Assembly: GCF_000317515.1 (NCBI RefSeq)
Contig: NC_019738.1
Span: forward strand, 6,474,001-6,538,000
Direction of reading: 5' to 3'
DNA: 64,000 bases
Source of the DNA: Allocoleopsis franciscana PCC 7113
Lineage (GTDB): Bacteria > Cyanobacteriota > Cyanobacteriia > Cyanobacteriales > Coleofasciculaceae
Made by a program: the position numbers and the translations under genes. The notes under the pieces were generated by a model. It did no database searches, was not told the origin of the DNA, and worked only from the letters and a program-made list of their open reading frames with translations. How positions within the stretch are numbered: the first letter of the stretch is position 1; each line of letters opens with the position of its first letter. Shown here in pieces: positions 1 through 64,000 of the stretch.

Positions 1-1593
1 CAAACGACCTTTGGCGCAATTATGCTGGCTTTAGTGGATAGACAACCGCGTCAGCTCAATTTACGCCAGTTATTAGAAGAATTCTTACAATTTAGAGAGC
101 AGACGCTGACCCGGCAATATACCTATGAGCTGGAACAACATGAAGGACGCCTTCACCTCGTTGATGGGTTAATTATTTGTCTGGAAGCCCTAGACAGGGT
201 CATTGATATTCTCAGAAGCGCCCCAGATGGGACAACGGCAAAGACTTCTCTACAAAATCAGTTAAACATTAGTGAGGCTCAGGCTGATGCTATTTTATCC
301 ATGCCCATGCGACGCCTCACGGGTTTAGAGCGGCAAAAATTACAGACGGAATTTGCAGAACTCACAGCCCGAATTGAGCAGTTGCGGCGATTACTTAGCG
401 ATCGCAACGAGTTGCTCAAAACCTTGAAGAAAGATTTGCGATCGCTCAAACGCAAGTATGCTGATCCCCGCCGAACTAAAATTATCACCAAAGACCTGAA
501 AGCCAAGGAGCAAGAGGTCAGCCGTCAAGCGTCATCAGCCAAGAGTAAAAAGTCAAAAGTTAAGAATCAAACCTCACCCGACAAAAGTTCCACCTCAGAA
601 CCCGGAAATCAGGAGAAGGGAAACCGCAGGAAGAAGAAAGACTCCAATCCACCCACACTTCCCCTTCCTGAGCTTGTGGTTGAAGAAGAAGAAACCGTGT
701 TGGAATTTACCCATCACGGGTGTGTACTGCGGCAGCGTCCCACAACAACCTCAAAATCCACCCAGTCCATGAAAAAAGGGAATGACTTTGTAGTTGAGAC
801 TCTAACCACCATCACGCAGGCAGAATTAGTCGTGATCACAAGTGCTGGGAAAGCCTACCCCGTCAAAGTTCGAGATATTCCACCCGCCGCTGGACTCCAG
901 GCAGGAACTCCTTTGGTGAAATTATTACCTGAGGTGGTGCAATCTGAAACGGTAGTGGCTTACTATATCCTGCCGGAACAGCCCGATACCCTCTCCTTGA
1001 TTCTGCTCACTCAGCAGGGGCGAATTAAGCGCCTACCCGCTTCTGAGTTGACGAACCTCACGGCACGGGGGACAACACCGATCAAGCTCAAGGATGATGA
1101 TCAATTGCAATATGTGTGTCTGGCTCAACCGGGTGAGCAACTCGCCTTGGCAACGAGCAATGGACGGATTTTGCGTTTTGAGATTAATGATGCTCAGTTA
1201 CCACTGATGGGGCGCAGTGCTCAAGGAAATCAAGCCTTGCGGTTACAACGTCGAGAGCGGTTGGTCGGTTGTGTGACACTGTCTGCCAAGGAAAACCTGT
1301 TACTGGTTTCTGAGCAAGGTTATGGAAAGCGCGTGCCTGTGGGTTTGTTTCGGTTGGTCAATCGGGGGGAGCTGGGGACTCAGGCTCTACAATTTAAGAC
1401 GGCGACAGATAGTTTAGTGGCAATGACCAAAGCTTTACCCAAGTCAGAAGTCATGCTGGTGACAAGTGCTGAGCGGACGGTGTCTTTACAGATGGAGTCC
1501 GTCAAAATATGGGGTAAAGATGGAACAGGCGATCGCATTGCTAAACTCAAGGCGGAAGAAAAAATTCTTTCGGTCAGTGTTTTAAGCTCATGA
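1..1593 (+). CDS. Type II DNA topoisomerase (gyrase/topo IV) subunit A, C-terminal part, 5' end outside window
   Basis: The reading frame is open from base 1, and its first residues (QTTFGA, then MLALVD) are the usual GyrA/ParC sequence just before the coiled-coil arm, so the breakage-reunion domain with the catalytic Tyr lies upstream of the window. The arm runs to about base 480. A lysine/serine-rich linker follows (about 500-660). After it come six beta-pinwheel blades, recognisable from repeats such as VVITSAGKAYPV (about 826), LLTQQGRIKRLP (about 997) and LATSNGRILRFE (about 1138). The family cuts and passes double-stranded DNA as an A2B2 complex. I see no canonical GyrA box (QRRGGKG) in the pinwheel; the nearest is LQRRERLVG. 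This may therefore be the ParC-like paralogue rather than true gyrase. Family assignment is very secure; gyrA versus parC is not. Confidence 0.93.
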   Translation, partial: QTTFGAIMLALVDRQPRQLNLRQLLEEFLQFREQTLTRQYTYELEQHEGRLHLVDGLIICLEALDRVIDILRSAPDGTTAKTSLQNQLNISEAQADAILSMPMRRLTGLERQKLQTEFAELTARIEQLRRLLSDRNELLKTLKKDLRSLKRKYADPRRTKIITKDLKAKEQEVSRQASSAKSKKSKVKNQTSPDKSSTSEPGNQEKGNRRKKKDSNPPTLPLPELVVEEEETVLEFTHHGCVLRQRPTTTSKSTQSMKKGNDFVVETLTTITQAELVVITSAGKAYPVKVRDIPPAAGLQAGTPLVKLLPEVVQSETVVAYYILPEQPDTLSLILLTQQGRIKRLPASELTNLTARGTTPIKLKDDDQLQYVCLAQPGEQLALATSNGRILRFEINDAQLPLMGRSAQGNQALRLQRRERLVGCVTLSAKENLLLVSEQGYGKRVPVGLFRLVNRGELGTQALQFKTATDSLVAMTKALPKSEVMLVTSAERTVSLQMESVKIWGKDGTGDRIAKLKAEEKILSVSVLSS

Positions 1594-1646
1594 GCGGACT
1601 GAAAGCCAGCCACTGCAAGTTTCGGCAAGCCAATCTGGAGGACTGA

Positions 1647-1949
1647 ATGAACCCCACCCCTGAAACTGATTTCCCCAATCGCCTCCTACCTCAAACTGTG
1701 GCTCTTGTGGAAAAGGCGATGGGTGGAACGAGCGAACCCAGAGTAGTGGAAGCACTAATGGCTGCCTTTGTCTTACTGGAAGAGAGTATCAAGACGGACT
1801 CCCCCATCGTTGCCCTGGAACAGGATGTCCGTACAGATACGGGAACGTACCATTTGTTTATCCGACGGCTCAGTATGAGTGTTCCTGCGGGGAAGTTCCA
1901 GATTTTAATTACCCGTGAACTGGCATCTGGCTTAATTGACCCCAATTGA
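1647..1949 (+). CDS. Small conserved-looking protein of unknown function (100 aa)
   Basis: The ATG is preceded by a good Shine-Dalgarno sequence (GGAGG at 1636-1640), 54 bases after the topoisomerase stop, so it probably shares that transcript. The product is soluble, with no signal peptide or membrane segment. An N-terminal helical half (VALVEKAMGG, VVEALMAAFVLLEESI) is followed by a beta-rich half (TGTYHLFIRRLSM, KFQILITREL). I do not recognise a family. Codon use and HIP1-style composition match the neighbours, which favours a real gene. No function is assigned. Confidence 0.7.
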   Translation: MNPTPETDFPNRLLPQTVALVEKAMGGTSEPRVVEALMAAFVLLEESIKTDSPIVALEQDVRTDTGTYHLFIRRLSMSVPAGKFQILITRELASGLIDPN

Positions 1950-2256
1950 AAATAGAGAGAATGAGGGGAGATAAATTTTCCGCCTAGTAGTCAAGCTGAC
2001 TCTTCTGCCTTTTGCTATAGCTGCATAATATTGTGGGAAATCTCAGATATATAAAATGTGACCGCATGGATTAAACCAAAGGGGATGCCACAGTAATTGC
2101 TGTTGGTATCGCTACTCGGAATAGTCCATCCGAGTTGAACTTTATTGCTCGATTAAATCTGATATATTAGACACAAATCTGACTTGAGATGTCCGCTACA
2201 GCCAATTTTGCGATTGGTATTCTCACTCTATCTCTAATACCTGAAATTAGCTCACT
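1950..2256. other. Non-coding spacer of about 300 bp
   Basis: No convincing ORF. The stretch is AT-rich with a possible TATATT -10 element near 2162-2167, upstream of the orphan Tat leader. No RNA gene or repeat was recognised. Confidence 0.4.
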
Positions 2257-2388
2257 ATGACCCATATTACTCGCCGTCATTTCTTGCAATTTGTTGGTTC
2301 AGCACTAGCAGGCATTGGAATCAATCAGGTATTATTTCAACGGCAAGCCCAACAGTATGGTCAAGTTCTAGCGGAAGTTCCCCTTTGA
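2257..2388 (+). pseudogene. Orphan Tat signal peptide fragment, probable 5' remnant of a caspase-family gene
   Basis: A 43-codon ORF begins MTHITRRHFLQFVGSALAG. This is a typical twin-arginine leader (RRHFLQF), with a hydrophobic stretch and an end at GQVLA resembling a signal-peptidase site, and it stops 12 nucleotides after that site. Cyanobacterial caspase-family proteins often start with just such a leader, followed by a segment like TPRKLALLVGIN. That segment is found 1.6 kb downstream, in the gene at 3926 beyond the decayed insertion sequence. I infer that the leader was separated from a peptidase by insertion and deletion; whether it came from this same gene is not proven. No Shine-Dalgarno sequence is evident. 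Confidence 0.6.
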
Positions 2389-2389
2389 C

Positions 2390-3925
2390 AAAAAACTACA
2401 ACCTATGCTGTGAGAGAGGGAGAGACTCAACTCCTCGGCTGTTACTGGGTACAAATTAAGGAAACTTCTAACAAATCTAACGCTTTTTGTTGGAGTGGAG
2501 TCGGTTGAGTAATTTTCTCAAACATTAGAGAAGTCTCCAGACCACTAGACTGGAATTTATTTTTGACAATCGTTGCTAAATCAGTCATTAAAGTCCGAAA
2601 ACTATGGACAGGAAGCTTTTCAGGTGTCTTTTTAGTCGCTGCCTTAGCGCGGGCTTTCTTTGAACGCTTAGATGGAGCAACAATTGAACTTTTTCCCTCC
2701 GGTTCAACTGTGACTTTTTCATCGTCAAACAGCAGTGGAGCTAAAGCTTTCCTCATGTGCCACTCCACATAATAAGCCAGCATACACAAGAAGACGTGAG
2801 CTTTGACGCGCTGTTCTAAACGGTGATAAATTGGACGTACTTTCAAATCGATAGTTTTATAACTGCGGAAAGCTTGTTCGACAGTAGAAAGGCTTTTATA
2901 GGTTCTCACCGTTTGAGCCGCATCTAAAGTCTCCGGTTTGACTGAAGTCCGAATAATATAGACTCCATCCAAAGCCGAATCATTGGCGATAGCCGCTTCA
3001 TTCAATGAGTAAGAAAAACTTGTCTCAGTGATGGCAATATTAAAGTATTTCCCCACACATGTAGCATTGAGAACTCGCCCCACTCTCAGTCCAATCTGGT
3101 CGGCTCCTTTGAGGGCGCGTTTATCTCGTGAAGTGGCGATAACAATCTTATTGAGTTCCTGCTGTGTCGCCTGTAATAAAGCAATTCTAGTCAAAGACTT
3201 TTCTTGAGCAAGCATCGGGTTGCGACAAGCAATTAGCCGCTCACTGGGGTAATCAGAACAAGAAAATTCTACTAAGTCAGTTTCATCAAATAATGAGAGT
3301 TGAACAGCTTCTTGTTCAAGAAGTTTCCGAAGCTCCTTCGGATAGATGTCTTAGGGCTAACTCATTTTCGATTAATTCTTGTTTGGATACCAGCCAATCC
3401 ATTGCTTCATACAATTCATCTTCATCGGCTTTTTCTAAGCCCAACAGTTCACTTAACGATGAATTGCACGTTTCGCTGTGCAATCCTCTCGCTGTGGCTA
3501 ACTTGGAACGAGGGTCAAGGAGACGCGCCACGATCATCGCCAAAACTAGAGCTCGTTTTCTCGAATTTGAGGGTGAGATTAGATGGTGCAAAGACAGTTT
3601 TTTGATTGTTCCTAAAACCGCAGCTACATGACCATGAGGTAGACTTCTTTCTACAGAGAATGATTCGGAGAGATTTTCAATAGCTGCGCCGCCTTTGAGC
3701 ACTATTCTCAAGTTATCAATGACAGTATCCGGTAATTTCGACAGGTTAGCTAAAGTTCTTTTACGGATTTTACCCCCTTCACGATAGGACTCTCGTAGGA
3801 GGACAGCGGGGGGTGAATTTCTGTTAGGGACTCGTTCAATATACATGGCTACTATTGTCCCAGAAATCTCCCCGCCAAAATCTTAAAAAATTCTTAAAAA
3901 CATGGGTACGGCTTTCTGGGAGTAA
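2390..3925. mobile_element. Decayed IS1634-family insertion sequence (limits approximate)
   Basis: The stretch between the orphan Tat leader and the caspase gene is filled by a broken IS1634-type transposase on the minus strand. The ends are not resolved. A weak inverted match (CTGGGTACAA near 2445, and CTGGGACAAT read on the minus strand at about 3847-3857) flanks the ORF. The heptamer TGGGTAC occurs as a direct repeat at 2446-2452 and 3903-3909. The element lacks a complete transposase and cannot move by itself. Confidence 0.6.
2442..3846 (-). pseudogene. IS1634-family (IS4-like DDE) transposase, internally deleted and frameshifted
   Basis: The 5' part (3846 down to 3316, 176 aa) starts MYIERVPNRNSPPAVLLRES, the hallmark start of IS1634-type transposases. 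It runs in frame to LSEGAS, then shifts and stops at 3316. The 3' part resumes in another frame at about 3334 with RKLLEQEAVQLSLFDETD and runs to EVSLICTQ at 2442. In intact relatives about 110 residues lie between these points, including the first catalytic Asp segment (YDVTSSYYEG-like) and a GDRGM-like motif; here they are missing. The gene is therefore dead through an internal deletion plus a frame change, not just a sequencing slip. The family call comes from remembered motifs. Confidence 0.85.
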
Positions 3926-5083
3926 ATGGCTCTAGTTCCCGTCACTCAAGCTTTTTCTCCCTTTGTAGTTCATCTGTACGGGGGAACTTCCGTTCTAGCT
4001 CAAAGTACGCCTCGCAAACTGGCGTTACTTGTTGGCATTAATAATTACATCGAACAACCTTTGGAAGGATGCCTCAACGATGTAGATTTGCAACGAAACT
4101 TGTTGATTTATCGGTTTGGGTTTAATCCCAAAGATATTTTGGTTTTGCCTGATAAAGATGCGACACGGGAAGGGATGCTAACGGCGTTTGATGAACATTT
4201 AATTAAACAAGCTAAACTGGGAGATGTGGTGGTTTATCACTATTCTGGGCATGGTTCGCAAATTTTTGACTCTGATCCAATTGGGGGTGAGCGAGGAAAA
4301 GCAGGACTAAATGGGACTTTTGTGCCGGTGGATAGTAATTTATCGGCTGGATATCCAGAAGTTGGAGGAACGGTGCAAGACATTATGGGGCATACGTTGT
4401 TTTTGCTGATGTCTGCGCTGAAAACTGAAAATGTCACGGCGGTTTTGGATAGTTGTTTTTCCGGTGGGGCGACAAGAGAAGCGCGGGTACGTTCGCGGGA
4501 TGGGGGTAAGAATGTTTTGGTTTCTGCTAATGAAAAAACGTACCAAGAGCAGTGGTTATCTCGGTTAAATATGTCGCCAGAAGACTTTGTGAAGGGGTAT
4601 CGAACAGGCGTTGCTAAAGGTATGGTTTTAGCGGCAACTGCACCTGATCAATTGGCACGGAAAGTAAATATTAATGGCTTTAAATCAGGCATCTTTAGTT
4701 ATTTACTCACGCATTATCTTTGGCAGGAGGATAGCAATATTGAGCGGGTATTCCAAAAGATTCTCCCAGAAATCCCGAAAGATTTTGATCAATTGCCGCG
4801 TTATGAAGTGAAACCAGGGAGCGATTATCAATGGCAAAGTCCTTATTTTATTAATTCTCCTCAGTCGCCAGCACAGGCGGTGGTGATGGGAGTGAAGGGG
4901 AATACTGCCCAGTTGTGGTTAGGGGGTGTTGATTTAAGGCAGGTGAAAGCGGGGACGGTATTTACGGCAATGAAGGGTACAGGACAGGTGAAAGTGGTTG
5001 CTCGTGATGGGTTGGTGGCACAGGCAATGGTTGAGAACGCCGTGAAGAAAGGAACACCGTTGCGTTTGATGGGTAATGGGTAA
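3926..5083 (+). CDS. Caspase-family (metacaspase/C14) cysteine peptidase, apparently lacking its export leader
   Basis: The peptidase domain starts at about residue 29 (TPRKLALLVGIN) and carries the His-Cys dyad, H109 in YHYSGHGS and C177 in DSCFSGG. Prokaryotic caspase homologues cleave after basic residues and are linked to stress or cell-death signalling. The 120 residues after the catalytic half (about 265-385) contain a small beta-rich domain of a kind common in cyanobacterial members. The start is odd: a TAA lies directly before this ATG, and the first 25 residues look like the tail of a cut signal peptide (hydrophobic, then SVLAQS). The n-region is missing where the insertion-sequence remnant ends. 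The enzyme may now be cytoplasmic or unexpressed. The catalytic domain itself is intact. Confidence 0.88.
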   Translation: MALVPVTQAFSPFVVHLYGGTSVLAQSTPRKLALLVGINNYIEQPLEGCLNDVDLQRNLLIYRFGFNPKDILVLPDKDATREGMLTAFDEHLIKQAKLGDVVVYHYSGHGSQIFDSDPIGGERGKAGLNGTFVPVDSNLSAGYPEVGGTVQDIMGHTLFLLMSALKTENVTAVLDSCFSGGATREARVRSRDGGKNVLVSANEKTYQEQWLSRLNMSPEDFVKGYRTGVAKGMVLAATAPDQLARKVNINGFKSGIFSYLLTHYLWQEDSNIERVFQKILPEIPKDFDQLPRYEVKPGSDYQWQSPYFINSPQSPAQAVVMGVKGNTAQLWLGGVDLRQVKAGTVFTAMKGTGQVKVVARDGLVAQAMVENAVKKGTPLRLMGNG

Positions 5084-5182
5084 GAGGAGTCTTTATTAGC
5101 TGATGGGAGTGGCACAGTTTGTAGGTGAGGATCTACGAACTTGTACAAGTGCGATGTTACTGGACATCATACTAAGCTCCCT

Positions 5183-5794
5183 TTAAACCTCTCCCACATC
5201 AGGTGCAATTTCCCCATCCACCTGCTCAAAATTCACCTTATTATAGATATCTGAGATAGGAATTTCAAAGGATACCGAAGCTAGCCCTAGAGTAACGTCA
5301 GATTGACCATAATCCCTAAACGACCATTGCTTATCATCCGTCTTATGATAATGTTCGATATATATCCGAGTTTGGTCAATTAACAAGTATTCCTGAAACG
5401 TCCCAATCGTGCGGTATCCTTCAAACTTTTTACTCTGATCGTATCCCTTGGTTGACGGTGACAAAACCTCGATAATTAATTGGGGATTCGTAATTGTATC
5501 CGTGCGATTGTTATAATACTCCGGTTTTCCAGTCACTAACATCACATCAGGATAGGTATAGATGCGCCGCTTGGGTATCCACAAGCGTACATCACTCATA
5601 AAAACTCGATAATCGAGTTTTTTGAAGGCAACACTTAGTTCAGTATAGAAATTGCCAGCTATTTGATTATGATTAGTAGAGCCACCTGCCATGGGAAAGA
5701 TTTCACCGTCAATATATTCGCTTTTATAGTCAGCAGCTTCCTCCAGTGCTAGATATTCCTCGGTCGAGTAGTATCGTTGTTGTGTAGCTTGCAT
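5183..5794 (-). CDS. Uma2-family (DUF820) putative restriction-fold endonuclease
   Basis: At 203 aa this has the normal family length. It shows the typical order of motifs: YSTEEYLALEE at the N-terminus, EYIDGEIFPMAGGS, YPDVMLVTG and PQLIIEVLSPST. The Asp of YPDV and the Glu of IIEVLS correspond to the PD-(D/E)XK core. The family is hugely expanded in filamentous cyanobacteria and its biological role is largely unknown; nuclease activity is inferred from the fold. It is convergent with the caspase gene (about 100 bp apart) and has no obvious operon partner. The start at 5794 fits the family N-terminus. Confidence 0.9.
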   Translation of the reverse strand: MQATQQRYYSTEEYLALEEAADYKSEYIDGEIFPMAGGSTNHNQIAGNFYTELSVAFKKLDYRVFMSDVRLWIPKRRIYTYPDVMLVTGKPEYYNNRTDTITNPQLIIEVLSPSTKGYDQSKKFEGYRTIGTFQEYLLIDQTRIYIEHYHKTDDKQWSFRDYGQSDVTLGLASVSFEIPISDIYNKVNFEQVDGEIAPDVGEV

Positions 5795-6084
5795 GGTTCG
5801 ATGGGGAGCATTTGAGCGAAATTTACTTTTAATTTAGCACTGATGGTAAGCTTTGCCTGTTCTCAACTCTTCGAGTTTTAGCCTTTTCCAGGTCAATTAT
5901 GATGAAATGTGATCGCACCTCTGGCAGGATAAAATTTTAACAAATAGACTCTAGCGCTGACCTCAAATCTCTTCTCTTCTCACTCAGCCCCAAATTCCAG
6001 CCCTACCTGCATAAGCTTTCCCCTCTTGAGATATAGAGAGTAACAGTAAGGATTAACGTAAGTTCAAGGCTAACAGGGGGAGTT

Positions 6085-7941
6085 ATGGCGCAGTGGTTTA
6101 AATTCGTTGGGTTCATTTCACTTTCAGGGGTAACTTGCCTACTTTTATGCTCACAATCCTTCGCCGCTATTCCTGAGCAGATGGCTCCCAGGATAGCCCA
6201 ACAGCCAGTTAACTCTGATGCGGCTGAACAAGTTCTTCAGGAAGCGATCCAACTCTATCGGCAAGGAACAGCAGAATCTCTGCGACAAGCAATTCCTAAA
6301 TTTGAACAAGCTGCCATACTCTATTATCAAGCGAGTGACAAACGCTCAGAAGCCTTATCTCTCGTTGCCCTTGGGCGTGTCTACAGCGACTTGGGAGAAA
6401 AGCAGAAGGCCTTGGAACGCTACAACCAAGCTTTGCCCCTAGTACGAGCGGTGGGGGATAGAGGTGGGCAAGTCGTTACTCTCAATAATATTGGTACTGT
6501 CTACGACGACTTGGGAGAAAATCAGAAGGCATTGCAATTCTACAACCAAGCTCTGTCCCTATCTCAAGCAGAGGAAGATAGACGTGGGCAAGCTGGTATC
6601 CTCAATAATATTGGCGGTGTCTACTCCTCATTGGGAGAAATGCAGAAGGCATTGCAATTCTACAACCAAGCTTTGCCTCTAAGACGGGCGGTGAGGGATA
6701 GACGAGGGGAAGCCGCTACCCTCAATAATATTGGCTTAGTCTACGACTCATTGGGAGAACAACAGAAAGCATTGGAATTCTACAACCAAGCTTTGCCCCT
6801 AGTACGAGCGGTGGGGGATAGAGGTGGGGAAGCCTCTACTCTCAATAATATTGGCGGTGTCTACTCCTCATTGGGAGAAATGCAGAAGGCATTTGAGTTC
6901 TCCAACCAAGCTCTGTCCCTATCACGGGCGGTAGGGGATAGAGGACAGGAAGCCCTTACTCTCCATAACGTCGCCGTCGCGCAACGCAGCCAAGGCAACC
7001 TGAAAGAATCCTTAACCCTGATGGATAGCGCCATCACCATTATTGAAGACCTCCGCACCAAAATTGGCTCCCAAGAACTCCGCGCCTCCTACTTCGCCAC
7101 CGTCCAAGACTACTACAAGTTCTACATCGACCTGTTGATGCAACTGCACCAGCAAAATCCCAATCAAGGATACGATGCCCTCGCCCTCCACGCCAGTGAA
7201 CGCGCCCGTGCTAGAAGCCTCCTGGAACTCCTCACCGAAGCTAATGCCAACATCCGCCAAGGCGTTGACCCCAAACTGCTAGAACAAGAACGCAATCTTC
7301 AACAACAACTCAACGCCCTAGAACGTCGCAGGTATGAACTCTCCAGCAGTCAGTATACCGAACAACAACTCAATGAAATCAAACAACAATCCCAATCCCT
7401 ACTCACTCAACTCGACCAACTCAAAGCCCAAATTCGGGTTACCAGTCCCCGCTACGCTGCCCTGAAATATCCCGAACCCTTAAACTTACAAGAGATTCAA
7501 CAACAGGTACTCGACGACGATACCCTGCTTTTAGAATATTCCCTCGGCGAAGACCGCAGTTACCTCTGGGCAGTCAGCAAAACCAGCATTACCAGTTACG
7601 TACTCCCCAAACGCAGTGAAATCGAAGCCGCCGCCCAAACTTTCCGCGAATCTCTCACCCCCAATAGCGCCGCCAATCTCGAAGCCGGACTGCCACTGAG
7701 TCAGATGCTTCTCGCCCCCGTCGCTAATCAATTGGGTAATAAACGCTTACTAATTGTTGGAGATGGGGCATTGCAATCTGTTCCCTTTGCCGCGCTGCCC
7801 ATACCGACCTCTCCCCCAACCCCTCTTGACCCCCCTCAATCCCCCGAAGCGGGGGGAGGACGGAGAACAAAGACTTGGATTCACGAGAGGGAAGTCCTAC
7901 TCCCCCCTTCCCTAGTAGGGAAGGGGGGCTGGGGGGGTTAG
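6085..7941 (+). CDS. TPR-CHAT protein, N-terminal part (signal peptide, TPR array, first part of CHAT domain), frame-broken
   Basis: The ATG follows a strong Shine-Dalgarno sequence (GGGGAG at 6075-6080). Residues 1-28 form a Sec-type signal peptide ending SQSFAA, so the product is exported or periplasmic. Residues about 45-305 are tetratricopeptide repeats, five of them almost identical (see the tandem-repeat entry). A helical region (about 330-450) leads into the start of a CHAT domain, ending GDGALQSVPFAALPIP. The frame then enters a GC-rich insert and stops at 7939-7941, immediately after a run of seven G. The rest of the CHAT domain, including its His and Cys, lies in the next frame (7875-8768). 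CHAT proteins are caspase-like peptidases, often with TPR or partner proteins as sensors. Either the gene is broken or the frames are joined by slippage; see the finding. Confidence 0.88.
   Translation: MAQWFKFVGFISLSGVTCLLLCSQSFAAIPEQMAPRIAQQPVNSDAAEQVLQEAIQLYRQGTAESLRQAIPKFEQAAILYYQASDKRSEALSLVALGRVYSDLGEKQKALERYNQALPLVRAVGDRGGQVVTLNNIGTVYDDLGENQKALQFYNQALSLSQAEEDRRGQAGILNNIGGVYSSLGEMQKALQFYNQALPLRRAVRDRRGEAATLNNIGLVYDSLGEQQKALEFYNQALPLVRAVGDRGGEASTLNNIGGVYSSLGEMQKAFEFSNQALSLSRAVGDRGQEALTLHNVAVAQRSQGNLKESLTLMDSAITIIEDLRTKIGSQELRASYFATVQDYYKFYIDLLMQLHQQNPNQGYDALALHASERARARSLLELLTEANANIRQGVDPKLLEQERNLQQQLNALERRRYELSSSQYTEQQLNEIKQQSQSLLTQLDQLKAQIRVTSPRYAALKYPEPLNLQEIQQQVLDDDTLLLEYSLGEDRSYLWAVSKTSITSYVLPKRSEIEAAAQTFRESLTPNSAANLEAGLPLSQMLLAPVANQLGNKRLLIVGDGALQSVPFAALPIPTSPPTPLDPPQSPEAGGGRRTKTWIHEREVLLPPSLVGKGGWGG
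6391..6990 (+). repeat. Five near-identical 120-bp tandem repeats encoding TPR units
   Basis: Units start at 6391, 6511, 6631, 6751 and 6871, each beginning TTGGGAGAA and encoding a 40-residue TPR (LGE.QKAL..YNQAL, then TLNNIG). High DNA identity between units, especially 3 and 5, points to recent duplication or gene conversion. The repeat number is likely to vary between strains. Confidence 0.92.
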
Positions 7942-7942
7942 G
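7808..7942. repeat. GC-rich palindromic repeat inserted inside the CHAT coding region
   Basis: About 130 bp of C-rich then G-rich sequence interrupts the CHAT domain between the conserved FAALPIP and GYTPLL segments. It holds a perfect 12-bp stem (7902-7913 with 7917-7928, loop AGT), then CT and a G7 run (7931-7937). Its core resembles the repeats at 26367-26469 and 62848-62913. It codes for low-complexity Pro/Gly-rich residues not expected in the CHAT fold. Its length shifts the frame. Confidence 0.75.
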
Positions 7943-8768
7943 TTACACCCCGCTTTTAGTCCAAAACGAAATCATCACCCTCCCCTCCGCCTCCACCGTT
8001 GCCATTCAACAGCGCCAACTGCAAAACCGTCCCACTGCTGCCAAAACCCTTGCCGTAATTGCTGACCCCATCTTCGCTCTCAACGACCCTCGTTTTTCAA
8101 CTACACCCCAACCCACCCCTGAAACACCCACCAACTCTGCCCTGACTCGCGCCACTCGTAACTTAGGTTTAGGGGACAGTGCCAAACTACTTGACCGATT
8201 GCAATATACTCGTACCGAAGCCGAAAAAATCCTCGCCCTCGTCCCAGAAGCGAAACATCTGCAAGCCTTAGACTTTAATGCCTCTCGAACTACAGCAACT
8301 AACCCGAATTTAGCCCAATATCAAATTATCCACCTTGCCACTCACGGCTTACTCGACCCCATTAATCCTGAACTATCAGGAATCGTGCTGTCCCTATTCG
8401 ACCAAAAAGGCAAATCCCTTGATGGTTTCTTGCGCCTACAGGATATCTTCAACCTCAACTTACCTGCGGAACTCGTGGTTTTGAGTGCCTGCGAAACCGG
8501 ATTAGGAAAAGACGTGAAAGGGGAAGGATTGGTCGGCTTGACAAGAGGCTTTATGTATGCAGGGTCACGGCGAGTGGTGGTGAGTTTGTGGAGTGTTAAT
8601 GATGTCGCCACGTCTGAGGTGATGGCGAAATTCTACCAGAAAATGCTTCAGGACGGGCAAAATCCAGTAACGGCATTAAGGGCTGCACAACTAGAGATGT
8701 GGAACTCCCAGCAATGGCAGTCTCCTTATTATTGGGCAGCGTTTACCGTACAGGGGGATTGGCGGTAG
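7875..8768 (+). CDS. TPR-CHAT protein, C-terminal catalytic part of CHAT domain (frame-shifted continuation)
   Basis: This frame opens with a TTG at 7875 inside the repeat and carries the remainder of the CHAT domain from about residue 23 (YTPLLVQNEIITLPSAST). The expected dyad is present: H157 in HLATHG and C206 in LSACETG, followed by the usual GLTRGFMYAGSRRVVVSLW segment. It ends 12 bp before the convergent kinase gene. A -1 slip on the G7 run at 7931-7937 would join it to the TPR part with no stop in between. Independent initiation at TTG is possible (a GGAG lies at 7862-7865) but would yield a domain without its N-terminal strands or signal peptide. Biologically this is one gene with the entry at 6085. 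Confidence 0.88.
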   Translation: MDSREGSPTPPFPSREGGLGGLGYTPLLVQNEIITLPSASTVAIQQRQLQNRPTAAKTLAVIADPIFALNDPRFSTTPQPTPETPTNSALTRATRNLGLGDSAKLLDRLQYTRTEAEKILALVPEAKHLQALDFNASRTTATNPNLAQYQIIHLATHGLLDPINPELSGIVLSLFDQKGKSLDGFLRLQDIFNLNLPAELVVLSACETGLGKDVKGEGLVGLTRGFMYAGSRRVVVSLWSVNDVATSEVMAKFYQKMLQDGQNPVTALRAAQLEMWNSQQWQSPYYWAAFTVQGDWR

Positions 8769-8780
8769 GAGTACAAGCAA

Positions 8781-10211
8781 TTAAACGGCTGTTGCCATCA
8801 CGATCATCACGATAATTAACGCCAATACGGCGATAAAAACAGACACGAGAATAAATCCTGCGATCGCCCACAGTCTTTGATGCCGTTTGAACGCCTTGAT
8901 ACTCTTCCAACGGCGGCTTTTCCAAGCCCACTCATTGCCTTTAACACCTAAAATAATCGCCATCATTGGCCAAGTCATCCCCATGGTAAAGGGAAGGGTA
9001 ATGATCGAAAGATCGCTCCAAGCTATCAGTCCAACCCAAACCTGATTGGGAATACACCATAAACCGGGAAAGAAAAACGCACCCCAGTTCCAGCCGGGAA
9101 TTTCTTGGGGAACGGCAATAGAGGAGTCCAACAACTTCCCTTCTCCAGAATTATTCTTAGGAGTAGGGTGAACTGAATTGGAGCGGGAAGAAGACGCCTT
9201 GGGAATAAAAGCGATCGTATTCAGCATTCGCGTAGCCACAGGGACATCGGTTGCCGTAGCTAATAGGTATTCCAGAACCTGATCAGCCGAGTGAAACCGA
9301 TCCGAAGGATGGGGCGCAAGCATACGGTTGAGCATAAAACTCATGCGTGGACTGAGGGCAAGTTCCTGCTGCCAAATCCAATGGAGTGTATCCGAATCAA
9401 TCAAGTCTTGGGGATGTTTTCCCGTCATTAAAACTAGTGCCGTGACGGCTAAAGCATACAAATCGCTATGAGGGGCAACGATTCCTAAACGCATCTGTTC
9501 ATCCGGCGAATAACCCATCTTACCCAGACGCGTCTTACTACTAAACGGAACAGACGGCGATGAACTGGAAACAGTTTGACCCACTTCAAGCGGAATTTCG
9601 ACGACACCGCCCAAGTCAATTAAGATTGGCAACCCGTCGGAAGCACGGCAGATAATATTGTCAGGAGAAATATCACGATGAATAACACCTAACGAGTGGA
9701 GATAGCTTAAAACTACAAGCAGTTGCCACAACAACTCAACCATTTCGGCTTCGCTGAAGCGTTGCCCGAGCGCCATCCGCTCTTCTAATAAAGTCTGATA
9801 GGTTTTACCTTCGATGTAATCTTGAACTAGAAATAGCCGTTTTCCCTCCCGAAAAAATTCCCAAAATCGGGGAATCTGAGGCGATGAGAGCTTGTACAAA
9901 ATTGCCGCTTCCCGCTGAAATAGTTCCTCTGCCTTTTGTAGGGCTTTAGTGCCTTGTAGGGTGGGCATCAGTTCTTTTAGTGTGACCCATTCGTTAAACC
10001 GTCCCGTATCTTCGGCAAGGTAAGTTCTGCCCATGCCTCCTTGACCGAGTGGGCGTACAATCACATAACGATCGCGCAACCGAGTCCCAGGAGCCAAGTG
10101 GCTACCCACTAGGTGAGGATTCTGTTGTGGCAGAGGTATTCCACAGCGAGAACAAAACCGTGCCCTACTGAGATTATCTTTCCCACAGCTTGTACAAGCG
10201 ATCGCATTCAT
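8781..10211 (-). CDS. Membrane-anchored serine/threonine protein kinase with N-terminal zinc ribbon
   Basis: I start at ATG 10211 because MNAIACTSCG begins the zinc ribbon (C6, C9, C20, C23) common at the front of cyanobacterial Hanks-type kinases; the longer frame only adds unlike residues. The kinase domain follows: glycine loop GQGGMG, catalytic-type Lys in WVTLKEL, HRDISPDN in the catalytic loop, and DLGG in place of DFG. A variable linker (about 340-385) leads to a C-terminal module with WNWGAFFFPG and about three membrane segments. The final strongly hydrophobic segment (IAGFILVSVFIAVLALII) probably sits in the cytoplasmic membrane. DLG instead of DFG is frequent in this subfamily, so activity is plausible. 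Substrates are unknown. It is convergent with the CHAT gene, 12 bp apart. Confidence 0.92.
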   Translation of the reverse strand: MNAIACTSCGKDNLSRARFCSRCGIPLPQQNPHLVGSHLAPGTRLRDRYVIVRPLGQGGMGRTYLAEDTGRFNEWVTLKELMPTLQGTKALQKAEELFQREAAILYKLSSPQIPRFWEFFREGKRLFLVQDYIEGKTYQTLLEERMALGQRFSEAEMVELLWQLLVVLSYLHSLGVIHRDISPDNIICRASDGLPILIDLGGVVEIPLEVGQTVSSSSPSVPFSSKTRLGKMGYSPDEQMRLGIVAPHSDLYALAVTALVLMTGKHPQDLIDSDTLHWIWQQELALSPRMSFMLNRMLAPHPSDRFHSADQVLEYLLATATDVPVATRMLNTIAFIPKASSSRSNSVHPTPKNNSGEGKLLDSSIAVPQEIPGWNWGAFFFPGLWCIPNQVWVGLIAWSDLSIITLPFTMGMTWPMMAIILGVKGNEWAWKSRRWKSIKAFKRHQRLWAIAGFILVSVFIAVLALIIVMIVMATAV

Positions 10212-10570
10212 GAGGCTACTTTCAAGGGTTACCAGCTTACTTTTGTCCCGCATGAGTACCAGCTTAGCCAGTCCCATTGCGGCTCGACTAGAACAAGAAG
10301 GCAGAAGGCAGAGGGTAGAGGGTAGAAAGAGAGGGCACAGAGGCTTATAGTTTCTACTTTTGGCTTGGTTGTTAAAGGCTCACGTATTTCCGCCTGGGTG
10401 CATGAGTAAGGCATCACATCAATTTCACCGGCTCACCTCTATTCTTTCAGGGGTATTAAGCGGAAAAATTTGTAATGATTTTTTCATCTGCTTTCTTTAC
10501 GGTTTCAATCCTCATATCCCTTTTCCGGATAGAATCCTAAGCTACAGATAGCCGTATCGAGCAAAACGCA
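10212..10570. other. Spacer between divergent kinase and aroE, with promoters presumed
   Basis: No credible gene. It holds a heptameric repeat (10296-10330). A TAGAAT hexamer near 10530 could be the -10 element for aroE; no matching -35 is clear. Short ORFs here have no coding character. Confidence 0.4.
10296..10330. repeat. Heptameric short tandem repeat (STRR), AGAAGGC/AGAGGGT type
   Basis: Five consecutive heptamers: AGAAGGC twice, AGAGGGT twice, then AGAAAGA. STRRs of this kind are common in spacers of filamentous cyanobacteria. Confidence 0.85.
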
Positions 10571-11452
10571 ATGTCACAGATTACAGGTAAAACTAAACTT
10601 TTGGGGGTGATTGGTGATCCTATTGAGCATTCTCTTTCTCCTGTGATGCACAATGCTGCCATTGCAGAGATGGGATTAGATTACATTTACCTCCCCTTCC
10701 CGATCAAAACAGCAGATTTGGGAGTTGCGATCGCAGGTTTTGCGGCTATTGGTGTGCAGGGATTTAGTGTTACTATTCCTCACAAACAAGCGATTATCTC
10801 CCTGTTGTCAGAGGTTTCTGCGATCGCTAAACTAACTGGAGCGGTAAACACCGTTTGGCGGACAGAACAGGGATGGAGTGGTACCAATACGGATGTGGAA
10901 GGTTTTGTGGCACCCTTGCAAGCCTTGAATCGGGATTGGAGCCAAAGCACCCCCGTTATCTTAGGGCATGGTGGTGCGGCACGGGCTGTCGTTGTGGGTT
11001 GCACTCAACTCGGTTGTGCTGAGATTCACGTTGTGGGGCGCAATGTGCAAAAGTTAAGTCAATTTCAACAAAGTTGGGTGAATGCCCCCCTACCCATAAC
11101 GCTCAATGTCCATCGCTGGGATGAACTACCGGAGTTATTGCCTCAAGCGGATTTGGTGGTCAATAGCACACCTGTCGGAATGTATCCTAACGTTGATCAG
11201 TCTCCTCTCGATGCAGCCGCGATGGAGTTGTTACGTCCGGATGCGATCGCCTATGACTTAATTTACACTCCTAACCCCACGCAGTTTTTGCAGCAAGCCC
11301 AAGAACAGGGTGCAGTTGCGATCGATGGTTTAGAAATGCTGGTGCAGCAAGGCGCGGCTGCTTTAAAAATTTGGGTTGAACAAACACCACCAGTGGATAT
11401 TATGCGGCGATCGTTGCAGCAGCATTTGGGTTTATTGACTTATGGCCGGTAA
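10571..11452 (+). CDS. aroE: Shikimate dehydrogenase (NADP+)
   Basis: This enzyme reduces 3-dehydroshikimate to shikimate in aromatic amino acid synthesis (cytoplasm). The 293-aa length is standard. The substrate site is seen in GDPIEHSLSPVMHN (the two Ser of SLSP) and in FSVTIPHK (catalytic Lys), with NTDVEGF contributing the catalytic Asp. The NADP-binding glycine motif is GHGGAARAVV. The C-terminal YDLIYTPNPTQFL and GLEMLVQQGAAAL are also canonical. ATG 10571 fits the family N-terminus. It appears to be transcribed alone and is convergent with the CrtC-like gene 59 bp away. Confidence 0.97.
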   Translation: MSQITGKTKLLGVIGDPIEHSLSPVMHNAAIAEMGLDYIYLPFPIKTADLGVAIAGFAAIGVQGFSVTIPHKQAIISLLSEVSAIAKLTGAVNTVWRTEQGWSGTNTDVEGFVAPLQALNRDWSQSTPVILGHGGAARAVVVGCTQLGCAEIHVVGRNVQKLSQFQQSWVNAPLPITLNVHRWDELPELLPQADLVVNSTPVGMYPNVDQSPLDAAAMELLRPDAIAYDLIYTPNPTQFLQQAQEQGAVAIDGLEMLVQQGAAALKIWVEQTPPVDIMRRSLQQHLGLLTYGR

Positions 11453-11511
11453 AACGTCCTCGGCGATTCCATCTACCGCCACCACTTGTTCAACATACTC
11501 TATTAAATCGG

Positions 11512-12579
11512 TCAAAGCACATATTCTCCATAAATGAATCCTTTTGCTCGCAGAGTTTCTCCTTGGAGAAAAAGGCTAACTTCAACACGGCCTGTAACTT
11601 CTTCAATAAAACTGTATTGACGGTCTTGATTATCAGGCACTACTAGCTCCATCGTGGTTTCAAAGTTGACGTTGACTAACAATCGATCGCATTCATCGGC
11701 GGCTTCTACCTGCAAGCTAGAAGGGACTTTTAAGGTGCGATCGGCAAACAGGGAAGCCATAATTCCGGGCAGACGCACAGGCATGACTGGAGAGGACGAC
11801 CAATCCCAATGAATAGCTAAAGTAGAGCCGAGGAAAATTTTGTGTATCCGATTATCCACATATACAAAAATATAGGGTAAGTACTTGACAGAATGGTCTT
11901 TATTGGTACGTTGGTCTAAAACCAGAGTAATTTGCCTGCCGTCATCACAGGTGGCAAAAGCGACAAACCATTCCCAAGCAATATCTTCACCCCAACGAAA
12001 ACGACCAAAGTTGTGATCGTGGTAGACAAACCAATCGCGATCGATACTGAAGTTCTGTTCGCCTACAGATAACTCTCCCATTACTTGTAAACCGGGCACC
12101 AAACCCCAACCGATGAAACCACTGCCAAAAGGCGAATCCTCGGTTACTAACAATGGCATGGCTTGTGCCTCTCCTTGGCAACGAATGGATAACTGCGCCC
12201 TTTCGTCTTGGACTTGCAGCGTCGAGTGTTTGCCATCAAGTTCCAGCAAGACGCCGTTTCCCTGGATACGCAAGGGGTTTCGACGCACCATATCGGGTTG
12301 CCATTCCAAGTTGAAAGTAGTGCCTAATGTCGCCATAGGCGTATCCACCGGCTCCTCTGGCAGCAGGTGAGTGCTGGCTAAGTTGACCAGGAAGCTTACT
12401 TGAATCTCGCCGTGTCCTGGTCTGCCCATCAAGTTTATGTTGACCAGTATCCGCACTTTTCCTTGTCTATCCAGGAGAACGAAATGATACCAATCTTTCC
12501 AGTCCATGGGGGAGGCGGGGTCATCCAAGGGGATGCGTAGGGCTTCAATACGGGCTAGCAGTTGTTCGTCAATGGTCAT
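11512..12579 (-). CDS. CrtC/AttH-like (carotenoid 1,2-hydratase, lipocalin-type) protein
   Basis: This 355-aa protein is beta-rich, with two lipocalin-like halves as in the hydroxyneurosporene synthase/AttH superfamily. Recognisable features are the N-terminal DWKDWYHFVLLDRQGKVRI strand pair and the centre, RDWFVYHDHNFGRFRW followed by EWFVAFA, which matches the family's conserved Y/WxDHNWG region. Members hydrate isoprenoid double bonds or act as cyclases on polyene or terpenoid substrates. The start codon overlaps the stop of the upstream gene by 4 bases (ATGA), so translation is coupled to it. Two genes further upstream is a polyprenyl diphosphate synthase. I therefore infer an isoprenoid-modifying role; the actual reaction is unknown. 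No signal peptide is seen. Confidence 0.75.
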   Translation of the reverse strand: MTIDEQLLARIEALRIPLDDPASPMDWKDWYHFVLLDRQGKVRILVNINLMGRPGHGEIQVSFLVNLASTHLLPEEPVDTPMATLGTTFNLEWQPDMVRRNPLRIQGNGVLLELDGKHSTLQVQDERAQLSIRCQGEAQAMPLLVTEDSPFGSGFIGWGLVPGLQVMGELSVGEQNFSIDRDWFVYHDHNFGRFRWGEDIAWEWFVAFATCDDGRQITLVLDQRTNKDHSVKYLPYIFVYVDNRIHKIFLGSTLAIHWDWSSSPVMPVRLPGIMASLFADRTLKVPSSLQVEAADECDRLLVNVNFETTMELVVPDNQDRQYSFIEEVTGRVEVSLFLQGETLRAKGFIYGEYVL

Positions 12580-14141
12580 CGTTGTAGCGAACCTGCCTCA
12601 CAAAAAACATCCTTGACTATTGTCTGCTGGGACGGCGTTGGGAGGATAGAGGCTACACCAATACTGGAGGCGATCGCATCCCAGGTGGTGGCAATTCTGG
12701 GCAATACCAACGCCAGTCCCAGCACAAGGCAACTAAACCAGCGTTCTGCATCCATTCCCAGAGATGCTTTGAGCGCGTCTACCGCCTCAGCCGATACGGA
12801 AAAGTCACGATTAGGCTGGCCTTCATCAAACTCTGTTGCACCTAAACTCCACAACCAGTGTGAGGCAAGGGTTAGCCAACCACCTTGGTTTTTGTCACCG
12901 CCAACAGAATTCTGATAAGCAGAGGCAGCTTCCTGAGTGATAACTAGCCAACGGGGGGCTTCTGCTGCGGCAAAAGCGAGTACCCCATTCTGATAGAAAC
13001 GGGTGTTACTTAACTGAGTCAGTAACTCGCTACCAGCTTGGGTGCGACGGTATTTATCACCTTCTTGGCATAGGAGGAGCAACAATTCTATAACTAGCCA
13101 ACGAGCCGGAAGTGTATCTAAACCGGGTATTACAGCAAGCAAACTTTTAGTTGCCTCGGTAGTGCGATCGCTAAGTGGGATGCGTTGCCACGCATCGCTA
13201 TCTAAGGTTGCTTCTTTTGAGGCGATATCTTGCAATTTTTTGGCAATGAGTGGGGATATCTGCGCCAGTCCCAAGAGGATGCCAGCGAACCAGCGATCGG
13301 CAGAACCTCCTAGTTTGGCAACGAATTTTTCGGCTAAAAAACCTGGAACTGACGTTTCTCTTTTTTTCTCTAGAGGTTCTTGCTCAGCGGGAACCAAGTT
13401 TAACAGCCATTTTTCCCAAATAGCTAGCAAACTCTGACCCCCTAAAATTGTATTCTCACTTTTGATGTTATCGCCTATCCAGTTGGGAATTTGTGCGGAG
13501 GCAAAAGCGATCACTCCATTTTGAAAGAAGCTAGTTGGTCTAATTTGATTGAGTAATTGTGTGCCCGGTTCAGTTTGGGCGTATTCCTCGCCTTTTTTAC
13601 TTAAACTGGCTAAAATTTCAGCGACTAGCCAGCGAGATGGTATTTTATCTAGGTCTATTAAACCTGACATCAAACCAAACATTCCGGCTGTTGATTTGTC
13701 TAGGGCATTCGAGAACAAGTCTCCGTCACGAGAAGAGAAAGGTAAAGTAACTGGCAAGGAAACTTCGACAACCTGATTTTGATTTTTTTCAGTTTCTGGC
13801 AATACAATTTCTAGTTGGATAGGAATCGCTTCTTCTTGAATGGCTGGAAAGCGTAACCAACTTTTGACTTTCTGTCCTATTTGCAGTATGGAAGGAAGTG
13901 AAATTATAATTTTTTGGCTAAATTGGCTTCCCTGAACTAGATAAAGATAAGAGGGAGAAATACTACTAGATATAGAGATGACTTGACCGTTATCTACTAA
14001 CCAATCATCTAATATAGGACGGAATAATAAGTTTTCAGGTATTTGGCTATTAATTAATAGATGTAGAACCAAACTTGAACCTGGATAAACTTTTATATTT
14101 TCATATACAAAGTTTTTGATAATGACTGGTATTTCATCCAT
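12576..14141 (-). CDS. Unknown protein with N-terminal beta domain and two copies of a helical module (521 aa)
   Basis: I do not recognise this family. Residues 1 to about 130 look like a beta-sandwich (alternating short strands). Then a helical module occurs twice: about 165-308 and about 343-494. Matching pieces are SRWLVAEILASLSKKGEEY / ARWLVIELLLLLCQEGDKY, SFFQNGVIAFASAQIPNW / RFYQNGVLAFAAAEAPRW, and ADRWFAGILLGLAQISPLI / AERWFSCLVLGLALVLPRI. The modules are tryptophan-rich and partly hydrophobic, so they may bind lipid or lie at a membrane surface. It sits 35 bp after the polyprenyl synthase and overlaps the CrtC-like gene by 4 bp, so all three should form an operon. A role in handling or cyclising an isoprenoid is inference only. 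Confidence 0.8.
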   Translation of the reverse strand: MDEIPVIIKNFVYENIKVYPGSSLVLHLLINSQIPENLLFRPILDDWLVDNGQVISISSSISPSYLYLVQGSQFSQKIIISLPSILQIGQKVKSWLRFPAIQEEAIPIQLEIVLPETEKNQNQVVEVSLPVTLPFSSRDGDLFSNALDKSTAGMFGLMSGLIDLDKIPSRWLVAEILASLSKKGEEYAQTEPGTQLLNQIRPTSFFQNGVIAFASAQIPNWIGDNIKSENTILGGQSLLAIWEKWLLNLVPAEQEPLEKKRETSVPGFLAEKFVAKLGGSADRWFAGILLGLAQISPLIAKKLQDIASKEATLDSDAWQRIPLSDRTTEATKSLLAVIPGLDTLPARWLVIELLLLLCQEGDKYRRTQAGSELLTQLSNTRFYQNGVLAFAAAEAPRWLVITQEAASAYQNSVGGDKNQGGWLTLASHWLWSLGATEFDEGQPNRDFSVSAEAVDALKASLGMDAERWFSCLVLGLALVLPRIATTWDAIASSIGVASILPTPSQQTIVKDVFCEAGSLQR

Positions 14142-14176
14142 TTAGTTTTTCTCTAACTTTTCTTATTGACACAAGC

Positions 14177-15763
14177 TTACACATTTCTGTAAATCACGTA
14201 GTTAATTATTTCTTTGAGAAATCGACGGTCGTGGACAGGACATCCCCATTTTTCTTCTGAGCGTAGCGGGTTTTCTGACTGAAGAAAATCTAGGTTATCA
14301 AAAATTCTTGCGGCTTTGTTGGTAAGCGATCGCGCAACTTCCCAGCCGTGTTCGATGCTACCGCAAAGTTGCATTTGTTCACTAATAAAAGCAATATCCT
14401 CTGGTGTTTTTTTATCGCGGGGTAAAGCAAGGATTTTCAATATCTTCTCAGATGCTTTGCCACGATGTGACAAAACATGATTCAGCATTAAGGTGCGTTT
14501 GCCTTCGTAAATATCACCGCCAATTTCTTTCCCATAATTTTCGATTTGACCTTGTAAATTCAACAAATCGTCTTGGATCTGAAAAGCAATTCCTAATAGC
14601 ATACCAAATCGAGTTATACCTGCCAAATGGTTAACTAGCTCCTTATTACTTGCTGATGGATGTCCGACGATCAGACCAATTCGGCAGGGAGTAATAAACG
14701 AATACCAGCAGGTTTTTTTGACGCACATTTTAAAATAATCTTGGTCGGTTAGGTGGGAAGCATTGGTAGCCACCCAATCTAATTCCATTGCCTGTCCTTC
14801 GACAGATTGCTGCGCCATAAACTCGATTTCATGTAAAACATTGAGAGCTTTGGAAACTCCAATGCTTGACAGATTTTCTAGCAATAAACCTACTGCCAAG
14901 ACGTTGGTAGCATCACCTACATTAATGGCGCGGGGAATTCCAATCATTTGGTGCAAAGTTCCTTTCCCCCGTCGAGATTCGGAACCGTCTTCGATATCGT
15001 CGTGAATTAGAAAAGCGTTGTGATAAAGTTCAAGAGCTGCTGCTGATGTCAAGGCATCATGTCCCCTACCTCCTACTGCTCTGGCAACACTAATACACAG
15101 AGTTGGTCGCAGCATTTTGCCGAGACGGAAGGGGTAATCAGTTAATAATTCATATAATGGTTTATAGGCACCTTCAATATCACTTCTAGTGGCAACAAAT
15201 TCTTTGATTGTTTCGCCTACTGCTAACCGGGATTGGTGTACTGCTTCATTGATAATGTTTTTGTCATACATTAACTGCTCTTCGGCAGTGTTGGTGACTT
15301 CCTCAACTTTATGGTTTTCTACGAGAGCTTCACTCGATCCATTGGTAGCGATGTTAACGGCTGAGGCGATCGCATAGGGATGTGGATGCGCGTTCGCCAC
15401 TCCCCCTTTAGCTGCTAATGGCACGTTTGTAATGTGTTGGGCAAACGTGGGCAGCGCTGTCGAGGAATTTTCCGTGTATTCCCCTGTGTTTATCTTATTA
15501 CCATTCTCTTCAAAATCCGGTCTATAAGCAGGCAGAGGCAACTGCTGACCGTTTGTAAAGTTGTTTTTAATACTGTTGGCTAGATTGACTTCTACTGCGA
15601 GTACGGGTTTATTTTTCTGTTGTTTCTTTGGTGTTGCCGTGGTAATTTTAATAACTTTTTTGGGTAACTCTTCTTGTATTTGAATTCCTATTTTCTGTTT
15701 ATGGTCGTACATTAACCAAGCAGAAAAGCAGAAGTACAGTATGAACAGAAAAATTGCAAGCAT
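14177..15763 (-). CDS. Polyprenyl (geranylgeranyl-type) diphosphate synthase with N-terminal membrane anchor
   Basis: The C-terminal 350 residues are a trans-isoprenyl diphosphate synthase. The first Asp-rich motif is HDDIED (D255, D256, D259), followed by a conserved SRRGKGTLHQ region. The second motif is QIQDDLLNL (D398, D399, with N402 instead of a third Asp), and later come GGDIYEGKRTLM and a C-terminal helix bundle. The enzyme condenses isopentenyl diphosphate with allylic diphosphates. Unusually, about 180 residues precede it: a single membrane segment (residues 1-18), then a low-complexity, probably disordered tether. Ordinary bacterial synthases are about 300-350 aa and soluble. It heads a three-gene operon with the duplicated-module protein and the CrtC-like protein. 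Chain length of the product cannot be read from sequence with confidence. Confidence 0.9.
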   Translation of the reverse strand: MLAIFLFILYFCFSAWLMYDHKQKIGIQIQEELPKKVIKITTATPKKQQKNKPVLAVEVNLANSIKNNFTNGQQLPLPAYRPDFEENGNKINTGEYTENSSTALPTFAQHITNVPLAAKGGVANAHPHPYAIASAVNIATNGSSEALVENHKVEEVTNTAEEQLMYDKNIINEAVHQSRLAVGETIKEFVATRSDIEGAYKPLYELLTDYPFRLGKMLRPTLCISVARAVGGRGHDALTSAAALELYHNAFLIHDDIEDGSESRRGKGTLHQMIGIPRAINVGDATNVLAVGLLLENLSSIGVSKALNVLHEIEFMAQQSVEGQAMELDWVATNASHLTDQDYFKMCVKKTCWYSFITPCRIGLIVGHPSASNKELVNHLAGITRFGMLLGIAFQIQDDLLNLQGQIENYGKEIGGDIYEGKRTLMLNHVLSHRGKASEKILKILALPRDKKTPEDIAFISEQMQLCGSIEHGWEVARSLTNKAARIFDNLDFLQSENPLRSEEKWGCPVHDRRFLKEIINYVIYRNV

Positions 15764-15938
15764 TAATTTTATCTTGTATTCAAAACAACAATTATTATAA
15801 ATTAATCGAGCCAGTTTTTTCTCCTGTCGAGCAGATTTTTAGGTGGGGCTTATCGACAAGATTATCTCTATTTCTGATCACCCATTCTTTCAGTCCCCAC
15901 CACACCGAAATTTTGACGGGGTTGCGATCGCGTCTTGT

Positions 15939-16925
15939 TTAGGAAGCAACAGGTCTGATATAAGCACCCAGGCGAACTAACACATCCATATTACTAACAG
16001 GATTAAGGGCATGGGCACCGAAAAGCCCAATTATTTCGTGATTTGGAAATGCTTCAAGAGAAAAAGTTGCCGTTTCCTTTTGGCTACTAGAGCCACCAAA
16101 TACCTGTGATTTAACTCCCTTATAGGTTTGAAACTGTAAGGAGATAATGTCCTGCTCTGGATAGTCGGGGCTTTCTTTACCCCAGGTTAGTACGATTCCT
16201 GTTATATAATCTCCCGTTTCTATGCTGAATTCATCAGCTTGACCACCGGAAGCACCAGCTGCTATTGACTCGTATGTTTCAGGCGGATTTTTTGCTGTAT
16301 CTTCATACTGCACTTGAATATTGTCGATAGCCCAACCCGACTTAATACGCACGGTTTTAATTCTCGACTGAGGCGTTTTGGGTTGGATGGCAAATTCTTC
16401 TGCATCAATAAAGGACCCTCTAGGTCCTAGTGTCGGAAATGACGCTGATGCTGGCGATGATTCTTCCGGAACGGGAACAAGTTCCCATTGCTGGTTTGCT
16501 GTACCATTATTACCGTTGACTGGGTACGTAACAACGGGGGTCAACGGCTCTGTACTGCTCCCTAACACATCTAGCACTAAGCCATTTAGCTTTGACTTTA
16601 TCAACCCATCTTCAGTAATTGTCCATTGCTGATTTGGCGTTCCGTTACTACCGTTTACCGGATAAGTAATAACTGGGGTAAAAGGCTCTGTTCTGCTTCC
16701 TGGAATATCCACCACGAAGCCATTTAGTCTACTTTCTATGAACCCATTTTCAGTAATCTTCCATTGCTGATTCGGCTCACCATTCGTTCCCTTGACTGGG
16801 TAAACAACCAGATGAGTTTTAGCTTCCGCGTTGTTTCCTGCCACATCCAGAACTAAGCCATTGAGCTTGCTTTTTATCAAAAAGTAGCCATTATTACAGC
16901 CGTTTTTAACGGTATTATCTGCCAT
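15939..16925 (-). CDS. Lectin fusion: ricin-type beta-trefoil plus jacalin-like domain
   Basis: Start chosen at ATG 16925 because AAAGGAG lies just upstream; the longer frame would put this Shine-Dalgarno sequence inside the coding region. The 328-aa product has an N-terminal ricin-type trefoil with three subdomains, each ending in a QxW motif (NQQWKI, NQQWTI, NQQWEL) and each containing a SKLNGLVLDV-like strand. After a short Pro/Ser linker comes a jacalin-like domain with WAIDNIQVQYED, GDYITGIVLTWG, a repeated strand pattern and the end VRLGAYIRP. Both domain types bind carbohydrates. No signal peptide is seen, so export, if any, is non-classical. The trefoil subdomains are similar at DNA level, suggesting recent triplication. 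It lies 175 bp upstream of the polyprenyl synthase, on the same strand. Confidence 0.9.
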   Translation of the reverse strand: MADNTVKNGCNNGYFLIKSKLNGLVLDVAGNNAEAKTHLVVYPVKGTNGEPNQQWKITENGFIESRLNGFVVDIPGSRTEPFTPVITYPVNGSNGTPNQQWTITEDGLIKSKLNGLVLDVLGSSTEPLTPVVTYPVNGNNGTANQQWELVPVPEESSPASASFPTLGPRGSFIDAEEFAIQPKTPQSRIKTVRIKSGWAIDNIQVQYEDTAKNPPETYESIAAGASGGQADEFSIETGDYITGIVLTWGKESPDYPEQDIISLQFQTYKGVKSQVFGGSSSQKETATFSLEAFPNHEIIGLFGAHALNPVSNMDVLVRLGAYIRPVAS

Positions 16926-17576
16926 CTTTTTTTCTCCTTTCATCATTAAGTTTTTTAACTTTTTCACAACAAATCGAAGCATATTATTCTTTGTAAGTCA
17001 AGAATAATTTTGTATTTTTTTACATTTTTGTTGATGATAATTTTGCTATGAGGCATATATAGCAGGAGTCAGGACTCAGGACTCAGGAGTAATGCCCTTA
17101 CTGTGACTGGGTTTGAGATTGACATAATGTCTTAACCGCCAAAGCTTTTCCCTTTTGTGCCACTGCTTTGGGAGCATCACTTACCTCCAATTATTTAGCC
17201 GTATCGGAAATTACTTTTTAAACGATCGGCTTATTTGGTGTAGCGGTAGATAGCCCAAGAATGCTGGAATTGCGGGGCTGGGATTTTGCTTTTTGTAGAT
17301 GTAAGCCAGCGGTTGCGAGAAAGGATATTTGGGATTAGCAAGTGTGAAAGCTTACTGACAAAGGTGCAAGATATGAGTTTAGGAACTTTGACAATTACCG
17401 CATTAGATACTTGTTTCATTGGCATTTTAATTGTTGAATTAACATAATAAGTGCTGAAGAACCGTTAAGAATTTATAGTGAGTTAACTAAAGTCAGTAAT
17501 ATTGTTATTTAATTAGTAAAAAACAGAAAAATATAATATAAAATATTTTATTTAATTTCCGAAAACGGCTTTGATA
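16926..17576. other. Spacer of about 650 bp without a gene, with STRR
   Basis: Divergent spacer between the lectin and the glycosyltransferase. It contains a heptameric repeat (17064-17091) and very AT-rich stretches next to both starts (17000-17045 and 17440-17560) where promoters are expected. The 17160-17440 part has short ORFs, for example MSLGTLTITALDTCF followed by a stop, that may be debris of a decayed gene, but nothing is identifiable. Confidence 0.5.
17064..17091. repeat. Heptameric STRR, AGGACTC type
   Basis: Four heptamers: AGGAGTC, AGGACTC, AGGACTC, AGGAGTA. The same family lies inside the coding region of the histidine kinase at 41877-41904. Confidence 0.9.
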
Positions 17577-18899
17577 ATGAGCAAATATATTGCGATCGCT
17601 ACTTTTGGCTCTTTTGGGGATGTATATCCTTACATAGCGATCGCTCTTGAGTTGCACAGAAGGGGACATCATGCCGTCATTGCTGCTAGCGAGATATATC
17701 GCCAGATCATCGAATCAGTTGGAATTGAGTTTCGTGCCATCAGACCGTTAGGCTCAATCAACATGCAAGAAGAGGGGGAGTTTATCGGGTTGCTCTCCTC
17801 CTGTGGGCAGCCTCTGGAGTACGGTATCAGCTATCTGATCGCGCCTCACTTGCGGGCAACCTACAATGACTTGGTGGACGTGGTAGGGGATGCTGATTTA
17901 GTGCTGACGCACCACCTGGCTTTTGCGGCTTGTGTGGCAGCTGAAAAAACTGGGACTCCCAGAGTATCCGGTGTCCTCTCACCTGGGTCGTTTATGTCTG
18001 CGTATGATTCTCCCAGCCTTGCGCCCCTACCGACGGAAGCTAGAAATCGCGCCATGACGCTGGTTGCTAACGATGCTATACATCGAGCTTTCCGGTGGCA
18101 GGCACGCTTTTGGAGCGCCCCAGTGCGACAACTGCGGGCTGAACTTGGTTTACCACCTTCAGGCGATCCTTTTTTTGAAGGTCAGTATTCATCCAAACTG
18201 GTGCTAGGTTTGTTCTCCCAGCTTTTGGCAACTCCTCAACCCGACTGGCCACCCCAAACTCGCATTACTGGGTTTCCTTTATACAACCACCAGGAGCGTC
18301 AAAGTTTGTCTCCTGAACTGGAGACGTTTTTGCAAGCGGGAGCGCCGCCGCTCGTGTTCACTTTAGGCTCTTTAGTGGTGTGGACGCCAGGGAACTTTTA
18401 TTTAGACGGGGCCATTGCCGCCCAGCGCTTAGGCTACAGAGCCGTCTTGCTGATGGGAAAGGCAGCAGATGAGATTGCCCCCCACCAGCTACCAGAAGGA
18501 GCGATCGCAGTTAATTACGCCGCCCACTCAGCCATTTTTCCCCGTGCAGCTGCGATCGTCCATCATGGTGGTATAGGAACAACGGCGCAGGCGTTGCGTT
18601 CCGGTCGCCCCATGCTAGTGGTTCCCTGCGCCTACGATCAGCCAGATAACGCCGCTCGTTTGGTGAGGTTGGGAGTAGCGCGGATGATCGCACGTCAGCA
18701 TTGTACTGCTGACGTGATGAGTGCCGAACTGAAACAGCTGCTGTCTGAGCCTAGTTATGCAGTTAAAGCAGCAGAAGTCGGTCGTTTGGTACAGGCGGAA
18801 AATGGTGCTGCCTCCGCAAGCGATGCGATCGAAGCGTATTTTGAAGTAAGCCACCAGGGGTTAAAACCCGCCGTTTATAGCTCAAGTCCTCTTTCATAA
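17577..18899 (+). CDS. GT1-family glycosyltransferase (MGT/UGT type, sterol or lipid glucosyltransferase-like)
   Basis: Start taken at ATG 17577 (MSKYIAIATFGSFGDVYPYI). The N-terminal GSFGDVYP loop and the C-terminal nucleotide-sugar site, HHGGIGTTAQALRSGRP followed by PCAYDQPDNA, are diagnostic of GT-B, CAZy GT1 enzymes of the YjiC/MGT/sterol glucosyltransferase group. These transfer a sugar from a UDP- or dTDP-sugar to a hydrophobic acceptor. The two Rossmann-like halves are complete (440 aa, normal length). It has no signal peptide and should be cytoplasmic or membrane-peripheral. It stands alone on the plus strand within an island of isoprenoid and lectin genes. An isoprenoid acceptor is a reasonable guess but not shown. 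Confidence 0.92.
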   Translation: MSKYIAIATFGSFGDVYPYIAIALELHRRGHHAVIAASEIYRQIIESVGIEFRAIRPLGSINMQEEGEFIGLLSSCGQPLEYGISYLIAPHLRATYNDLVDVVGDADLVLTHHLAFAACVAAEKTGTPRVSGVLSPGSFMSAYDSPSLAPLPTEARNRAMTLVANDAIHRAFRWQARFWSAPVRQLRAELGLPPSGDPFFEGQYSSKLVLGLFSQLLATPQPDWPPQTRITGFPLYNHQERQSLSPELETFLQAGAPPLVFTLGSLVVWTPGNFYLDGAIAAQRLGYRAVLLMGKAADEIAPHQLPEGAIAVNYAAHSAIFPRAAAIVHHGGIGTTAQALRSGRPMLVVPCAYDQPDNAARLVRLGVARMIARQHCTADVMSAELKQLLSEPSYAVKAAEVGRLVQAENGAASASDAIEAYFEVSHQGLKPAVYSSSPLS

Positions 18900-18913
18900 G
18901 ACTCTTGAACAAA

Positions 18914-18939
18914 TAGAGACGCAAAATATTGCGTCTCTA
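18914..18939. terminator. Perfect 11-bp stem-loop downstream of the glycosyltransferase
   Basis: Arms TAGAGACGCAA (18914-18924) and TTGCGTCTCTA (18929-18939) with loop AATA. It lies 15 bp after the glycosyltransferase stop. No T-run follows, so it may be a dispersed palindromic repeat rather than, or as well as, a terminator. Confidence 0.55.
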
Positions 18940-19100
18940 CCGCAGCGGATATTTAATCCTATTTGGATGTCAGTAGGTAGGCACAAATAAGCGAAGGTAT
19001 GTGAATAAATATTAAGAACTCAAAACCGCTTCCCTTTTGCCTTCTGTCCTCACGCTTAGCTCCGGTCTGCCTTGTCTCAACGACAAATATTAATGCCTAC

Positions 19101-19664
19101 CTACTTAGCAGGGTAGTTATTAACTAAGTTAGCCAAGCCCCAAATCGTAACTGAAAAAAGTACAACTATCACAAGAATAAGAAATGATACTCCTGGTGAC
19201 AATGGTGCATCATCTGTGGCTTGACCCTTCTTTTTAACCGCTAGTGACAGACCATCCCGATTGTCCTTATACTTACCCTTTTCATCCTTCAGGTAAAATT
19301 TCACTTCCCCATCTGAGTTCAGGGTAAAAGTAGAAGAGCCTCTAGTTTTAGCCGCTGCAAGCGCCGCTTCTTTTGTTTCATATGTTTGATTAATATCGCC
19401 AATATCAATTTCCTTAAATTCCGGTGAGTATATGGTATATGCGTTTAACCATCCTGTGATGAATGTTCCATAGGTGTCATTATTTTCCCAACGACTCCAA
19501 GCCTCGTAGCGTCCCCCTTGTGATTTTCCTATTACCCTTACTTCATAAGTTCCTGCTTTGAAAAACTTAACAACTGGCTCTTCGTTTGTGGCATCTAGGT
19601 TAATAATAGTTACAGAATCAGATGCAACGGATGAACCTTGAGAGGCTGTTTCCTGCTTTGTCAT
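19101..19664 (-). CDS. Tail-anchored protein with a possible LecA (PA-IL)-like domain (187 aa)
   Basis: The N-terminal domain (about 15-148) is beta-rich, with AGTYEVRVIGKSQGGRY and AWSRWEN near the start. It closes with FYLKDEKGKYKDN, then DGLSLAV. This end pattern (aromatic strand, Asp-Asn turn, then xLSLxV) resembles the calcium and galactose binding end of PA-IL-type lectins. I recognise only a resemblance. The last 35 residues hold one membrane segment (VSFLILVIVVLFSVTIWGLA) and a short tail, so the protein is probably C-terminally anchored. A Pro-rich linker precedes the anchor. No signal peptide. Monocistronic by spacing. Confidence 0.7.
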   Translation of the reverse strand: MTKQETASQGSSVASDSVTIINLDATNEEPVVKFFKAGTYEVRVIGKSQGGRYEAWSRWENNDTYGTFITGWLNAYTIYSPEFKEIDIGDINQTYETKEAALAAAKTRGSSTFTLNSDGEVKFYLKDEKGKYKDNRDGLSLAVKKKGQATDDAPLSPGVSFLILVIVVLFSVTIWGLANLVNNYPAK

Positions 19665-20133
19665 ATTTTTTCTGTTTGTTTTGTGTTATCGTTTTCATGC
19701 TAAGCTTAACTGAAGTTTTGTACCTGTCCCCTCAGCTAAGACAAGTCAATTTTTGCTTTGGGTGATTAAACTTCTTTAGAATGCTTCAATTTTGCATATT
19801 TAATAAAATCTTGTCAATAGATAAAAGCAATAAAAACAATAAAAATAAATCATATATAAGCCTTATTAATTAAGACTTATTTAAATCAATGGTAGACCTT
19901 TTGTACACAGTCAGAAATCTCCTAGCGATAGGAGGAAGGATGAAGGGGAAAAGAGAAAAGTATCGTTTCCCTTTCCCTACTTCTGCAAGCGGTTTAGTGT
20001 CTAGTGACATAGGATAAAGCACAGATTCATCCCTCAAACTTAGACTGACCAAAGAAATGGGATACAAGCCTTTCCCCCCAAACTTGGGGGCTAGGATTGC
20101 GTCAGTCATGTTTAAGATGGAAAAGCGATCACC

Positions 20134-20763
20134 CTACTCTGTGGCGTCTATTTCGGGTGAGTAAACATCAATGGCAAGCACATCTTCCGGCACCTGGCGG
20201 ATCAACTCGCCGTAGGAAGGTTTTTGATGTTCCAAAGAAAGGTACGGTGGTGAAGAAGAACGACGCAACCACAATTGGTCGAATTCTGTCCACAAATGTC
20301 GCAACTGCGGGTTAATGGCACTGTCGGCTAAGATTTCCATTACTACTTGGTGTATGGCCAGCAAGTCTTCTAAAGTTCCGCTTAGGTAAATGTTGTCAGC
20401 CACCACGGCTGCATCTAAAGTCAACCTGCCAGCAATCACGTCTCGGAGAGTTTCGGCTTTGCTGCGAAAATTTACTGACTCCAGCGCCACCGGATATTCG
20501 CTCTCGATTTGCAGTTGTTCTCCTCCCGACGCCCGCAGTCGCAACCTAATTCCATCAAGGTCGATCGCAGCCGTTTTTCCCGAAACCGCTTGCACCAAGA
20601 CTTTCCAGGTGGAACCTCCTTGGCTTCGTAGGATTTCCACCAGGCGGTGCAGCCATTGATCTAGCTGGGCTTGGCGTTCAAAAAATTGATTTTCCATCAA
20701 CAAAGCCCTAGCAAAACTTTCAAACTGTGCAAGATTTGAGCCTCCAAGGGACGCTTCGCGCAT
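20134..20763 (-). CDS. SCP2-like sterol/lipid-binding domain protein
   Basis: The core (about 55-150) has the pattern of SCP2 lipid-carrier domains: a beta-sheet section (IDLDGIRLRLRAS, QLQIESEYPVAL) followed by helices ending GRLTLDAAVVADNIYLSG and DLLAIHQVVMEILADS. The segment INPQLRHLWTEFDQLW after it is also seen in bacterial proteins annotated this way. The start is uncertain: TTG 20787, ATG 20763 and ATG 20697 (MENQFFERQ) are all in frame. The sequence just after 20763 contains a GCGCGAAGCGTCCC-type dispersed repeat, so 20697 may be the ancestral start. SCP2 domains bind hydrophobic molecules, which fits the neighbouring isoprenoid genes. Family call is moderately sure. Confidence 0.7.
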   Translation of the reverse strand: MREASLGGSNLAQFESFARALLMENQFFERQAQLDQWLHRLVEILRSQGGSTWKVLVQAVSGKTAAIDLDGIRLRLRASGGEQLQIESEYPVALESVNFRSKAETLRDVIAGRLTLDAAVVADNIYLSGTLEDLLAIHQVVMEILADSAINPQLRHLWTEFDQLWLRRSSSPPYLSLEHQKPSYGELIRQVPEDVLAIDVYSPEIDATE

Positions 20764-20951
20764 CCCCAACAGATGGAAGAAACACAATTAGCTGAAATCA
20801 TTCAACTATAAGGGTTTGAGAATGTGTTTCTTAAGAGAATAGTGCAGCACCGCTGGCAAATGCAAGACTACGTAAAAACCAACCAGTGACTTACCACCGA
20901 TTACATCATTTTTTAAATACTCACCTATTTATCAGTTGAATAAACAACAGA

Positions 20952-20977
20952 TAGGGGCACGACATGTCGTGCCCCTA
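20952..20977. repeat. Perfect 26-bp palindrome (dispersed cyanobacterial repeat)
   Basis: TAGGGGCACGACA (20952-20964) is followed directly by its exact reverse complement (20965-20977). It lies about 45 bp downstream of the histidine phosphatase gene, where it could also form a terminator hairpin. Palindromes of this TAGGGGCACG type are scattered through many filamentous cyanobacterial genomes. Confidence 0.85.
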
Positions 20978-21020
20978 CATCGGTACTGCAAGAATACCCA
21001 TCTGCAATCTTCGATATTCT

Positions 21021-22370
21021 CTACAACGCACCCGCCGCCGTCTGATCCAGCACACCCCCCGATAGGTGGGTGGTAATGTTCATCGCTTGCAATATCGGCG
21101 GTTTTTCTAAACCATGAGGATAGTCAATCACAGTAACAGCACCATTGCCCTGTTTAATACTCCAGATTGAGGCTGGACTTAAACCCAATACATGACAGAG
21201 AATCACTTTATTGATGGCATCATGAGCCACAATTAGACCGGTTTTCAGTTCCGTGTTAGATACTCCAGCCGCTTCAATAATCCCATTCCAACAAGCAATC
21301 GCCCTATCCCATACCTGCTGTAAATTTTCCCCTTCTGGCATCTGTACCGTTTCCGGGGCAGTTTGCCATTGATGCAGCAAATCGGCGTACTCCTGCTTAA
21401 TTTCGGACTCTAACTTTCCTTCCCAAAGTCCGTGATTAATTTCCTTGAGTTTCTCTTGCAGCTCCAGGTTAATATTGGGATGATTTTTTAAGATTAATTC
21501 AGCCGTTTCTTTGGGACGAAGCATAGGGCTACTGACGGCAAAATCAATCGGCACATCCTTGAGAAACTCAGCCGCTTGTTGTGCTTGTTTGCGCCCATTG
21601 TCATTCAGCGGCACATCAATTCCGCCCTGAAAGCGTGCAACTCGATTCCACTCGGTTTCACCATGACGCACCAGCAACAACCGCAACCCTCGATTCCCTT
21701 CTCGTGGTGTAGGTAAGGCGTCTCCCATGTGGGAGGTTTGATTGAGCGACTCTAATTGTACGAGTTCACCCCAACCCCCTACAAAATTCAAAACATTGAT
21801 GCCACAGTTGGATTGCTGGATGGAATGATAAAGCGCCGGAGAAATACCAAGAGCACTCGCGAGCAAACACCGATTAATCCCGTTATGCGCCACGATTAAA
21901 ATGGTTCCTCCTGGGTGGCGGGGGAGAATCTCTTGCCAAAACTGCTTGGCTTGTTCGTAAAGCGCTAGCACGGGAAAATGTTCCTTCGTCCCCTCTGAGT
22001 TGGGAAGAGTCATGCAAAACTCGTGAGGGCGTTCTTTCCAGCAGCGATACTCCTCTGAGAACTTGTCCTTCACCGCCTCCTTCTGCAACTTCTCCCACAA
22101 CGGCAAATCAATCTCTAGTAGGCCGGTCGGGGTCAATAACTCCGGAGAACCGGGCAAATAAGGTAGGATAACCTCGGCGGTTTTCTTTGCCCGTTGTAGG
22201 GGAGAGCTATACACAGCATCAAATCTGAGGCTACTGAGGGCAGCGCCGACTTGGTGGGCATCGGCAGTTCCTTTTTCGGTCAAGACTGACTCATCACAGC
22301 GCCCTTGAATCATCTTAAGGGCGTTATAACTGCTTTGACCGTGACGCACGATAATGACGCGAGTAGCCAA
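21021..22370 (-). CDS. Tandem two-domain histidine phosphatase (phosphoglycerate mutase-like)
   Basis: Two complete histidine phosphatase domains are fused. Domain 1 has VRHGQSSYN (phospho-acceptor H10) and VAHNGINR (H162). Domain 2 has VRHGETEWN (H236) and VAHDAINK. Between them is a short linker (about 205-228). Each domain also has the SSPLQRAKKTAE / SSPMLRPKETAE arginine motif. The superfamily includes cofactor-dependent mutases and many phosphatases, among them cyanobacterial phosphoserine phosphatases; the substrate here cannot be told from sequence. The 449-aa two-domain form is recurrent in cyanobacteria. Cytoplasmic, no signal. The ATG at 22370 starts directly before the first strand (MATRVIIVRHG), which supports it. 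Confidence 0.92.
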   Translation of the reverse strand: MATRVIIVRHGQSSYNALKMIQGRCDESVLTEKGTADAHQVGAALSSLRFDAVYSSPLQRAKKTAEVILPYLPGSPELLTPTGLLEIDLPLWEKLQKEAVKDKFSEEYRCWKERPHEFCMTLPNSEGTKEHFPVLALYEQAKQFWQEILPRHPGGTILIVAHNGINRCLLASALGISPALYHSIQQSNCGINVLNFVGGWGELVQLESLNQTSHMGDALPTPREGNRGLRLLLVRHGETEWNRVARFQGGIDVPLNDNGRKQAQQAAEFLKDVPIDFAVSSPMLRPKETAELILKNHPNINLELQEKLKEINHGLWEGKLESEIKQEYADLLHQWQTAPETVQMPEGENLQQVWDRAIACWNGIIEAAGVSNTELKTGLIVAHDAINKVILCHVLGLSPASIWSIKQGNGAVTVIDYPHGLEKPPILQAMNITTHLSGGVLDQTAAGAL

Positions 22371-22596
22371 TCTGGGAATCCTCCATTAGCAAGTAGGTGA
22401 ACAGTGCCCTGTTTGACGTAAAGGCTGCTAATTTAAGCATCTCCCAATTTCAGGGTAACTTGCAACCGAATATGACCCTCAAACTGAACCCTTGGTTTGA
22501 GGAAGCGTAAGATAATTTCAGATAACTTGAAAAAGCTAGCCTGTAACGGGCAAAAATTCTTAGCCTTGGACTTTATTACTGGCATTTGGGGGGTTC

Positions 22597-24252
22597 ATGA
22601 CCACTGAGCGGTGGATTTTGATGATTAAACGGTTGATTTTGGGGATACTGACGATTTTTGCCTTCGCCAGTGTTACCCTTTCCTTATTGCAAAGCTTGAG
22701 TCAGCCTCAGATTCAAAGCCGCCTGGAACTTTACCAAACGAATTTACTCCTCCATGCCAGCGAGTGGCAGGGTAATAGCAGCGAGACGGGAACCCCGCAA
22801 GAGTCCGTACCTGATTTGAAAGCGGCTCGAAATGCTTTACTGGGCGAAAAGCCTTTAAAAACGGCTCAAGAACAGTATCAAGAAACACGTAAATCCGCTC
22901 AGAAAACTCAGTCGAACCTTGCGGCACAACTGAAAGACGTTTCTGACAAAATCTCCCAAGTTCAGGGAATTGAGGATGAAGATGCCCCCACCCCTGAGGA
23001 AGTCAAAATACAATTGCAACGCTCTATGCAGCAGCAACAGCAATTGCAAGGGCTACTTTCTCAAGTCCAACAACTAATTGATGAGCTAGATTTGCGAATC
23101 GGCGTTCTCCAAGCTCACCAGGGCGATCAGAAAGCGGCACTCAATACCTGGAGTCAGTTTACCAAACCCTCTGCTGAGGCCGTCGCTTCCGTGTCCGCCT
23201 CGAAGGATTCCATGGTACAGACAGCGCAGGTGTTAATCGGTTTATGGAGTGAGCAACCTCGCTTGCTGCCTGATGCTGAGTCACAAATTCAAAAAGATTT
23301 AGAGGGTTGGTTCCGCTATCGGGCATTAACCAAGTTGTATCAATTGCAACAGCGTCAGGATGCTCAGTTGTCCCTCCAAGCGAAAGAACAAGAGCTGGCG
23401 GAGCAAGCTATTTTCAAATTAGCGCTGATTGGGGGAATACCCGGATTCGGTGGACTATTAGGTGTAGGACTTTTCGTCTTTTTAATCGTACAGCGACTCC
23501 TAAAAGGCAAAGAATCACTCCTCGCTACCAACAGTAATGTCCCTTGGGAAACGCCGTGGAATTGGGAAATTATATGGCAGGTGTTTATCCTGGGCTTTTT
23601 CTTCATCGGTCAATTACTATTGCCTACATTGTTTCATTGGTTGGGCGTTAATCCCAGCAATTATGATGTGCGGATGAAGGCGTTCTATGTTCTGGCAAGC
23701 TACCTGCTGATGGCGTCTGGAGGTTTGTTGGTACTGTACTTTTCCCTTAAACCTTTCTTCCCCTTGCCACAAGATTGGTTTTCTTTTAAGTGGCGACTAA
23801 GCTGGATTGCCTGGGGGTTGGGAGGTTATTTCGTGGCACTTCCTTTAGTGATTTTGGTATCGTTTCTTAACCAGAAGCTGTGGCAAGGACAGGGTGGTAG
23901 TAATCCCATTTTGTCCCTAGCGTTGGAGGGACAAGATAATGTTGCTCTATTCCTATTTTGTGTTACGGCTTGTGTGGCAGCCCCCATGTTTGAGGAAATA
24001 TTCTTTCGAGGGTTTTTATTGCCGTCTTTAACTCGTTATCTGCCGGTTTGGGGGGCAATTGTTGCCAGTGGTTTCCTGTTTGCTTTGGCTCACCTCAGTT
24101 TCTCTGAGGTGCTACCACTAGCCACGCTGGGAATAGTGTTGGGAATCGTGTATACGCGATCGCGCAATCTCCTGGCTTCTATGCTGCTTCATGGATTGTG
24201 GAATGCTGGGACACTCCTCAGTCTTTTCGTTCTCGGCAGTGGGGCGAGTTGA
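22597..24252 (+). CDS. CPBP-family intramembrane metalloprotease (CAAX protease and bacteriocin-processing type)
   Basis: The C-terminal part carries the CPBP motifs: EEIFFRG (EExxxR), FALAHLS (FxxxH) and HGLWNA (HxxxN-like), inside roughly eight membrane segments from about residue 272 on. The N-terminal 260 residues form an exported or cytoplasmic domain after one membrane segment (about 10-28), with a Gln-rich coiled coil (about 90-160). Long cyanobacterial CPBP proteins of this layout are known, but their substrates are not. Proteolysis within the membrane is inferred from the retained Glu/His residues. Start: ATG 22597 has a G-rich stretch (TTGGGGGG) upstream; ATG 22621 (MIKRLILGI) is an alternative that begins at the first membrane segment. 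Confidence 0.9.
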   Translation: MTTERWILMIKRLILGILTIFAFASVTLSLLQSLSQPQIQSRLELYQTNLLLHASEWQGNSSETGTPQESVPDLKAARNALLGEKPLKTAQEQYQETRKSAQKTQSNLAAQLKDVSDKISQVQGIEDEDAPTPEEVKIQLQRSMQQQQQLQGLLSQVQQLIDELDLRIGVLQAHQGDQKAALNTWSQFTKPSAEAVASVSASKDSMVQTAQVLIGLWSEQPRLLPDAESQIQKDLEGWFRYRALTKLYQLQQRQDAQLSLQAKEQELAEQAIFKLALIGGIPGFGGLLGVGLFVFLIVQRLLKGKESLLATNSNVPWETPWNWEIIWQVFILGFFFIGQLLLPTLFHWLGVNPSNYDVRMKAFYVLASYLLMASGGLLVLYFSLKPFFPLPQDWFSFKWRLSWIAWGLGGYFVALPLVILVSFLNQKLWQGQGGSNPILSLALEGQDNVALFLFCVTACVAAPMFEEIFFRGFLLPSLTRYLPVWGAIVASGFLFALAHLSFSEVLPLATLGIVLGIVYTRSRNLLASMLLHGLWNAGTLLSLFVLGSGAS

Positions 24253-24278
24253 TGTTCAAGTAAGGTTTTAATTGGAGT

Positions 24279-24308
24279 GCGATCGCTCGTTATTTTGTGA
24301 GCGATCGC
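24279..24308. terminator. HIP1-containing hairpin between convergent genes
   Basis: GCGATCGCTC (24279-24288) and GAGCGATCGC (24299-24308) form a perfect 10-bp stem, each arm holding a HIP1 octamer. It lies between the CPBP protease and the convergent metal sensor, a good place for a bidirectional terminator, though no T-run follows. Confidence 0.55.
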
Positions 24309-24376
24309 CCTGTTGATAGAATATTAATCTGGCAAGTTACAACAAGGTCTAAGTCGTGCTAATTAAACCTCTGAGG

Positions 24377-24760
24377 CTACGGCAAAAACCGATCTAAAGC
24401 GGCTTTTAGTTCCTCAATTTCTGCCTCAATATTGCCCTCTTCAGCGGCACGAGCAATACACTCGGTTAAATGCTCATCCAGAATAATCCGCGCCACTCGA
24501 TCTAGTGCTCCCCGAACCGCTGCAATTTGCACCAACACGTCTGGACAAGGGCGACTTTCCTGTACCATCGTCTTAACTCCTCGGATGTGCCCCTCAATTC
24601 GAGATAGCCGATTGACGATGCGCCGCAGAGAGTCTTCATCATGAACATGATGATGAGTTGATTGTCCCTCGCCATGACTATGCGCGATGTGAGTGTAATT
24701 CACATCCTGACTTAGGGAAGCTTCGTCTTTCCCAGACACGGAAAAGGTTTCGTTAATCAA
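24377..24760 (-). CDS. CsoR/RcnR-family metal-responsive repressor, InrS-like
   Basis: This is an all-helical DUF156 repressor (127 aa). The metal site reads C72-x24-H97-x3-C101 (RPCPDV; DEHLTEC), the Cys-His-Cys set seen in CsoR and in the cyanobacterial nickel sensor InrS. An N-terminal extension rich in His (HIAHSHG, THHHVHD) is also InrS-like and could add to nickel or cobalt binding. The N-terminal helix LRRIVNRLSRIEGHIRGV is the conserved DNA-contact and tetramer region. Such repressors leave DNA on metal binding and derepress an exporter gene, but no exporter is adjacent. It is divergent from the HhoA-type protease across 388 bp. Family very sure; metal specificity inferred. Confidence 0.93.
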   Translation of the reverse strand: MINETFSVSGKDEASLSQDVNYTHIAHSHGEGQSTHHHVHDEDSLRRIVNRLSRIEGHIRGVKTMVQESRPCPDVLVQIAAVRGALDRVARIILDEHLTECIARAAEEGNIEAEIEELKAALDRFLP

Positions 24761-25148
24761 TGGCTCAGCTCCAAATTATGGCGTGGGAACATTCTTGAGT
24801 TTCTTGTTATCCCGATCCTAGTGTAGAGCAGAGAATCTCAGATGCTTCTTTTGATCGCACTGATCAAGAACTATGGTGCGCTAGAAACGGAGGGAGAGAG
24901 ATTTCCGTCCTGGGGGGCAGCGACTGGGCGATGACGCTTGCTTTGAATCCAGAAAAAATGAAGCTGCTTATACTAATCCGTTTTATCCATTTCACATTTT
25001 TGCCTTTTTGTCAAGGTGCAACTTCTACACCCATGGCATCCCAGTGAACGTAACTGAACTGTCAAAATATCTGTAAAGCTGCGGATAGCAACGAATAGAC
25101 CATTACCAATACTTTCATGAAACAATCATCGAATCCACAATAGAGGCT
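24761..25148. other. Divergent intergenic region (metal sensor / Deg protease)
   Basis: No gene seen. It must carry two divergent promoters, but no clear -35/-10 pair or symmetrical CsoR-type operator could be picked out by eye. Confidence 0.4.
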
Positions 25149-26354
25149 ATGCGACCGAACAAATTTTCTCTGCTATTAGGCAAAATTCGTACTTATTTAC
25201 TCGCGCTCATTATAGGAGTTCTGCTGACGGTTGGTGTTTATCAGGTGTCGCCTTCGCAAGCAGAACCAGCACCGATCGCCGAGTCACAAACACCAACACT
25301 ACTTGCACAACGACAACCGATAGCCGCCGCTCCTAGCAATTTTGTAACGGCAGCAGTGGATCGGGTCGGATCTGCGGTAGTGCGAATTGACACCGAGCGC
25401 ACCATTACACGTCGCGTCGATCCGTTTTTTGATGACCCCGCCTTTCGGCGCTTTTTCGGCGAGGATGCCTTCCCTCAGATGCCGATGGAAAGACGCCTGC
25501 GGGGTCAAGGTTCAGGATTTATTATTGATGGCAATGGGGTGATTCTCACCAATGCCCATGTTGTCGATCGCGCGGACAAGGTAACTGTCATCCTCAAAGA
25601 TGGACGCACCTTTCAGGGAAAGGTACAAGGTGCAGATGAGGTAACGGACTTAGCGGTCGTTAAGATTGAAGGTAGGGACTTACCGGTTGCCACCTTAGGA
25701 AATTCTGATGGGGTTAAAGTGGGTGACTGGGCGATCGCCGTCGGTAACCCCTTGGGACTCGATAATACTGTCACCCTAGGAATTGTCAGCACTCTCCAAC
25801 GATCTAGTGCTCAAGTGGGTATTCCCGACAAGCGACTAGACTTTATTCAAACCGATGCAGCGATTAATCCCGGGAACTCAGGCGGGCCGTTGTTGAACGA
25901 TGCGGGAGAAGTGATTGGCATCAATACTGCCATTCGCCCCGATGCCATGGGAATTGGTTTTGCGATTCCTGTGAATACCGCCAAAGCGATATCAGCCAAG
26001 CTGGCACAGGGAGAAACCATTCAGCATCCCTATCTCGGCATTCGCATGGCAACATTGACACCTCAGCTAGCGGCGGAGAACAATCGCGACCCCAACTCAG
26101 CTTTCACGATACCAGAAGTCAACGGAGTCTTAGTGGTGCAAGTGTTACCCAACACACCTGCTGCTACTTCGGGACTACGTCGGGGAGATGTCGTTATCGC
26201 CATCAATGGACAATCTGTAAGCAGTGCGGATCAGTTGCAACGGATGGTTGAGAATAGCAATGTCGGTCAGACGCTACAACTGAAGATACGGCGCGGTAGT
26301 CAAAGTGATACGATAGCCGTTCGCACAGGGGAGTTGCCAACAGCGGCTAGATAG
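25149..26354 (+). CDS. Deg/HtrA-type serine protease (HhoA/HhoB/HtrA family)
   Basis: A signal or anchor segment (about 12-31, [17 protein letters not shown]) puts the enzyme in the periplasm or on the membrane. The trypsin-like domain has the full triad: H137 in TNAHVVD, D167 in VTDLAVV, S244 in GNSGGPL. A single PDZ domain follows (about 290-390; [29 protein letters not shown]). Length (401 aa) and the acidic/aromatic stretch [14 protein letters not shown] before the domain match the three cyanobacterial Deg proteases; I cannot decide which of the three. They degrade misfolded envelope proteins and act in light and heat stress. It ends in a strong convergent terminator shared with rpoC2. 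Confidence 0.95.
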
Positions 26355-26366
26355 CGAAGAAGCTTT

Positions 26367-26469
26367 ATACCAATTCACTCAATGCTTGCTACAGATAGTT
26401 TTCTTGTTCCCCCCTTAGTAAGGGGGGCTAGGGGGGTCGATGTGTAACGGATTAAAAGTGAAATGGTAT
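26367..26469. repeat. MITE-like 103-bp palindromic repeat
   Basis: Ends are ATACCAATTCACT (26367-26379) and AGTGAAATGGTAT (26457-26469), a 13-bp terminal inverted repeat with one mismatch. The centre is a C6/G6 hairpin (CCCCCCTTA 26409-26417 with TAAGGGGGG 26419-26427). A partial copy in the opposite orientation is at 62848-62913, and the core resembles the insert in the CHAT gene. Confidence 0.8.
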
Positions 26470-26504
26470 TAGTAGGCTGGAGTTTGAGGTAAGTTGAATC
26501 AAAG

Positions 26505-26529
26505 AAGGGCGACCCACTGGGTCGCCCTT
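26505..26529. terminator. Bidirectional terminator between hhoA-like gene and rpoC2
   Basis: Perfect 11-bp stem AAGGGCGACCC (26505-26515) and GGGTCGCCCTT (26519-26529), loop ACT. It lies between the convergent protease gene and the end of the rpo operon. Confidence 0.85.
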
Positions 26530-26574
26530 GCTTATACTCCTTGAGATGCGAGCTTAGAAATAGCCCTGATTAGA

Positions 26575-29500
26575 CTAGTCCTCATCAGCATCATCATCAT
26601 CATCTAAGTAGTCTTCCTCAAAATCGCCGTCCTCATCGTCATCATCCTTGAGAACGGAGGGGAAGCCGTTTGCCCCCATACCAAAACTGGGCGTCCGCTC
26701 ATCCAAGCTGTAATTGCGGGCTGTCCGGTCATCGAGCACCACATCGAGGGGGTCATCTTGGTCTAAGTCAGCATCGGTGCGTTCTCCATAACCATAGACT
26801 CCTGCTCCACCCGCCGAGTAATCGGGTTCAATTGGGCTGAGAGTTGAGTCTTCATAAGCGTTATATCCGGTACCTGCTGGAATCAGGCGTCCAATAATCA
26901 CGTTTTCTTTCAGACCCCGCAGCCAGTCAGATTTTCCTTCAATAGCGGCTTCCGTGAGAACACGAGTCGTTTCCTGGAAGCTAGCTGCCGAGATGAAACT
27001 ATCGGTGTTGAGCGAAGCTTTGGTAATCCCCAAGAGCACGGGTGTATATTGTGCCGGTGCACCACCAGTGATCGCCATTGCTTCATTCACCGTCTCAATC
27101 TGCCGCAACTCTACCAGTTCCCCAGGCAGCATGGTAGTATCGCCACCGTCGTCCACCCGAACTTTAGAAGTCATCTGGCGGACAATCACCTCGATGTGCT
27201 TGTCAGAAATATCAATCCCTTGAGATTGATACACGGACTGCACCTCATTCACCAAGAACCGCTGTGCCGCAGACAGTCCAACCAGCGCCGCCTCATAGAC
27301 TCCTTTCTCTTCCAGGGTGTAATTGAAGAACACCTCTAGAATTTCGTGGGGATTTGCCGGACCATCGGTGAGCGCTCCAGCCACAGGCACTTGTTGACCA
27401 TCTGTCACCAGAGAATTCTGACCCGGACCGACTGGGTAATCGGTAACCGTTCCATCGGAATCAATCACCTTGATATCGACGGTTTCATCTTGCTCATAAA
27501 CGACCTGAGCCTCACCGGGGCGTCGGGCTAAAACGCAAGCTTCCTTGGGTTTACGAGCTTCTAAGAGTTCCTCAATTCTGGGCAAACCCTGAATAATGTC
27601 ACCCGTCTTCGCTCGTTCAAACACCAGTAACACCAGGTTGTCACCCCGTTGCACCAGGTCGCCATTGTCAATCTGCAACACCGCACCTGCCGAAACCCGG
27701 TAGGGACGAGCAATTCGCAGAGTCACCGAGTCACTGCTGACTTTGACCACCTGACCGGATTCTGGAGTGGGTGTCTCGTTGGATAGGAAATCTGTAGAAA
27801 CGACCAAATTCCCGACCTTAACCTTGGGTGTACCCGTGATCGGAACCGTGATCCGATCGGCATTGCGTACAATCAGTACCCGACGAATCGCTTCAGCACC
27901 CTCTCGAATCCCTCGGACTTCACCCGCTTCCTTACACTGAATTTCAGTGCGAGCCACTACAGCTCCAGGGGCAATTTCGTCTCCATCGGAAACCAGAACG
28001 CGTGTCGTCGTGCTTCCGCCCAAAGGATCGGCTGCCGTATCACGGCGAATCACCAGGGATTCAAGAATCACGAGCTGTAATCGCATATCCGTCCCGGCAG
28101 ACGGTGTACTATCGCTATCGTCGGCGCTATTCTCGTCGCCCGTATTGACCAACTCAATGTCAGCACTGAGCTGGGCGGCACCCGCATGTTCATCCGCCGA
28201 TTCCTGGAGCATCTCCAAGACAAGCTGAGTGCGGAGTAACTCCAGCCCTTCTACGGACTTCACCCGTTCTCCATCTTTATAAGGCAGCCGTTGGATTGCC
28301 CGCAGTTCAATCTTGGTCGCTCCACGAGGGGCTTTTCCAGACTGGGCGATATCGTCTTTCTTATTAATCGAAGCCTGAGATGGCACGGGCGGTTCATCGG
28401 GTACGGGAAACTCTACCACAGGCCGCAACAGGATAGCAGCTCCCTCTGGAGTTTCCACCGCTTCGCCATAACGCAGCTCTGCGGTGACAAGCCCCGGTAT
28501 GGCTTCGGTGCCGGGATATACCAACTGACCTTCGGTGATAAACGCTTCTGGAACTTCATCAACCAGATGCAGTTCCCCTGGCTTAATCACAATTTCGCGT
28601 AGAATGTCGTTTTTCTGAACGACTTCCACAATACCCCCCGATTGACAGAAGATATCCTTCACCACTTCGGTTCCGGCTTCTACATATTGACCGTCTTCCA
28701 CCAACAGTAAGGAGATATCTTTGTTGACCTCGTGGCATTCTTCCGGAATCCAGAGCAAGGTGCCGCCTTTAACAACTTCGTAGCCTTGCTTGGCCTTACC
28801 CCGCTTAGAAACCTCGACACCGGCATATTTAACAATGCCACCGGTCTGGGTGCGATATCGGTCATCAATCAGTTCTGCCACCACTTGGTTGTGGAACACT
28901 TTCGTTCCAGGAGTAGCCTTCAGTAAGAACCGCTGATTATTGGTGGTGTAAATCACATACTGATCACGGCCTGCGGTACTTTCTACCCGTACCATGGCTT
29001 GGTCTAACAGAACTGACGCCGTGATGATGTCAATTTCCCGCTTACCGGGGGTGAGTCGAACGACACCACCGTTGGCGGTGACTAACTTGGTTTCGGCTAG
29101 GACACTCCCTTGCTCGACTGCATCACCGTTTTTAACGACGGGTTCTGCACCGGGCGGTAGGTTGTAAACTTCTCCCGATAAAACCCACAGTAAACCCCCC
29201 CGTTGAGCAATCCGGGTGGTATTGCCCTGACGGTCTGTTTTCTCCTCTGGGATCAAGTCCGCAAACAGGACTTCCCCAGCCAGATCGGAAGCAACGTCTT
29301 TAGCCGCTTTTTCTGTGGAGAGGCGAGATTTACCCAAGGCAACTTCTGCCAAGAGTTGATTCTTCTTGACCTGTTCCCCATTGCCGACCATCAGCAAGGA
29401 ACCAACGGTAACAGGAAAAGTCTGAGACTTTTGAGTCCCATCAGTTGGCTCTAAAATCAGATCCGCCGCGACTTCTACTTGTTCACGGTCTTCCCCGTGA

Positions 29501-30630
29501 CGAGTCCGTACCCCTCTGGTTCGTAGTTTTTTCGCGAAGCGCACCACCCCATCAAATGGGGCTTGCACTTGCCGTGCGGCTTCACCCGTGAACACACCAC
29601 CCGTGTGGAACGTCCGCATGGTGAGCTGGGTTCCAGGTTCTCCGATCGACTGGGCGGCAATAATACCGACCGCTTCTCCCAAATCCACCATGTGCCCGTG
29701 GGCTAAACTCCAACCGTAGCAATGCTGGCAGACCGATCGCGAGGCTTCGCAAGTCAGGGGCGATCGCACAAACACTTCTTTGACACCGGAACGGGCAATT
29801 TCTTTAGACAACTCATCTGAGATATCCTGGTTGCGTTCGGCAACCACTTCGCCGGTGATGGGGTGAATCACATCTTCTCCCAGGACGCGACCAAACAGAC
29901 GGTCTTCCAGAGGAATCAAAGTGCGATCGCCATCGGTCATTGCCACAATGGTCACGCCTCGCGTCGTCCCGCAATCCACTTCTCGCACAATTACATCTTG
30001 AGCCACGTCCACCAGACGCCGGGTGAGATAACCAGAGTCAGCAGTTCTGAGCGCGGTATCCACCAAGCCTTTGCGTGCCCCATAGGACGAGATAATGTAT
30101 TCGGTAACCGTTAAGCCTTCACGGAAATTCGTCTTAATCGGTAAGTCAATAATCTCTCCTTGAGGGTTGGCCATCAGACCCCGCATCCCCACTAACTGAC
30201 GCACCTGAGCCATACTGCCCCGCGCTCCAGAGGTAGACATCATGTACACCGAATTCAGGGGGTCAGTGGTTTTGAAGTTGCGTACCACTTCATCTCTTAA
30301 GGCTTCAGAGGTATTATTCCAGGTGTCAATTACCTTTTGAAACCGTTCAACCTCCGTAATTTCGCCCCGCGTGTACCGAGCCTCAGTCTCCCGAATTTGG
30401 GATTCCGCTTCCTCCAGCATCTGACGCTTAATCGGTGGTACCTGCAAATCATCAACGCTGATCGAAACACCAGCCTGAGTGGCGTAGCGGAAGCCCAGGT
30501 CTTTAAGCTGGTCAGCCATCTGGGCACTACGGGCACTGCCGTGTTCTGTAAAGGCCCAGGATATCAGCTTTTTCAGCTCACTTTTACTAACAACCCGGTT
30601 ATAAAAAATCGCTTCGTTCTGGTCTACCAT
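26575..30630 (-). CDS. rpoC2: RNA polymerase beta' subunit, C-terminal part (RpoC2)
   Basis: In cyanobacteria and plastids beta' is split; RpoC2 is the C-terminal portion, about 1350 aa here. It includes the start [18 protein letters not shown] (with YNRVV), the trigger-loop region ([17 protein letters not shown]), the zinc-binding cluster ([20 protein letters not shown]) and the bridge-like [16 protein letters not shown] very long inserted sandwich-barrel region (about 370-1000) is the known cyanobacterial beta' insertion. The conserved end [21 protein letters not shown] is present, then a species-specific acidic tail of Asp/Glu. It is the last gene of the rpsT-tatD-rpoB-rpoC1-rpoC2 block; 106 bp with heptamer repeats separate it from rpoC1. 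Terminator at 26505. Confidence 0.98.
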
Positions 30631-30670
30631 CTGCTTTATCCTTCGTCCTCAGTCTTTAGTGATTAGTCCC

Positions 30671-30736
30671 AAAAGCGGTTGAAAGTGGGCCGGGAGTGAA
30701 AGTTAACCGATTCGACCTTCAACCTTCAACCTTTGA
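30671..30736. repeat. Heptameric STRR (TTGAAGG/CCTTCAA) between rpoC1 and rpoC2
   Basis: The spacer contains GACCTTCAACCTTCAACC at about 30714-30731 and degenerate TTGAAAG/GTGAAAG copies before it. The same heptamer occupies the rpoB-rpoC1 spacer. Confidence 0.8.
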
Positions 30737-32614
30737 CTAGCTAATCAGCGCCTCTTGAATGGCTTTGTTATAGATAATCCGACCTGGAGTAGTACGCACA
30801 TACTGGGAGATGATCTGCCCGTCAGCGGTTTCCCGCACTCGACGCTCTCTGTAATGTTTGGTTACGCTGCCATCGGATGATTGTTCCGTCTTGATCACTT
30901 CATTGTCAGGTACGGCTGACTCAACGATGCCATCAAAGCGCAACCAGACATAGGCATGTAAGTCTACTTGCTTTTGTTCGTAGGCTTTAATCGCATCATC
31001 TAGATTGGCAAAATATTTATTAGCGCCTTTTTGAGCCTCTAGATTTTCAGCGGTCAGGTAATAGCATCCCAAGACCATATCCTGACTAGGCGCAACAATC
31101 GGGCGACCGGTTGCGGGTGAAAGGATATTATGAGAGGCCAACATTAACAGTCGAGCTTCTGCCTGGGATTCTAAAGATAGGGGCACGTGAACCGCCATCT
31201 GGTCACCATCAAAGTCAGCGTTAAAGGCCGGACAGACTAAGGGGTGCAGTTGAATGGCGCGACCTTCGACCAAAATCGGTTCAAACGCCTGAATTCCCAA
31301 GCGGTGCAACGTAGGTGCGCGGTTAAGGAGTACGGGGTGACCTGCAATCACTTCCTCTAAGACATCCCACACGCTGGGATCGCCCCGTTGAATCAGCTTT
31401 TTCGCCGCCTTGATGTTATTCACCAAACCTTGACGAATCAAGCGATGAATCACGAAGGGTTGAAACAGTTCGATCGCCATTTCGCGGGGCAAACCGCACT
31501 GATGAATTTTCAGCTTAGGACCGACAACGATCACAGAACGACCCGAGTAGTCAACCCGCTTACCCAAGAGGTTTTGCCGGAAGCGACCTTGCTTACCCTC
31601 AATGATGTCGGAGAGGGATTTGAGGGGGCGATTGTTTGCACCCACAACAGTCCGACCCCGACGACCATTGTCGATTAAGGCATCCACCGCTTCTTGAAGC
31701 ATCCGCTTTTCGTTGCGGACAATAATTTCCGGTGCCAAGATTTCCTGGAGACGTGCCAGTCGGTTGTTGCGGTTAATGACGCGCCGATACAGGTCATTCA
31801 AGTCTGAGGTGGCAAAGCGACCGCCGTCTAGTTGTACCATCGGGCGCAGGTCTGGAGGAATGACCGGAATCACCGTCAGTACCATCCACTCCGGCAGAGA
31901 ACCGGTGGCGATAAAGTTGTCAATCACCCGCAAGCGCTTAATCAGCTTGGCTCGTTTTTGACCTTTAGCGTTGGTAATTTCTTCGCGGAGCTTTTCACCC
32001 TCAGAGTCTAAATCAACGTCCTGCAAAAGTCGTTGGAGTGCCTCAGCACCAATTCCTACCTCAACTCCAGTTAGTTGAGAATCTTCGCTATAAAGCTGCT
32101 CTTCAATTTCCAGCCATTGATCTTCCGTCAGTAGCTGCTTGTAGCTGAGATTCTCGGCATTGCCTGCACTCAAGACAACATAGGCGTTGAAGTAGACAAT
32201 TTGTTCCACATCCCGCAGGGGCATATCTAGCAGAATGCTCAGGTAGCTGGGAATCCCCTTGAGATACCAAACGTGAGCCACCGGTGCGGCGAGTTTGATA
32301 TATCCCATCCGGTGACGGCGTACCCGTGACTCGGTGACTTCTACACCGCAGCGTTCGCAGACAATGCCCCGGTGGCGCACCCGCTTGTACTTGCCGCAAT
32401 GGCATTCCCAATCCTTGGCCGGACCAAAGATTCGTTCGCAGAACAGCCCATCCATTTCGGGTTTGAGCGTGCGATAGTTAATCGTTTCCGGTTTAGTAAC
32501 TTCACCAACCACTTGGCCATTAGGGAGGGTTCTTTCTCCCCATTGCCGAATCCGCTCTGGAGAAGCGATCGCAATTTTGACATAGTCAAACCGCTGTTCT
32601 AGCTGATGTCTCAT
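30737..32614 (-). CDS. rpoC1: RNA polymerase subunit gamma (N-terminal beta', RpoC1)
   Basis: RpoC1 is the N-terminal half of beta' (625 aa, standard). The zinc finger is [20 protein letters not shown] at about residues 70-90. The catalytic magnesium loop NADFDGD, with its three Asp, lies at about 31200-31223. Rudder, clamp and switch segments ([29 protein letters not shown]) are intact. Together with RpoC2, RpoB, RpoA and omega it forms the core enzyme. ATG 32614 ([19 protein letters not shown]) fits homologues. A 163-bp spacer rich in heptamer repeats separates it from rpoB; co-transcription is expected. Confidence 0.98.
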
Positions 32615-32624
32615 TCGATTAAGA

Positions 32625-32776
32625 GTTGAAGGTTCAAGGTTTAAAGGTTGAATGTTGAAAAAAAAGGGGGGTGAAGGTTGGAAGAGGGGGTTGAAGGTTG
32701 AAGGTTATTAACTTTCGCCCTTCAACCTACCCCTGCGGGGAACGCTCTCGCGAACAACCTGCTAACTTTCAACCTG
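32625..32776. repeat. Heptameric STRR (TTGAAGG) with hairpin between rpoB and rpoC1
   Basis: Many TTGAAGG-type heptamers occur at 32625-32707. CTTCAACC and TTTCAACC in the opposite sense follow (about 32720-32775), so the spacer can fold into a large hairpin. It also carries a CCCCTGCGGGG palindrome. Confidence 0.8.
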
Positions 32777-32777
32777 T

Positions 32778-35700
32778 TTAGACTTCGTCTTCTTCAAGTT
32801 CCTCGCGGTTCAGAGATTCGTAAGTGGGTCGGCTGGGTGTCCGACGGCGATCTGCATCTGCCATCAAATCCACCTCTACATCTCGGCTGGTACCATCCTC
32901 AGCCGTTTCTACTTTGTGAACTGCCATATCCAAGCCCAAGGATTGGAGCTCTCGCATTAAAACCTTGAAGGATTCAGGCGTCCCGGGTCGCGGAATGGCT
33001 TTACCCTTAACGATCGCATTGAGCGCCTCATTCCGTCCTTGCATATCGTCGGACTTCACCGTCAGCAACTCTTGCAGGGTATAAGCCGCACCGAAGGCTT
33101 CCAGTGCCCACACTTCCATTTCTCCAAAACGCTGACCGCCCTGCTGCGCTTTTCCGCCCAACGGCTGTTGCGTGACTAGAGAGTAAGGACCCGTAGAACG
33201 AGCATGAATCTTATCGTCCACCAAGTGAACCAGCTTCAACATGTAAGCCTTACCCACCGTGATCGGTCGATCAAACGCTTCTCCGGTACGACCATCATAG
33301 ACCTTGATTTTTCCGGGGTGTTCCGGGTTAAACACCCAGTTCTGATCTTCCTCCTCACTGGCTTGCTTCAGCTTGCCGTGAACCGTCGTTCGGGACGCTT
33401 CTTCCCCATACATTTCATCAAACGGCGTTAACTTAAACCGGAGTCCCAAGTTCTCCCCTGCCCATCCCAATAAACATTCAAACACCTGACCAACGTTCAT
33501 CCGCGACGGCACACCCAGAGGATTGAGCACAATATCAAGGGGTGTCCCATCGGGGAGGTAGGGCATATCTTCCATCGGCAAAATCCGGGAAATAATCCCC
33601 TTGTTGCCATGGCGACCGGCCATCTTGTCTCCCACCTGGATTTTCCGCTTCTGCGCCACATACACCCGAACCACCATGTTCGCCCCAGGAGGTAGTTCAT
33701 CTCCCTGCTCACGGGTAAACACCCGGACATCAACCACGCGACCTTTCTCACCGTTGGGTACGCGCAGGGAGTTGTCTCGCACATCTCTGGCTTTTTCACC
33801 GAAGATGGCTCGCAGCAGTTTCTCTTCCGGCGGCTGGTCAGATTCCCCTTTGGGCGTTACCTTGCCCACCAGAATGTCCCCGGCTTCCACCCAGGCACCA
33901 ATCCGAATAATCCCGGTTTCGTCTAGCTGACGCAGGGCATCTTCCCCAACGTTGGGAATTTCGCGGGTAATTTCCTCGGGTCCAAGCTTGGTCTGCCGTG
34001 CTTCAATCTCATACTTCTCGATGTGAATGCTGGTATAGACATCATCTATCACCAACCGTTCACTAATCAGAATCGCATCCTCGTAGTTGTAGCCTTCCCA
34101 CGGCATATAAGCTACCAAGATATTCTGTCCTAGTGCCAGCTCACCGCCCTCGGTTGCCGAGCCATCAGCGATCACTTGACCCGCAACAACATCATCGCCT
34201 TCAAATACCAAAGGACGTTGATTCAAACAAGTATCTTGGTTCGAGCGCTGATACTTCTGAAGCTCATAAAACGTCTCCCGACCCGTCTTATCCTTGACCC
34301 GAATGTGACGAGCATCCACTTCGGTCACTTCGCCATCAGTACGGGACACAATTACCATCCCAGAGTCCCTTGCTGCTTGGGCTTCCAATCCGGTTCCGAC
34401 TAAGGGGCGCTCTGGTCGTAATAGGGGTACGGCTTGCCGCTGCATGTTCGATCCCATCAGCGCCCGGTTGGCATCGTCATGCTCCAAGAAGGGAATCAGG
34501 GAGGTAGCGACCGAGATAATCTGTACGGGCGACACCGCCACATAGTCCACCTGATCCGGGGTGGTTGTGGTAAAGTCTTGCCGATAGCGCACGGGTACCG
34601 ACTCACCCAAGATATTCCCATCTTCATCCATGGGAATATCCCCCGGTGCGACCCGCAGGTCATCCTCTTCATCCGCTGTCATGTACAGGGGGGGCTGGTC
34701 TTTGAGGACTCGACCATTTTCTACCGGGTAAAACGGCGTCTCAATAAATCCATAAGCATTCACCCGTGCATGGGTGGCTAAGGAACCAATTAGACCTGCA
34801 TTGGGACCTTCTGGTGTCTCAATTGGGCAAATCCGTCCGTAGTGCGAAGGATGGATATCCCGCACGGCAAAGCCAGCTCGTTCCCGCGTTAAGCCGCCTG
34901 GGCCAAGGGCCGACAGTCTCCGTTTGTGGGTGAGTTCTGCCAATGGGTTGGTCTGATCCATAAACTGGGATAGCTGCGACGAGCCAAAAAACTCTTTAAT
35001 CGCCGCAACCAGTGGTTTCGGGTTGACTAAGCTAGCGGGAGTGAGGGTATCCGCATCGCTAACCGTCATCCGTTCCCGGATGATTCGTTCCAAGCGGTTA
35101 AGACCGACTCGCACCTGATTTTGCAGCAGTTCACCGACTGAGCGCACACGGCGATTCCCTAAGTGGTCGATATCGTCCGTGCTACCCACGTCAAATTCTA
35201 GATTAATCAGGTAATCAATCGCTGCCACAATATCTTGCGACGTGAGGACTCGCATTGTATCCGGCACGTTCAGGCGCAGCTTCTTGTTGATTTTGTAACG
35301 ACCCACCCGACCTAAGTCATAGCGTTTCGGGTCAAAAAAGCGCGAATCCAGTAACTGCTGACCTCCGCTAACCGTCGGGGGTTCCCCTGGACGCAGCTTG
35401 CGGTATAGCTCCATCAGCGCTTCTTCTTCCGTTGGGTTACCCTCTTTATCCAGAGTTTTCTGATAGTAGTCTGGATGGCGCATGGCATCCATAATCTCAC
35501 TATCGGACAGTCCCAACGCCTTCAACAGTACCTGTGCCGACAACTTGCGGGTTTTGTCAATCCGTACCCACACCAAATCATTTTTGTCGGTTTCAAATTT
35601 CAGCCATGCCCCCCGGTTGGGAATCAGCGAAGCACTGTAAGTCCGGCGTCCGTTTTTGTCGGTTTCCGATTTGTAGTATACGCCAGGGCTGCGAACGATT

Positions 35701-36098
35701 TGGTTCACAATCACTCGTTCTGCCCCGTTGATGATAAACGTGCCTCGGTCGGTCATCAGGGGGAGGTCGCCGATGAATACCTCTTGTTCCTTAATCTCAC
35801 CGGTTTCCTTGTTGATCAGGCGGGTGGGAACATACATTTGCACGGCATAGGTGCTGTCTCGCCGCTTTGCTTCGTCAACGTCGTACTTGGGTCGCTTGAG
35901 CTTGTAGTCTTTACCCAAGAAGTGGAGTTCCAGCTTACCGGTGTAATCGGTAATGGGTGAGAAGCTGTTCAGTTCTTCAATTAGCCCTTCTTCCAGGAAC
36001 CAGCGAAAGCTGGAACGCTGAATCTCCACTAAGTCAGGCAACATATAGTTGGCTAGAGTGTATGTTTGAGTGGAGGGGGTGTAAATTTGATTATTCAT
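32778..36098 (-). CDS. rpoB: RNA polymerase beta subunit
   Basis: Start set at ATG 36098 ([15 protein letters not shown]): an AAGAGGAG Shine-Dalgarno sequence lies just upstream and homologues begin here; the frame's 38 extra upstream residues are unlikely. The 1106-aa product has all the catalytic beta segments: the rifampicin-site region ([40 protein letters not shown]), the fork [16 protein letters not shown], and the C-terminal [20 protein letters not shown] and [28 protein letters not shown] at the rifampicin site is the normal sensitive form with the cyanobacterial DQTNPL spelling. First of the three polymerase genes. Confidence 0.97.
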
Positions 36099-36720
36099 GC
36101 GTCTCCTCTTACGGGGTGAGTCGGCTTCGGGATAGGAGTCCGAGCCAAAGGTACCACGCCGCTGCAACAGCACCGATTGTATCCCTGATTGATAGGTGAT
36201 ACTGATCCACAAAGTGATTTTTGCTAGATAACTGGCAATGATCGCTAATTATCTAGCAACTCTGGCTGTTCAGTTGTTGACTCGTGGCAGCAACAAAATG
36301 ATCTTGGGAAATGGCTAGTGTCTCTAACTATGAGCAACGCTCGGTTTAAAAATTAGGGCTTTTCCAGAGACCCGATAAACCGTGTCTCTAAGAAGTGGCT
36401 TTTGACCTTCGGGGGTATTGGCTGTGGATGAGTTGCAGCAATTGAATAGGGGGAGGGAAAATTTTATTCATAGTAACTCTTCTTAATAATAGTATGCCGC
36501 AGAGAATCTGAATCTGACTAAAGGCTGAAGGCTGAAGACCGAAGGCTCAAAACTTGCTACTTGCGAAGGATAGAGTGGAGTTGAAAACTCCCACCAACCT
36601 ATTCGTGCGCTTAGCCTAATAGAGAGTGAATCCATCAACCCGATCATTCCTGGGTTTCTTGGCTTTGCCGACACTTGTCAGGTCGCTATCGCTTGCTAAT
36701 ATCCTTTCCCCTTCTACTTT
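36099..36720. other. Long rpoB leader / tatD-rpoB spacer
   Basis: About 620 bp without a gene between tatD and rpoB on the minus strand; the rpoB promoter is expected here but was not pinpointed. A heptameric repeat of GGCTGAA type (GGCTGAA, GGCTGAA, GACCGAA, GGCTCAA) lies at about 36523-36552. Small ORFs here do not look coding. Confidence 0.5.
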
Positions 36721-37551
36721 CTAGGAATTGGTACTGTAACAGTCGGAACTCGAAACCGATCCATTAGGGAGGGTTAGACCAAAAAGTTCTATGGCATTCT
36801 CGGTTGTCTGGGTGGCTAGGGTTTCGATTGGGATATTTCGGAGATGGGCAACGCACTCTGCCACATAACGAACATAGGCCGGTTCATTGCGTTTGCCTCG
36901 TTTGGGAACGGGTGCTAGGAAAGGACAATCCGTTTCAATCAGAAGGCGATTTGAGGGAACTATCACCACTGACGCTTGAATCGACTGGGCGTTTTTAAAG
37001 GTCACAATGCCACTAAAACTAATGTAAAAGCCTAGATCCAAAAACCACTGAGTCTCTTCGGGAGTGCCTCCCCAACAATGCATCACACCCTTGACGGAAC
37101 CATGACGTTCCCAAAACTCCTGTAGGAGCGTTCTCATGGGCAGGGCAGCGTCGCGACAGTGAATAATTACGGGTAAATCTAACTGCTTAGCGATCGCCAG
37201 TTGCGCTTCAAATACCGCTTTCTGCTCTTGGGGGTTCTCCGCTTTGAAAAAATCCAATCCCGTTTCCCCAATGGCCACTACCTTGGGATCACAACGAGCT
37301 AAAGAGAGAATTAAGTCTGTTGTGTCCGATGTCCATTTCTCGGCATCCAAGGGATGCAACCCTACAGCATAGAAGAGTTCAGGAAACTGGTCAGCCAAAG
37401 CTCGAATGGCTGCCACCTCAGTTGGTTCCACACAAGAATGCACGAGAGAGACCACACCAGCTTGTCGCCAGCGGTCTCGCGTTGCTTCCAAGTCGGTCTG
37501 GAAGGTTTCAAAGTTGATGTGGACATGTGTGTCTACCAACGGCATCTGCAC
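36721..37551 (-). CDS. tatD: TatD-family metal-dependent hydrolase/DNase
   Basis: A TIM-barrel hydrolase of 276 aa. Metal ligands are recognisable in order: DTHVHIN (His-x-His), IGETGLDFF (Glu), VIIHCRDA (His), VMHCWGG (His) and [11 protein letters not shown] (Asp). TatD proteins are metal-dependent 3'-5' DNases linked to oxidative DNA damage repair; the name does not imply a role in Tat export. Location between rpsT and rpoB is the conserved cyanobacterial arrangement and may reflect shared transcription. A GGGGAA/TTCCCC hairpin at 37621-37641 sits in the 182-bp spacer to rpsT. The C-terminal extension after ELFGLTLPN is unconserved. Confidence 0.95.
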
Positions 37552-37733
37552 AGTCTTCTATCTATTCTACAGTTATTTTCAAGAATTAGCAGGAGTCAGC
37601 CGCTCACCATGACAAGAATAGGGGAAAGAAGGATCTTCCCCTAGCTCTTGTTAGGTTTTGACCCAGAGTCAGCTCAGACATAAGCGCATTCTTCTCTCTT
37701 TAGGAGGAAACTCTGCAAGAAAGAGTGATGCTT

Positions 37734-38060
37734 TTATGCCGAGGCTTCGGCTTGCTCAGCCGAGGAATTGACTTCCGGGCTGACCTTTTTGAGCCGAGCC
37801 GCCAGCCGTGCTTTTTTGCGAGCGCCATTGTTCGGATGCAACACCCGCCGCTTTACAGCCTTGTCGATTTTGCTGTAAGCCTCGGACATACTCCTCTTAA
37901 CGGCCTCCAACGCCTCTGGATTGGGTTGGCGGGCGTAATCTTCTACAGCAGCGAAGTATTTCTTGATCAGCGTCTTCACCGCTGAATTGTAGGTCTTGTT
38001 CCGAACTCGGTTGCGTTCGGCAATTTCTATACGCTTGAGCGCGGACTTGTTATTAGCCAC
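37734..38060 (-). CDS. rpsT: 30S ribosomal protein S20
   Basis: A short, highly basic helical protein of 108 aa that binds 16S rRNA. The start [18 protein letters not shown] and the centre [17 protein letters not shown] and [19 protein letters not shown] are diagnostic. The Ala/Glu-rich tail ([11 protein letters not shown]) is longer than in E. coli S20 but usual in cyanobacteria. Divergent from hisD across 207 bp, which should hold both promoters; first gene of the minus-strand rpsT-tatD-rpo block. Confidence 0.98.
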
Positions 38061-38267
38061 AGTAGCCTTGAGGAAACCTTACTTTTGATAACAAACAAAA
38101 TACCTGAATGACCACTATAACATCTATGAGAGAAAGTATCGCGAGCCTTGAAAAATCCAGTTAAGCTATAGGAGTAAGTCCGGAGACGATGCCCCCTTCT
38201 TGTCAAAGAGAAGGCTGATGGACCTGGTCTCGGACGGGTAATACCTAAGGATGGGCACTCCGACTCC

Positions 38268-39569
38268 ATGCTGCGAATCATTACTCAGCAGGCTGAGGCA
38301 CAAATTGAACTGCGACGTATCCGCGATCGCACTTCTCAAGACCACGTTATTCACAAAGAAGCGACGGTGAGAGAGGTCTTACAGGCGATTAAACGCCAGG
38401 GAGACAAAGCACTCTTGCACTATACCGAGGAATTCGATCACCAAACCTTAAGTATCGACGGGCTGCGCGTCAGTGGGTCAGAATTGGATGCTGCTTACCA
38501 GCAGGTATCCAAGGAATTACTCGATGCCATTCAGTTGGCAGCGCAGCAAATAGAGGCATTTCATCGACAGCGCGTCCCAAAATCTTGGGTACAATTTGGC
38601 GACGATGAGATCGTCTTAGGCAAGCGCTATACGCCCGTGGATCGAGCAGGAATTTATGTTCCTGGGGGTAGGGCATCCTATCCCAGTACCGTGTTGATGA
38701 ACGCCATCCCCGCCAAGGTGGCTAAAGTCCCTCAAGTCGTGATGGTGACGCCTCCTGGCTCAGACAAAACGATTAATCCGGCTGTCCTCGTGGCAGCGCA
38801 GGAAGCTGGGGTTCAAGAAATTTACCGGGTCGGTGGAGCTCAGGCGATCGCGGCTTTAGCTTATGGCACGGAAACCATTCCTAAAGTCGATGTTATTACT
38901 GGTCCTGGCAACATTTACGTCACCTTGGCGAAAAAACTGGTCTACGGAACGGTAGGCATTGACTCCTTGGCTGGCCCATCGGAGGTGTTAATCATAGCGG
39001 ATACAGCTGCTAATCCGGTCTACATTGCCGCTGATCTTTTGGCTCAGGCCGAACATGACCCGATGGCCGCTTCCATTCTTCTCACCTCCGAAGCCCAACT
39101 GGCGAAACAAGTGCAGGAAGAAGTGGAACGGCAACTCAAAGACCATCCGCGACGCCTGCTGACCGAAAAAGCGATCGCTCACTTTGGTTTAATTGTCCTA
39201 GTGGATTCCCTGGATGAGGCGGCGGAACTCTCTAACGAGTTCGCCCCAGAACACCTGGAACTTGAAATTGCTGAACCGTGGGATTTACTGGAGAAAATTC
39301 GCCACGCTGGAGCGATTTTTCTAGGCCACTCCACCCCCGAAGCCGTGGGAGACTACCTGGCGGGCCCTAATCATACTCTACCGACCTCCGGTGCTGCCCG
39401 CTACGCCTCTGCTTTGGGTGTCGAAACCTTTATGAAGCACTCCAGTTTGATTCAGTACTCATCGACAGCCCTCAACAAAGTTTCGAGTGCTATTCAGGCG
39501 CTAGCTGAAGCTGAAGGGTTACCTTCTCATGCGGACTCGGTACGATTGCGGACGCAGGAGGAGCTATAA
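38268..39569 (+). CDS. hisD: Histidinol dehydrogenase
   Basis: This catalyses the last two steps of histidine synthesis, oxidising L-histidinol to L-histidine with two NAD+. The 433-aa length is normal. Signatures: YVPGGRASYPSTVLMNAIPA, VITGPGNIYVTLAKK, IDSLAGPSEVLIIAD, the Zn and catalytic residues in AEHDPMA and NEFAPEHLEL, and the end GPNHTLPTSGAARYASALG. Zn-dependent, cytoplasmic. It stands alone on the plus strand, as often in cyanobacteria, where his genes are scattered. ATG 38268 agrees with homologues (MLRIITQQAEA). Confidence 0.98.
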   Translation: MLRIITQQAEAQIELRRIRDRTSQDHVIHKEATVREVLQAIKRQGDKALLHYTEEFDHQTLSIDGLRVSGSELDAAYQQVSKELLDAIQLAAQQIEAFHRQRVPKSWVQFGDDEIVLGKRYTPVDRAGIYVPGGRASYPSTVLMNAIPAKVAKVPQVVMVTPPGSDKTINPAVLVAAQEAGVQEIYRVGGAQAIAALAYGTETIPKVDVITGPGNIYVTLAKKLVYGTVGIDSLAGPSEVLIIADTAANPVYIAADLLAQAEHDPMAASILLTSEAQLAKQVQEEVERQLKDHPRRLLTEKAIAHFGLIVLVDSLDEAAELSNEFAPEHLELEIAEPWDLLEKIRHAGAIFLGHSTPEAVGDYLAGPNHTLPTSGAARYASALGVETFMKHSSLIQYSSTALNKVSSAIQALAEAEGLPSHADSVRLRTQEEL

Positions 39570-39738
39570 CGATTAGTAGACTTTGACGTCTCTATGTTGA
39601 TTGATGGGTTCAAACTTGTCGCCCAGGTAGACAAATTCTCTACCCAAGGGTGACAATCCCAATAGCTGAAAGCTGAACGAACACAGCCGCTTTGCGCTTT
39701 GCGATCGCTCGCTTCGCTATCCCTGATAGGAGACATTG

Positions 39739-40161
39739 GTGTTAAAGACAATTCTTTTGGCTCTTGACAGTTCAGAACACACACTGCGTGTGATTCAGTT
39801 TTTCAAGGAACTTCAAATACAGCCAGCAACAAAAATAATCCTTGCCCATGTCATTCCCTCACCTGAGCCTGACATGGATATAGCCGTTGACCGACCTCAT
39901 ACTTCAGAGGAGCTATTGTATCAACAGGTTGAAAAACAGTTGCAATCCTACCAAGCTGACCTTCTGGGTGACAGTACTCTAGAGATTGTTACGGGTGACC
40001 CAGCAGCCGAAATCATCCGCCTTGCTCATATTCACCAGGCTGACTTAATTGTGATTGGCAGTCGCGGTCTAACCGGTCTCCAACGAATTTTAGAAGGCTC
40101 GGTGAGTAGCCAAGTGGTGGCTGAGGCTCCCTGTTCTGTGCTAGTGGTCAAGCCAGACTAG
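39739..40161 (+). CDS. Universal stress protein (UspA family)
   Basis: A single Usp domain (about 140 aa). The ATP-binding type signature is present at the end: GSRGLTGLQRILEGSVSSQV followed by PCSVLVVKPD, matching G-2x-G-9x-G(S/T). I chose GTG 39739 because GGAG lies 6 bases upstream; TTG 39736 is one codon earlier in frame. The N-terminal LKTILLALDSSEH strand is normal. Role: stress tolerance, generic. Its stop is only 4 bp from the stop of the convergent histidine kinase, with no terminator between, so transcripts must overlap. A short heptamer repeat (AGCTGAA twice) lies upstream at about 39664-39677. Confidence 0.92.
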   Translation: MLKTILLALDSSEHTLRVIQFFKELQIQPATKIILAHVIPSPEPDMDIAVDRPHTSEELLYQQVEKQLQSYQADLLGDSTLEIVTGDPAAEIIRLAHIHQADLIVIGSRGLTGLQRILEGSVSSQVVAEAPCSVLVVKPD

Positions 40162-40165
40162 CGCC

Positions 40166-43100
40166 CTAAACAGAAGTGGCATTGGATAAGCTGGGTTGTC
40201 GGATTGGCAGCTCAATCACAAACTCAGCCCCTTGACCCGGTTCGGACATGCACGTCAGATGACCCCGGTGCTGTTCAACAACAATCGAGTACGCGATCGC
40301 TAACCCCAAGCCCGTACCCACACCAACGGGTTTAGTGGTGAAGAAGGGGTCAAAGATCTGTTTTTTCACTTCCAAAGGGATACCAGGGCCGTTGTCGGTA
40401 ATGCGAATCACCACACATTGGGGAGGGGGTAAGGGGGTGCTGAGCATCCTGGAATTGAGTTGAAACATTCTTGTACTCTCGTCCTCTCCTGCTCTCCCCT
40501 GATCTCCAGTCTCTACCTCAGTGCGGATGGTAATCACTCTTGGTTGAGGTTGAGTTTCCAGAGCATCAATGGCATTACTCAAGAGATTCATAAATACTTG
40601 GTTGAGTGAACCTGGATAACACTCAACTAAAGGGAGTTGTCCGTACTCTTTTCTCACTTCAATGCCGGACTTTCCTGCATGTGCTTTCAGGCGATGCTGC
40701 AAGATGAGCAGAGTATTATCCAGCCCTTCATGAAGATTAACAGGCTTGATTTGGGCTTCATCCAAGCGGGAGAAGTTACGTAAGGAGAGGACAATTTCTC
40801 GAATACGGTTGGCTCCTTCTTGCATCGAGTCAAGCAGTTTGGGGAAGTCGGTAGCGACAAAATCCAGATCCAGTGCCTCAATCTCGTCTTGGATAAGTGG
40901 TAAGGGTTCGGGATAGTGCAACCCATACAGTTTGACAACATTCAAGAGATTTTGGGCATATTCATGGGCATAGGCGATATTGCCATAAATAAAGCTGATG
41001 GGATTGTTAATTTCGTGAGCAATTCCAGCCACCATCTGACCCAAGCTGACCATTTTTTCATTCTGAATTAGCTGGGCTTGGGTGTTTTTGAGTTGGTGTA
41101 AAGTCCGCTTCAGCTCTTGGTTTTTGGCTCTCAACTGGCTCTCTGACTTGCGTAAAGCTTCTTCGGTGCGTTTGCGATCGCTAATGTCGCGGCCTTCTGG
41201 AATTAGCAGCACCACTTGTCCCGTTTCATCTTTGACCGGTTTAATGGAAAAATCAATGGTGATGACCTGATTGCCAGCCCCTAAAACATCCACTTCATAA
41301 CGCACAAACTCCCCAGCTGCCGCTTGAGCGATCGCGGCTTTTAAGCGTTCTTGGATTTGAGCCGATAGACTCCACCAACGTGTTTCCCAGAACGGACGAC
41401 CTGCAATATCTTCTAAGCAAAGACCCCCAAAATCAAGCGCGGTTTGGTTAGCTTTCAGGAGTGTTCCATCGGGTTTCATAAGACCGATGAATTGGAACAT
41501 TGAGTCGAAAATGGCGCGGAAGCGGCGCTCACTTTCTTGTAATGCGACCTCCGCCTGTTTGCGATCGCTGATATTAATGCTCGTACCCACCAAGCGATAA
41601 ATCTGCCCCTGTCTATCTCGTAATGGGCTGAGTGTGGTAATCCACCAGGCATCCTCTCCTGGTAAAGGCAAGCATTCTTCGTAGGAAATCGCGGTGCCAG
41701 CACGGACACATTCCTCATAACGCTGACTCACCGCTGCGGCTAGATCCGGTGGTAAAACCTCTTGCGGCGTCTTGCCACGCAAGTCAGCTGAACAAAGACC
41801 GCTTAAACGCTCGTGAGCTGGATTTAACCCTTGGTAGCGAAACTCATAACCAGGAATTGGTTTTTCTTCCTGTATTACTTCTGACTCCTGACTCCTGGCT
41901 CCTAAATTCTCTGTTTCTAGGACATCTACCACAAAAATCCCGTCCTCAACCCCGTCATAGATGCTGCGTAGAAACAGCTCTCTTTCTTGCAGTTGCTCCT
42001 GTGATCGCTTGCGATCAGTGATGTCTTGCTTCATCACCATCCCCGCAAACACTTCTCCCCAATCATTTTTCAGGGGCAGCGTATGTACCAGATAAGTGTG
42101 GTTAGCATACTCCAACTCAAAGATTCCAGCTACTCCCGATAGTGCGGCCCGATAATGAGGTTCTAGGATTTCACAGAGTTCTGGCGAGCGGGCCTCCCAT
42201 AGGGTTTTTCCTTCGACTAACTCTTTAGATAAGCCGAGTGTGGCTAATGCTTCACCTTCAGCAAGGGTGTAGCGGAGTTCTCGGTCAAAGGCAAGAACTG
42301 CTCCATTGGGAAAGTGGCTGGCTAGGGTACGGTATTGCTCTTCACTTTTTCGCAGCGCGTCTTGAGCCTGTTTTTGTTCCGTGATGTCTCGCCAAAAAAC
42401 GGAAAGTCCTGAGCCACTGGGATAAGCCCGCACCTCCAGCCAACTGTTCAAGGGTGCCGAAAAGGTTTCAAAGATCACTGGAACTTGCTCCTGCGTCGCT
42501 TGGCGATACTGCTGCTCAACGAAGGAACCCACGGCTTCGGGAAACACATCCCAAAAGTTGGCTCCAATCAGTTCTTCTGGTTGTCGCTGCAAAAGGCGCG
42601 AAGCTTCGCCGTTAATGTAGGTAAACTGCCACTGATGATCGAGGGCAAAAAAGGCCTCCGTGATGCGTTCCAGGATGTCGGCAATTTGCTGATGGGATTG
42701 CCGTAGTGCTTCCTCGGCTTGCTTGCGTAAGCGAAGCTCGTCGTAGACATCGCTAATATCGGTAATCATCCTCAAAACACCGACAAACTGACCTTCGGCG
42801 TCTAGGATGGGGGTAGCCGACACAATTGCCCACAACAGTGAACCATCTTTACGGCAAAATTTGAAATCATGACGTTCCCGGATGCCTTGGCGGCGACGTT
42901 CCACATAGGCTTGTGCCTGCACTCGGCTTTCTTCATCTATGAAGTCAAAGAATGAGCGCCCCTGCATTTCCTCTACCGTATAGCCCAGCATTTCGGCAAT
43001 ACGACTATTGGCAAACGTTGTTTTACTGTTGGCATCAAACATCCAGATGCCTTCTGTCGCCGTTTCCACGATGCGGCGATAATGAGCTTCCGAATCTCGC

Positions 43101-43987
43101 AGTGCCTGGGCGCTTTGTGCCGCTTCTGTGTCAGCTAGCTTTTCCTCTGTGATGTCTCGACAAATACCCAACAGATATCGAGGAGTGCCGGTCTCATCAA
43201 GCAGGGGAACTTTCTTGCTATGTACAATCCGTTTTCCTCGATGGGGCGTGATTAAAGGGGCTTGGGCGATATCCACTAGTTCACCTCCAGCTAGCACTTG
43301 TCGATCATTGGCGCGTAAGTACCTAGCCTGTTGGGCCGGTAAAAACTCGTAATCATTCTTTCCCAATACTTTTTCTCTGGAATAGCCAAACAGTTCCTCA
43401 CTGGCTTTGTTCCAGTACATCACCCGTAAATCAATTGCATCTTTAATAAACACCGCCATGGGTAGATGTTCAACGACGGAGTTTAAGAATGTTTGAGTGT
43501 AGCGTAAATCAGCTTCCGCCGTTTTGCGTTCTGTAACGTCTAAAATGACCCCATCTAGCCATTGGATATGTCCATTTTCGTCACAGATACCCTGACCTTT
43601 GTCATAGACCCACACTGTACTGCCATTGGCTTTTACAATTCGGTACTCCATCACATAGGGCTGGTTGGCACTAATACTCTGCCTGATAGCTTGCTCAATC
43701 TTAATTCGATCTTGAGGATGGATAATACTGGTAAAAGACCGTACTCGATTATTAATAAAGTCACTTGCCGAATAGCCAGTAACCGTCTCAATCGCTTCGC
43801 TGAGAAAGAGCATTGTCCTAAGAGATAGCCCTTTTAATTGTTCGTCGTATATACAGCGGTAGACTGCACCAGGAATATTCGCAACGAACGTTCTAAATTG
43901 TTCTTCGCTGTGTGTGAGTAATTCCTGCGGCTGTGGGTTATTGGCAAAGGGGTGAGTCAAGTCTAGGGAAGGGGATGGGATAGGCAT
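40166..43987 (-). CDS. Seven-PAS-domain sensor histidine kinase
   Basis: ATG 43987 is chosen: GGTGGAG sits 6 bases upstream, while the longer frame would need a TTG. The 1273-aa protein has seven PAS/PAC units in tandem, each closing with a DITERK/DISDRK-type motif (DVTERK, DITEEK, DISD, DITEQK, DITDRK, NISDRK, DISDRK). There is no membrane segment. The kinase core follows: H-box GIAHEINNPISF, N-box NQVFMNLLSNAIDAL, G1 ITDNGPGIP, and G2 VGTGLGLAI. It is a cytoplasmic, PAS-sensing HPK4-like kinase with no receiver domain. No response regulator is adjacent, so it is an orphan. A heptamer repeat has been recruited into PAS6, and a 30-residue unconserved insert lies between the N and G1 boxes. 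The signals are unknown. Confidence 0.95.
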   Translation of the reverse strand: MPIPSPSLDLTHPFANNPQPQELLTHSEEQFRTFVANIPGAVYRCIYDEQLKGLSLRTMLFLSEAIETVTGYSASDFINNRVRSFTSIIHPQDRIKIEQAIRQSISANQPYVMEYRIVKANGSTVWVYDKGQGICDENGHIQWLDGVILDVTERKTAEADLRYTQTFLNSVVEHLPMAVFIKDAIDLRVMYWNKASEELFGYSREKVLGKNDYEFLPAQQARYLRANDRQVLAGGELVDIAQAPLITPHRGKRIVHSKKVPLLDETGTPRYLLGICRDITEEKLADTEAAQSAQALRDSEAHYRRIVETATEGIWMFDANSKTTFANSRIAEMLGYTVEEMQGRSFFDFIDEESRVQAQAYVERRRQGIRERHDFKFCRKDGSLLWAIVSATPILDAEGQFVGVLRMITDISDVYDELRLRKQAEEALRQSHQQIADILERITEAFFALDHQWQFTYINGEASRLLQRQPEELIGANFWDVFPEAVGSFVEQQYRQATQEQVPVIFETFSAPLNSWLEVRAYPSGSGLSVFWRDITEQKQAQDALRKSEEQYRTLASHFPNGAVLAFDRELRYTLAEGEALATLGLSKELVEGKTLWEARSPELCEILEPHYRAALSGVAGIFELEYANHTYLVHTLPLKNDWGEVFAGMVMKQDITDRKRSQEQLQERELFLRSIYDGVEDGIFVVDVLETENLGARSQESEVIQEEKPIPGYEFRYQGLNPAHERLSGLCSADLRGKTPQEVLPPDLAAAVSQRYEECVRAGTAISYEECLPLPGEDAWWITTLSPLRDRQGQIYRLVGTSINISDRKQAEVALQESERRFRAIFDSMFQFIGLMKPDGTLLKANQTALDFGGLCLEDIAGRPFWETRWWSLSAQIQERLKAAIAQAAAGEFVRYEVDVLGAGNQVITIDFSIKPVKDETGQVVLLIPEGRDISDRKRTEEALRKSESQLRAKNQELKRTLHQLKNTQAQLIQNEKMVSLGQMVAGIAHEINNPISFIYGNIAYAHEYAQNLLNVVKLYGLHYPEPLPLIQDEIEALDLDFVATDFPKLLDSMQEGANRIREIVLSLRNFSRLDEAQIKPVNLHEGLDNTLLILQHRLKAHAGKSGIEVRKEYGQLPLVECYPGSLNQVFMNLLSNAIDALETQPQPRVITIRTEVETGDQGRAGEDESTRMFQLNSRMLSTPLPPPQCVVIRITDNGPGIPLEVKKQIFDPFFTTKPVGVGTGLGLAIAYSIVVEQHRGHLTCMSEPGQGAEFVIELPIRQPSLSNATSV
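41877..41904. repeat. Heptameric STRR inside the histidine kinase coding region
   Basis: Four heptamers, ACTTCTG, ACTCCTG, ACTCCTG, GCTCCTA. They encode GARSQESEV in the kinase, within the first loop of PAS6. The family is the same as the spacer repeat at 17064-17091. Confidence 0.88.
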
Positions 43988-44440
43988 CGGGTTCTCCACC
44001 TGGGAATGCGCGATCAACTTCAGCTAGGGAAAGCTTTGTCCGCTGTGGAGTGCATTGAATTATTAAGCTATTATTTAATTCTATTTTAATTTTATTATTA
44101 GCTAATTAAAATATTAGTAAAGTTGGAATAAAAATAAATTATAGTACAGATGAAATTTTTCGTGGGTGGCCATTTTCAGACGCAGAAAGGCCACATAAAT
44201 GACTGCACTGCGTTCTTGTCTCTCTGTTATTTTCTTATTTTTTCGCTAGAGAAAAATAACAAAACCTGAGTTTACATAGTTTTTGCTCTCTTACAAAAAT
44301 TGTGGACACTCAAGTTTCGCCTTTACTAGCATCAACACGTCCTGAATATTCTCTTTTCAGATTAAAAAGTATCCCCTGGCGTCGAGCTCAGGGGTTCTCC
44401 GTGTTTATCTGGTTTGGATCGAGATTAACCTTTCGTCGCT
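43988..44440. other. AT-rich spacer of about 450 bp upstream of the kinase
   Basis: Contains a very AT-rich block (44055-44160) where the kinase promoter is likely. No RNA gene or repeat was recognised. The open frame on the plus strand entering the next gene is a shadow. Confidence 0.4.
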
Positions 44441-44824
44441 TTACCGCTGAGAGGCAAGAAATTGGCGCAGCCGCAACAAAGAGAGAGATTGACCGAGATT
44501 CAGCGGGAGTAGAGAAATCCCCTCTAGACGAGACTGAACCCAACCGTCACCCCAGTACCACTCATGGTAACCGTCAATTCCCTGACTCAATAGCAAGCGT
44601 AAACAGTTAGGCTGGGCGACTTCCACCTTGTGCTGGATAGCAACAGGACCCATCCAAGTGGTGAAGGTCAATTCTGGATGCAACTGTTCCGGTAGTCCTA
44701 GAGAAAAGCGTTGAGGCCACAGCCATTGCTGTAGACGCTCAGAATAGAGCAAGCTGTCATGGATAGCAATTTGTGGTGCTTCCACTTCAATGCGGATATG
44801 GCTTTGTTGAAAAGTTCCTAGCAT
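44441..44824 (-). CDS. Small conserved-looking protein, possibly SRPBCC-like (127 aa)
   Basis: A soluble protein without signal or membrane segment, rich in Trp and Leu. A beta-strand pattern (SHIRIEVEAPQIAIHD, IQHKVEVAQPNCLRLLLSQG) and a C-terminal amphipathic helix (LNLGQSLSLLRLRQFL) recall the START/SRPBCC fold, but I am not sure. WYWGDGWVQSRLEG near the end is distinctive. The plus-strand frame overlapping it shows no coding features, which supports this strand. No function assigned. Confidence 0.65.
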   Translation of the reverse strand: MLGTFQQSHIRIEVEAPQIAIHDSLLYSERLQQWLWPQRFSLGLPEQLHPELTFTTWMGPVAIQHKVEVAQPNCLRLLLSQGIDGYHEWYWGDGWVQSRLEGISLLPLNLGQSLSLLRLRQFLASQR

Positions 44825-45078
44825 GTTATTCTGAGTCAGTTTTATTCAAATTTGACAGTAAGAATTTTCCGTATCTTCCAAACTCCCCCATTCCCCTGTC
44901 GAAATCAACATCAAACTTTGAGATCACCCTAGAGGGCAATTTTTGGGGATGGGAAGATAATAGGTCTTGACAATGAACTTCTTGCATCAAGGGCAAAGCC
45001 AGGGATGATAAGTCTTACACCTATGTGGCAACAACGAGCTTTGGCAAGAGTTCTGATCTATTACTATTTCGTTATTTC

Positions 45079-45837
45079 ATGGTATCCCAACCATTCTTGA
45101 CTGTTGATGACCAACCGATTGATTTGGCACAAGCGTTGCAATATCTGCAAGTTGGTGGAAAGTTAAAAGCCTTTATTGGCGATATTTTACGCCAGCACGT
45201 CATAGAGCAAGAACTGCAAGCTCGTGAGGATATAGGCGTAAATCCAGCCCTGATCGAGCAAGCGGTGATTGATTTTCGCCTACAGCGTCAACTAACTGAC
45301 CCCAAAGTGTTTGCCGACTGGCTCCAGAGCAACGGACAAGATTACACCACGTTTCATAGCTCAGTGGCTTTTGGCTTCAAGCTAGAAAACCTGAAAGCCC
45401 AGATAACGGGTTCCAAGTTACAAGAATATTTTATTGAGCGCAAGCTGTTTCTCGACCGGGTGGTACTTTCTCGCATTTTAGTGAATGAACAAGAACTGGC
45501 GGAGGAATTAGCGAGCCAAATTGAGGAGGGAGCCAGCTTTGATCAACTCGCCAGAGAGTATTCGATCGCCGATGATCGAGTCCTCAACGGTATGATGGGG
45601 CCAGTGAGTCGGGGTGCACTGCCTGATATTTTAAGAGCCGCAGTGGATGCCGCCAGTCCTGGAGAGATCATTGGGCCGTTAGCATTAGAAGGACGTTGGC
45701 TGTTGTTTCGAGTCGAGCAATTCCTACCCGCCTCCCTAGAAGACGCTCAGCTAAAGCTAGCGCTACAAAATGAACTATTTGAGCAGTGGATAGCCCAAAA
45801 AATCCAAACCATGGCTGTTAAGCTTCAGGTAACTTGA
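45079..45837 (+). CDS. Parvulin-type peptidyl-prolyl isomerase / SurA-like secretion chaperone
   Basis: The C-terminal half is a PpiC domain: VVLSRILVNEQELAEELASQ, FDQLAREYSIADD, MGPVSRGALPDIL and IIGPLALEGRWLLFRVEQ. The N-terminal half is a helical SurA_N-like chaperone region (IGDILRQHVIEQELQARE). No signal peptide, so it acts in the cytoplasm. It ends 4 bp before the start of an ABC exporter with a C39-like domain; this pairing recurs in cyanobacterial export loci and suggests that it prepares the exporter's substrate. Start at ATG 45079 (MVSQPFLTVDD) is preferred over GTG 45025, whose extra residues are unlike the family, though no Shine-Dalgarno sequence is visible. Confidence 0.88.
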   Translation: MVSQPFLTVDDQPIDLAQALQYLQVGGKLKAFIGDILRQHVIEQELQAREDIGVNPALIEQAVIDFRLQRQLTDPKVFADWLQSNGQDYTTFHSSVAFGFKLENLKAQITGSKLQEYFIERKLFLDRVVLSRILVNEQELAEELASQIEEGASFDQLAREYSIADDRVLNGMMGPVSRGALPDILRAAVDAASPGEIIGPLALEGRWLLFRVEQFLPASLEDAQLKLALQNELFEQWIAQKIQTMAVKLQVT

Positions 45838-45841
45838 GACT

Positions 45842-48496
45842 GTGGATGAATCTGTAGACACCAAGGCGATGAACGCTAACACGTCTCAATCTTCTGTCCC
45901 CTCCATACCCTGGGATGTTCCCCCCCTGGTTTTGTTAAGTCCCGAACAGCAAGTTCAATTTCAAAATCAAGCTCAGACTCGCCGCTACACCCTTGGGGAA
46001 AAGATTTGGTCTACTGATAGTCCAGGAGAGCTGTTTTTAGTTGTGGCGGGAAAGGTGCGCTTAAGGGAAGAAGGGGCGCGTCAACCGCTAGCCACATTGG
46101 GCGTGGGGGATTGGTTCGGGGACTGGCTCCAGCTTTCCGGAGCATTCAAAGCCGTTGCTTCTGGCAAAGAAGTAATAGTGGTGTGTTGGGATAGAGCACT
46201 TTGGCAGGACGTATTGTCACCCGATATCGAACGGTTTTGGCATCAAACGCGATTGCGCCTCGTTCCCCCAAGCGCCGATGCCCCTCAACCTATTTCCGGT
46301 TACCCGTTTGTCTCTACCCTCAATACCGCTGCGGGTTGCTTGACAATGGTGGCACAGCAACTCTCGAATCCAGCCCAACTGGACTGGGTGCAACGCCAGT
46401 TGCGAGGACAACAGCCAAAACACCTGGTAGAGGCGGGTGAAAAATTAGGACTCCAGTTGAGACGCTTGCAGACAACTTGGAGTGACTTGCGGCAGCTTAC
46501 ATTCCCCGCTTTGATGCGATGGAATCGGGGAACTGGGGGTAGAGGGCAAGGAGGACAAGGAGGACAAGGGGGACAAGGGGGACAAGAAAGTGAAATCACT
46601 CCCGCCCTCTCCGATTCCCCTGAGTGGGTTGTGGTGTATGGAGTAAGGGGCGATCGCCTAATCATCGCCAACCCCCTTAACCCCGATCGCACTTGCGAAA
46701 GTCTGCCCCAGTCACTGGTTGAGGCGGCTTGGGATGGGCAGTTATGGCAAGTGGAACTCATCCAAAAACAGGACAAATTTAGCCTAGCCTGGTTTTTGCC
46801 AGCGGTTTGGCACTATCGCCGATTGTTAGGGGAAGTTCTATTCGCCTCATTCACCTTGCAGTTATTGGGGTTAGCGACGCCCATCCTGACTCAGGTGATT
46901 ATTGACAAAGTGATGGTGCAGGGTAGCTTACCCACCTTGGATGTGATGGCGATCGCGCTTTTGAGTGTTGCCATCTTTGAAGCTATTCTCGGCATCCTAC
47001 GGCTATTCATCTTTACCCACACCGCCCGACGCCTGGATTTGAGCTTATCCGCTCAAGTCTTTCGGCACTTGATGCGTCTCCCTTTAGCTTATTTTGAGGC
47101 ACGTCGGGTCGGAGATACGGTAGCACGGGTGCAGGAACTGGAAAACATCCGGCAGTTTCTCACCGGAACAGCCCTGACAGTCATCTTAGACAGCATTTTT
47201 GCAGTCGTTTATCTGGCATTGATGTTTTATTACAATGCCCAACTTACCTTGGTTGCATTGGCGGTTATTCCCCTATTTGCCATTCTGACCCTTGTTTCTA
47301 CACCAATACTCCGCAACTGGCTCAATGAAACCTTTAATCGTAGTGCAGATAGTCAATCGTTTTTGGTGGAAACGATTACAGGCATTCACTCAGTGAAAGC
47401 TCATGCGGCAGAACGAACGGCACGCGATCGCTGGGAGGGTTTGTTTGCTCGCTACATCCGCACCGGTTTTCGCGCCTCTACAACTTCTAATATTAGTAAT
47501 AACATCGGCACCTTCTTAACTAATTTCTCCTATCTCCTCATCCTCTGGTTTGGAGCCAAATTAGTGATTGATCAGAAGCTCACGATTGGCCAACTGGTCG
47601 CTTTTCAAATGCTTTCAGGTCGCATGACTGGGCCACTTCTACGGTTAGTACAACTGTGGCAAAATCTCCAACAAGTCTTGCTTTCGGTAGACCGGATTGG
47701 CGATATCCTCAATGTTGCCTCGGAAGCAGAACCCGGAAGTGGTTTAGTACTCCCCACCCTGAAAGGACAGGTAACCTTTGACCAAATCTTCTTCCGTTAC
47801 CGCCCGAACCAAGAAGCCATTTTGCGGGGAATTTCTTTTACTACAGAACCTGGAATGTTTGTTGGGATTGTGGGTAGGAGTGGTTCAGGGAAAAGTACCC
47901 TGTCTAAACTGTTGCAACGCCTTTATCAAGCAGAGTCGGGTCGTATTCTGATTGATGGCTTCGATCTGAAAAGTGCAGATTTGGCTTCTTTAAGGCAACA
48001 AATTGGGGTTGTGCTCCAAGAGGACTTTCTCTTCAACGGTTCTATCTTGGAAAATATCACCCTCGGCAACCCCGACATTAGTGCAGAACAGGTGGTAGAA
48101 GCGGCACGATTGGCGGTTGCCCATGACTTTATCAGTGAAATGCCCCAAGGTTATGAAACCAATGTGGGAGAGAGGGGTACAGCTTTATCAGGGGGACAGC
48201 GGCAACGCATTGCTTTGGCGCGTTTGTTCTTGTCTCAAGCACCCATCTTGATTTTGGATGAAGCAACTAGCGCTTTGGATAGTGAGACAGAGCAACAGGT
48301 ATTACAAAACATTCAACGAATCTCTCAAAATCGTACTGTCTTCTTAATCGCCCACCGTTTTGCTCCCCTGAAACGCGCTGACTTGATTCTGGTGTTGGAA
48401 AAGGGTGTGATTGCCGAAAAGGGTACCCACACGGAGCTGTTGCAGCAGAAGGGGCTTTATTGGTCGCTGTATCAACGTCAACAATCAGCGGTGTAG
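45842..48496 (+). CDS. Type I secretion ABC transporter with cNMP-binding and degenerate C39-like domains
   Basis: Domain order: cyclic-nucleotide-binding-like domain (about 30-130; YTLGEKIWSTDS, LGVGDWFGDW), C39 peptidase-like domain (about 150-295), six-helix membrane domain (about 310-600) and nucleotide-binding domain with Walker A GRSGSGKS (about 678), LSGGQRQR and Walker B ILILDEATSALD. In the C39 domain the segment aligned with the catalytic DCG reads NTAAGCLTM, so the active Cys is replaced and the domain is probably a docking (CLD) domain as in HlyB. A Gly-Gln repeat splits this domain. The exporter works in the cytoplasmic membrane as a homodimer, normally with an HlyD-type adaptor and an outer-membrane channel; neither is in this window. 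GTG 45842 is followed by ATG 45869, a possible alternative. Operon with the PPIase. Confidence 0.95.
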   Translation: MDESVDTKAMNANTSQSSVPSIPWDVPPLVLLSPEQQVQFQNQAQTRRYTLGEKIWSTDSPGELFLVVAGKVRLREEGARQPLATLGVGDWFGDWLQLSGAFKAVASGKEVIVVCWDRALWQDVLSPDIERFWHQTRLRLVPPSADAPQPISGYPFVSTLNTAAGCLTMVAQQLSNPAQLDWVQRQLRGQQPKHLVEAGEKLGLQLRRLQTTWSDLRQLTFPALMRWNRGTGGRGQGGQGGQGGQGGQESEITPALSDSPEWVVVYGVRGDRLIIANPLNPDRTCESLPQSLVEAAWDGQLWQVELIQKQDKFSLAWFLPAVWHYRRLLGEVLFASFTLQLLGLATPILTQVIIDKVMVQGSLPTLDVMAIALLSVAIFEAILGILRLFIFTHTARRLDLSLSAQVFRHLMRLPLAYFEARRVGDTVARVQELENIRQFLTGTALTVILDSIFAVVYLALMFYYNAQLTLVALAVIPLFAILTLVSTPILRNWLNETFNRSADSQSFLVETITGIHSVKAHAAERTARDRWEGLFARYIRTGFRASTTSNISNNIGTFLTNFSYLLILWFGAKLVIDQKLTIGQLVAFQMLSGRMTGPLLRLVQLWQNLQQVLLSVDRIGDILNVASEAEPGSGLVLPTLKGQVTFDQIFFRYRPNQEAILRGISFTTEPGMFVGIVGRSGSGKSTLSKLLQRLYQAESGRILIDGFDLKSADLASLRQQIGVVLQEDFLFNGSILENITLGNPDISAEQVVEAARLAVAHDFISEMPQGYETNVGERGTALSGGQRQRIALARLFLSQAPILILDEATSALDSETEQQVLQNIQRISQNRTVFLIAHRFAPLKRADLILVLEKGVIAEKGTHTELLQQKGLYWSLYQRQQSAV
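46545..46586. repeat. 9-bp minisatellite encoding GGQ repeats in the ABC transporter
   Basis: Copies of GGACAAGGA/GGACAAGGG in tandem encode GQGGQGGQGGQGGQ. It is in frame and lies in a loop of the C39-like domain. The copy number is likely to vary between strains. Confidence 0.88.
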
Positions 48497-48882
48497 ACGA
48501 CGACCTGCACCCAAATACCTTAGAACTACAGGGATGCTCTAGCGGAACACCTTAACAGCTATATTCCCTAAGGCAATAACAGCGCCAAAATCTCTCTCTG
48601 GTATGTGGTTGAAAGATAAAGCTTTATAAAAAATTACAATGAGAGAATAAAAGATTTGATGAAGCTCATTAGTATTCGGTAATACAAATTAAGAAGTGTG
48701 TGCAAAATAATCATATATCCTGGCGTTGAGTGGCTGAAAAGCTTGGTCGAACGCAGGCTTTTTTCTCATTCTCTTTGGCTTTCTTCTTCTGGTCGCTGTT
48801 GTCAAGAGAAGATGAGGGATTAGCGGTTTTTCAATAAAAACAGTATAAATACTTATCAGAACTTGGTTTAGAGCGAGTGGCT
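48497..48882. other. Spacer of about 390 bp between exporter and subtilase
   Basis: No gene. A hairpin (AAAAGC 48737-48742 with GCTTTT 48757-48762, running into a T-run) looks like a Rho-independent terminator, although it is some 240 bp after the exporter stop. A TATAAAT at about 48843-48849 may be the -10 element for the subtilase. Confidence 0.5.
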
Positions 48883-51150
48883 ATGAAACGTAATTCCTAT
48901 TCCGCATCTGCAAGCTGTTTCTGCTCTCATAGCTCTGACCTTTTGAGTTCCTCCTCAGGATGGAACATGCGTCCGGGGGAATTACAAGACCCCCTACACT
49001 CTGGCAATACGCTGATCAGCTCGAGTTCTGCTCTCTCCACAGTGATACCCGATCCTGGTAGCGGTCCAGGACAAGCTTTTAATATTGGTACTCTTAAAGG
49101 CAATCATAGTCAGACATTCACAGATGTTGTCAGCAGTACTGACTTGAATGACTACTACCGATTGGATTTGAGTTCTCCCGGCAGTTTAAGTCTCGAACTC
49201 ACGGGACTGAGCGCTGATGCAAATTTACAACTGTTCAATAGTAATAACACTCTGATTGGCAGTTCTGCCCAGTTAGGTAACCTTACAGAGGCCATTAATC
49301 TCTCCGGATTGACAGCAGGCACGTATTACATTGATGTCCATCCGTCCCCGTCCAGTGCTGGTACGAACTATACCCTAAATTTGTCTACTTCCCTAGAAAG
49401 TGAACCCAGCGAACTCTTGCCGAGTGCGACGAGTAGCATGAATGCGGTTACCTCAGGGGTTAGTACCGACACCAGTAGCGCTCTCGCGACCAACTTTAGT
49501 GTCATTGATGCATCGGGGGATAGCACTGCGTATAGCGTCTTTCAGGGGGGAGCGATACGTGTTAGCTATGACTTTCAAAATGTGGCTTCGTTGTCGAGTG
49601 TTCGGTTAGAAGCCTTGAGTAGCAGTAGCGTTGTCTCAACGTTAGGGACTTGGAGTGGAGCGAGCCTATCCAGCGCTTTAGTTAATCTTGCCAGCTTTTC
49701 GACGTTAACGGCGGGTAATTATCAGCTACGCGCGGTGATTCAAACCACCGGTGGACAAGAATTCTTGGCGGCTACTCAATCGATGAGTATTGTGTCCAAT
49801 ACCCGTATTAATGGCACGTTTGCTGCTGATACGCTGAATTACTCAGCCGGGTTGGGAAATGGAGCCATCATTCTGGGACGTGGGGGTACAGATACCCTCA
49901 ATTTAGGAGCGGCGGGTCTTTCTGCGGCTAACATTACCAGTATCAACGGACTTAGCCTCAGTGCGTTCAATCCCTTATCTGGCTCAACGGCAAATCAAGC
50001 CATTTATGGCGGTACAGCCTTTGATTACCTGACTCTTTCCGATGGTCGAGAAATTTACTTTCAGGGGATTGAATTCCTCCAGTTTGCCAATGGGTCAACC
50101 TTAGAGTTACAAGTTCACCCAAACGATACTTACTTTGGTTCTCAGTGGAATTTAGCGGTTTCTGATGTACCGAGTGCGTGGCGCTATAGTCAAGGAGCGA
50201 GTAATGTTTTGCTCGTTTCTCTAGATACAGGACTCGCTGTAGGAGCCAATGGTTTGGTGAATACGGTTGACATTGCCACTAATCGCTTGACTTCTTATTA
50301 TTGGCCTTGGGCGAACGACGACTTCAATGATTATGGTCACGGACATGCTGCGATCAGTATCATGGGTGGTACGGCTAACAACGCTTCCGGTACGGCGGGG
50401 ATTAATTGGAACAGTCCCGTATATGTCAATGACGTGTATGGGGGTAACGGAGTAGGATGGCGATTAACGTTACAGAGTGCGATCGCCAATGCGATTAACT
50501 ATGCACGAACCTACAATATGAAGGTGGTTTTCCAAGGGGGTATTCAGGGAGATGGCTGGCTGAATGATGGTGGTACACAGGCACAACTTGAACAGTTGAT
50601 TCAAGCCAACTCGGATATCGCTACCTTTGCCATTGCCGCAGGAAATGGTGGCCCTGGTGGGAATTTATCTGATCCAAACTATCTAACCAGTGTGAGTGGT
50701 GTTGCCAAACTGGAGACGGCTTATAGTAATGTGATGTCTGTTGGTGCACTTCAGTATCAAGGCACCAATGCGGTGAATGGCATCACAAATGCTACGGCTG
50801 TGGATCTGGCAGCCTACTCCAATCGCGGCTCTAATTTAACGTTGGTAGCCGCCACTGATTCTCCAGTTATGGATCAATTTGGGAACTTCGTCTATTTCAA
50901 CGAAACCTCTGCGGCTAATCCCAATTTAGCGGGTATTGCTTCTTTGGTGTGGAGTGTCAACTCTACACTAACGGGAGGACAAGTCCGCCAGATCTTAACC
51001 GATACAGCAATGGATTTGGGAACACTGGGTCGGGATAATACGTTTGGTTATGGTTTGGTGAATGCTGATGCGGCGGTTCGTCGTGCAGCGGCGCTACAGC
51101 GTAACGCTGAGGTGGCTAATCTCTATGCTGGTACCTCATTGTACGTGTAA
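48883..51150 (+). CDS. S8-family (subtilisin-like) peptidase with N-terminal PPC domain, divergent active-site motifs
   Basis: No Sec signal peptide. Residues about 65-165 form a pre-peptidase PPC domain (FTDVVSSTDLNDYYRLDLS, GTYYIDVHPSP). Next comes a beta-rich region with a calcium-type hemolysin-like flavour (INGTFAADTLNYSAGLGNG, GRGGTDTLNLG). The peptidase domain is at about 430-735. Its triad can be placed: D448 in SLDTG, H486 in YGHGH, S676 in NETSAANPNLAG, with oxyanion Asn in AIAAGNGG. The usual HGTHVAG and GTSMAAPH strings are strongly altered. No signal peptide and proximity to a type I exporter suggest it is a type I substrate (inference). Start at ATG 48883; GTG 48877 is also possible. 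Confidence 0.88.
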   Translation: MKRNSYSASASCFCSHSSDLLSSSSGWNMRPGELQDPLHSGNTLISSSSALSTVIPDPGSGPGQAFNIGTLKGNHSQTFTDVVSSTDLNDYYRLDLSSPGSLSLELTGLSADANLQLFNSNNTLIGSSAQLGNLTEAINLSGLTAGTYYIDVHPSPSSAGTNYTLNLSTSLESEPSELLPSATSSMNAVTSGVSTDTSSALATNFSVIDASGDSTAYSVFQGGAIRVSYDFQNVASLSSVRLEALSSSSVVSTLGTWSGASLSSALVNLASFSTLTAGNYQLRAVIQTTGGQEFLAATQSMSIVSNTRINGTFAADTLNYSAGLGNGAIILGRGGTDTLNLGAAGLSAANITSINGLSLSAFNPLSGSTANQAIYGGTAFDYLTLSDGREIYFQGIEFLQFANGSTLELQVHPNDTYFGSQWNLAVSDVPSAWRYSQGASNVLLVSLDTGLAVGANGLVNTVDIATNRLTSYYWPWANDDFNDYGHGHAAISIMGGTANNASGTAGINWNSPVYVNDVYGGNGVGWRLTLQSAIANAINYARTYNMKVVFQGGIQGDGWLNDGGTQAQLEQLIQANSDIATFAIAAGNGGPGGNLSDPNYLTSVSGVAKLETAYSNVMSVGALQYQGTNAVNGITNATAVDLAAYSNRGSNLTLVAATDSPVMDQFGNFVYFNETSAANPNLAGIASLVWSVNSTLTGGQVRQILTDTAMDLGTLGRDNTFGYGLVNADAAVRRAAALQRNAEVANLYAGTSLYV

Positions 51151-51195
51151 GGGCAATATTGCTCACAAGCGTGAAATTCAACCCCGGAGATCATT

Positions 51196-51225
51196 AAAAA
51201 GGGCGACTTATCTTCCCGCCTTTTT
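51196..51225. terminator. Rho-independent terminator after the subtilase (convergent genes)
   Basis: AAAAAGG and CG (51196-51205, one bulged G) pair with CGCCTTTTT (51217-51225), ending in a T-run. It serves the subtilase and possibly the convergent lysozyme-like gene. Confidence 0.8.
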
Positions 51226-51230
51226 CTAAC

Positions 51231-51869
51231 TCACCCAGATTTCTTCAACTCTTCCTTCAACATCCGTTGATAAATCGTGGGTAAGTATCCCGACATGGAA
51301 TTCGTCTCTATTCCATAACCTAAACTTGTCCAGGTTCCCGACAGCCGACGCAAGACATCATTCACTCTTCCCTTACGGAGTTGTGTAGAAATATCGACTC
51401 CCCAAGCGTTTTTATCACTCAACCATCGGTAAACCACAGCATCCTGATACTCCGGCTGAAAGCCATAGTTTCGCCAAAATAAAAAACCCGAAGGTTGGGG
51501 ATGATAGCGCTGCGCCATCTTATCCCAGGTGGTATTAAGAAACTGATACCGTCCCGCCGCTGTTGTACAGTTGCCCACATTCGGGCCAGCTACAATCCGG
51601 ACACAACGGTTCGGATGACGGCTCAAATCCCAGGCGCGATCGCCGCCATAGAGGAGTGTATACGGTTGAGAGTCATTCGCTTCACTTGCTGTGATCGTTC
51701 GCATCAAAGCACGAATGTAGGGATCGCCCCCCTGCATCACCAAGGGAGGTGTCCCATAAGCACTTTTGGGATAATGGGGATACAAGCGTTGTACCCAATT
51801 GCCTTTAGAGAGCTCAAACAGCATGACTGCGATCGCTAAGGCACCAATTTTTGCAAGTAGATTTTTCAA
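51231..51869 (-). CDS. Lambda-endolysin-like glycoside hydrolase (GH104 type), membrane-anchored or exported
   Basis: One N-terminal hydrophobic segment (LLAKIGALAIAVMLFEL) is a signal or anchor. The catalytic domain (about 50-205) has the lambda R protein layout: YIRALMRTITASEAND (likely catalytic Glu in ASEAND), YTLLYGGDRAWD, HPNRCV, and the very characteristic TAAGRYQFLNTTWDKMA. Such enzymes cleave peptidoglycan glycan strands as lytic transglycosylases. It is chromosomal and not surrounded by phage genes; similar genes are common in cyanobacteria, so a cell-wall role is more likely than lysis. Convergent with the subtilase. Family assignment is from motifs. Confidence 0.88.
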   Translation of the reverse strand: MKNLLAKIGALAIAVMLFELSKGNWVQRLYPHYPKSAYGTPPLVMQGGDPYIRALMRTITASEANDSQPYTLLYGGDRAWDLSRHPNRCVRIVAGPNVGNCTTAAGRYQFLNTTWDKMAQRYHPQPSGFLFWRNYGFQPEYQDAVVYRWLSDKNAWGVDISTQLRKGRVNDVLRRLSGTWTSLGYGIETNSMSGYLPTIYQRMLKEELKKSG

Positions 51870-52010
51870 GGCAAATCTGGAGAAAAATCTTTTTTTGAAT
51901 TTTAAGCTAATTAATTTTAGCCAGGGTGATGGATGTACCCCATTGAATGCACTTCATCGGCTCAAAAACAAGTGCAAGTGTTGCCCGTTGAACAGAGATG
52001 ATCTAACCCA

Positions 52011-52670
52011 TCAGACCACTTTAGCAAATAGCTGATCCCAGCTTTGATCAGGAACCTCTGGCTTAGCAACGACTTCTACAATTTTATTCCGTGCTTCCGA
52101 TTGTGACAGTGCCTCGACACAAACTTGTGCCACTTTTGTCCGAGGAATACTGCCGTCAAATAGTGTATCTGCCGATGACATCACAACCGGGTCTGGGTTA
52201 TCTTCATTCTTGAGGCCCCCAGGTCGCACAATCGTATAAGTCAAGCCACTTTGGGTAAGGTATTCCTCCGCTTGCTTCTTCCATACCAGAATCAGCCAAA
52301 ACAGGTTGAGTGGATGGAAAAGTTGGGATACACACAGAGAAGAGACCATAACAAAGTGTTCAATGCCTTTGCTCTTGGCTACGTCTACCAAGTTTTTCGT
52401 ACCCTCATAGTCTACTTTGTAAGGCCCCGTGGGATCGAGACTGGGTTTGGCACCCGTCGCTGACAAAATGACTGTACAATCTGCGATCGCCGCACTAAGA
52501 CTCTCTGGTTTTAACACATCTCCTACGATCAGTTCGGCTTGGGGAGGCAGAATTTCTTTCGCTGTTTCCAAGTTCCGAACTAACGCCCGAACCGGAATAT
52601 TGCGCTTAACTAATTCTTGTACAATCCGTCGTCCTGTCTCGCCTGTAGCTCCGGCAACAAATGCTTTCAT
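52011..52670 (-). CDS. NAD(P)-binding atypical SDR-family oxidoreductase (Ycf39/NmrA-like)
   Basis: A Rossmann-fold protein with the start MKAFVAGATGETGRRIV (GxxGxxG-type nucleotide site), then LVRN, GDVLKPESL, VILSATGAKP, HFVMVSSL and YTIVRPGGL. These are the marks of atypical short-chain dehydrogenases of the NAD(P)H-binding, NmrA/Ycf39 group. The classical YxxxK catalytic pair is not clear, so it may be a regulatory or chaperone-like member. Start at 52670 follows the conserved N-terminus; ATG 52685 (MTDRG) is 5 codons upstream. Monocistronic by spacing. Confidence 0.92.
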   Translation of the reverse strand: MKAFVAGATGETGRRIVQELVKRNIPVRALVRNLETAKEILPPQAELIVGDVLKPESLSAAIADCTVILSATGAKPSLDPTGPYKVDYEGTKNLVDVAKSKGIEHFVMVSSLCVSQLFHPLNLFWLILVWKKQAEEYLTQSGLTYTIVRPGGLKNEDNPDPVVMSSADTLFDGSIPRTKVAQVCVEALSQSEARNKIVEVVAKPEVPDQSWDQLFAKVV

Positions 52671-52892
52671 TCCTCTGTCCGTCATTCACTAATGGTTGAC
52701 TACAAGATTCACAAGCTATGCTAGGTGAGCAAGAAATTCTCTCTTTAGCAGTAAACCTTAACTCCTTAATTGTATGAACTTTATAAATGTGTACTCGTCT
52801 TTACCGTAAATTAACGAAACTAAAGTGAAAATTTTTACCGCAAGTGGGAATCCTGAACATAGGTAACAGTCAACCGACATAATGGAACAGGT

Positions 52893-53603
52893 ATGTATTC
52901 ACAATTTGCTGACGATCAACCGTTTGAAGCCCAAAAGACTCATTTGAATGCCCAATCCGGTTTTGCCGAGGCTGACAGTTTAGTGACACCAGTGCCTGAC
53001 TTAACCAGTGAAGTAACTCAGTTTCACAGCTACTTTCAAGACTGTATGGAACTTTATGCTGAAGCGGAGATCGTTACTGCCTATCTAGATGCTCATGAGA
53101 ATTGGTTTACCCGTTGCGCCCAGCCTATGAAGGTAGAATCAATTGCTCAGAATGCCTACGCCTTAGTTGTTGGGCGCTTTGGGTCGTTTGGCTATGAGGT
53201 GGAGCCAAAAATTGGTTTAGAACTGCTTCCTCAAGAAGATAAAATCTACCGAATTCGGACAGTCCCCATCCCCAATTATGTGGCTCCGGGCTATGAGGTT
53301 GATTTCCAAGCGTCTCAAACCTTTGTGGAAGTACCCGCCAGTGAATATTTTCAAAGCTACAAACACAAGGAAGCTTCCCTACCCAAGGCCGTCACTCGTG
53401 TAGAGTGGGAACTGGATCTGAGGGTTGGCATTCGCTTTCCCCGGTTTATCCACAAATTACCGCAGTCATTGATTCAAAGCACAGGCGATAGCCTCATGCG
53501 CCAAGTGGTGAGACAAGTTTCTCGGCGCTTGACGCACAAAGTACAGGAAGACTTTCACTCTAGCTTGGGACTACCCATGCCTAAAAAATTGAAGAGGCGG
53601 TAA
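52893..53603 (+). CDS. DUF1997 family protein
   Basis: A 236-aa soluble protein. The DUF1997 domain runs from about residue 45 to the end: YLDAHENWFTRCAQPMKVE, YALVVGRFGSFGYEVEPKIG, YRIRTVPIPNYVAPGYEVDF, TRVEWELDLRVGIRFPRFI and VQEDFHSSLGLP. The family is found in cyanobacteria and plants (plastid) and is thought to have an SRPBCC-like lipid-binding fold; function unknown. Highly conserved and probably a core gene. Convergent with a DUF4079 gene 45 bp downstream, with heptamer repeats (GGTTGAA) in between at about 53610-53637. Confidence 0.92.
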   Translation: MYSQFADDQPFEAQKTHLNAQSGFAEADSLVTPVPDLTSEVTQFHSYFQDCMELYAEAEIVTAYLDAHENWFTRCAQPMKVESIAQNAYALVVGRFGSFGYEVEPKIGLELLPQEDKIYRIRTVPIPNYVAPGYEVDFQASQTFVEVPASEYFQSYKHKEASLPKAVTRVEWELDLRVGIRFPRFIHKLPQSLIQSTGDSLMRQVVRQVSRRLTHKVQEDFHSSLGLPMPKKLKRR

Positions 53604-53648
53604 GGGGTTGTGGGTTAAGCGGTTGAAGGTTGAACAAGGACAAAAAAG

Positions 53649-54119
53649 CTACATTTTGCTCACAATCCGTTGGACAATTTCTACACCTGTAACAGCCTGC
53701 CAGCCAAATAAGCCCAAAAGAACGACATTTAGAGCAATGTGGGTGAAGCGTGCCCAGTTTTGCCCTTTTTGCATAAACGGGGAGAGAGAGGCAGACATGG
53801 CAATGAGTGCTGTCATGCCTAAACCAGCGAGCAAGTGTGGACCCACAAATAGCTTGCCATTGTTGATGTAGGTAACCGCCATGCCTCCGATCGCACCGAC
53901 AACCATCAGACCGAGTAGCACTGAACCTATTTGATAATGCTTCACGTTATATCGGCCTTTAATCAGCTCTTTCTTGATATCGCCGTCAGCATATCGAGTG
54001 CGTTGGACTTGAATCCCTAAATACAGAGCATAAATTGAGAGCGCTAGTATGACCCACATGATTGTTGGGTGTAGGAATTGAGACCAGACTTTAACCGATT
54101 CGGGAATTGTGAGGTTCAT
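53649..54119 (-). CDS. DUF4079 family integral membrane protein
   Basis: Four membrane segments are visible (about 16-36, 65-85, 92-112, 124-145). The N-terminus FLHPTIMWVILALSIYALYLG and the second helix KHYQIGSVLLGLMVVGAIGGM, with conserved His near each helix, are typical of DUF4079. The conserved His in pairs have been taken to suggest haem binding, but this is not shown. Probably in the thylakoid or plasma membrane. Convergent with the DUF1997 gene. The start at 54119 fits the family. Confidence 0.92.
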   Translation of the reverse strand: MNLTIPESVKVWSQFLHPTIMWVILALSIYALYLGIQVQRTRYADGDIKKELIKGRYNVKHYQIGSVLLGLMVVGAIGGMAVTYINNGKLFVGPHLLAGLGMTALIAMSASLSPFMQKGQNWARFTHIALNVVLLGLFGWQAVTGVEIVQRIVSKM

Positions 54120-54231
54120 AGGATTGGAGAGAGCCGTTTAAGAATCTTGATAAAACTTAACTTAGCATAGGTGTCATTTTCTCTAAAGTCTGATTAGCTC
54201 TCAATCGCATATCTATCTAGGAGCGATAACG

Positions 54232-55758
54232 ATGAGAGCTGATTTGGCGCTAAGTTTATACGGCGCTCTTGACGTGGCTGAAGAAATGACCTCAAACCAA
54301 GACATTTTATTCCTAAAAGCGGCTCAAAGGGGTGAGCTGACTCAACTCAAAGCCATCCTGGCTCAGGGGGCGAATGTCAATACCTGCGATCGCGATGGCA
54401 CCACGGCTTTGATGTTTGCCGCCCAATCTGGCTACACCGAAATCGCTCGCGTGTTGCTAGCCAAGGGAGCCAATCCCAACCAGCGAAGAGAACGCTATGG
54501 TCTTGTCGCTTTAATGCTGGCTTCTGCCGCCGCTCAGGCTGATGTTGTGCATACGTTGATAGCGGCTGGTGCAGATGTCAATATCACAAATGATGATGGC
54601 AGCACAGCACTCATGGTAGCGGCACACAAAGGTTACCTAAAAATCGTGCAAATCTTGCTCGATGCGGGAGCCGATGTCAATATCCAAGATCAAGATGAAG
54701 ATACCGCCTTAAACTTAGCCGCTCAGAATGGTCATGCCGATGTCGTAAAAGCCTTGCTAAAAGCGGGTGCAGATGCCACCCTGAGTGAGGGTGCCTTAAA
54801 CCTAGCCGCCAGTGAAGGTCACGTTCAGGTATCACAAGTTTTGCTAGAACATGGAGTCAAGGCAGACACATCTAATCCGGATGGCAGAACCCCTCTCATG
54901 CAGGCTGCTGAATTAGGATATTTGCAGGTGGTCTACCTATTAACCGCCTCTACGGATATCCATATCAATGCTCAAGACCATGAAGGTGAAACAGCCTTGA
55001 CTTTATCTGCTGACCAAGGCCATCCAGAGGTTGTCCAAGCCTTACTTAATCAGGGGGCTGACGCGAATCTGCCAAACTGGACAGGAGAGACTGCGTTGAT
55101 GGCGGCAGCGGCTGGAGGGCATCATGCTGTAGTAACAGCCTTGCTGAACGCTGGTGCTGATATCAATCTTAGGAACCGCGACCAAGAGACAGCTTTACAT
55201 CTGGCGACTGTGGAAGGTCATGGTGGGGTGGTCGATCTGCTGCTTCAAGCAGGGGCTGATCTTGAGGCGAGGAATCATCTGGGCGATACAGCCTTAATCC
55301 TGGCAGCCTTACACGGTTACACCAAAATTGTGTCGGCTTTAGTACAAAAAGGAGCAGACTTGAATGTAACAAACCAGGGTGAGACACCTCTAACGCTGGC
55401 GGTTTCTCAGGGTCACACAGAAACCGTTAAGGTTTTGCTAGATGGGGGTGCGCCTGCCAATATCACCACCACTGATGGAAAGACCTTGTTGATGAAGGCA
55501 GCAGACCAAGGAGACACGATTCTCATGCGATACCTATTGGACGCGGGTGCCCCAGTCAATAGTGCAGATCAGACCGGTGCTACTGCTTTGATGTGGTCGG
55601 CACATCGGGGTTATGCCGTGGCGGTGCAACTATTGCTGGATGCTGGTGCACAGGTCAATGTGAAAAATCGGGGAGGCTATACGGCTTTGATGCTAGCAGA
55701 GTTTAATGGCTATCCTGAGGTCGTGAAACGGCTGAAGGTAGCTGGAGCACAAGAGTAG
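54232..55758 (+). CDS. Ankyrin-repeat protein with 15 repeats
   Basis: Almost the whole 508 aa is built from about 15 ankyrin units of 32-34 residues with the consensus DGxTALMxAAxxGHxxVVxxLL, DAGADVN. One unit (about residues 184-212) is short and lacks the TPLH-type turn. The protein should be a long curved solenoid that binds another protein; no enzyme domain or signal peptide is attached. GGAG upstream of ATG 54232 supports that start, but ATG 54286 (MTSNQDILFLKAAQRG) fits where the repeats begin. The repeats are not identical at DNA level, so the array is old, unlike the TPR array at 6391. Confidence 0.95.
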   Translation: MRADLALSLYGALDVAEEMTSNQDILFLKAAQRGELTQLKAILAQGANVNTCDRDGTTALMFAAQSGYTEIARVLLAKGANPNQRRERYGLVALMLASAAAQADVVHTLIAAGADVNITNDDGSTALMVAAHKGYLKIVQILLDAGADVNIQDQDEDTALNLAAQNGHADVVKALLKAGADATLSEGALNLAASEGHVQVSQVLLEHGVKADTSNPDGRTPLMQAAELGYLQVVYLLTASTDIHINAQDHEGETALTLSADQGHPEVVQALLNQGADANLPNWTGETALMAAAAGGHHAVVTALLNAGADINLRNRDQETALHLATVEGHGGVVDLLLQAGADLEARNHLGDTALILAALHGYTKIVSALVQKGADLNVTNQGETPLTLAVSQGHTETVKVLLDGGAPANITTTDGKTLLMKAADQGDTILMRYLLDAGAPVNSADQTGATALMWSAHRGYAVAVQLLLDAGAQVNVKNRGGYTALMLAEFNGYPEVVKRLKVAGAQE

Positions 55759-55985
55759 TTTAAAGCGGCTGACTGTTATTATGAGCCAGCATAAGACTCT
55801 AAGTCTAGAAATACCTGATAATCTTATAATTCTGCATCATTTTCTGCCTCAATCAGCTCTTAACTCAGAGACGCTTGGCATTGAGGCATCTGATTCAGGT
55901 GTTCCTCCAAAACCACCAAGGCGCAGACCTCCTAATTCGGGGGAGTTTTAGTTAAATCATGAGCTTTGGTTAAGTATATAAACTT

Positions 55986-56399
55986 ATGGAGCCAATTCCA
56001 TTTGATAGTGATGACCTACTAGTGGTCAATAGTCGGCGTCGGAATGGTTTAATTCTTTATAAGCGCTATCATGCAGAATTTGCAGGTCCAGGCGCGGCGG
56101 TAGGAGGATTCATTGATCACGATTGTAAACTAGCGCTGCCATTGGGCAATTTTTCGTTGATCCGTCCTGAATCGGCTGAAGATCGACAGCGGGCTTATGC
56201 GCTGCGGCGGCAGTGGATTCGATTGACGAAACAAATTACCGACAATCCAGTACCCGTGAAACGCGCTCAGCAGATTCTCACGCAGTTTGAATACTATTTT
56301 GACTCTGAAACAATCAGTCAACTGCCCGATGAAGCCCTGGCACTTTTGGTTGGTGTGTTGCCCCATACGATTAGGATGGCGCGTGATTTGGAGACTTAA
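55986..56399 (+). CDS. Small conserved-looking cyanobacterial protein of unknown function (137 aa)
   Basis: I do not recognise a domain. The first 60 residues are beta-rich (LLVVNSRRRNGLILYKRYHAE, GGFIDHDCKLALPLGNF), the remainder helical (AEDRQRAYALRRQWIRLTKQI, RAQQILTQFEYYFDS). Charged, soluble, no signal peptide. Codon use matches neighbours. It is followed 95 bp later by a small membrane protein gene on the same strand, so the two could be co-transcribed. Confidence 0.7.
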   Translation: MEPIPFDSDDLLVVNSRRRNGLILYKRYHAEFAGPGAAVGGFIDHDCKLALPLGNFSLIRPESAEDRQRAYALRRQWIRLTKQITDNPVPVKRAQQILTQFEYYFDSETISQLPDEALALLVGVLPHTIRMARDLET

Positions 56400-56494
56400 A
56401 CCACAGTGAGTCGAGTCGGCAGACTCACAAGTGAGGAATCAGCACCTAGTTATGGGAATATATCAGTGACTTTATCTAGCGGCGAGGAGTAGTC

Positions 56495-56773
56495 ATGACA
56501 CTAATAGAAATTCTTTTGTTGCTGTTAATTGCAGCCATTTGTGGCAGTCTGGGACAAGTATTAGTGGGATACTCGACAGGTGGCCTCTTGGCCTCAATTG
56601 TTGTTGGGGTTATTGGCGCGTACATTGGAATCTGGGTCGCTCGTGAATTTAACCTCCCAGTATTTTATGCTCTCAATATGGGAGGTCGTTCGTTCCCGAT
56701 TATTTGGTCAATTATTGGTTCTGCTATCTTTGCCGCCATCCTAGGTCTAATCAACCGAGCGACACGACGGTAA
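56495..56773 (+). CDS. GlsB/YeaQ/YmgE-family small stress membrane protein
   Basis: 92 aa with three hydrophobic segments and the glycine-rich pattern of the transglycosylase-associated (YeaQ/YmgE/GlsB) family: LGQVLVGYSTGGLLASIVVGVIG, IGIWVAREF, and ISGSAIFAAILGLI-like end (IIGSAIFAAILGLINR). Members are small inner-membrane proteins induced in general stress; molecular role unknown. Slightly longer than the E. coli proteins, as usual in cyanobacteria. Confidence 0.88.
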   Translation: MTLIEILLLLLIAAICGSLGQVLVGYSTGGLLASIVVGVIGAYIGIWVAREFNLPVFYALNMGGRSFPIIWSIIGSAIFAAILGLINRATRR

Positions 56774-56835
56774 AGTTTTTTGAACGGTAGTGGGTTATTG
56801 GTCAACTCCCAACTGACTAGCGAACTCTCGAACTC

Positions 56836-58374
56836 ATGACTGATATGGATATGACTTTACCGACCAGACCTTCCAGAAAGTCAGTTCCTTGGTTCTGGAT
56901 GGGAATGGCGCTCGTATTTTTGTTGTCATTGTCGTTACGTTTTTGGGGGCTGAGCCAGCCTAATATTTTAGTATTTGATGAGGTTTACTTTGCCAAGTTT
57001 GCCAATAACTATCTGACCCATACTGATTTTTTTGATACTCATCCGCCTCTGAGTAAATACTTAATTGCTATTGGTATTTGGTTAGGAGGTCACTTTCCTG
57101 TTGGAAAGGATACAGTAAACAATTTGACGGGAACTCAGCTAACTACTTTTAGTTACCGTTGGCTGAATGCCCTTACGGGTTCCTTCATTCCCTTAGTGGT
57201 GGGGGGCATCGCTTATCAGCTAAGTCACCGCCGCAGTTATGGGTTTATCGCGAGTCTCTTTGTCGCGGTTGATGGTTTATTCTTAGTAGAGTCTCGCTAT
57301 GCGCTAAATAATATTTATCTGGTACTCTTTGGGCTGTTGGCTCAATGGTGTTTACTCGTAGCCTTGGAGAATCAGCAAAAGCGGCGTGGGTTGTGGTTGG
57401 CTCTTTCAGGTATTTGTTTTGGAGCCTCAGCCTCTGTTAAGTGGAATGGGCTGTGGTTTTTATTGGGTATTTATTTAATTTTAATCACTACTTGGGCGAT
57501 GCGATCGCTACCCTTTTTCCGCTCAATAGCCGCTGAATTATTCCCAAAAAAGTCTTCATCAAATTCTGAGTTGGGTACTCTAAAAACTACCTCGACTCCT
57601 TTACAGAATTTAGGACAACTGAATCTCAAAAAAATATTTTTGAACTTAGGTATTATCCCTGGGTTAGTCTACAGCTTGGTTTGGATTCCCCACTTGCTAC
57701 TCTATCCAAAACCAGGATTCTGGGAAATGCAACAGAAGTTGCTCAGTTACCATCAAAACGTTGGCAATGGTCCACAGGAGCACCCTTATTGCTCTGCTTG
57801 GTACACTTGGCCTTTAATGATTCGTCCGATGGGATATTATTTCCAGAAAGTGGACGAAACTCCCTCTCCAAGTTCACCGTTATTTTTCCCCAGTAAGCCG
57901 AGTCCACCCAAGATTATTTACTACGATGTACATGGAATGGGGAATCCCGTCTTGTGGTGGCTATCTGCGATCGCAATTCTTGTTGTGCTTTCGCTGTTAG
58001 TTTTCACCATCCGAACTTGGGTAACTGCGTCTGATATAACAGTCAATCAGACAATGCCGGGGTTGCAACGGGCTGAGTTTTGGATTGTACTTTATTTGAT
58101 TTTGAACTACATCGCTAATTTACTACCTTGGGTGAGAGTAACGCGCTGTACTTTTATTTATCACTACATGGGAGCTTCTATTTTTGCTTTCTTGGCATTG
58201 GCTTGGATTGTGGATCGATGTCTGCGAGGTTATGACCTGTTTCTGCGGATGGTGGGGGTGACAATTGTTTTTTTGATTCTCATTTCTTTCGTGTTCTGGC
58301 TGCCTGTATTTCTCGGCTTTCCTTTATCTCCTGAAGCATTTTACAGCCGGATGTGGTTCCCTTCTTGGATATAA
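56836..58374 (+). CDS. PMT-type (GT39) dolichyl/polyprenyl-phosphate-mannose protein mannosyltransferase
   Basis: A multispanning protein (roughly ten membrane segments). The first extracytoplasmic loop has the catalytic signature FDEVYFAKFANNYL followed by FFDTHPPLSKYLIAIG, as in Pmt/GT39 enzymes, which use lipid-phosphate-linked mannose and modify Ser/Thr of exported proteins. Later conserved pieces are GLFLVESRYALNNIYL-like (LFLVESRYALNN), SASVKWNGLWFLLG and PHLLLYPKP. The C-terminal half is the other PMT domain (YYDVHGMGNPVLWW, RCTFIYHYMG). Length (512 aa) is typical. Substrates in cyanobacteria are not known. It starts 62 bp after the GlsB gene. Confidence 0.92.
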   Translation: MTDMDMTLPTRPSRKSVPWFWMGMALVFLLSLSLRFWGLSQPNILVFDEVYFAKFANNYLTHTDFFDTHPPLSKYLIAIGIWLGGHFPVGKDTVNNLTGTQLTTFSYRWLNALTGSFIPLVVGGIAYQLSHRRSYGFIASLFVAVDGLFLVESRYALNNIYLVLFGLLAQWCLLVALENQQKRRGLWLALSGICFGASASVKWNGLWFLLGIYLILITTWAMRSLPFFRSIAAELFPKKSSSNSELGTLKTTSTPLQNLGQLNLKKIFLNLGIIPGLVYSLVWIPHLLLYPKPGFWEMQQKLLSYHQNVGNGPQEHPYCSAWYTWPLMIRPMGYYFQKVDETPSPSSPLFFPSKPSPPKIIYYDVHGMGNPVLWWLSAIAILVVLSLLVFTIRTWVTASDITVNQTMPGLQRAEFWIVLYLILNYIANLLPWVRVTRCTFIYHYMGASIFAFLALAWIVDRCLRGYDLFLRMVGVTIVFLILISFVFWLPVFLGFPLSPEAFYSRMWFPSWI

Positions 58375-58429
58375 AATAGTTAGATTATCTGGAAGAATTA
58401 GGGGTGTGTCTCGGAAGTAAGTTTTTAAC

Positions 58430-58470
58430 GTAGACGCGTAGCGGCTTGCCGTAGGCTACCACTCCAGGCA
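58430..58470. repeat. Small dispersed palindromic repeat (GTAGCGGCTTGCCG type)
   Basis: GTAGCGGCTTGCCGTAGGCTAC and flanks form an imperfect palindrome of a type scattered in many filamentous cyanobacterial genomes. It lies between the convergent PMT and oxygenase genes. Confidence 0.5.
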
Positions 58471-58572
58471 TAGAGAACGCAGAGAAAGAGAAAAGACGAG
58501 AAGAGAAGACGAAAAAAGGTTAGAAAGGAGATGTACTGAGTTCTTGTTTTTCAAAGGGTGTTCAGACAGACT

Positions 58573-59460
58573 CTAAACTTGACGACGCACCCAACCATTA
58601 ATCGTAAATCGGCTATCTGCAAATGCTTTTGAAGGGCAACTAACGGGTAAGACTTCGTGTAAATAGCGACTCAGAAAAAACACGATGCTGTTGTTACGCG
58701 GTTCCACCCTTTTGTAAGAATCTGCCTTTACATAAAAATTGTTTTCAATTTTACTGTCATAGATTAGCAATTCTCCACCAGAGAATGCCTTCGGCTGTTG
58801 ATAGAAGTAGTAAACATAGGTGAACTCTCTAGTTGCCGTGTCTGGACTCCCGTTATCATTATGAACTTTATAATAATTTCCATCATTGTGGGAGGTCAGC
58901 TGAGCCTCGATTTCAGCAATGGGAAATGAGGACAAATTTAATTTTCTGAATACATCGGGGAGAATGGCTTGAATTCGATTGACGACGAGTTGAGAAAATT
59001 CTGGAAATGAGTGAAGAATCATTGAACGACGATAGTCCAGATCGCCTGTAGAAGTACTCGTAGGAACAAAAGCTGATTTTCGTTGAAAAACATAATTGAG
59101 GAGTTGCTGATATTCTTCTACTGTTAAGAAGTTGTCAATTTGCACATACTCAGACTCTAAAATAGCTGGAATCTGAGGTTGAGTTGGCTCATTTTGTTGC
59201 CAATAAACAGGGGGTTCTGTAACCAAACCAATGAGATGTTCACTCGGAAAAGATAGAGTTGCACGACCCCCTTCAATTGAAACTTGAAATAAATAAGAAG
59301 AAACCGTTTCTTGCTTCTGAGCGCGAGTGATAATTGTAGCCATGAGACTATGAAGTAGGGGGTCATTTGGCTTGAGGTAAAGCGTGTACTGATGTCCTCC
59401 GGTTAGGAGCAATGTAACTTTGACATCCTGTGGATTGGTTGCTTGTGAAGTAAAATCCAT
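58573..59460 (-). CDS. 2-oxoglutarate/Fe(II)-dependent oxygenase (prolyl 4-hydroxylase-like)
   Basis: The C-terminal 190 residues are a 2OG-Fe(II) oxygenase of the prolyl-4-hydroxylase type: start VQIDNFLTVEEYQQLLNYV, metal ligands H200 and D202 (YYKVHND) and H268 (YLHEV), and R284 (SRFTINGW) to bind 2-oxoglutarate. GGELLIYDS is the usual strand between. The N-terminal 100 residues are an unknown domain (beta-rich, LLLTGGHQYTLYLKPND). It probably hydroxylates a protein or small molecule. It is divergent, 139 bp apart, from a second Fe(II) oxygenase of JmjC type. Family very sure; substrate unknown. Confidence 0.92.
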   Translation of the reverse strand: MDFTSQATNPQDVKVTLLLTGGHQYTLYLKPNDPLLHSLMATIITRAQKQETVSSYLFQVSIEGGRATLSFPSEHLIGLVTEPPVYWQQNEPTQPQIPAILESEYVQIDNFLTVEEYQQLLNYVFQRKSAFVPTSTSTGDLDYRRSMILHSFPEFSQLVVNRIQAILPDVFRKLNLSSFPIAEIEAQLTSHNDGNYYKVHNDNGSPDTATREFTYVYYFYQQPKAFSGGELLIYDSKIENNFYVKADSYKRVEPRNNSIVFFLSRYLHEVLPVSCPSKAFADSRFTINGWVRRQV

Positions 59461-59599
59461 ATTAGTTGCCTACTATGATGTTAAGAATTAAACTAACTAA
59501 CGCGACTTATTTCAAGAGTCATTAACATTGAGCATGTAAAATTGAATGCCTGTTAGCGTTGTCATCCTCCCTAAACACAACTTCTAAACACAAGCCTTT

Positions 59600-60727
59600 A
59601 TGCCTGACAGCCAACCTCTACGCATTACCCTCCCCCCGTTGCAGATTACCTTAACAGAGAACCAACAGATCGACCTGCAATGGCTGGCGCAAAATCAGCT
59701 ACTCTCAGCAGAGACAACCCAGCAGGGACTCTCCAACTCTTGGAAACAATGGATTGCCGAAAATAAGTTGCATGGCAACTCGGATGATTCGATTATTCAA
59801 GCAATGCTGCAAAATGGTATCGATTTTCAGGTTGCTATACAAGAGGTCAATCGTATCGCATCGGATCCGTCTTTCCTAGCCGGCAGAAACTTTGTTCAAC
59901 TCTTGAGAAAGCTGGAATCAATTCTGGAGATTAACCGAAAACTGGCTGAATTGTCTCCCAATTTTGGCAAGATAGAACGCAGAAGTCGTCTTTCTCGGCA
60001 AGAATTCTTAGAAAATTACTACATCAAGAATACACCCGTTATTCTGACTGACATGATGCATGATTGGCCAGCAATGTCTTTATGGTCGCCAGATTACCTC
60101 AAGACAAAATACGGCGACGTGCTAGTTGAAATTCAATCCAATCGAGACTCAGATCCGGAATATGAAATTAACTGTGAACAACACAAAAAGACAGTAAGGT
60201 TATGTGAATACGTTGATATGGTAGCCAGCGGTGGTGAGAGTAATGACTACTATATTGTTGCCAACAACAGCAACTTAGACCGAGAAGAACTGAAAGGTTT
60301 ACTCGATGACATTCACATGTTCCCTGAATTCCTGGATGCATCTAATACTCAAGGCAGAGTCTTTTTCTGGTTTGGTCCGGCTGGCACAATCACGCCACTA
60401 CATCATGACCCCATTAACCTGATGATGGCTCAAGTGTATGGACGCAAGCGGTGGCGACTTATTTCTCCTGATCAGACGCCACTTCTCTACAATTACGTTG
60501 GCGTTTTCAGCAAGGTTGACTGTGAGAATCCAGACTACAATCGATATCCCTTATTTAAGGATGTAAACATTATAGAAACTGTTTTAGAACCAGGAGAAGT
60601 TATTTTTGTTCCTGTTGGGTGGTGGCATCAAGTTAAAGCACTAGATATCAGTATTTCCCTTTCTTTTATCAACTTTATTTTCCCTAATTCTTATAATTAT
60701 AAAGACCCCCATATTTCATCCTGGTAA
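59600..60727 (+). CDS. JmjC/cupin-like Fe(II) and 2-oxoglutarate-dependent oxygenase (JMJD5/FIH type)
   Basis: The C-terminal 250 residues are a cupin_8/JmjC domain: FLENYYIKNTPVILTDMMHDWPA at entry, then YGDVLVEIQSNRD, FFWFGPAGTITPLHHDP with iron ligands H268 and D270, GRKRWRLISP, and GEVIFVPVGWWHQV with H343. This order fits peptide or protein hydroxylases of the FIH/JMJD5 kind. The first 120 residues are helical and carry no known domain (DDSIIQAMLQNGID resembles a small helical pair). Cytoplasmic. Divergent from the other oxygenase; both may act on the same product. 122 bp upstream of a sugar kinase. Confidence 0.92.
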   Translation: MPDSQPLRITLPPLQITLTENQQIDLQWLAQNQLLSAETTQQGLSNSWKQWIAENKLHGNSDDSIIQAMLQNGIDFQVAIQEVNRIASDPSFLAGRNFVQLLRKLESILEINRKLAELSPNFGKIERRSRLSRQEFLENYYIKNTPVILTDMMHDWPAMSLWSPDYLKTKYGDVLVEIQSNRDSDPEYEINCEQHKKTVRLCEYVDMVASGGESNDYYIVANNSNLDREELKGLLDDIHMFPEFLDASNTQGRVFFWFGPAGTITPLHHDPINLMMAQVYGRKRWRLISPDQTPLLYNYVGVFSKVDCENPDYNRYPLFKDVNIIETVLEPGEVIFVPVGWWHQVKALDISISLSFINFIFPNSYNYKDPHISSW

Positions 60728-60849
60728 TGGAAGTTTAACAGGGATAGCGCTTAACTTATTGAATTTTTCCATGTTCTATTTATAGGGATTAAAAATAACT
60801 TAACCTTGGTAGTGTAGCCCTAAAAGATGCGAGAAATTGCATAAAAATC

Positions 60850-61902
60850 ATGAAAATATTTGTTCCAGGTCGCCTGTGTCTGTTCGGCGAACATAGTGAT
60901 TGGGCGGGAAACTATCGCCGCCTCAATCCTAAGCTAAAACCAGGCTATACATTGCTGACTGGAACCAATCAGGGACTTTATGCCGAGGTGAAACCTCATC
61001 CCACTCACTTGATTCTTCGCACTTCGCTGCATGATGGAACTCGTCCAGAACCGCTGGTGTTGCCGATGGAACCGCAGGCTTTACTGGCTGAAGCTGAACA
61101 GGGCGGATTTTTTAGCTATGCGGCTGGTGTTGCCTACCAAGGTCTCACTTACTACCATGTTGGTGGTCTGGAAATTGACAATTACCTGACCGATTTGCCA
61201 ATCAAAAAAGGGTTGTCTTCGAGTGCAGCTCTTTGTGTCCTCATTGCCCGTGCTTTTAATAAATTATATGACTTAAAACTCACGATTCGGGGTGAGATGG
61301 AGTTAGCCTATCTGGGGGAAATTACCACACCCTCTCGCTGTGGGCGGATGGATCAGGCTTGTGCTTACGGAGGTCAGTCTATCTTGATGATATTTGATGG
61401 CGAACGTACAGAGGTAATTGAACTCAAGGTACCGAATAATCTGTTTTTTGTTATTGTCGATCTCGGTGCTAGCAAAAACACTCAAGAAATTCTCAATCAA
61501 CTCAATCAGTGTTATCCCTTCGCCACCACCCAAGTACAGCAGAATGTGCAAAACTATCTCGACTCCATCAGTTCTACCATTACTCAGGAAGCTGTTGACG
61601 CTTTACAAAAAGGCGAGGCTGAACGAATGGGTAATTTAATGAGAAGAGCACAAGCAGAATTTGACCGATATCTAATTCCTGCCTGTCCTTCCCAATTAAC
61701 GGCTCCCATTCTGCACAAAATTTTGAACTATGCACCGATTCAACCTTATATTTGGGGAGGAAAAGGTGTTGGCTCCCAAGGAGACGGTACAGCACAATTT
61801 ATTGTGAAAGACGAGGAAAGCCAACAAAGGGTTATTGCAATTATTGAACGTGATTTTCCTCAAATGCAAGCTTTAAAATTAACTATTTATGCTAATTCAT
61901 AA
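60850..61902 (+). CDS. GHMP-family sugar kinase (galactokinase/glucuronokinase-like)
   Basis: A GHMP kinase of 350 aa. The N-terminal sugar site is PGRLCLFGEHSDWAGNY, the ATP loop is IKKGLSSSAALCVL, the likely catalytic Asp is in GRMDQACAYGG, and the C-terminal Gly motif is GGKGVGSQGDGTAQF. The first motif (GEHSDWAG) is nearer to glucuronokinase, arabinokinase and related sugar-1-kinases than to homoserine or mevalonate kinases. Such an enzyme makes a sugar 1-phosphate. Its stop lies 14 nt inside the following nucleotidyltransferase gene, so the two are translationally coupled and very probably give a UDP-sugar in two steps from a free sugar. The exact sugar is not determined. Confidence 0.9.
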   Translation: MKIFVPGRLCLFGEHSDWAGNYRRLNPKLKPGYTLLTGTNQGLYAEVKPHPTHLILRTSLHDGTRPEPLVLPMEPQALLAEAEQGGFFSYAAGVAYQGLTYYHVGGLEIDNYLTDLPIKKGLSSSAALCVLIARAFNKLYDLKLTIRGEMELAYLGEITTPSRCGRMDQACAYGGQSILMIFDGERTEVIELKVPNNLFFVIVDLGASKNTQEILNQLNQCYPFATTQVQQNVQNYLDSISSTITQEAVDALQKGEAERMGNLMRRAQAEFDRYLIPACPSQLTAPILHKILNYAPIQPYIWGGKGVGSQGDGTAQFIVKDEESQQRVIAIIERDFPQMQALKLTIYANS

Positions 61903-62803
61903 CGTTCGTAAAGCCGTAATTCCAGCAGCGGGTTTTGGGACTCGCTTGTTTCCAGCCACCAAAGCGGTTAAGAAAGAATTTTTCCCCATTATTGATCGTG
62001 ATGGGCGAGCGAAACCCGTGATTATGGTGATAGTAGAAGAGGCGATTAGTGCGGGAATTGAAGAAATTGGGATAGTTGTGCAAAAGAGCGATCGCGTCCT
62101 TTTTGAGGATTTCTTTAAAGTTCCACCCCCACAAAATCTATTCAACAAACTATCCCTACAAAATCAAGAATATAGCCACTATATCCAAGAATTAGGACAG
62201 CGAATCACTATTCTGACGCAAAACGAACAGGAAGGCTTTGGTCATGCTGTATTCTGTGCCAAGGAATGGGTCAATAATGAACCCTTTCTCCTGATGTTGG
62301 GCGATCATCTTTATGCCTCTGAGAATGAAATTTCCTGCGCCCGTCAACTTTTAGAGGTTTATCAACAAGTCTCTCAAAGCGTGATTGGTTTGCGCGTAAC
62401 ACCCGCAGAGGTGATTCATCACTATGGCTGTGCTACTGGAACCTGGAAACAGTCAGACTCGATTCTTAGTATGACTCAGATTTATGAAAAACCGAGTCTT
62501 GAATATGCGAGAAAGCATCTTCATATTGATGGCATGAACGATGAGCAATTCCTATCCATATTCGGCATGTATATCCTCCAGCCAAAAATCTTGGATTATC
62601 TACAATACAACATTATCCACAACATCCGCGAACGGGGAGAATTTCAACTCACCTCTGCTTTAGATCGATTGCGGCAAGAGGAAGGTATAACGGGGTATGT
62701 TGTCCAAGGACAGTGTTTTGATACAGGACTTCCCGATGTCTATCGGCAGACGATGTTTGATTTTCGCCATGCCGGTTATCCGATGTTGGATATTGAACTC
62801 TAG
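61889..62803 (+). CDS. UTP-glucose-1-phosphate uridylyltransferase-like UDP-sugar pyrophosphorylase
   Basis: A GT-A-like nucleotidyltransferase of 304 aa. The nucleotide-binding start is KAVIPAAGFGTRLFPATKAV followed by KKEFFPIID. Other marks are QNEQEGFGHAVFCA, FLLMLGDHLY (metal-binding Asp), YGCATGTW, IYEKPS and GEFQLTSALDRL. These match GalU-type enzymes, although the sequence is divergent (FFP instead of the usual MLP). It transfers UMP from UTP to a sugar 1-phosphate. It overlaps the GHMP kinase gene by 14 nt, so a coupled pathway is inferred. ATG 61889 lies within the kinase end; no alternative start is better. Confidence 0.9.
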   Translation: MLIHNVRKAVIPAAGFGTRLFPATKAVKKEFFPIIDRDGRAKPVIMVIVEEAISAGIEEIGIVVQKSDRVLFEDFFKVPPPQNLFNKLSLQNQEYSHYIQELGQRITILTQNEQEGFGHAVFCAKEWVNNEPFLLMLGDHLYASENEISCARQLLEVYQQVSQSVIGLRVTPAEVIHHYGCATGTWKQSDSILSMTQIYEKPSLEYARKHLHIDGMNDEQFLSIFGMYILQPKILDYLQYNIIHNIRERGEFQLTSALDRLRQEEGITGYVVQGQCFDTGLPDVYRQTMFDFRHAGYPMLDIEL

Positions 62804-62847
62804 GTTTTGAATTATCTTCTGCCAAGGTGTAAGTGCCTAGCATCCTG

Positions 62848-62913
62848 CACCACCCCCCTTAGCAAAGGGGGAACAAGAAAGGTATTTATATTAAGCATTT
62901 AGAAAATTGGTAT
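62848..62913. repeat. Partial copy of the MITE-like repeat, inverted
   Basis: The segment from the C6/G5 hairpin (62853-62873) through GAACAAGAAA to AATTGGTAT at 62913 matches the first half of the repeat at 26367-26469 in reverse orientation. The second terminal repeat is absent. Confidence 0.7.
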
Positions 62914-62947
62914 TCGTAGCCATTCCTCCTATCTACTGATTTTTGAA

Positions 62948-64000
62948 TTAAGGCTTAATTAAATTCCCTTCTAATTTGCGATAATTAGCAATACGCTTGG
63001 CACGCTCTAAGGAAGGATAAAGAATCATTGTCGCTAACGGTAAACTTGTGCCAACAATCGCTGAGGTTACTAACTGATTGACAAACCCTAGCTTGAAACC
63101 AAGTCCCAAACTAATTCCCAAAGCCGTGGATAACAGAGAAACCCCAATGGCGATGGTTTTACTAAATCCTCGCTGCAAGCAATTTTGAGCCACCCCTTCA
63201 CCCTCAAATGCTGCCATAAATACCACGGCATCCACCGCCGCAAAGGCGGCATGAAGCGAAGCAATTCCCCAGGTACTCGCCTTATCCATCTCTCGAAAGT
63301 CGGCACCGAATCCTGCAACGAACATTGCCGCTACTCCAGCAAAAAATACAGCCGCTACCGTATCCATGGCTTTTAGGGGAACCCCTAACCGGGTTCGGAT
63401 TTTAGCCACCACCTGGGAAATCGCTTCAGAAGTCACAGCCGCCGCCAATCCTAGTATGGCGACAAACGCTGATACAAAGATTGCGATCGCCATTCCAAGT
63501 GACCCATTTTTGCTCACGATTCCCTCCCAAGCCGTCGCTTCAAACCAAGTTGCCGCCGCCGCAAATAAGACGAGTAAACTTAAAGAAAAATACGGGAATT
63601 TTTTCGCCGCAATAGGTACTGGGGCGGTTTTAACTTTAATCGTTAAGACCTGTGTTTCGGGTTGAGAATTGGTGTGAATTAAAACCTCTCGCTCAAAGGT
63701 TTTATTTGCCATGAGCTTACGGGTGTCAACGGTAATTTTACATAACGCCTGGTTACTGACAAAATGAGATTGATCGAACTGAATCCACTCGTGAACATGG
63801 GGGGTATGAGGGGGGTCACTCAGATGGGATGCAACTTCTAAACGGCTTTCCAGAACCGTCTCTGGAACTGAATTAGTAATTGTCAGCGTCTGAGTCAATT
63901 TTTCGCCCAGTTTGGTTGCCGTAAATTCCAAGCACGAGTGATTGAACTTCGCTTCAGGGACGCGCATCACATAGATCGGCTGAAGGGCATTTAAAGCCGT
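62948..64000 (-). CDS. Membrane protein, C-terminal part (possibly of a Ser/Thr kinase), 5' end outside window
   Basis: The frame is open past the window end (64000), so the entry is partial. The first visible 120 residues form an Ig-like beta domain: CLEFTATKLGEKLTQTLTITNS, SRLEVASHLSDPPH, HEWIQFDQSHFVSNQ and KITVDTRKLMANKTFEREV, ending QVLTIKVKTAP. This layout is common at the C-terminal side of cyanobacterial protein kinases, so a kinase domain may lie upstream, outside the window. It is followed by about five or six membrane segments (FSLSLLVLFAAAATWF, AIAIFVSAFVAILGLAAAV, VAAVFFAGVAAMFVAGFG and more). No catalytic motif is in the window. Function inferred weakly. Confidence 0.75.
   Translation of the reverse strand, partial: TALNALQPIYVMRVPEAKFNHSCLEFTATKLGEKLTQTLTITNSVPETVLESRLEVASHLSDPPHTPHVHEWIQFDQSHFVSNQALCKITVDTRKLMANKTFEREVLIHTNSQPETQVLTIKVKTAPVPIAAKKFPYFSLSLLVLFAAAATWFEATAWEGIVSKNGSLGMAIAIFVSAFVAILGLAAAVTSEAISQVVAKIRTRLGVPLKAMDTVAAVFFAGVAAMFVAGFGADFREMDKASTWGIASLHAAFAAVDAVVFMAAFEGEGVAQNCLQRGFSKTIAIGVSLLSTALGISLGLGFKLGFVNQLVTSAIVGTSLPLATMILYPSLERAKRIANYRKLEGNLIKP

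Follow-up and report, generated by a model that had tools for sequence, protein, structure and literature searches.

A conserved cyanobacterial gene cluster linking an anchored prenyl synthase to a CrtC/AttH-fold protein, and its possible role in isoprenoid-glycolipid synthesis

What might be made by a prenyl diphosphate synthase, a protein resembling no known family and a CrtC/AttH-like protein when all three are encoded in one tight run of genes in Allocoleopsis franciscana PCC 7113? The initial annotation of these genes, here called PPS, MID and CRT, had read them as a compact three-gene isoprenoid pathway in which MID or the CrtC-like protein might stand in for a missing terpene cyclase. 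Its three minus-strand reading frames, the 35-bp gap and the 4-bp overlap were all exact on re-check (Table 1; the window is the whole stretch of DNA analyzed, 64,000 nt, NC_019738.1 positions 6,474,001-6,538,000, and all coordinates are positions within it). We favor, at a probability of about one half, a dedicated membrane-tethered pathway leading to a glycosylated isoprenoid that has been hydrated or cyclized, with MID acting as scaffold. An isoprenoid pathway stays plausible; a cyclase role for MID is not supported, and the pathway is not a compact one. The three-gene boundary is incomplete: the cluster reaches about 20.8 kb through its conserved partners, a glycosyltransferase (GT), a lectin, a 187-aa protein (INLD) and a lipid carrier-like SCP2 relative. 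No description of this cluster was found in the open-access literature.

Table 1. Features of the cluster by position in the 64,000-nt window.
Feature	Position	Strand	Basis or remark
PPS, 528-aa membrane-anchored trans-polyprenyl diphosphate synthase	14177-15763	-	PF00348, motifs, N-terminal helix
PPS-MID gap, 35 bp	14142-14176		
MID, 521-aa protein, Ig-like beta sandwich and two homologous helical modules	12576-14141	-	No family match
ATGA stop/start overlap of MID and CRT	12576-12579	-	Also present at several other loci
CRT, 355-aa protein, predicted CrtC/AttH-superfamily fold	11512-12579	-	AlphaFold2 model, Foldseek, VIA-align
Lectin, ricin-B beta-trefoil and jacalin domain	15939-16982	-	No obvious signal peptide
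GT, GT1-type glycosyltransferase, divergent from PPS	17571-18899	+	Pfam and structure relatives
INLD, 187-aa protein, C-terminal hydrophobic helix	19101-19664	-	Fused to lectin domain and GT in genome G342
SCP2-like protein, probable lipid/sterol carrier	20134-20787	-	Linked in nine genomes; annotated start maybe too far upstream

Ten MID loci, all of them cyanobacterial, came out of a pattern scan across 84,980 species genomes: Argonema, Cylindrospermum, Coleofasciculus (two), UBA11370, Microseira, Okeania (three) and Oscillatoria princeps. Because such a scan may overlook divergent sequences, the family could be more common than these numbers suggest. In an even sample of the class, MID, CRT and close PPS orthologs occurred in the identical 2 of 388 genomes, and MID was present in 4 of 37 relatives; its distribution is therefore patchy. 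Within this patchy distribution the gene order is constant. In all 12 genomes with MID, the gene directly after it on the same strand is CRT, and PPS precedes MID at each of the 10 loci whose contig reaches PPS, with a lectin-type gene intervening in two. Conserved linkage elsewhere, on which the earlier proposal had been made to depend, was found by a neighborhood check in four cyanobacterial orders (Oscillatoriales, Nostocales, Coleofasciculales and Aerosakkonematales), and the chance that the three genes are linked by accident is negligible.

The assignment of the first gene as an anchored polyprenyl synthase stands. PPS matches PF00348 with an E value of 3.5e-54 (184 bits against a Pfam cut-off of 27) and keeps both Asp-rich motifs intact (DDIED and QDDLL), as expected of trans-polyprenyl diphosphate synthases of the IdsA/GGPP synthase type; every member checked has DDIED or DDIQD together with QDDLLN. 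Unlike those enzymes, it adds a hydrophobic N-terminal membrane helix (residues 1-19, mean Kyte-Doolittle value 2.16) and a long disordered linker ahead of a catalytic domain at about 190-528. A hydrophobic N-terminal helix followed by a low-complexity linker is shared by 10 of 11 orthologs, in which linker length varies so much that the catalytic domain begins anywhere between residues 90 and 500; the G342 protein, as called, has no predicted anchor. The closest solved structure is the GGPP synthase of T. thermophilus (1wmw, E 1.2e-48). PPS scores under every NCBIfam equivalog cut-off, and its close orthologs form a group of their own in the 388-genome sample, the score falling from 536 to 250 bits at the next relative. 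Since the genome also encodes two further polyprenyl synthases, judged by eye to be CrtE-like and solanesyl-type, PPS appears to be a dedicated third one. An Ala at position -5 and a Phe at -4 of the first Asp-rich motif would, if PPS behaves like mutants of avian FPPS, agree with a product of about C20.

The second-best NCBIfam model for PPS is NF041169, the polyprenyl-transferase cargo of Family 2 encapsulins (161.8 bits, cut-off 450). Long disordered terminal extensions are common to PPS and to the cargo proteins described in PMC8346489, although PPS has a membrane anchor instead of a shell. No Family 2B shell protein in the A. franciscana genome exceeds the 400-bit cut-off, partial matches being confined to model positions 60-206, the cNMP-binding part, and a role as Family 2B cargo is ruled out by this lack of a shell gene. 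The nearest relatives of PPS outside the cluster (44% identity) lie in operons with Linocin_M18 encapsulin-like, amine oxidase and DUF3237 proteins. Three genomes of one cyanobacterial genus (L049:253-6197, L050:5921-11712 and L051:5697-11499) combine a 350-aa polyprenyl synthase with Linocin_M18 (PF04454), a 662-aa amine oxidase and DUF3237. These operons are possibly an encapsulin system with a prenyl synthase as cargo, a combination not found in the passages of PMC8346489 consulted.

MID consists of an Ig-like beta sandwich (about residues 14-133) followed by two helical modules (about 148-312 and 322-495). The modules had been noticed as a duplication from the sequence alone, and profile comparison makes the duplication convincing: hhalign aligns module 1 with module 2 over 161 columns at 35% identity and E 1.6e-58, against E values of 0.025-0.65 for 20 column-shuffled controls. 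Neither Pfam nor NCBIfam contains a family that matches MID, and no relative occurs among PDB sequences, which agrees with the initial view that the protein belongs to no known family; weak Pfam matches such as HTH_45 were judged to be due to chance. A structure model of modest confidence (pLDDT 68) returned no Foldseek match below E 0.001. VIA matches to the model reached Z 9.8, were confined to the Ig-like domain and left the helical modules uncovered; they are too weak to give that domain a nameable relative. By these comparisons MID is a previously undescribed protein family. It had also been put forward as a candidate for the cyclase role, which is not supported, given its Ig-like and helical architecture and the absence of the DxDD, DDxxD/E and NSE motifs from all 12 MID sequences, and we reject it as a canonical terpene cyclase of either class I or class II. 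Conservation in MID is highest at Trp, Gly, Pro, Leu and Arg residues and extends to few groups of catalytic type, so that a scaffold or adaptor joining PPS and CRT is favored for MID, which may alternatively be a novel enzyme.

CRT presents the opposite case, in which the fold is recognizable and the sequence is not. None of 11 CRT members matches Pfam CrtC (PF07143) or Lipocalin_9 (PF17186) at E values up to 1. An AlphaFold2 model (pLDDT 79, pTM 0.81) nevertheless gave Foldseek E values down to 8.1e-11, and all structures below 1e-7 belong to the CrtC/AttH superfamily, including AttH (2ich), CghA, Fsa2, Phm7, kievitone hydratase and 25-phosphosteroid lyase. VIA-align superposed 278-300 residues on these structures with Z 23-25 and rmsd 3.0-3.8, whereas the next fold reached Z 6.0. 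The model thus confirms, at the level of the fold, a two-domain lipocalin-like beta-barrel of the CrtC/AttH superfamily extending over nearly the whole protein, and the CrtC/AttH-like label of the initial annotation is borne out even though no sequence model recognizes CRT. Identity to superfamily members is about 10%, and the key residues of CrtC have no clear counterparts in CRT. CRT has an invariant or nearly invariant motif, YHDRNFG...GWEWF, and the pattern [YH]D.NFG...GWEWF...DG is collinear between CRT and CrtC-type profiles in hhalign, without significance; the probability of the CRT profile against CrtC-family sequences was 0.3-3%, so that the sequences give no proof that CRT is CrtC.

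The fold places CRT among functionally diverse proteins whose reactions at isoprenoid or activated double bonds are hydrations, eliminations or rearrangements. Some of the C20 compound geranylgeraniol, and nothing shorter, is turned over by CrtC itself (PMC6013536). The natural proposal from these two points is that CRT would hydrate or cyclize a prenyl chain by acid-base chemistry, and CRT is the likely performer of double-bond chemistry here, rather than MID; only this half of the earlier suggestion that one or the other fills a cyclase-like role is retained. In the CrtC of R. gelatinosus the catalytic residues are H239, W241, Y266 and D268, and the proposed mechanism includes an acidic Asp (PMC4717167). 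The catalytic W appears to be F in CRT, the alignment being too weak to place H, W, Y and D with confidence; the invariant CRT residues D188, D222 and H187 are candidates. Proteins of the Lipocalin_9 type, present in 40 of 388 cyanobacterial genomes, were considered as relatives of CRT and dismissed: no prenyl synthase was seen near their genes in 20 short loci, and the A. franciscana genome has no PF17186 match.

The genes beyond the original three would give the pathway its glycolipid character. GT exceeds the cut-offs of PF00201 and PF06722 (UDPGT/EryCIII-like), and its closest solved relative is yeast sterol 3-beta-glucosyltransferase (5xvm/5gl5, E 1.6e-35, residues 20-443), which makes it a sterol-type GT1 enzyme that would use a lipid acceptor and a UDP-sugar donor. 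All 10 loci of sufficient length have GT linked, and the cluster GTs form one clade (support 100/100) separate from other cyanobacterial GTs. The SCP2-like gene occurs at eight loci and in a ninth genome, where it adjoins PPS divergently, with PPS on a different contig; one 21-kb Coleofasciculus locus is without it. Seven of nine SCP2-like members match Pfam SCP2 (best E 2.1e-4), the window protein scoring 18.2 bits against a gathering score of 21.3. Both Okeania clusters further encode an FkbM methyltransferase/GT11 protein. Together, the GT, SCP2-like, lectin and FkbM neighbors indicate a glycosylated lipid. A role in anti-phage defense was rejected, seven cluster proteins having no PADLOC match.

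Among the additional genes, those of lectin type recur most consistently. They are found in most clusters and vary in kind (ricin-B with or without jacalin, thrombospondin-C, laminin-G, ILEI, DUF642). No jacalin domain occurs in the genome except that of the window lectin, and ricin-B has one other weak match in the genome; because the window lectin has no clear signal peptide, its binding of an exported glycan is only conjecture. In G342, a 1509-aa open frame (L041:14335-18864) joins an INLD-like region, an H-type lectin domain and GT. These genes, along with the PPS membrane anchor, would also suit a different arrangement, in which PPS makes a longer chain that serves as polyprenyl carrier or anchor for a lectin-bound surface glycan and CRT is a lipocalin-like lipid binder and not an enzyme. 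We regard this as improbable. Nothing in the cluster was recognized as a flippase, ligase, polysaccharide polymerase or prenyl-phosphate sugar transferase, GT is more like sterol glucosyltransferases than polyprenyl-phosphate transferases, and the polar residues of CRT are so strongly conserved that they suggest catalysis.

A second combination of the same enzyme classes occurs in another cyanobacterium, G120. There, one 751-aa protein (L040:1518-3773) comprises CrtC (PF07143), Lipocalin_9 (PF17186) and polyprenyl synthase (PF00348) domains, and its gene lies beside genes for a Rieske/KshA oxygenase, a P450, a GT and an FkbM methyltransferase. Prenyl synthase, CrtC fold and GT1 are therefore shared with the A. 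franciscana cluster, and the two GTs are 50% identical. The synthase domain, however, is just 31% identical to PPS and branches far from the cluster PPS group, the CrtC part is of the Pfam type, the GT falls in another clade, MID was not seen, and Rieske and P450 genes are present. The distant synthase domain and separate GT clade argue that the three classes were assembled separately, in G120 in a clearly biosynthetic setting, so that by sequence comparison the G120 cluster is an independent pairing. Taken by itself, it is also a terpenoid cluster not yet explored.

In the favored isoprenoid-glycolipid pathway, PPS, held at the membrane by its N-terminal helix, would make an all-trans prenyl diphosphate, probably C20, while MID as a non-enzymatic adaptor would hold PPS and CRT together. 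CRT would add a proton to an isolated double bond of the isoprenoid, most likely in the terminal isopropylidene group, and the resulting cation would be captured by water to yield a tertiary alcohol, as in CrtC, or alternatively be captured intramolecularly, giving cyclization. The hydroxylated isoprenoid could then be glycosylated by the divergently encoded GT and carried by the SCP2-like protein, and the varied lectin-type proteins may bind the glycan or the cell surface.

Hydration followed by glycosylation has a precedent in cyanobacteria in myxoxanthophyll, a glycosylated carotenoid whose pathway begins with hydration by CruF (PMC6013536). This precedent, and the fact that CrtC is itself a carotenoid hydratase (PMC4717167), invite the reading that CRT hydrates a carotenoid end group for GT to glycosylate and that PPS merely raises GGPP supply. 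We consider it improbable, if a little less so than the glycan-carrier arrangement: CruF belongs to a family separate from CrtC and already serves the hydration step in cyanobacteria, the genome already has a CrtE-like synthase, CRT lies outside Pfam CrtC, and no phytoene synthase, desaturase or ketolase was noticed in the annotated parts of the clusters.

More serious, if still doubtful, is the idea that CRT is itself a non-canonical terpene cyclase or pericyclase, protonating the PPS product or a derivative and guiding it to cyclize intramolecularly instead of taking up water, so as to give a cyclic diterpene alcohol that GT then glycosylates. As the initial annotation had noted for the three genes, no canonical terpene cyclase is present among the conserved cluster members. 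The G120 fusion cluster likewise shows no separate cyclase, yet it has P450 and Rieske tailoring genes, and the chemistry of CrtC has been likened to that of squalene-hopene cyclase (PMC4717167). In structure CRT is as close to the pericyclases CghA, Fsa2 and Phm7 (VIA Z 24-25) as to the hydratases (Z 23-24), a tie that equally means that similarity of fold does not discriminate between the two. The solved CrtC-fold pericyclases act on polyketide-derived substrates and not on prenyl diphosphates, and we know of no CrtC-fold enzyme that cyclizes a prenyl chain. The fuller version of this idea, a new class of CrtC-fold prenyl cyclase working with anchored PPS and a MID scaffold to make lectin-bound glycosylated cyclic terpenoids, is somewhat less probable again. 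If CRT does cyclize, it would represent a route of terpene cyclization independent of class I and class II cyclases alike.

Should the favored isoprenoid-glycolipid pathway be correct, cyanobacteria would possess an undescribed isoprenoid glycoside pathway, with a new protein family and a role for an enzyme fold that sequence models miss. This rare yet conserved gene set would then indicate a class of natural product not seen before, and its association with lectins hints at a lipid with a surface or allelopathic function. The occurrence of prenyl synthase, CrtC fold and GT1 in two unrelated clusters offers a new signature for genome mining.

Some further features were noted elsewhere in the window, with domains named by eye. 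Two open reading frames at 2442-3846 resemble fragments of a broken transposase, and a caspase-like gene lies at 3926-5083. The gene for a TPR protein (6085-7941) and that for a CHAT-like protein (7875-8768) overlap, each in its own frame, where there is a PSREGGLGG-type repeat, and look as if a repeat insertion had shifted the frame of a single TPR-CHAT gene.
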